From: Desulfobacula sp.
GTDB taxonomy: Bacteria > Desulfobacterota > Desulfobacteria > Desulfobacterales > Desulfobacteraceae
Assembly (NCBI GenBank): GCA_029940235.1
Contig: JAOZRI010000008.1
Span: 1-20,264 of the forward strand
Direction of reading: 5' to 3'
DNA: 20,264 nucleotides
This document shows, piece after piece, positions 1 to 20,264 of this stretch (the first letter of the stretch is position 1; the number at the start of each line of letters is the position of its first letter). The position numbers were made by a program, and so were the translations under genes. The notes under the pieces are model-generated. The model was not told the origin of the DNA. It searched no databases and worked only from the letters and a program-made list of their open reading frames with translations.

Positions 1-782
1 CCACAATGGGATGTAATTTTAAATGCTCTTTTTGTCAAAATTCCAATATTGCCCAGGTATCATCAGAACACAATGAAAGGATTCATGGAGAGGATATTCT
101 GCCTGAAATCATTGTTAAAGAGGCATTAAAATCTAATTGTACAAGTATATCATATACATATACAGAACCCACCATTTTTTGTGAGCTTGCACTTGAAACA
201 GCCAGACTTGCAAGGAAAAAAGGGCTTTATAATATTTTTGTAACCAATGGCTATATGAGTACACAGCTTCTTGAAATACTTTCACCATATCTTGATGCAG
301 CCAATGTGGATTTAAAAGCATTCAGTAATAAGTTCTATCAGACTTATTGTAAAGCAAGGCTTGAACCTGTTAAGGCAAATATTATAAATATGAAAAAAAT
401 GGGGATTCTGGTGGAGATAACCACACTTTTGATTCCCGGTTTAAATGATGATCCAGATGATATTAAAGCCATGGCAAAGTTTATTGCCAATGACGTGGGC
501 GTGGAGACGCCCTGGCATATTTCACGATTTCACCCCTGTTATAAAATGACTGATCGGCCTGTAACTCCTTTAGCAGATCTGGAAAGAGTATATAATGCAG
601 GCAAAACTGCCGGTCTTAAATATGTTTATATTGGTAATGTCCCGGGGCAATCTTGGGAAAACACCTATTGCCACTCCTGTGAAGAGCTTTTAATTGAGCG
701 ATATTCATATAATATAAAAAATCATATGGAGCATAAAGGCAAATGCCCTGAATGTGGTGCAACAGCTTTTGGAATATATTAA
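1..782 (+). CDS. amrS: AmrS-like radical SAM protein, 5' end outside window
   Basis: This is the C-terminal part of an AmmeMemoRadiSam-type radical SAM enzyme; the gene enters from the left edge and about 70-80 residues of the usual N-terminus are missing. The reading frame is open from base 3, and the ATG at 6 lies inside the conserved block, so it is not the true start. The visible protein begins with the cluster motif C-x3-C-x2-C (codons for CNFKCSFC near 12-35), which binds the [4Fe-4S]/S-adenosylmethionine centre. The family-typical tail GNVPGQSWENTYCHSC and a final CPECGA form a zinc-ribbon-like end. The partners AMMECR1 and Memo would lie upstream if present. The substrate of the family is not established. 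The stop at 780-782 is 3 bases before the next gene, implying cotranscription. Confidence 0.85.
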   Translation, partial: TMGCNFKCSFCQNSNIAQVSSEHNERIHGEDILPEIIVKEALKSNCTSISYTYTEPTIFCELALETARLARKKGLYNIFVTNGYMSTQLLEILSPYLDAANVDLKAFSNKFYQTYCKARLEPVKANIINMKKMGILVEITTLLIPGLNDDPDDIKAMAKFIANDVGVETPWHISRFHPCYKMTDRPVTPLADLERVYNAGKTAGLKYVYIGNVPGQSWENTYCHSCEELLIERYSYNIKNHMEHKGKCPECGATAFGIY

Positions 783-785
783 ATT

Positions 786-2123
786 TTGAATTCTCCTCTC
801 TTTGATTTACAATACCTGCAAAATGAGAATTCAATCAATTATATTATAAAGAGATTACAGGAGAATGGGTTTTCAGGCTATATTGCAGGTGGTGCTGTCC
901 GAGATGTTATACTTGAAAAAAAACCCAAAGATTTTGATGTTCTCACCAATGCCTCCATGGATCAGGTAAGCTCAGTTTTTGCAGATCAGAAAATTAAAAA
1001 AGTGGGTAAGACCTTTCCTGTCTATATTGTAAATGGAATTGAGATCTCTTCAGGTCGGGCTGGATTTGATAAAGCAAATTTTCCTGAATCAGATCTTGCC
1101 AAAAGAGATTTTACTGTTAATGCCATGGCCTATGATCCAATAATTAAAAAGATTATTGATCCTTTTAAAGGAAGAGAGGATTTAAAAAATAGAGTTATCC
1201 AGTTTACAAATAACCCTGAAAAGAGGATCAAGGAAGATCCGCTTCGAATGATCAGGGCCTGTAGATTTACAGCCATGATGGATGGCTATATTGCCCATTC
1301 ATCTTTTAAAGCAATACTTGACCTTAAAGATTTGCTGGACAGCGCGGTTGCTAAAGAGAGAGTAGGTCACGAAATTATCAAAGCCATGGCACTGGAAAAA
1401 CCGTCTCGCTTTTTTAAGGAATTACATAAAACTCAACTGCTGTCAAAAATTTTCCCAAGCCTTGATCAATGCCACGATCTTGATGGAGGCCCCCACCATG
1501 GTGAAACAGTGTTTGAACACTGTATGCTGGTAGGAGATGCAATATCACCAAAATTTCCAGTTTTAAGACTTGCCGCCTTTTTACATGATGCAGGAAAATT
1601 TGATGCTGCAAAAATAAAAGAGGGTAAATTGACCTTTCCAGGTCATGAAAAGCATACAAAAACTGTGGTCAATGATCTTGCACGATTAAAATTTTCCTTT
1701 AAAGATATCATCTATATCAAGGCTTTGATACAATCCCACATGCGGCCATTGACCCATGAAACCACACCCAAGGCTGCAAGAAGACTGCTTGCCATGCTTG
1801 ATTCCCATGATCTTGATTATAAAGATTTCATGCGCATGAGGATTGCAGATAAAAAAGGGAACCTCTCTAAAAATCCATATACCCTGTCTGAAATAAAAAT
1901 AAGATTAAAAAAATTGTTTATGGAATTATCTGATCAATCAGGTTTCAATATAAATATGCTTAAGATCAAAGGAGATGATATTGCCAGAATTCTTGGTATC
2001 CCTTTTGGGCCGGAGATTGGCAGAATCAAGCATATATTGTTTGAAAAAGTATTGGATGACCCTGAACTTAATAATTATCATGACCTGGAAAAACTATGTC
2101 TCTTCTTAAAAACAGAAAAATAA
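786..2123 (+). CDS. cca: CCA-adding tRNA nucleotidyltransferase with HD domain
   Basis: This enzyme adds or repairs the 3' CCA end of tRNAs from CTP and ATP in the cytoplasm. The 445-residue protein has the class II nucleotidyltransferase head: GGAVRD at about residues 35-40, catalytic DFD at 49-51, then KRDFTVNAMAYDP and the EDPLRMIRACRF helix. A central HD domain follows (HHGETVFEHC near 236 and LHDAGK near 267), as in bacterial Cca proteins with phosphohydrolase activity; a poly(A) polymerase is the alternative. The start is TTG at 786, 3 bases after the amrS stop in the same frame. The first internal ATG lies far inside the domain, and no strong Shine-Dalgarno is visible, so translation is probably coupled. 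The 3' end overlaps the MFS gene by 28 bases. Confidence 0.9.
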   Translation: MNSPLFDLQYLQNENSINYIIKRLQENGFSGYIAGGAVRDVILEKKPKDFDVLTNASMDQVSSVFADQKIKKVGKTFPVYIVNGIEISSGRAGFDKANFPESDLAKRDFTVNAMAYDPIIKKIIDPFKGREDLKNRVIQFTNNPEKRIKEDPLRMIRACRFTAMMDGYIAHSSFKAILDLKDLLDSAVAKERVGHEIIKAMALEKPSRFFKELHKTQLLSKIFPSLDQCHDLDGGPHHGETVFEHCMLVGDAISPKFPVLRLAAFLHDAGKFDAAKIKEGKLTFPGHEKHTKTVVNDLARLKFSFKDIIYIKALIQSHMRPLTHETTPKAARRLLAMLDSHDLDYKDFMRMRIADKKGNLSKNPYTLSEIKIRLKKLFMELSDQSGFNINMLKIKGDDIARILGIPFGPEIGRIKHILFEKVLDDPELNNYHDLEKLCLFLKTEK

Positions 2124-3274
2124 TCCTTGTTTTCGGCTGTCTTGTAATCTTTTTTCCTGGAGCTTTTGTCTTTGGTTTTCCCGGTGTAATGGCATCTTAC
2201 TGGCAGGAATTCTTCCATGTAAATAAAGAGCAGATAGGTAAAATCATGTTTTTTATCCTGGCAGGAACAGGATGTTCAATGTACCTTGCAGGCAAACTCC
2301 AGGAAAAAATTTCAGGACACTATCTTATTCTTACAGGAAGCCTTGCCTGCTCTCTTGCCATGGTATTTGCCGGCAGGGCAGATAGTTTGGCCCATATTTA
2401 TATATGGGCTTTTATTGAGGGATTTTTCACTGGCTTTATCTATATTCCATGTCTGACCATTTTTCAAAAAATGTTTCCTGACAACAGAGGCTTGATCACC
2501 GGAGTTATCAATTTAACCTTTGGAGGTGCGGCTGCTGTTATGTCTCCAGTATTTACATATCTGCTTATATCAAAAGGTTATCTGTTTACATCCTATTTCA
2601 GTGCTGTTGCTGCTCTTGTTACAGGGACAACAGCTGCATTATTTATCAAGCTCCCAGAAGAGAAAACTCTTTTTGCAGAACAAAAAATATCCACCTTGTC
2701 ATTTCAAGAGATTATCAAGCTGCCGTCTTTCTGGCGAATCTGGGGTGTATGGGCTCTGGCAGGAGCATCTGGAATCTCCTTAATTGTTCTTGCATCATCT
2801 TTTGGCGACTCTCTGGGGTATGGCATTACCCAATATGTTTATATATTAACCTGTTTTAATGTGCTCAATGGAATTGGCCGTATTGTATGTGGAAGACTTG
2901 CCGATATATATTCCAAACAGAAAATAATGATGACAGTCTTTTTGATGGCATCCATTGCCTATATTTTTATGCCATGGTGTACCAGCCTTTATATTATCAG
3001 TTTTCTGGCATGTTTTATAGGACTTGGCTTTGGCGTTATGTTTACAGTATCAGCACCCCTTGTGACTGAAGTGTTCGGTCTTGAAAATTTTGGGAAAATT
3101 TTCGGAATGGTTTTTACTGCCTATGGGTTTCTGGCAGGTATGCTTGGTCCATGGCTGTCGGGAGTAATTCTTGATATAACTGATTTAAATTTTAAAATAG
3201 TGTTTTCCCTGTTTTCCCTGTTTTATCTTATTTCAGCTTTTTTAATTTTTGGGGTACGCAAAGACCATATTTAA
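2096..3274 (+). CDS. MFS transporter, OFA (oxalate/formate antiporter)-like
   Basis: This is an inner-membrane major facilitator superfamily transporter of 392 residues with about twelve hydrophobic segments. The block GFFTGFIYIPCLTIFQKMFPDNRGLITG, followed by a glycine-rich FGGAAAV segment, resembles the motif of OFA-family monocarboxylate or oxalate/formate transporters. A second-half segment (NGIGRIVCGRLADIYSKQK) is the repeated MFS loop between helices. The substrate cannot be read from sequence; a small organic acid is a guess from the family. The ATG at 2096 lies inside the end of cca (28-base overlap), so the two are translationally linked, although their functions are unrelated. No convincing terminator follows; about 158 bases separate it from serB. 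Confidence 0.8.
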   Translation: MSLLKNRKIILVFGCLVIFFPGAFVFGFPGVMASYWQEFFHVNKEQIGKIMFFILAGTGCSMYLAGKLQEKISGHYLILTGSLACSLAMVFAGRADSLAHIYIWAFIEGFFTGFIYIPCLTIFQKMFPDNRGLITGVINLTFGGAAAVMSPVFTYLLISKGYLFTSYFSAVAALVTGTTAALFIKLPEEKTLFAEQKISTLSFQEIIKLPSFWRIWGVWALAGASGISLIVLASSFGDSLGYGITQYVYILTCFNVLNGIGRIVCGRLADIYSKQKIMMTVFLMASIAYIFMPWCTSLYIISFLACFIGLGFGVMFTVSAPLVTEVFGLENFGKIFGMVFTAYGFLAGMLGPWLSGVILDITDLNFKIVFSLFSLFYLISAFLIFGVRKDHI

Positions 3275-3432
3275 ATGGTATGCAAAACATAAATCAGTAT
3301 GGATAGGCACCTTTGAATAATGACCATGTATGAAATCAAGTTAATGGAAAACATTCAGGTATTGTGATAAAGATATTTTAAATTTATTGAATATTAATCA
3401 TTGTGGCAAAATAGCTTTAAAGGATAGTAATA
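3275..3432 (+). other. Intergenic gap before serB, no clear element
   Basis: This AT-rich spacer holds no ORF or convincing hairpin. It must contain the serB promoter or read-through from the MFS gene, but I see no good -35/-10 pair. The only clear signal is the Shine-Dalgarno-like AAAGGAT about 9 bases before the serB ATG. Confidence 0.5.
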
Positions 3433-4680
3433 ATGAGTGATGTAGTACTGATAAACATTACAGGCAGGGACAGAAAAGGACTTGATGCTAAATTTACAGG
3501 TATTCTGGCAGAGTATCATGTAAATATTCTGGATATTGGCCAGGCTGTAATCCACAACCATATTTCCCTTGGAATTCTTGCTGAAATACCAAAGGCAGAA
3601 GATTTCTCTTCTATTTTCAAGGATATGCTGTTTGAGGGTCACAAGATGGAACTTAGGGTGGATATCAAGCCTGTGGAATCTGACAATTATGAAAAATGGG
3701 TACATGCCCAGGGAAAAGAGAGACGTATAATTACCCTTCTTGGTACAAGGGTAACAGCCCGGCAGATCTCCGCAGTTGCCGCCATAATAGCTCAGAATCA
3801 TCTGAATATCGATTATATTACACGCATGACAGGCAGAATATCCATAATTAAACCCCAGGATAACCCCAGGGCAAGTATACAGCTTTCTGTGAGTGGAACT
3901 CCTGTGGATCTTCATGATATGAGAAAAAGATTTATGGAGATTTCCCAGCAATCTGGAATAGACATCTCTTTTCATGTGGACAATATATACCGCAAAAATA
4001 TGAAACTGGTTGTCTTTGACATGGACTCAACCCTGATCCAGACAGAAATTATTGTTGAACTAGCAAAACTTGCCAATGTTGAGGAGCAGGTGGCTAAAAT
4101 CACTGAATCAGCCATGAGGGGTGAAATAGATTTTAAGGAGAGTTTCCAGCAGAGAGTGGCACTTTTAAAGGGAATCAAGGAAGAACATCTGGCAAACATA
4201 TCAACTAGCATACCATTGACAGAGGGAGCAGACCTGGTTACTAAAACCCTTAAGGGTCTTGGATATAAACTGGGTATTTTATCTGGCGGTTTTACCTTTA
4301 TGGGAGAGTATTTAAAAGAGAAGCTCAGCTTTGATTATATGTATGCCAATGAGCTTGATATCAAAAACGGGGTGGTAACAGGCAAGGTAAAAGGCGAGAT
4401 TGTGGATGGTGAGAAAAAAGCAATACTATTAAGACAGATTGCTCAAAGAGAGCAGATAGTTCTTGAGCAGACCATTGCTGTTGGAGATGGCGCCAATGAT
4501 CTTCCAATGATCAGTATTGCAGGGCTTGGAGTTGCTTTTAATGCTAAACCAATTGTCCGAGAGAGAGCTTCCAATGCTCTTTCCAGTGTTGGTCTTGATG
4601 GACTGTTATACTTAATCGGGCTCCATGAAAGAGAGATTAAACAAGAAGTCTTACAGGCAAGTCAATATTCATATGGATAA
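3433..4680 (+). CDS. serB: Phosphoserine phosphatase SerB with two ACT domains
   Basis: This enzyme performs the last step of serine synthesis, hydrolysing O-phospho-L-serine to serine and phosphate. The 415-residue protein has two N-terminal ACT domains (about residues 3-75, starting VVLINITGRDRKG, and about 96-175, starting RIITLLGTRVTARQ), which in the family bind amino acids for feedback control. The HAD phosphatase domain runs from about 193: motif I FDMDSTL carries the nucleophile aspartate, motif II is LSGGFT, and motif IV is GDGANDLPMI. Length and layout match the long SerB form with two ACT domains, such as mycobacterial SerB2. The ATG at 3433 follows AAAGGAT. The 3' end overlaps the downstream Fe-S gene by 8 bases if that gene starts at 4673. 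Confidence 0.93.
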   Translation: MSDVVLINITGRDRKGLDAKFTGILAEYHVNILDIGQAVIHNHISLGILAEIPKAEDFSSIFKDMLFEGHKMELRVDIKPVESDNYEKWVHAQGKERRIITLLGTRVTARQISAVAAIIAQNHLNIDYITRMTGRISIIKPQDNPRASIQLSVSGTPVDLHDMRKRFMEISQQSGIDISFHVDNIYRKNMKLVVFDMDSTLIQTEIIVELAKLANVEEQVAKITESAMRGEIDFKESFQQRVALLKGIKEEHLANISTSIPLTEGADLVTKTLKGLGYKLGILSGGFTFMGEYLKEKLSFDYMYANELDIKNGVVTGKVKGEIVDGEKKAILLRQIAQREQIVLEQTIAVGDGANDLPMISIAGLGVAFNAKPIVRERASNALSSVGLDGLLYLIGLHEREIKQEVLQASQYSYG

Positions 4681-6067
4681 CCTAAAGGTCAAACCTGGCC
4701 TGAAGGTCACAAGTAAAATGCAGCAGCTTGCCCGGGATGTCAAAAAACTTGAGGATCAGCTTGCTGTATGCACCTCCTGCGGAATGTGCCAGGCACATTG
4801 CCCTCTGTTTGCCCAAACCCATAAAGAAGCAGATGTATCAAGGGGTAAGCTTGCTCTTATAAAAGGTTTGATTCAGGAGATGTTTGAAGATGCAAAGGGT
4901 GTGGAAGAACGTCTTCAAAAATGTCTACTCTGTGGATCATGTGCCCATGGATGCCCAAGCAGAGTCAATACTCAAGAGATATTTTTAAAGGCAAGGGTAA
5001 TTATTGCACAATATCATGAAATGCCGTTTTTCCAGAAAATTATATTTAAAAATCATCTTGCCAATCCTGAATTATTCAATGGGATTATGGGCAAACTCAC
5101 ACCTTTGCAGAAACTTTTTTTTAAGGAGGAAAAAAACCTGCAGGGTACATCATGTGCAAGGATTGCTTCACCTGTTTTGCGAAATCGGCATATTGTATCT
5201 TTAAAAAAGAGAGCATTTAATCAAACCCTTAAAGGGGAGGATCTGTTAATTAAGGGAGGGGGTGTAAAAATTGCGTTTTTTACAGGCTGTCTCATAGATA
5301 AGATGCTGCCCGATATTGCCTACAGTGCAGTTGATGTATTAAAGCACTTTGATGCTCAGATTTTTATTCCCTTTAATCAGGGTTGCTGCGGTATTCCCGC
5401 AATCGCATCGGGTGATATTGAAACATTTAAAACCCTGGTAAAGACCAATATTAAGCTTTTTTTAAAGCAGGAGTGTGATTATCTTGTTACAGCCTGTGCC
5501 ACCTGTACATCAACCATTGTAAACCTTTGGCCTTCCATGTTACGAGATGAGGATGCAGAATTTTTACATCAGGTTGGAAAACTTGCCCGGAAAACAGTGG
5601 ATATAAGCTGGCTCATGGAGAAACGTTTTGATCTGTTTTCTGCAATTTCAGAAAGCCATGATACCACAAAAATTCAAGCAGCAAAGGAACCCTGTGATAC
5701 AAAAGAGATAGTAACATACCATGATCCCTGCCACCTGAAAAAATCCCTTGGTGTGTTTAAAGAACCGCGCCAGGTTATTCTTGCTTGTAACCATGAATTA
5801 AAAGAGATGGCAGAGAGTGATACCTGCTGCGGCATGGGAGGAAGTTTTAATCTCAAATATTACGATATCTCTTCCAAAATTGGTTTGCAAAAGGCGCAAA
5901 ATATTATTGATACAAAATGTTCAATAGTTGCAACTTCGTGCCCTGCGTGCATGATGCAGATCTCTGATATGCTTGCAAAGTTAAATCATTCCATCCGCGT
6001 CAAGCATCCTGTGGAAATTTATGCACAGGCTCTTAAATCTTGTAGTACCCTGAATGGCAGCAATTAA
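4673..6067 (+). CDS. GlcF/LutA-type (Fe-S)-binding protein with two CCG domains
   Basis: This is probably the electron-carrying subunit of a 2-hydroxyacid (glycolate or lactate) dehydrogenase, or a related heterodisulfide-reductase-D-like oxidoreductase. Numbering from ATG 4673 gives 464 residues. Two ferredoxin-type [4Fe-4S] motifs lie at about 33-44 (CTSCGMCQAHCP) and 84-95 (CLLCGSCAHGCP). Two cysteine-rich CCG domains follow: FTGC...NQGCCGIP near 237 and DPCH...CCGMGG near 384, with a final TSCPACM. No FAD-binding GlcD/LldD-type partner is adjacent in this window, so the substrate is open. The frame extends to an ATG at 4625, but that overlaps serB by 56 bases and lacks a ribosome site. 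The 4673 start overlaps by only ATGGATAA, so I prefer it. No terminator is obvious before the convergent queC. Confidence 0.85.
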   Translation: MDNLKVKPGLKVTSKMQQLARDVKKLEDQLAVCTSCGMCQAHCPLFAQTHKEADVSRGKLALIKGLIQEMFEDAKGVEERLQKCLLCGSCAHGCPSRVNTQEIFLKARVIIAQYHEMPFFQKIIFKNHLANPELFNGIMGKLTPLQKLFFKEEKNLQGTSCARIASPVLRNRHIVSLKKRAFNQTLKGEDLLIKGGGVKIAFFTGCLIDKMLPDIAYSAVDVLKHFDAQIFIPFNQGCCGIPAIASGDIETFKTLVKTNIKLFLKQECDYLVTACATCTSTIVNLWPSMLRDEDAEFLHQVGKLARKTVDISWLMEKRFDLFSAISESHDTTKIQAAKEPCDTKEIVTYHDPCHLKKSLGVFKEPRQVILACNHELKEMAESDTCCGMGGSFNLKYYDISSKIGLQKAQNIIDTKCSIVATSCPACMMQISDMLAKLNHSIRVKHPVEIYAQALKSCSTLNGSN

Positions 6068-6094
6068 CTTGGTTTCTGACTTTCAGGTTAAATC

Positions 6095-6787
6095 TCACAC
6101 GTAAATAGTAGGATCTTTAATGCCGGCATCTTTAAATCCTTTTTTTCTGTGAAGGCAGGAATCGCATTTGCCGCATGATCTGCCCATGGAATCAGGGTCA
6201 TAGCACGAAATGGTCAAAGAGTAGTCCACACCGAGTTTGCTGCCAAGTTTGATGATTTGTGCTTTGGAAAGATCAATTAAGGGTGTTTCAATCTTTAGAA
6301 CAGTCTCTTTTGTGATCCCTGTTTTGGTGGCAAGATTTGCCATTTTTTCAAATGCTTGAATAAACTCTGGCCTGCAGTCAGGATAGCCTGAATAATCCAC
6401 AGCTGTAACACCAATATAAATAGATTCAGCCTTTAAAACTTCTGCCCAGGCAAGGGCATAGGAGAGAAAAATGGTATTTCTTGCCGGGACATAGGTTATG
6501 GGGATCTCTTTTTGCTTTTCAATCTCTTCAACCGACCCATGCTTTGGTACATCTATCTCATCGGTTAAGGCTGAACGGCCAAACTGCCTTAAATCAATAT
6601 CAATGATTTTATGCTCCTTTGCTCCAAGGAAGTGTGCAATTTTTTTGGATGCTTCAAGCTCAATGGAGTGTCTCTGCCCATATTTGAAACTTAAACTGTA
6701 AATTTCCTTACCCTTTGATTTTGCAATGGCCATGGCAGTTGTGGAATCAATACCCCCGCTTAAAAGCATTATGGTTTTAGCAATCAT
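6095..6787 (-). CDS. queC: 7-cyano-7-deazaguanine synthase QueC
   Basis: This ATP-dependent ligase converts 7-carboxy-7-deazaguanine and ammonia to preQ0 in queuosine biosynthesis. The 230-residue protein opens with the PP-loop ATP-binding motif [14 protein letters not shown] near residue 9. Near the C-terminus is the zinc-binding set [17 protein letters not shown] (Cys-x9-Cys-x2-Cys-x2-Cys), diagnostic of QueC. It is the last gene of a queD-queE-queC run; the ATG at 6787 is 6 bases after the queE stop. Its AAGGAG ribosome site sits inside the end of queE with a longish spacing of about 11 bases. The convergent Fe-S protein gene ends 27 bases beyond its stop. Confidence 0.95.
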
Positions 6788-6793
6788 ATTTTT

Positions 6794-7465
6794 TTATACT
6801 CCTTGTGTGTCTGGATCCCAGATGATTTTATGCTGCTGCAAAGAGAGTCTTGCTTTAAGATTGTCTTTAAGAATCCATTTTGCAAGGACTTCAGGTGTGA
6901 TCTGTCCAAAAACAGGTGAAAGATGAATTTTTGTTTGTGAAATATCTGTTAAATTATCATTGGATAATCTATTTGCTGTCAGTTGATTGTTAATAAAGAA
7001 TTTTGCAAATTCATAGTCCTGCCTGTCAGCAATGACAAATTTGAGCTCATCGTTTTTTGATAAAAATTTTAGGTTATCAAATAGACAGCTGTCAGATTCA
7101 TTGCTGGAAGGGCATTTTATATCAATGATTTTAATGCATTTGGGATGGATATCTTTTATACTTTTGCTGCCATTGGTTTCAAGCAGTACATTATAGCCTT
7201 TATCTAAAAGCATTGTAATTAATAAAGGGGTCTCTTTTTGATGCAGAGGTTCTCCACCTGTGATTTCCACAAGATTGCAGGAATAATTTTTAATTTGATT
7301 TAAGATTTGATCAATGGTCATTGATTGGTATTGAGTATCTGCATAGCGGGTATCACACCAGGAACAGTCAAGATTGCACCCGGATAATCTGATAAATATG
7401 CAGGGCAGTCCTGTAAATGTGGATTCTCCCTGCAAACTGTAAAAAATCTCGCATATATTAATCAA
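6794..7465 (-). CDS. queE: 7-carboxy-7-deazaguanine synthase QueE
   Basis: This radical SAM enzyme contracts the ring of 6-carboxytetrahydropterin to 7-carboxy-7-deazaguanine, the step between QueD and QueC. The motif SGCNLDCSWCDTRYAD gives the C-x3-C-x2-C cluster ligands, preceded by EIFYSLQGESTFTGLPC, the typical QueE opening. ITGGEPLHQ is the radical SAM GGE motif. The frame is open to a TTG at 7513, which would overlap queD by 41 bases. I prefer TTG at 7465: it lies 7 bases after the queD stop, has GGGAG upstream, and gives a 223-residue protein beginning MINICEIFYSLQGE, as usual for the family. A GTG at 7498 is another option. No ATG start is available in the N-terminal region. Confidence 0.92.
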   Translation of the reverse strand: MINICEIFYSLQGESTFTGLPCIFIRLSGCNLDCSWCDTRYADTQYQSMTIDQILNQIKNYSCNLVEITGGEPLHQKETPLLITMLLDKGYNVLLETNGSKSIKDIHPKCIKIIDIKCPSSNESDSCLFDNLKFLSKNDELKFVIADRQDYEFAKFFINNQLTANRLSNDNLTDISQTKIHLSPVFGQITPEVLAKWILKDNLKARLSLQQHKIIWDPDTQGV

Positions 7466-7472
7466 AGCAGGC

Positions 7473-7853
7473 TTATATCTCCCGATAGGAAGAGCCACAT
7501 CCAGGGCTTTCAAAAACCATGACCCTATTAACTTTTATAAATTCAGTGTTCAGACGTCTTGAAAGTTCTTTATATAAAAATTTGGAAATGTTCTCAGAAG
7601 TTGGATTAATAGATCCAAACTCGGCAACTTCGTTTAAATTGGTATGATCAAGCTTACTCAACACATCTTTTACAATTGCTTTAACATCCCTGAAATCCAC
7701 ACCTATGCCAAGTTGATTAAGCTTTGTACACTGAATATATGCCTCTACCTCCCAGTTATGTCCATGCATATTGGCGCAGTTGCCATCATATCCACGCAGG
7801 GCATGGGCTGCAGCAAAATGATCTTTTACATAAATTTCATATACACCCGGCAT
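7473..7853 (-). CDS. queD: 6-carboxy-5,6,7,8-tetrahydropterin synthase QueD
   Basis: This zinc enzyme of the 6-pyruvoyl-tetrahydropterin synthase family makes 6-carboxytetrahydropterin from dihydroneopterin triphosphate, the first committed step toward queuosine. The 126-residue protein shows the zinc histidines in HFAAAHALRGYDGNCANMHGHNW (first His near residue 12, then HGH), and the cysteine between them is the catalytic type. The later LDHTNLNE segment is also family-typical. It is first in the queDEC operon. The ATG at 7853 has an excellent AAGGAGG site with 4-base spacing. No queF or GTP cyclohydrolase gene is in the window, and the leader does not look like a preQ1 riboswitch. Confidence 0.94.
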   Translation of the reverse strand: MPGVYEIYVKDHFAAAHALRGYDGNCANMHGHNWEVEAYIQCTKLNQLGIGVDFRDVKAIVKDVLSKLDHTNLNEVAEFGSINPTSENISKFLYKELSRRLNTEFIKVNRVMVFESPGCGSSYREI

Positions 7854-7890
7854 AATGCCTCCTTAAAAGAAGTATCGTTGATTGTATTAA

Positions 7891-7919
7891 TTATTATCAT
7901 AAATATTGTGTTTAATCAA
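7891..7919 (-). promoter_or_regulatory. Candidate promoter of queDEC
   Basis: On the minus strand TTGATT (7919-7914) and TAATAA (7896-7891) are separated by 17 bases, about 40 bases upstream of the queD start. It lies between the tRNA-Met terminator and queD, so the operon needs its own promoter here. The match is moderate and was found by eye. Confidence 0.4.
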
Positions 7920-7940
7920 AATGTAGTATAAAGGCTAAAA

Positions 7941-7970
7941 ATAAAAAAAGCCCCTCAAAATTTGAGGGGC
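7941..7970 (-). terminator. Rho-independent terminator after tRNA-Met
   Basis: The perfect inverted repeat GCCCCTCAAA/TTTGAGGGGC (7950-7970) gives a GC-rich stem. On the minus strand it is followed by a run of U (plus-strand A-rich tract 7938-7949). It sits 12 bases past the tRNA 3' end, so it terminates the tRNA transcript and insulates queD. Confidence 0.85.
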
Positions 7971-7982
7971 ATTGTAAAATCA

Positions 7983-8059
7983 TGGTAGCGACGCAGAGAT
8001 TTGAACTCCGGACCCTGCGGATATGAGCCGCATGCTCTAACCAACTGAGCTACGTCGCC
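7983..8059 (-). tRNA. tRNA-Met (CAT), elongator type
   Basis: The 77-base minus-strand sequence folds as a full cloverleaf: acceptor GGCGACG/CGTCGCT, D stem GCTC/GAGC, anticodon stem TGCGG/CCGCA around loop CTCATAT, T arm CGGAG-TTCAAAT-CTCTG, discriminator A, and encoded CCA. The anticodon is CAT. The opening GGC-ACGTAGCTCAGTTGGTTAGAGCA closely resembles E. coli elongator tRNA-Met rather than initiator tRNA; a lysidine-modified tRNA-Ile2 is the less likely alternative. The top acceptor pair is G1-U72, a wobble instead of the common G-C. Confidence 0.93.
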
Positions 8060-8073
8060 AAAAAAACCTAAAA

Positions 8074-8103
8074 ATTATATCATTAATATCTGTTAAATGT
8101 CAA
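8074..8103 (-). promoter_or_regulatory. Near-consensus sigma-70 promoter of tRNA-Met
   Basis: On the minus strand TTGACA (8103-8098) and TATAAT (8079-8074) are both perfect consensus hexamers, separated by 18 bases. Transcription would begin about 8 bases before the tRNA 5' end. This is the strongest promoter seen in the window and makes the tRNA independent of the gene ending at 8111. Confidence 0.8.
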
Positions 8104-8110
8104 TATTAAT

Positions 8111-10003
8111 TTAATTGGCACTTATTTTTTCAAATCCAATTACCTTAACAGTGAAATTTTGCAGTTTTTCAGGAAGCTCAGAAAAAACTATCATAAAGGG
8201 AACACTAGCCTTTGGTTTTACATTAGTATTTATGTTATTATTGCCAGCTTTTACTACCAAAATTTTATTGATATCTGCAATGTTTCCAGTTTTCAGCATA
8301 TCTTCCGGGATAATATTTCCGCAATAGGCATTTTTTGTTTTTGCCTCTTTGTTGCCCTTTGTAATTAATGCCCCGCTGATTTGAATATGTTTATATGCAA
8401 TGTTTGAAGAATTTTCCACCCTTCCTGTAATGACAAACAGGGTTCCTGTGGTTGAATTGGTAACAAATCTTCCATTAACACTTTTCTGGTCAGGCATTGG
8501 TTTTGTATCTGATACGTCAGATGCTGGTTTTTTCAAATACTGCTCAATAAAAGGAATTTGAATATCAGAAATATATGGGATTTTATACCCAGTCATAATG
8601 CTGGCAATATAAGCTCCTACAACAAGAAGACAAATAAGAAGAAGCAGTAGAACAGGGGTGCCTAAACCGCTCTTTTTCTTTCTTCTTCTGCTACCTGATG
8701 CAGGGACCAGTTTAGGGTGTTCCTCTTCCTGTTGAACTTTTGCATATTCTTTGCTCTCATCAATTTCAATGGTTTTTTCTTCAGAAGCCTCATCATCTTC
8801 TGGTTCAGTCTCTTGATTTAAGACCTCATCATACTCGGAAAAGTCATCTTCCGGAGTAACACCAGGAGCATCTGCCTCTTGTTCAACATCTTCGATTTTA
8901 TCTTCATCATATGCAATAACAGGTTCTTCCTGATCAGAATCTATATCAAAAGATGTATCTTTGTCTGTTTCATGGGTAGCATCTGTATCAGACTCTTCTT
9001 CAACATCAAATTCAAGTTCAAACTCTTCTTCACCTTCACTGCTTTGTTTTTCCATTTCAAAAGCAGGCTCACTCCCCTCTTCCATGGAAACAGGTTCATC
9101 ATCTTCAAGGGCTACAAACTCAATACCATCAGGGTCATCATCATCTTCAGTATCATTTTTAAACGCAAGTCCATCGTCCTCAAAGTCCAGGCTGTCATTC
9201 TCAAGGGTTTCTTGAGATGGACTCTCTTCATCCATTTCAAATTCACTCTCTTCAAAGGAGAAGTCATCTCCCATGTCAAGGTCTGAATCGGACTGATCAG
9301 GTTCTATACCAGATTCTGAAGCAGGCTTATGGTCAAGATCAATACCATCCATTTCAAGCGCTGACTCTTCTATTTCAAGTTCATCCTCTTCTATTATTAG
9401 GTCATCTTCGTCCATATCAAGCTCAGAGTCTTCTTCTATTTCAAGCTCATCTTCCTCCATCCCAATTTCAGAAGATTCCATTTCAAGCTCTTCATCACCA
9501 AACTCTAATTCAGCTTCATCCATCTCAAAATTATCATCACCCATTTCAAGATCTGATGATTCTTCTTCAAGGTCAGGCTCATCAATCTCAAAATCAAGGT
9601 CTGAATCTGTCTGGTCATCTTCTAAGTCAAGTTCAGTTTCTTCAATTTCCAGGTCAGGTTCTTCTAAATCAGGCTCTTCCATATCAAGTTCCAGGCCGTC
9701 ATCAAGATCTGTATCATCATCAAGATCAGGTTCATCCATATCAAGATCAGAAGATTTAATTTCCATATCACCATCATCTTCAATAGAAAAATCATCATTT
9801 TCCATTTCAAAATCAGATGATTCAGAGTCAAGATTCAGGCCTGATATTTCTTCAGTTTCCTGCTCCTGCTCTTTTTCCATGGACAGTGGATATGCAGTAA
9901 AAATATGTTTGCAAACACTACAGCGGCACTTTGAACCACTCTCTTTGATAAGAGAATCATCAAGGTTGAAGTTTGTGGAACACTCTTTACAGGTAATAAT
10001 CAT
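8111..10003 (-). CDS. Membrane-anchored zinc-ribbon protein with acidic linker and DUF3426-like C-terminus
   Basis: This is a 630-residue protein of unknown role. At the N-terminus a zinc-ribbon of the MJ0042 type has CKEC (residues 5-8) and CSVC (28-31). Residues of roughly 40-435 form a low-complexity linker made almost entirely of Asp, Glu, Ser and Leu/Met/Ile, with repeated units such as DLEMDEPDL, ELDMEEPDL and ELEIEEDSEL. A basic patch (SRRRKKKSG) precedes one transmembrane helix (about 449-470), placing the ribbon and acidic tract in the cytoplasm. The last 158 residues form a DUF3426-like domain (FVITGRVENSS...), presumably periplasmic. It lies 17 bases after hpt, and the start has AAGGGG upstream. 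The usual members of this family that I know have a much shorter linker. Repetition in the DNA makes the linker length prone to variation. Confidence 0.8.
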   Translation of the reverse strand: MIITCKECSTNFNLDDSLIKESGSKCRCSVCKHIFTAYPLSMEKEQEQETEEISGLNLDSESSDFEMENDDFSIEDDGDMEIKSSDLDMDEPDLDDDTDLDDGLELDMEEPDLEEPDLEIEETELDLEDDQTDSDLDFEIDEPDLEEESSDLEMGDDNFEMDEAELEFGDEELEMESSEIGMEEDELEIEEDSELDMDEDDLIIEEDELEIEESALEMDGIDLDHKPASESGIEPDQSDSDLDMGDDFSFEESEFEMDEESPSQETLENDSLDFEDDGLAFKNDTEDDDDPDGIEFVALEDDEPVSMEEGSEPAFEMEKQSSEGEEEFELEFDVEEESDTDATHETDKDTSFDIDSDQEEPVIAYDEDKIEDVEQEADAPGVTPEDDFSEYDEVLNQETEPEDDEASEEKTIEIDESKEYAKVQQEEEHPKLVPASGSRRRKKKSGLGTPVLLLLLICLLVVGAYIASIMTGYKIPYISDIQIPFIEQYLKKPASDVSDTKPMPDQKSVNGRFVTNSTTGTLFVITGRVENSSNIAYKHIQISGALITKGNKEAKTKNAYCGNIIPEDMLKTGNIADINKILVVKAGNNNINTNVKPKASVPFMIVFSELPEKLQNFTVKVIGFEKISAN

Positions 10004-10020
10004 TGGATTCCCCTTATTTC

Positions 10021-10536
10021 CTATGGTTTAAGATCATAGATGGCAGGAAGGTTTCTATATTTTTCATTATAATCCAGTCCATACCCCACAATAAATCCTT
10101 TATCAAGTGAAAAACATGAATACTCAACATTTATTTGTACCTCACGTCGCTCATGTTTGTCAATCAAACTGCAAATTTTAATGGATCTGGGGTTTAATAA
10201 CTTTAAAAACTCTATTATTTTTAGAAGTGTATTGCCAGTGTCCACAATATCTTCCACAAGCAGAATATCTCTGTTTTCAAGTTCAAGATCCGGCTGCTTG
10301 GTGAAAACAATCTGGCCGGTTGACGATGTCCCTTCATAGGAAGATGCCCCTATAAGGTCAATTTCATGGTCAATTGTAATCTGCCTTGTAAGATCGGAAA
10401 GAAAAATAAAAGCACCTTTTAACACACCAATAAGAACAAGATCTTCTGTTTTATAATCGTTAGATATTTTCTCTGCGATTTTTTTTACCTGTTTGTTGAT
10501 CTCACTCTCTGATAGTAATGGAATAAATTGCGGCAT
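10021..10536 (-). CDS. hpt: Hypoxanthine phosphoribosyltransferase
   Basis: This purine-salvage enzyme joins hypoxanthine (and often guanine) to PRPP to give IMP or GMP. The 171-residue length is normal for bacterial Hpt. LIGVLKGAFIFLSDL near residue 35, the flexible SSYEGTSSTG loop, and the PRPP-binding LLVEDIVDTGNTL near 90 are diagnostic; KGFIVGYGLDYNEKYRNLP near the end contacts the base. The start at 10536 is 9 bases after the stop of the J-domain gene, and the next gene follows 17 bases beyond its own stop, so these genes are likely cotranscribed. Confidence 0.95.
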   Translation of the reverse strand: MPQFIPLLSESEINKQVKKIAEKISNDYKTEDLVLIGVLKGAFIFLSDLTRQITIDHEIDLIGASSYEGTSSTGQIVFTKQPDLELENRDILLVEDIVDTGNTLLKIIEFLKLLNPRSIKICSLIDKHERREVQINVEYSCFSLDKGFIVGYGLDYNEKYRNLPAIYDLKP

Positions 10537-10545
10537 AATTGTTTT

Positions 10546-11505
10546 TTATAACCCTGTTTTTTCTAATTGCTCAATGATTTCTTTCTGTTTTTCTGTCAAT
10601 TTTTTTGGCATATCTATATTAATCACAACAAAGAGATCTCCGCAACCATTTCCTTTTATGTGGGGTATTCCGTGTTCAGGTACCCTCATTTTTGCCCTGT
10701 GCTTTGTTCCGGCAGGAAGTTTTAGATTGATGGCTGTACCATCTGGTGTTGCAATTTCAATTGTATCTCCAAGAAGTGCCTGGGTCAGCTTAACTGATTT
10801 TGGCATAAGGATATTATTGCCTTCAATGGAGTACTCATCTGAAAGAATTGGGCTGGATTTTAGATAAAGATTGCCGGCTGGCCCTCCATTGGGGCTCATC
10901 TCTCCTTTTCCTGCAAGCCTGATTTTTTTTCCTTCAGTCAAGCCTTTTGGAATTTTAACTTCTATGGCTTTGGCTGTTCCACCCTGGTTGATGGTAATGG
11001 TCTTTTTACCGCCGTTTATCATTTCATGGATGCTTAGAGGAACAGAATATTCAATGTCATTGCCCCGAACTGGAGCCTGCTGGCGGCTTTGTCAGCCACC
11101 ACCTCCCATATTCTGGGAAAAGGGGTTACCTCCACCCATACCTGAAAAGCCGCCCTGCTGCCCGCCGCCCCTGCCAAAGGCCGAAGAGAATCCACCTCTC
11201 CTTGAAGAACCTCCAAATCCAAACTCCTTTAAAATATCACCAAGGTCAAAATTTCTGAAAATATCTTCCTGGGAAAAGCGTTGCTGGAAATCAGCTGATC
11301 CATAAGTATCATATTGATTCTTTTTTTCAGAATCACTTAGAACAGCATAGGCCTCGCTGATTTTTTTAAATTTAGTCTCCATTGCTTTATCACCCTCTGT
11401 TTTATCTGGATGATATTTTAACGCAAGTTTTCTATAAGCTTTTTTTATCTGTGCGGCACTGGCTTTTTTATCAATACCGAGTATTTTGTAATAATCTTCA
11501 GACAT
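10546..11505 (-). CDS. CbpA/DnaJ-type J-domain co-chaperone with in-frame UGA (candidate selenoprotein or nonsense-interrupted gene)
   Basis: J-domain proteins stimulate DnaK ATPase and deliver unfolded substrates. Read through one in-frame UGA (11092-11094, codon 138), the frame encodes 319 residues. Residues 1-70 are an intact J domain with the HPD signature ([13 protein letters not shown]). About 95-137 is a Gly/Phe/Gln-rich linker ending in four glycines. After the UGA the same frame gives [20 protein letters not shown], the canonical beginning of the C-terminal substrate-binding region, continuing NGGKKTITI...[12 protein letters not shown] to a TAA at 10546. There is no zinc-finger module, so it is CbpA-like. 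Both halves look conserved, with no frame change. Conventional calling would split it into 11092-11505 and a start at about 11022, but the conserved stretch 11023-11091 lies before that ATG. Explanations are selenocysteine insertion, a recent nonsense mutation, or sequence error. AAGGAAG precedes the ATG. Confidence 0.8.
11062..11076 (-). promoter_or_regulatory. Candidate bacterial SECIS hairpin 3' of the UGA
   Basis: Starting 15 bases after the UGA, the mRNA can form GCUCC-AGUUC-GGGGC: a 5-pair stem with one G-U and a 5-base loop beginning A-G. The loop starts 20 bases after the UGA. Known bacterial SECIS elements have a short stem-loop immediately downstream with a G in the first two loop bases, so spacing and loop fit. 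A 5-pair stem in a GC-rich stretch can occur by chance. Confidence 0.35.
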
Positions 11506-11612
11506 AGTCTTCCTTTATATTTTATGTGAATGAACCAATATGTTTTGTTGCTGTCAGCAACTATTACAATTTTGCCATGGCTGTTAATTCAATTATTTTA
11601 ACAATTTATGTT

Positions 11613-11643
11613 AGTATAGTAAGTTTGAATCTGTTCAAGTCAA
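11613..11643 (-). promoter_or_regulatory. Weak candidate promoter for the J-domain/hpt genes
   Basis: On the minus strand TTGACT (11643-11638) and TATACT (11618-11613) are separated by 19 bases, longer than ideal, and overlap the mnmG stop. It is in the right place to drive the J-domain gene about 110 bases downstream. No CIRCE element or sigma-32 motif is visible. Confidence 0.25.
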
Positions 11644-13517
11644 GCCTTGTTTTTAAATGCAGACAGCGCAACCATTAAAACAGAGATTGCAGCCGGGGTC
11701 ATACCCTCAATTCTGGATGCCTGCCCAAGGGATTTCGGCTGGATTTGACTCAATTTTTCTGTGAGTTCGTTGGACAGACCATGGGCTTTATTATAATCAA
11801 ATTTTTGTGGAATATTAATTTTTTCAAGGTCTTTATATTTGTTTATCTCTTTGATCTGACGCAAAATATACCCTTCGTATTTTATCTCTATTTCAGCCTG
11901 CTGTTCAGCCCTTGCAAGCACAGGTTCAGGCAGGGGACAGATTTTTTTTAAAGAGTTATAATCAATCTGAGATCTTTTTAACAGCTGATCAAGTTTTACC
12001 CCGTTTGTGATTGTATTTGTGCCCCTTTCAAGTAAAAAATTATTAACAGCTTTGGTGGGCTTTACAATGGTTTTTTTAATTCGCTTGATCTCTTTTTGAG
12101 TCTGGGTCTGTATCTCTTTGCAAAGTTTTAAAGTATCACTATCCACAAGACCCAACTCATTTCCAATGGCAGACAATCTTAAATCTGCATTATCTTCTCT
12201 GAGCAGCAGTCGGTATTCAGCCCTTGAGGTGAACATCCTATATGGCTCTTTTGTCCCTTTTGTGACAAGGTCATCCACCATAACACCCATATATCCCTGG
12301 GATCGGTCGAGGATAAACGGCTCTCTTTTTTGAACCATACAGGCGGCATTAACACCTGCCCACAAGCCTTGAGCTCCTGCTTCCTCATATCCTGAAGTAC
12401 CATTTATCTGTCCTGCAAGAAAAAGTCCCTTTACTCTTTTGGCTTCAAGGGTAGCGGATAATTCCAGCGGATTAATATAATCATATTCAATGGCATAGGC
12501 AGGCCGCATAATTTGAGCTGATTCAAGCCCTTTAACTGATCTTACAACCTTATACTGAATTTCAAGGGGCAAACTGTTACCAAGACCTGAAGCATATATC
12601 TCCTTTGAATCCATTCCTTCGTATTCAAGAATAACATGGTGGCTTTCCCGTTCTGGAAATTTTACAATTTTATCTTCAAAAGAGGGGCAGTATCTTGCAG
12701 ACATCCCTTTTATATGTCCACCGTATAGAGCTGAATATTTAAGATTCTGCCTTATAATCTCATGGGTTTTAAGGTTTGTACGCCCCATAAAACTTGGCAG
12801 CATGGGATTTACAATGGATTCTGTTGAAAAAGAGAAGGGTTTGGGGTTCTTGTCTGAATCATTGATATCAAATTGTAAAAAATCAATGGAATCAGCATGG
12901 AGTCGCGGCGGTGTCCCGGTTTTCATTCTTCCCATATTAAACCCTATTGTGGCAAGATCATCTGCAAGACCTATGGATGAAAATTCTCCAGCCCTGCCCG
13001 CATGGGTTTTTGATGAGCCGATATGTACTACCCCTTTCAGAAAAGTTCCAGTTGCAATTACAATTGCTTTTGTTGCATATTCAAAACCTGTCTGATCAAC
13101 AACTCCTTTTACCATACTGTTTTCAATTATAAGTTTGTGAGCCATCCCCTGTTTTAAATCCAGATTTTCACTCTTTTCAAGGACATTTTTCATATTTTTT
13201 GAATAGAGATATTTATCATTTTGAGTTCTGGTGGAGTGAACTGCAGGGCCTTTGCGTGTATTCAGTGTTTTATATTGAATAGCAGAAGAGTCTGTAACTT
13301 TTGCCATTGCACCGCCAAGGGCATCAATCTCTTTAACAAGCTGCCCTTTGGCCATGCCTCCAATGGAAGGACTGCATGGCATGGATGCAATCTTATCCAT
13401 ATCAATGGTTAAAAGCAGAGTAGTGCACCCCATGCGTGCTGAAGCAAGAGCTGCTTCACATCCGGCATGACCGGCTCCTATAACAATGACATCATATTTT
13501 TTATAATTTGAATTCAT
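11640..13517 (-). CDS. mnmG: tRNA uridine-5-carboxymethylaminomethyl synthesis enzyme MnmG (GidA)
   Basis: With MnmE, this FAD enzyme installs the (carboxymethyl)aminomethyl group at wobble uridine 34 of several tRNAs. The protein opens with the FAD Rossmann motif [16 protein letters not shown]. The family signature [16 protein letters not shown] and the later [19 protein letters not shown] follow, and the C-terminal helical domain ends [20 protein letters not shown]. From ATG 13517 it has 625 residues, typical of MnmG. The frame extends to a GTG at 13535 (631 residues), but [14 protein letters not shown] is the more natural start; neither has an ideal ribosome site. It is the first of a minus-strand run with the J-domain gene, hpt and the DUF3426 gene, and MnmE is not in the window. 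Confidence 0.95.
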
Positions 13518-13642
13518 AACCTGATAATATATCACCTGCTTGAAACAATGATCAATACTTAAAATTCAAAATTTACTGCCCTCGTTTGTAATGGCTTCTG
13601 TAAAATTTCCATGGCAAATATCCAGATGCTTTTAAATTGAGG

Positions 13643-13671
13643 TTGGCTTTGGTCAAATAATAGTTTATAAA
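13643..13671 (+). promoter_or_regulatory. Candidate promoter for the 143-residue repeat protein
   Basis: TTGGCT (13643-13648) and TATAAA (13666-13671) are 17 bases apart and about 40 bases before the ATG at 13713, in the spacer between the divergent mnmG and this gene. The match was made by eye and is moderate. Confidence 0.4.
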
Positions 13672-13712
13672 TAGAAAAATTTTAATACTAATTAATTATA
13701 CAGGATAAGATT

Positions 13713-14144
13713 ATGACACATTCAGACAAGGGTCACTATGCAAATAAGCACCAGGGACAAGAGATTGATGAGAAAATCAGCTCTTTAATTAAATCAAAAG
13801 CTCAGGATAATAATCTCACTTGCGCTGCAGCGCATAAGGCTGCAAGGGAACTTTCAGTTTCTCCGGGCGACATTGGTATTCAAACTGATCTTATTGAATT
13901 TCGTATTACCATGTGCCAGCTTGGTCTGTTTGGTTATAAAGGTGGAATAAAACAGATTGATCCTGATTTTAATATACCTTCTGATATGGAAGCTGCGCTT
14001 GATAAAGCCAATGATGATGGCAGACTCTCCTGTCTTGACTGCTGGAATATTGCTAAGGATTTAAAAACAAAGAAAATTGATATTGCATCAGCCTGTGAAA
14101 TAAAAGGAATAAGGATTAAACCCTGCCAACTTGGTGCATTCTAA
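13713..14144 (+). CDS. Unknown small protein of two tandem Cys-containing repeats
   Basis: I do not recognise this 143-residue protein. It is an internal duplication: residues 20-73 and 90-143 align without gaps over 54 positions, with 14 identities by hand count. Shared features are D-x2-L-[ST]-C at the start of a helix, A-[RK]-[ED]-L in its middle, a DI turn, and a terminal RI-x2-CQLG-x-F. There is no signal peptide or membrane segment, so it is probably cytoplasmic. The first helix and following turn of each repeat could be helix-turn-helix-like, and the paired cysteines suggest metal binding or redox; both are guesses. GGATAA sits upstream of the ATG. It is divergent from mnmG and followed by a palindromic repeat element. 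Confidence 0.75.
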   Translation: MTHSDKGHYANKHQGQEIDEKISSLIKSKAQDNNLTCAAAHKAARELSVSPGDIGIQTDLIEFRITMCQLGLFGYKGGIKQIDPDFNIPSDMEAALDKANDDGRLSCLDCWNIAKDLKTKKIDIASACEIKGIRIKPCQLGAF

Positions 14145-14179
14145 TATTGGAACGGCTCGTAGAGGAGCGCATGCTCACT

Positions 14180-14291
14180 AATTTGCCCATCTACTTCGTT
14201 GCTGCATAATTTTGCCAAATTTAAAACTGGCCTCACGTACCCTAGTACGCTCCGGTTTAAAAATTTTTTGCGCCTAATATCTGGGCAAATT
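14180..14291. repeat. Long imperfect palindromic intergenic element
   Basis: The element is bounded by a perfect 10-base inverted repeat, AATTTGCCCA (14180-14189) and TGGGCAAATT (14282-14291). It contains a nearly symmetric core in which AAACTGG...CACGTAC, then CCTA, is mirrored by GTACGCTCCGGTTT. Transcribed on either strand it would make a long hairpin. It fills most of the gap between 14145 and 14332, with no ORF. It resembles REP/MITE-like intergenic repeats seen in related genomes, but copy number cannot be judged here. It may also terminate the upstream gene. Confidence 0.7.
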
Positions 14292-14332
14292 CTCATCCAA
14301 ATATATATCTTTAATCAGGAGGTTTAAGAAAT

Positions 14333-15256
14333 TTGGTGAAAAGATACTCGGATTATAATACCTATTTGAGGCAGTTGTTTGGTCAAAGGGTGCAAAAAAT
14401 TTCCATTGATGCAGGGTTGTCATGTCCAAACAGAGATGGGCTACTTTCGAGAAAAGGCTGTATCTATTGTAATGCCAAGGGTTCTGGCTCTGGTATGTTC
14501 AATAAAGGCCTCTCCATAAAAGAGCAGATTGAAGCCAATAAAATTGGGGCAATAAAAAAATATAAAGCTAAAAAATTTCTGGCTTATTTTCAATCCTATT
14601 CCAACACTTACACAAGTTGTGAACATATGAAATTTATGTTTGATGAAGCACTCTCTTGTGATGGTATGGTGGGAATGGCAATTGGAACAAGACCCGATTG
14701 TATTGATACAAAAAAGCTTGATTTAATAGAATCATACACAAAAAATTATCTGGTATGGCTTGAATATGGACTTCAATCTGTTCATGATATAACCCTGGAA
14801 AAAATAAACCGGAAACATAAAGCAAAAGATTTTTTTGATGCTGTTCAACTCACCTGTGACAGAGGGATCAGCATTTGTACCCATGTGATCCTTGGGCTTC
14901 CCGGGGAAGACAAAAAAATGATGCTTGAAACAGCAAAAATTCTGGCTGACAGCCCAATTAATGGAATCAAACTTCATCTTCTCTATGTTATCAAAGGAAC
15001 TATCCTTGATACAATGTGGAAAAAAGACCGATATACCCCCCTCAAACAAAAAGAGTATGTTGATCTGATTTGTGATTTTTTAGAAATTCTGCCCCAAAAT
15101 ATTATTATCCAGCGTATTACAGGTGATCCCCATGCAGAAGAACTGCAGGCTCCCATGTGGGCAGGTAGGTACAGAGAAACCTTTAATATGATCCAGAATA
15201 CTCTTGAACAAAGAGATTCCTTTCAAGGTTTGAGATATGAGAAGACAACTGATTAA
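14333..15256 (+). CDS. YhcC-family (TIGR01212-type) radical SAM protein
   Basis: This is a 307-residue radical SAM protein of the widespread YhcC family, whose precise substrate I cannot state. The opening RYSDYNTYLRQLFGQRVQKI and the cluster region SCPNRDGLLSRKGCIYC are diagnostic; the family places the cysteines further apart than the usual C-x3-C-x2-C. Downstream, GTRPDCI, WLEYGLQSVHDITLEKINR and THVILGLPGED are classic radical SAM barrel segments. The start is TTG at 14333: AGGAGGT (14317-14323) lies 9 bases upstream. The adjacent GTG at 14336 is the alternative, with 12-base spacing. It is convergent with the RNA methyltransferase gene, 60 bases away. Confidence 0.88.
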   Translation: MVKRYSDYNTYLRQLFGQRVQKISIDAGLSCPNRDGLLSRKGCIYCNAKGSGSGMFNKGLSIKEQIEANKIGAIKKYKAKKFLAYFQSYSNTYTSCEHMKFMFDEALSCDGMVGMAIGTRPDCIDTKKLDLIESYTKNYLVWLEYGLQSVHDITLEKINRKHKAKDFFDAVQLTCDRGISICTHVILGLPGEDKKMMLETAKILADSPINGIKLHLLYVIKGTILDTMWKKDRYTPLKQKEYVDLICDFLEILPQNIIIQRITGDPHAEELQAPMWAGRYRETFNMIQNTLEQRDSFQGLRYEKTTD

Positions 15257-15316
15257 ACTTTTGCAGCAGCAATGTGGAAGGGTAAGTTTATGAGCATTTG
15301 CTCCTTTAAGAACATT

Positions 15317-16123
15317 TCAAATTCTTAAATGCCCTGCAATATGAAAACATATAACAGAGACTGCATTGGCAACATTTAATGAATTTTTCCTGCCAAACAT
15401 GGGAATGTTAGCAAATTGATCACAGACTGCCATAACATGGGATGAGATTCCATACTCTTCATTACCAAAGACAACTATAGTTTTTTTTTGCCAGGAAATA
15501 TCCTTAAAAGCAAGGGAACCTTCCACGGTTTCAACCCCGATGATTTGAAATCCTTCCTCTCTTTTATCAAGAAGAGTCTGGGCAAGATCATCTGTTTTGA
15601 TCTGGTCAATCCATTTATGAGCCCCCATGGCGGTTTTTTGAACATTGGGATGTTCTTTTCCCGGAGTATTGCCAAGAATAATGGAATTAAATCCTGCTGC
15701 TTCACAGGTTCTGAAAATAGAGCCGATATTAAAGAGACTTCGCATGCCATCTAAAGCAATATGACAATTGATATCTATTGGATCATATGGAATTTTTGAG
15801 TCCATGGTTTGAATTTTTCCAAGCAGATCATAATCACGTATTGGTTTGCCTGTACATGTCCTGTGAAAGTGAATCTGGTCGGAAACAGTTTCAATCCACA
15901 ATCTTGTTGTGTTGGATTCAGGCCTGGAAAATGGTTCCATTTCAGTCCAGCTAAGAATCTGGTTATATTGTTCTGTAAAAAAAATCAGAGTTTTCTGGCT
16001 GACACGATTTGCAGTTAATATCTGATAAAAGGATGATAACCACTTAATAATATGTCTCTGCCGGTTTTCATAAGATTGTGATAAAAATTTTTTTTTAGTA
16101 AAGCCAAAGGTATCCATGTGCAT
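15317..16123 (-). CDS. SpoU/TrmH-family RNA 2'-O-methyltransferase with N-terminal extension
   Basis: This is a SAM-dependent methyltransferase of the SPOUT class, expected to 2'-O-methylate tRNA or rRNA. The catalytic domain occupies about residues 120-268: motif 1 NIGSIFRT (132-139) has the catalytic Arg, motif 2 is VVFGNEEYGIS, and motif 3 is NSLNVANAVSV, which forms the trefoil knot. The first 110 residues, rich in aromatic and basic amino acids, match no domain I recognise and are not the usual L30e-like substrate-binding domain, so the target site cannot be assigned. The start is ATG 16123 or ATG 16117 (MHM); neither has a clear Shine-Dalgarno. The gene is divergent from the 16261 gene. 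Confidence 0.87.
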   Translation of the reverse strand: MHMDTFGFTKKKFLSQSYENRQRHIIKWLSSFYQILTANRVSQKTLIFFTEQYNQILSWTEMEPFSRPESNTTRLWIETVSDQIHFHRTCTGKPIRDYDLLGKIQTMDSKIPYDPIDINCHIALDGMRSLFNIGSIFRTCEAAGFNSIILGNTPGKEHPNVQKTAMGAHKWIDQIKTDDLAQTLLDKREEGFQIIGVETVEGSLAFKDISWQKKTIVVFGNEEYGISSHVMAVCDQFANIPMFGRKNSLNVANAVSVICFHIAGHLRI

Positions 16124-16182
16124 TTATAACAGTTAATGGCTTTTGAATATAGTAGATAGTTTAAAATTTTTGTATTGAAATT

Positions 16183-16209
16183 TAATATAATTTTATTGTC
16201 TGCCGATAC
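16183..16209 (+). promoter_or_regulatory. Possible sigma-28 (FliA) promoter
   Basis: TAAT (16183-16186), 15 bases, then GCCGATAC (16202-16209) resembles the flagellar sigma-28 consensus TAAA-N15-GCCGATAA, with one mismatch in each half. It lies about 50 bases upstream of the ATG at 16261. A sigma-70-like TATAAT also occurs at 16186-16191 but lacks a good -35. Confidence 0.4.
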
Positions 16210-16260
16210 TTATTCTATCCTCAGATATTAAAATGTGGTCTATTTTTAAGGAGAAGCAAG

Positions 16261-17172
16261 ATGAGTTCCATATCAAATCAGCCTTTATTAGCAAGTGCAG
16301 CACCCCGACAAAATTATCTCTCCGATGCACAGTTTTTAAGTTATGTTAGAAAACAATCAATAAGTGCCTATGAAAACCTTGATGCAGGGCTGACCATACA
16401 GACAAAAGAGGGAGATCTTGTTACATTAACATCCAATTCATATGCTCAATTAGATGCTCATATGTATGACTCCAGAGGTGTTCTTCAAACAGAATCAGGC
16501 AGTGCCATGGTGACCCAGAACAGAAGAGAAATCACTCTGACTTCAGGCGAAAGCTTCTCTTTTTCTGTTATTGGGGATTTAAGTGAAGCAGAACTGGCTG
16601 ATATAGAGGCCATTGTAAAAGGTATTGATGAAGTAATTTCTGAAATGGTTCAGGGTGATATGGATGATGCTGTTGACAAAGCTCTTTCCATGGGTGGCTA
16701 TGACACTGTTTCCATGTATGCTGCCGATATATCCTATGAAAGATCATATCAAATTGTATCCCAAACCACATCTCAAACCGGGGCACAAACCATGGGGTCC
16801 ATACCAGAAGCACAACCTGAAATGTTGCCAAAAGAGGAAAGTCCTGCTGTCTCTGCAAACAAATTTTTTCCGGAAAATTACACTCCTGGCAAACAACAAG
16901 AGAGTGCAATAAAAAATATAAACAAATTTATTGAAAAAATGACTGAACAGCTGGCAAAACATGAAGCAAAACTGGTTGATAAAGCTCAAAAACCCATTGA
17001 TAAGCTTTTTAGGCATCATCTTGAAGATGTAAAAAAAGATTTGGACAGTGATCGTGACCAGAAATTTTCACCATACAATGCCATTGATAAGGTAAGACAG
17101 CAGATAGAAAAATTTATTGATAAAATGGCAAAGAAGATGTTTAAAGATCATTTTGAAACTTTTATGGAATAA
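16261..17172 (+). CDS. Unknown 303-residue protein with helical C-terminus
   Basis: I do not recognise the family with confidence. The N-terminal part (about 30-180) looks like a mixed beta/alpha domain: YENLDAGLTIQTKEGDLVTLTS, then REITLTSGESFSFSVIGDLSEAEL, then a helix ending MVQGDMDDAVDKALSMGGYDTVSMYAADISY. A Ser/Thr/Gln/Pro-rich linker follows (about 180-215). The last 90 residues are charged and helical (FIEKMTEQLAKHEAKLVDKAQ...IEKFIDKMAKKMF), likely a coiled coil. There is no signal peptide or transmembrane helix. AAGGAG lies 7 bases before the ATG. A possible sigma-28 promoter upstream would tie it to motility; this is inference. It is followed by an independently promoted HDOD gene. 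Confidence 0.75.
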   Translation: MSSISNQPLLASAAPRQNYLSDAQFLSYVRKQSISAYENLDAGLTIQTKEGDLVTLTSNSYAQLDAHMYDSRGVLQTESGSAMVTQNRREITLTSGESFSFSVIGDLSEAELADIEAIVKGIDEVISEMVQGDMDDAVDKALSMGGYDTVSMYAADISYERSYQIVSQTTSQTGAQTMGSIPEAQPEMLPKEESPAVSANKFFPENYTPGKQQESAIKNINKFIEKMTEQLAKHEAKLVDKAQKPIDKLFRHHLEDVKKDLDSDRDQKFSPYNAIDKVRQQIEKFIDKMAKKMFKDHFETFME

Positions 17173-17263
17173 ATTCTTTCTATTTTTTTACAAACCCGGT
17201 AATTAAAAAAAGTAACCATTTTTTTATGGAATCCATTCAGAAGTTTAAATTGTTTGCTTTTTC

Positions 17264-17293
17264 TTGACTTCTTTTATTTCTTTCACGTATCAT
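17264..17293 (+). promoter_or_regulatory. Candidate sigma-70 promoter of the HDOD gene
   Basis: TTGACT (17264-17269) and TATCAT (17288-17293) are 18 bases apart. Transcription would begin near 17300, immediately before the leader hairpin at 17307-17375, giving a leader of about 85 bases. The rest of the spacer from 17173 contains only AT-rich sequence without an ORF. Confidence 0.5.
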
Positions 17294-17306
17294 ATCGTAA
17301 ATAGTG

Positions 17307-17375
17307 CCTGACTAAAAATCTGCAATTTTATTTGAAAACAGAGCGGGCTCTATATAAACAATTAGATCAGTCAGG
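17307..17375 (+). promoter_or_regulatory. Leader hairpin able to occlude the HDOD ribosome site
   Basis: Three short helices stack in register: CCTGACT (17307-17313) with AGTCAGG (17369-17375), ATCT (17318-17321) with AGAT (17364-17367), and AATT (17324-17327) with AATT (17360-17363). Inside is an apical stem, AGAGC (17340-17344) with GCTCT (17347-17351). The base of the stem includes the AGG of the Shine-Dalgarno AGGAAA (17373-17378), so folding would block initiation at ATG 17385. I do not match it to a named riboswitch. Confidence 0.55.
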
Positions 17376-17384
17376 AAATTGTGC

Positions 17385-18233
17385 ATGAGTGCTATCCAGG
17401 AACTTGTAAAAGAGATAAAAAATTTAAAACCCATACCTGCTGTGATCAGTCAGATTCTTGATATAGTTGATCAGCCTGACAGCTCCATGACTCAAATAGC
17501 CAATGTTATTCAATATGATCCAGCTGTTACAGCAAGTGTTTTAAGAATGTGTAATTCTGCATTTTTTGGATTAAAGCATCCCGCAGAATCCATTAAAGAT
17601 GCTGTTACACTGCTTGGTATAGATCAAATTGTAGAGATTGTATTGGTCAATTCAGGCGCCAAAGTTTTATCTGGTGAAAGCAGAGGATATGGTCTTCATG
17701 AAGGAGCAATGTGGAAATATTCTGTCTCTTCTGCTTTAATTGCAAAGCAGATTGCTCAAAAGCTTGGCATGAAAAATCAAAATACAATTTTTACAGCAGC
17801 TTTACTCAAGGATATTGGCAAGATAGTTCTGGACAGGTTTATTCAAGATTCCTTTGAAAAAATAACAGCACTGGTTGTGGATGATAATTTAAGCTTTTTA
17901 GAGGCTGAAAAGAGAATCATTGGTGTGGATCATACCGAGCTTGGAGGAATGATTGCTAAAATGTGGAAATTTTCTCCTAAAATGGTACGAATTATTCGTA
18001 ATCACCATTTAGCTGATATTTCAATGGTCAAGGAAAAAGAGATTGCCATTGTCTATCTTGCTGACTGCATATGCATGATGATTGGAATTGGCGTCGGTTC
18101 AGACGGCCTGGCATATAAATTTAATGACCAGGCCATGGCCGAGCTTGGGATGGAACCCGATGATATCTCAAAAATAATTGCCCAGTTTGCCGTTAATATG
18201 GAAAAAGTTGAAAATCTGTTCGATATGGTCTGA
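17385..18233 (+). CDS. HDOD-domain signalling protein
   Basis: HDOD proteins are HD-related, mostly non-catalytic signalling modules found in motility, chemotaxis and stress circuits. This single-domain protein of 282 residues covers PIPAVISQILDIVDQPDSSM, then IANVIQYDPAVTASVLRMCNSAFFG and the AVTLLGIDQI helix, all classic HDOD. In place of the metal-binding His-Asp pair it has LLKDIGK, consistent with loss of hydrolase activity. The frame extends to a TTG at 17379, but ATG 17385 has AGGA 8 bases upstream, whereas the TTG would sit on top of that site. The leader can form a long hairpin that pairs with the ribosome site. A terminator follows the stop. No output domain is attached. Confidence 0.9.
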   Translation: MSAIQELVKEIKNLKPIPAVISQILDIVDQPDSSMTQIANVIQYDPAVTASVLRMCNSAFFGLKHPAESIKDAVTLLGIDQIVEIVLVNSGAKVLSGESRGYGLHEGAMWKYSVSSALIAKQIAQKLGMKNQNTIFTAALLKDIGKIVLDRFIQDSFEKITALVVDDNLSFLEAEKRIIGVDHTELGGMIAKMWKFSPKMVRIIRNHHLADISMVKEKEIAIVYLADCICMMIGIGVGSDGLAYKFNDQAMAELGMEPDDISKIIAQFAVNMEKVENLFDMV

Positions 18234-18276
18234 TAAAGGCAAGCTGATGGTTTTTTTTACATACCCACAATCGATC

Positions 18277-18315
18277 TGGCGTGAATCTAAATTAGTTTAC
18301 ACGCCATATTTTTAT
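18277..18315 (+). terminator. Rho-independent terminator after the HDOD gene
   Basis: TGGCGTG (18277-18283) pairs with CACGCCA (18300-18306) around a 16-base loop, followed by a T-rich run (18309-18313). It lies about 45 bases past the HDOD stop and just before the convergent higA end. Confidence 0.65.
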
Positions 18316-18331
18316 ATAATAGTCAATTTTA

Positions 18332-18616
18332 CTATGCTGCTACTGGTTCAATATTTTTCAAAGATAGATAGTTTACCTGACTGAGTTCCCAGTTGTTTTG
18401 AAGATTAAGCCAGAATTGAGGGCTGCCTCCCAGTGATTTTGACAGCTTTACTGCCATTTCAGCACTTATGCCTCGTTTACCCCGACATATTTCATTAATT
18501 GTTTTCGGCAATACACCAATATGCTTTGCCAGTGCTGTTTGAGAAAGTTCTATTTCTTCTAACTCATCCTTTAAAATTTCCCCAGGATGAATAGGTGTAA
18601 TATGTAATTCAGACAT
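18332..18616 (-). CDS. higA: HigA antitoxin (XRE-family HTH)
   Basis: This is the antitoxin and autorepressor of a type II toxin-antitoxin pair. The 94-residue protein begins with the family signature HPGEILKDELEE, followed by a helix-turn-helix (LSQTALAKHIGVLPKTINEICRGKRGIS) and the closing LGGSPQFWLNLQNNWEL, the standard HigA/VapI ending. It is second in the operon, 19 bases after higB, in the usual toxin-first order. GGAG lies 7 bases before the ATG. Its DNA target is probably the large palindrome at 18971-19028. Confidence 0.95.
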   Translation of the reverse strand: MSELHITPIHPGEILKDELEEIELSQTALAKHIGVLPKTINEICRGKRGISAEMAVKLSKSLGGSPQFWLNLQNNWELSQVNYLSLKNIEPVAA

Positions 18617-18635
18617 TAAAAATCTCCTTTTTTAA

Positions 18636-18932
18636 TCAGTGATAATCAATAATTTCCACATCTGTTGCATATGCTTTGATCCATCTAAAACAAATTCGAT
18701 ATTGGTCATTGATCCGAATGCTATTTTGCCCTTTTCTATTGCCTTTGAGTGATTTAAATCGGTTGCCCCTAATTTCACGTAGATCCTGAATAGAAGTAGC
18801 TGCACTTAAACGGGCAAGCTTGATCTGAGCTTTTTTATGGAGTATTTTAGGCAATAGATTGATAGCTGATTTGGAAATTATACCATAATTGATATCCTGT
18901 GTAGCCTTGTTTTTAAAATTTTTTATTGCCAT
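18636..18932 (-). CDS. higB: HigB toxin (RelE/ParE-type mRNA interferase)
   Basis: This is a ribosome-dependent mRNA endonuclease of the RelE superfamily, neutralised by HigA. The C-terminal block LREIRGNRFKSLKGNRKGQNSIRINDQYRICFRW...DVEIIDYH is the conserved HigB core containing the basic active-site residues. The start ATG 18932 gives MAIKNFKNK and 98 residues, with AGAGGTG 7 bases upstream. The frame is open ten codons further to 18962, but those residues (MGLSLKRCCI) do not look like the family and would overlap the transcription start. The protein appears complete and probably functional. Confidence 0.93.
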   Translation of the reverse strand: MAIKNFKNKATQDINYGIISKSAINLLPKILHKKAQIKLARLSAATSIQDLREIRGNRFKSLKGNRKGQNSIRINDQYRICFRWIKAYATDVEIIDYH

Positions 18933-18960
18933 GATGCAACACCTCTTTAACGATAGACCC

Positions 18961-18990
18961 ACTATACCGGTAAACAGTATAAAATGTCAA
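18961..18990 (-). promoter_or_regulatory. higBA promoter
   Basis: On the minus strand TTGACA (18990-18985) and TATAGT (18966-18961) are 18 bases apart. The -35 box lies inside the left arm of the palindrome, so HigA binding there would block transcription. Confidence 0.7.
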
Positions 18991-19028
18991 TAAAATTTTA
19001 AATACCGATTGACATTTTATACTGTTTA
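18971..19028. promoter_or_regulatory. Large perfect palindrome, probable HigA operator
   Basis: The arms 18971-18991 and 19008-19028 are perfect inverted copies over 21 bases, separated by 16 bases. Each arm carries TTGACA pointing outward and an imperfect dyad ACA-N8-TGT of the sort bound by HTH dimers. It thus holds two outward -35 boxes, one for higBA and one reading toward 19102. Binding by HigA is inference from position and family behaviour. Confidence 0.75.
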
Positions 19029-19037
19029 AGTTTCTAT
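19009..19037 (+). promoter_or_regulatory. Weak mirror-image promoter toward the lipoprotein gene
   Basis: TTGACA (19009-19014) in the right arm of the palindrome is followed after 17 bases by TTCTAT (19032-19037). The -35 is consensus but the -10 is poor. It would give a leader of about 60 bases for the gene at 19102. Confidence 0.35.
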
Positions 19038-19101
19038 GAGTACAAACAGAGCAATTCTACCTGAAAAAGGAAATTAGAAAGCAAAGAAAAGGATTTATTA
19101 T

Positions 19102-19728
19102 ATGAAAAAAGTGTGTATTCTTTGGATATTTATTGTAATCGTGGCAACAGGTTGTATAAGTATGCAAAATAAAAGAGGAGTAAAAAATAATATTTTTTAC
19201 TCCTCCTATCCTGAAATTGCGGTAAAACTATCCCAGGAATTAAAATTTTTTGGGAATATGGCAGACAATGAATTTGGGTTTTATCTAAATAGTGAAACCG
19301 GTTCTAATCAAAGCAATGAAAAATTTTTATTTAGAGACAAAAATAAAGAAACATGGATTATATTTAGTATTAATAAAATTCAACGTGGATTTTTTCTTCC
19401 CAACCAAACTCCTACGGGTAAAAAGATAATATTATCTAACCAGGAAGATCACTATGGAAAACGTTATCATTATGATGTTTGGGCTCAAAGAGACAAGAAG
19501 AACCATGCATGTTCTTTGATTAAACAATATTACCGGATTGCTGGAGGAAAAGGAGAGATATTGATCAAAATTTTATATATTCAGCAACAAATAACAAACG
19601 AATATGATTGTAATCATTGGCAAGATATTAATATGCTGACAAATGCTCAGAGAGGAACGCTTCAAAAATTTATGAAAAATTCAACAGAAAAAATGCAGTT
19701 TATTGATTATTCTGATGTTTCTATTTAA
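19102..19728 (+). CDS. Unknown lipoprotein
   Basis: I do not recognise this 208-residue protein. Residues 1-18 are a lipoprotein signal: MKK, a hydrophobic stretch, and the lipobox-like VATGC with the acceptor cysteine at 18. The mature part has no transmembrane helix and many Asn, Lys and Tyr residues. The DNA is more AT-rich than the housekeeping genes nearby, which hints at recent acquisition. AAGGA lies 8 bases before the ATG. It is divergent from higBA across the palindrome and its stop overlaps the convergent lipoprotein gene by 8 bases. Confidence 0.75.
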   Translation: MKKVCILWIFIVIVATGCISMQNKRGVKNNIFYSSYPEIAVKLSQELKFFGNMADNEFGFYLNSETGSNQSNEKFLFRDKNKETWIIFSINKIQRGFFLPNQTPTGKKIILSNQEDHYGKRYHYDVWAQRDKKNHACSLIKQYYRIAGGKGEILIKILYIQQQITNEYDCNHWQDINMLTNAQRGTLQKFMKNSTEKMQFIDYSDVSI

Positions 19729-20140
19729 ACTTTTGAATTTCATCATATATTTTTTTGCACAAAGTTATATTTTCTGGAGATTTATCAAATGTAAAGTTTC
19801 CTTCAAAAGTTTTTAATAATTTTACTGAAACACACCTTGAAAAGCTATTTTTAAAGGATGTTATATCTTTTTCAGACATCATAGATGGCATAAATTCAAG
19901 TTCCCGCTCACCACACTCTAAGCAGATTGAGTTAAATTCGGTTGAAAAAATTTCTTCTTCCATATCAAAACACATGGATATGGTTGGGAAAAAAGAATTC
20001 AACTTTTCATCAGCTAACTCATAGAAATTAATTTTGTAAACCTGTTCTGTAAAGTAATCTTTTGATATATTCATTCTTGTGCTGCCACATCCTGATAAAA
20101 AAATAATACTAATATAAATAATAATTATTTTAAAATTCAT
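19721..20140 (-). CDS. Unknown small lipoprotein, Cys-rich
   Basis: I do not recognise this 139-residue protein. It has a lipoprotein signal with lipobox FLSGC (acceptor Cys 18). The mature part contains several cysteines, including an adjacent CLEC pair in the middle, which could form disulfides after export. GGGGA lies about 8 bases before the ATG at 20140. It is convergent with the preceding lipoprotein gene (8-base overlap at the stops) and follows hisF on the same strand after a 23-base gap, so it could be read from the his operon. The base composition is very AT-rich. Confidence 0.75.
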   Translation of the reverse strand: MNFKIIIIYISIIFLSGCGSTRMNISKDYFTEQVYKINFYELADEKLNSFFPTISMCFDMEEEIFSTEFNSICLECGERELEFMPSMMSEKDITSFKNSFSRCVSVKLLKTFEGNFTFDKSPENITLCKKIYDEIQKFK

Positions 20141-20163
20141 TTTTTATTCCCCTCTAATGTTTT

Positions 20164-20264
20164 TTAAACAGTCCTGATTTCGATATTATTGTCAGCAAGA
20201 TAAGTTTTCACATCTTCAATCAAAACTTCTTTTCTGTGAAATATTCCAGCTGCAAGGGCAGCTT
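20164..20264 (-). CDS. hisF: Imidazole glycerol phosphate synthase subunit HisF, C-terminal fragment
   Basis: The minus-strand frame entering from the right edge encodes AALAAGIFHRKEVLIEDVK and further residues, ending IEIRTV at a TAA (20164-20166). This matches the end of HisF, where a [AS]-[AG]-IFH motif precedes the last helix (usually DVK-x-YL). HisF is the cyclase subunit that, with HisH, makes IGP and AICAR in histidine synthesis. Only about 32 residues are visible; the rest lies beyond the window. Confidence 0.82.
   Translation of the reverse strand, partial: AALAAGIFHRKEVLIEDVKTYLADNNIEIRTV

Follow-up and report, generated by a model that had tools for sequence, protein, structure and literature searches.

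A probable selenocysteine codon in the linker of a class II J-domain protein from Desulfobacula and related bacteria

The J-protein gene and its surroundings

The window, that is, the whole analysed stretch of 20,264 nucleotides from a Desulfobacula sp. genome (genome G000), encodes on its minus strand, at 10546-11505, a J-protein (gene L001) in one frame of 320 codons; codon 138 is UGA (11094-11092) and the last codon is TAA. In the initial annotation, codons 1-137 and 139-319 were described as one reading frame split only by the UGA at 11092-11094, and these coordinates and codon numbers are right; the 23 residues it placed between the UGA and the next ATG agree with the codon count, this ATG being codon +24. 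The UGA lies within a Gly-rich linker, directly N-terminal of the substrate-binding domain. An HPD motif is present, and Pfam assigns a J domain and a DnaJ_C domain with no zinc domain; the product is therefore a class II, CbpA-like J-protein. The features of the locus are as follows.

10546..11505, minus strand: gene encoding a class II J-domain protein of 319 residues when read through one UGA, with Sec proposed at residue 138 (frame, orthologs, Pfam)
11509..11514, minus strand: Shine-Dalgarno-like AGGAAG ahead of the ATG at 11505 (read from the sequence)
11308..11496, minus strand: J domain, residues 4-66, PF00226 (Pfam)
11056..11307, minus strand: Gly-rich linker, residues 67-150, which contains the UGA and in which relatives have Cys (alignments)
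11092..11094, minus strand: in-frame UGA, codon 138, proposed selenocysteine codon (in 8 of 79 family orthologs)
11062..11076, minus strand: bSECIS-like hairpin GCUCC-AGUUC-GGGGC, with its loop 20 nt past the UGA (hairpin scan, energy calculation)
10606..11055, minus strand: substrate-binding domain DnaJ_C, residues 151-300, PF01556 (Pfam)
10642..10644, minus strand: Cys288 (GCGDLF), the sole cysteine of the protein and a possible Sec partner (motif count)
10021..10536, minus strand: hypoxanthine phosphoribosyltransferase gene (hpt), the next gene downstream, 9 nt past the J-protein TAA (profile match)
11640..13535, minus strand: mnmG, the upstream gene, which ends in TGA (profile match)

Five of the 21 reading frames in the window taken as genes, mnmG among them, terminate at UGA; the codon is therefore not reassigned genome-wide, and this explanation was ruled out. 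By eye, another UGA-containing J-protein gene (L052) also precedes the start of a similar, hpt-like protein. Elsewhere in the window, the minus strand encodes a protein that begins with an MJ0042 zinc ribbon and contains a very long stretch rich in Asp and Glu (8111-10003) and, at 18332-18962, two small adjoining genes that resemble a HigB/HigA-type toxin-antitoxin pair by eye.

Conservation of the UGA and of the hairpin behind it

An ortholog (E <= 1e-60) was found in 79 of the 86 genomes of the family that were scanned, one per species, and eight of the 79 have exactly one in-frame TGA. These carriers fall into three genera, namely g1 (G000, G001), g36 (G106, G105, G104, G102) and g8 (G075, G073), and all eight share the motif GGG-U-[G/Q]-S-[R/S]-Q-(Q)-A-P-V-R-G around the UGA. 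Silent divergence after the UGA is high (pS of 0.38-0.77 over the 28 carrier pairs), while dN/dS is 0.09-0.22 in 27 pairs, the 28th being too diverged at silent sites; for L001 and L002 the ratio is 0.145 across 181 codons. By these ratios the protein behind the UGA is under purifying selection, and the decay of the downstream half that the initial annotation had named as evidence against selenocysteine was not seen. A UGA kept despite such silent divergence, with a constrained sequence downstream, is unlike a mere stop codon.

The remaining 71 of the 79 orthologs have no UGA, and many have Phe or Gly at that position; on this comparison, a Sec residue is dispensable to the protein. Homologs with a sense residue and no hairpin had also been listed as counting against Sec: most of the 71 are of this kind, whereas the eight carriers keep both the UGA and the hairpin, the joint conservation that had been proposed as a check of the Sec reading. 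Outside the family, a wider scan of the order (389 genomes, 337 matched) gave no UGA carriers among the matches listed, and in the full list of a phylum scan (395 genomes, 113 matched) the short UGA-type open frame was present in G000 only. A more distant J-protein match with 41% identity and one in-frame TGA was observed in a genome of the same order (G038:C1:15598-16398).

All eight carriers have a bSECIS-like stem whose loop starts 18-20 nt past the UGA and has G within its first two positions, followed by U. In six of them the hairpin is GCCCCG-GUY-CGGGGC, with an energy of -10.3 kcal/mol in isolation. For the window, the initial annotation had placed the hairpin and its loop, 20 nt from the UGA, correctly; however, the structure itself is weak, since the isolated hairpin has only -6.1 kcal/mol (-5.7 in L002) and in both genes it differs from the minimum-energy fold of a longer stretch (45 nt in L001). 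When synonymous codons were redrawn, an equal hairpin score was reached in 1.0-1.7% of draws for the six carriers, 22% for L001 and 20% for L002; in the same test by total folding energy of a 42-nt stretch, only two of the eight carriers fell below 0.05. Taken alone, the window's predicted hairpin is thus not beyond chance, and it is the cross-species comparison that makes the case. According to the available text of a 2026 review (PMC13188914), bSECIS elements are limited to stems of 4-16 bp and loops of 3-9 nt with G in the first two positions; the distance from UGA to loop is 16-37 nt, and the free energy is no higher than -7.5 kcal/mol. The geometry (stem, loop, G and distance) agrees with these limits in all eight carriers and in two genes of a second lineage described below (L271 and L272); against the energy limit, the isolated hairpins of the six carriers (-10.3), L271 (-10.0) and L272 (-10.7) lie below -7.5 kcal/mol, and those of L001 and L002 lie above it.

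Codon usage within the hairpin was uneven. The codons of the 3' arm, CGG GGC, are invariant in all eight carriers. By comparison, each of the four remaining invariant Arg columns draws on 3-5 different codons, and among the 15 remaining invariant Gly columns downstream, 13 show codon variation; 8 of the 58 other invariant degenerate columns downstream are likewise without codon change. In the 5' arm and loop, codon choice is no more constrained than in other columns (identical-codon fraction 0.39-0.57 vs. a mean of 0.52), with pairing mostly kept. Most non-UGA orthologs are without the hairpin; a score at least as high as the window's (>= 8.3) was found in 10 of 54 non-carrier rows, comprising L042, L040 and eight g8 rows, seven of which have GCC or GCA as the loop rather than GU. 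These leftover hairpins may be fossils of an ancestral SECIS.

Additionally, the half of the protein before the UGA was used to query 5.8 billion proteins, with the 8000 best candidates scored. A run of glycines (GGG) stands at the end of 50 protein clusters among the 60 best, and of 55 among the 120 listed; at least three of these approximately 50 clusters correspond to genes of the carriers themselves (P0023, P0031, P0034). The GGG-ending clusters presumably stop at a TGA; some of their contigs are short. The truncated products bear names such as 'curved DNA-binding protein' and 'DnaJ domain-containing protein', and current annotation splits these J-protein genes in half. Other linkers likewise end right after GGG (P0069, P0084, P0088 and P0071 within the 120; P0247, P0266 and P0273 from an additional search); these two linker types are possibly further Sec lineages, and no genome with the downstream DNA for any of the seven was found in the 395-genome and 257-genome scans.

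Cysteine counterparts, a second lineage and the Sec machinery

A Cys homolog, another check proposed with the Sec reading, was found in a ninth species beyond the eight carriers: in G074 (L042), TGC stands at the UGA site (GGGGCGGGSRQAPVRG) and the hairpin GCCCCGGUCCGGGGC is retained, which is as expected for a Sec-to-Cys change, a direction we infer. Among 120 listed full-length relatives, the linkers of 115 of which were cut automatically, seven more have a linker Cys at the site or about a residue from it (P0126, P0128, P0136, P0145, P0171, P0230 and, by eye, P0178), and none of the Desulfobacteraceae-type carriers has one. The Cys288 motif is present in all eight carriers and in 44 of 54 non-carriers, so its presence does not track Sec, and it stands as a possible rather than a demonstrated dedicated partner of Sec.

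A second UGA lineage, which goes beyond the initial annotation as do the Cys motifs found at the same place in relatives, was detected in another order of the phylum. Scans of this order covered 257 genomes, of which 226 matched; under a stricter limit 82 matched, revealing G989 and G990 (genus g432, family f133), both of which have a UGA in the same J-protein linker. These two were missing from the listed part of the 226 matches, so such lists do not establish that carriers are absent. Both species examined of g432 are therefore carriers, and their loci (L271 and L272) read GGSCGQT(N/S)SGFG-UGA-Q(G/Q)(S/N)VKGQD with the C-terminal domain intact and a dN/dS after the UGA of 0.04 (pS 0.70, 175 codons). 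Their 8-bp hairpin, AAGGGGCA-GGAU(U/A)-UGUCCCUU, has its loop 20 nt past the UGA and differs from that of the first lineage. Synonymous redraws reached its score in 1.1-1.2% of cases (folding-energy values 0.18 and 0.04), and no hairpin of that score lay at that distance in 53 non-UGA control stretches, those placeable from 80 loci of the 395-genome and 257-genome scans. Two other loci were considered and rejected as UGA genes: in G881 (L274) the J-protein frame is broken by a shift, and in G1009 (L273) it ends at the contig end.

Cysteine is frequent at this place in the second order. Within f133, Cys falls at the corresponding few positions in seven non-UGA loci (L201, L278, L279, L281, L282, L286, L287); six others have none in the stretch shown and two gave no match. 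Of the best 30 of 226 matches to P0069, 29 were readable, and by a loose automatic cut 27 of these 29 have Cys before the C-terminal domain, 25 of them loci with two or more. In several of L191-L201 and most of L221-L250, a GGGC(x)3-4C motif, often with an H after it and checked by eye in 40 residues, immediately precedes the C-terminal domain. Similar proteins bear the names Desulfobulbaceae or Desulfobulbales, hence 'Desulfobulbales-type'; in such J-proteins the motif could be a dithiol or metal site.

The Sec machinery, whose presence in the genome had been a further proposed check, was found: G000 has selA, selB over the cut-off, a tRNA-Sec at 76.5 bits and a selD that itself contains an in-frame TGA. 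Across 25 genomes (the 8 carriers and 17 others), matches over the cut-off were obtained for selA in all 25, for selD in 24 and for tRNA-Sec in 23; G100 lacked such a match for selD and tRNA-Sec, and the carrier G102 for tRNA-Sec. For selB, 14 of 15 genomes were over the cut-off and the miss was again G102, an assembly of approximately 1270 contigs in which selA and selD are present and no selB or tRNA-Sec exceeded the cut-off. Both selA and selB are present in G989 and G990. One genome has an additional tRNA-Sec-like match that exceeds the cut-off, at 55.8 bits (G087:C1:529912-529999).

A gene tree of 61 rows was built with the linker excluded and L026 left out as incomplete. The UGA state requires at least four changes on this tree, and the carriers do not form one clade: L001 and L002 adjoin 17 non-UGA rows of their own genus, four of the five g36 rows have the UGA, and a small g8 group that includes the Cys species has it in two of its four rows and adjoins 14 other g8 rows. 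The change count is mute on gain versus loss, four gains being the fewest changes. We prefer an older Sec with repeated loss over four gains, because the carriers share the GSRQ(Q)APVRG motif and some non-carriers retain hairpins. A single Sec gene spreading horizontally was considered and set aside; the gene tree keeps genera largely together, and vertical descent is therefore preferred.

Interpretation and relation to known systems

Combined, the comparisons make it very probable that the UGA at 11092-11094 is the selenocysteine codon of a class II J-protein, and Sec would accordingly be inserted there in the cell. SelB and Sec-tRNA-Sec, recruited by the hairpin directly 3' of the UGA, would insert Sec and thereby yield the 319-residue class II J-protein, with the selenol placed in the flexible, Gly-rich stretch that connects the DnaK-recruiting J domain to the substrate-binding domain. 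There it could attack, and so reduce or reshuffle, disulfides or oxidised thiols of clients on the C-terminal domain before DnaK unfolds the client, and could be resolved by cellular thiols or by Cys288. The function predicted from this arrangement, a redox site that would give a zinc-finger-less J-protein the thiol-reductase ability of DnaJ, is to us an even call. Because Sec insertion competes with termination, a short J-linker product would also be expected.

A neutral bystander is rather unlikely: Sec would be inserted into a permissive Gly linker with gain and loss tolerated and no redox function, in keeping with the at least four changes of UGA state, the Phe or Gly of sister sequences and the lack of a partner Cys in the window's linker. 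Against this stand the invariant 3' hairpin arm, the recurrence of the UGA in another order and the Cys at the same spot in the 27 of 29 P0069-matching loci, as well as the cost of Sec insertion.

Two further explanations are each very improbable. The UGA could be a real stop behind a short J-domain/Gly-linker protein, with the C-terminal half made from its own start or absent; J plus Gly/Phe fragments can act alone, and L001 and L002 have an ATG 24 codons past the UGA. However, in three of the eight carriers the first 59 codons past the UGA include no ATG, GTG or TTG, an SD-like match precedes one of the nine listed starts, and the A-P-V-R-G between the UGA and the later starts is identical in all eight; no start codon after the UGA is common to all eight carriers, and separate initiation of the C-terminal half within the gene was rejected. 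Alternatively, the UGA could be read by a near-cognate or suppressor tRNA, giving Trp, Cys or Gly, as some UGA stops leak and a Gly linker tolerates many residues. Such readthrough agrees poorly with a hairpin of bSECIS geometry accompanying the UGA in two lineages, the presence of the Sec machinery, the Cys found at the site and the use of UGA as a normal stop here. A recent nonsense mutation or base-calling error with a decaying pseudogene downstream, compatible with the 71 orthologs without UGA and with the fragmented, 79% complete assembly of the window's genome, is extremely improbable in view of the same UGA in assemblies of eight species and the downstream constraint; the comparable end point of 50 of the 60 best clusters adds to this.

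Several known systems resemble the selenocysteine-containing J-protein proposed here. Class II J-proteins such as E. coli CbpA and Thermus DnaJ2 share its J domain, Gly-rich linker and C-terminal domain with no zinc-domain match, and solved DnaJ-type chains match the window's protein, which differs by the proposed linker Sec and one Cys in the C-terminal domain. ERdj5 (DNAJC10) likewise combines a J domain with redox chemistry; in contrast, it does so through thioredoxin domains and is not known to be a selenoprotein. In class I DnaJ, too, a chalcogen site separates the J/linker part from the substrate-binding domain, but with four CxxC motifs and zinc instead of one Sec in a flexible linker, and the window's protein misses the NCBIfam DnaJ equivalog cut-off (249.5 vs. 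377.2 bits). In the available text of PMC4428491, DnaJ owes to its Cys-rich domain a thiol-disulfide oxidoreductase activity, which cooperates with DnaK when clients are oxidised; CbpA and other type II J-proteins are described as being without a cysteine-rich domain, and Thermus DnaJ2 is said to be cysteine-free. The bacterial selenoproteins catalogued in 2026 resemble the present case in their in-frame UGA, bSECIS-like hairpin and Cys homologs, as far as the available text goes (PMC13188914); the same text counts 119 prokaryotic selenoprotein families and subfamilies, with no J-protein or Hsp40 in its Table 1 and no occurrence of DnaJ or J-domain. Similarly, the available main text of a study reporting 34 putative selenoproteins in a Desulfobacula-like genome, its supplementary list apart, mentions neither DnaJ nor chaperone (PMC8318568). 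No J-domain selenoprotein appeared in the open-licence literature searched, including that on DnaJ redox activity, and no NCBIfam model for one was among the matches; we take it as unpublished within this literature. We know of no earlier J-protein that uses selenocysteine.

More broadly, and as a tentative proposal that falls somewhat short of an even chance, the linker of zinc-less J-proteins in these bacteria may be a redox hot-spot in which Sec evolved on two or more occasions, out of Cys motifs or next to them, and with different SECIS hairpins. Such proteins would form a class of redox co-chaperones that depend on selenium, and Sec supply would additionally determine how much short J-linker form is made relative to full-length protein. 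If the Sec reading is true, this would be the first known J-protein using selenocysteine and would link selenium with the Hsp70 cycle; a further benefit would be a direct way to test the role of a thiol or selenol located after the J domain and ahead of the substrate-binding domain, which is at issue because of the weak reductase activity of DnaJ.
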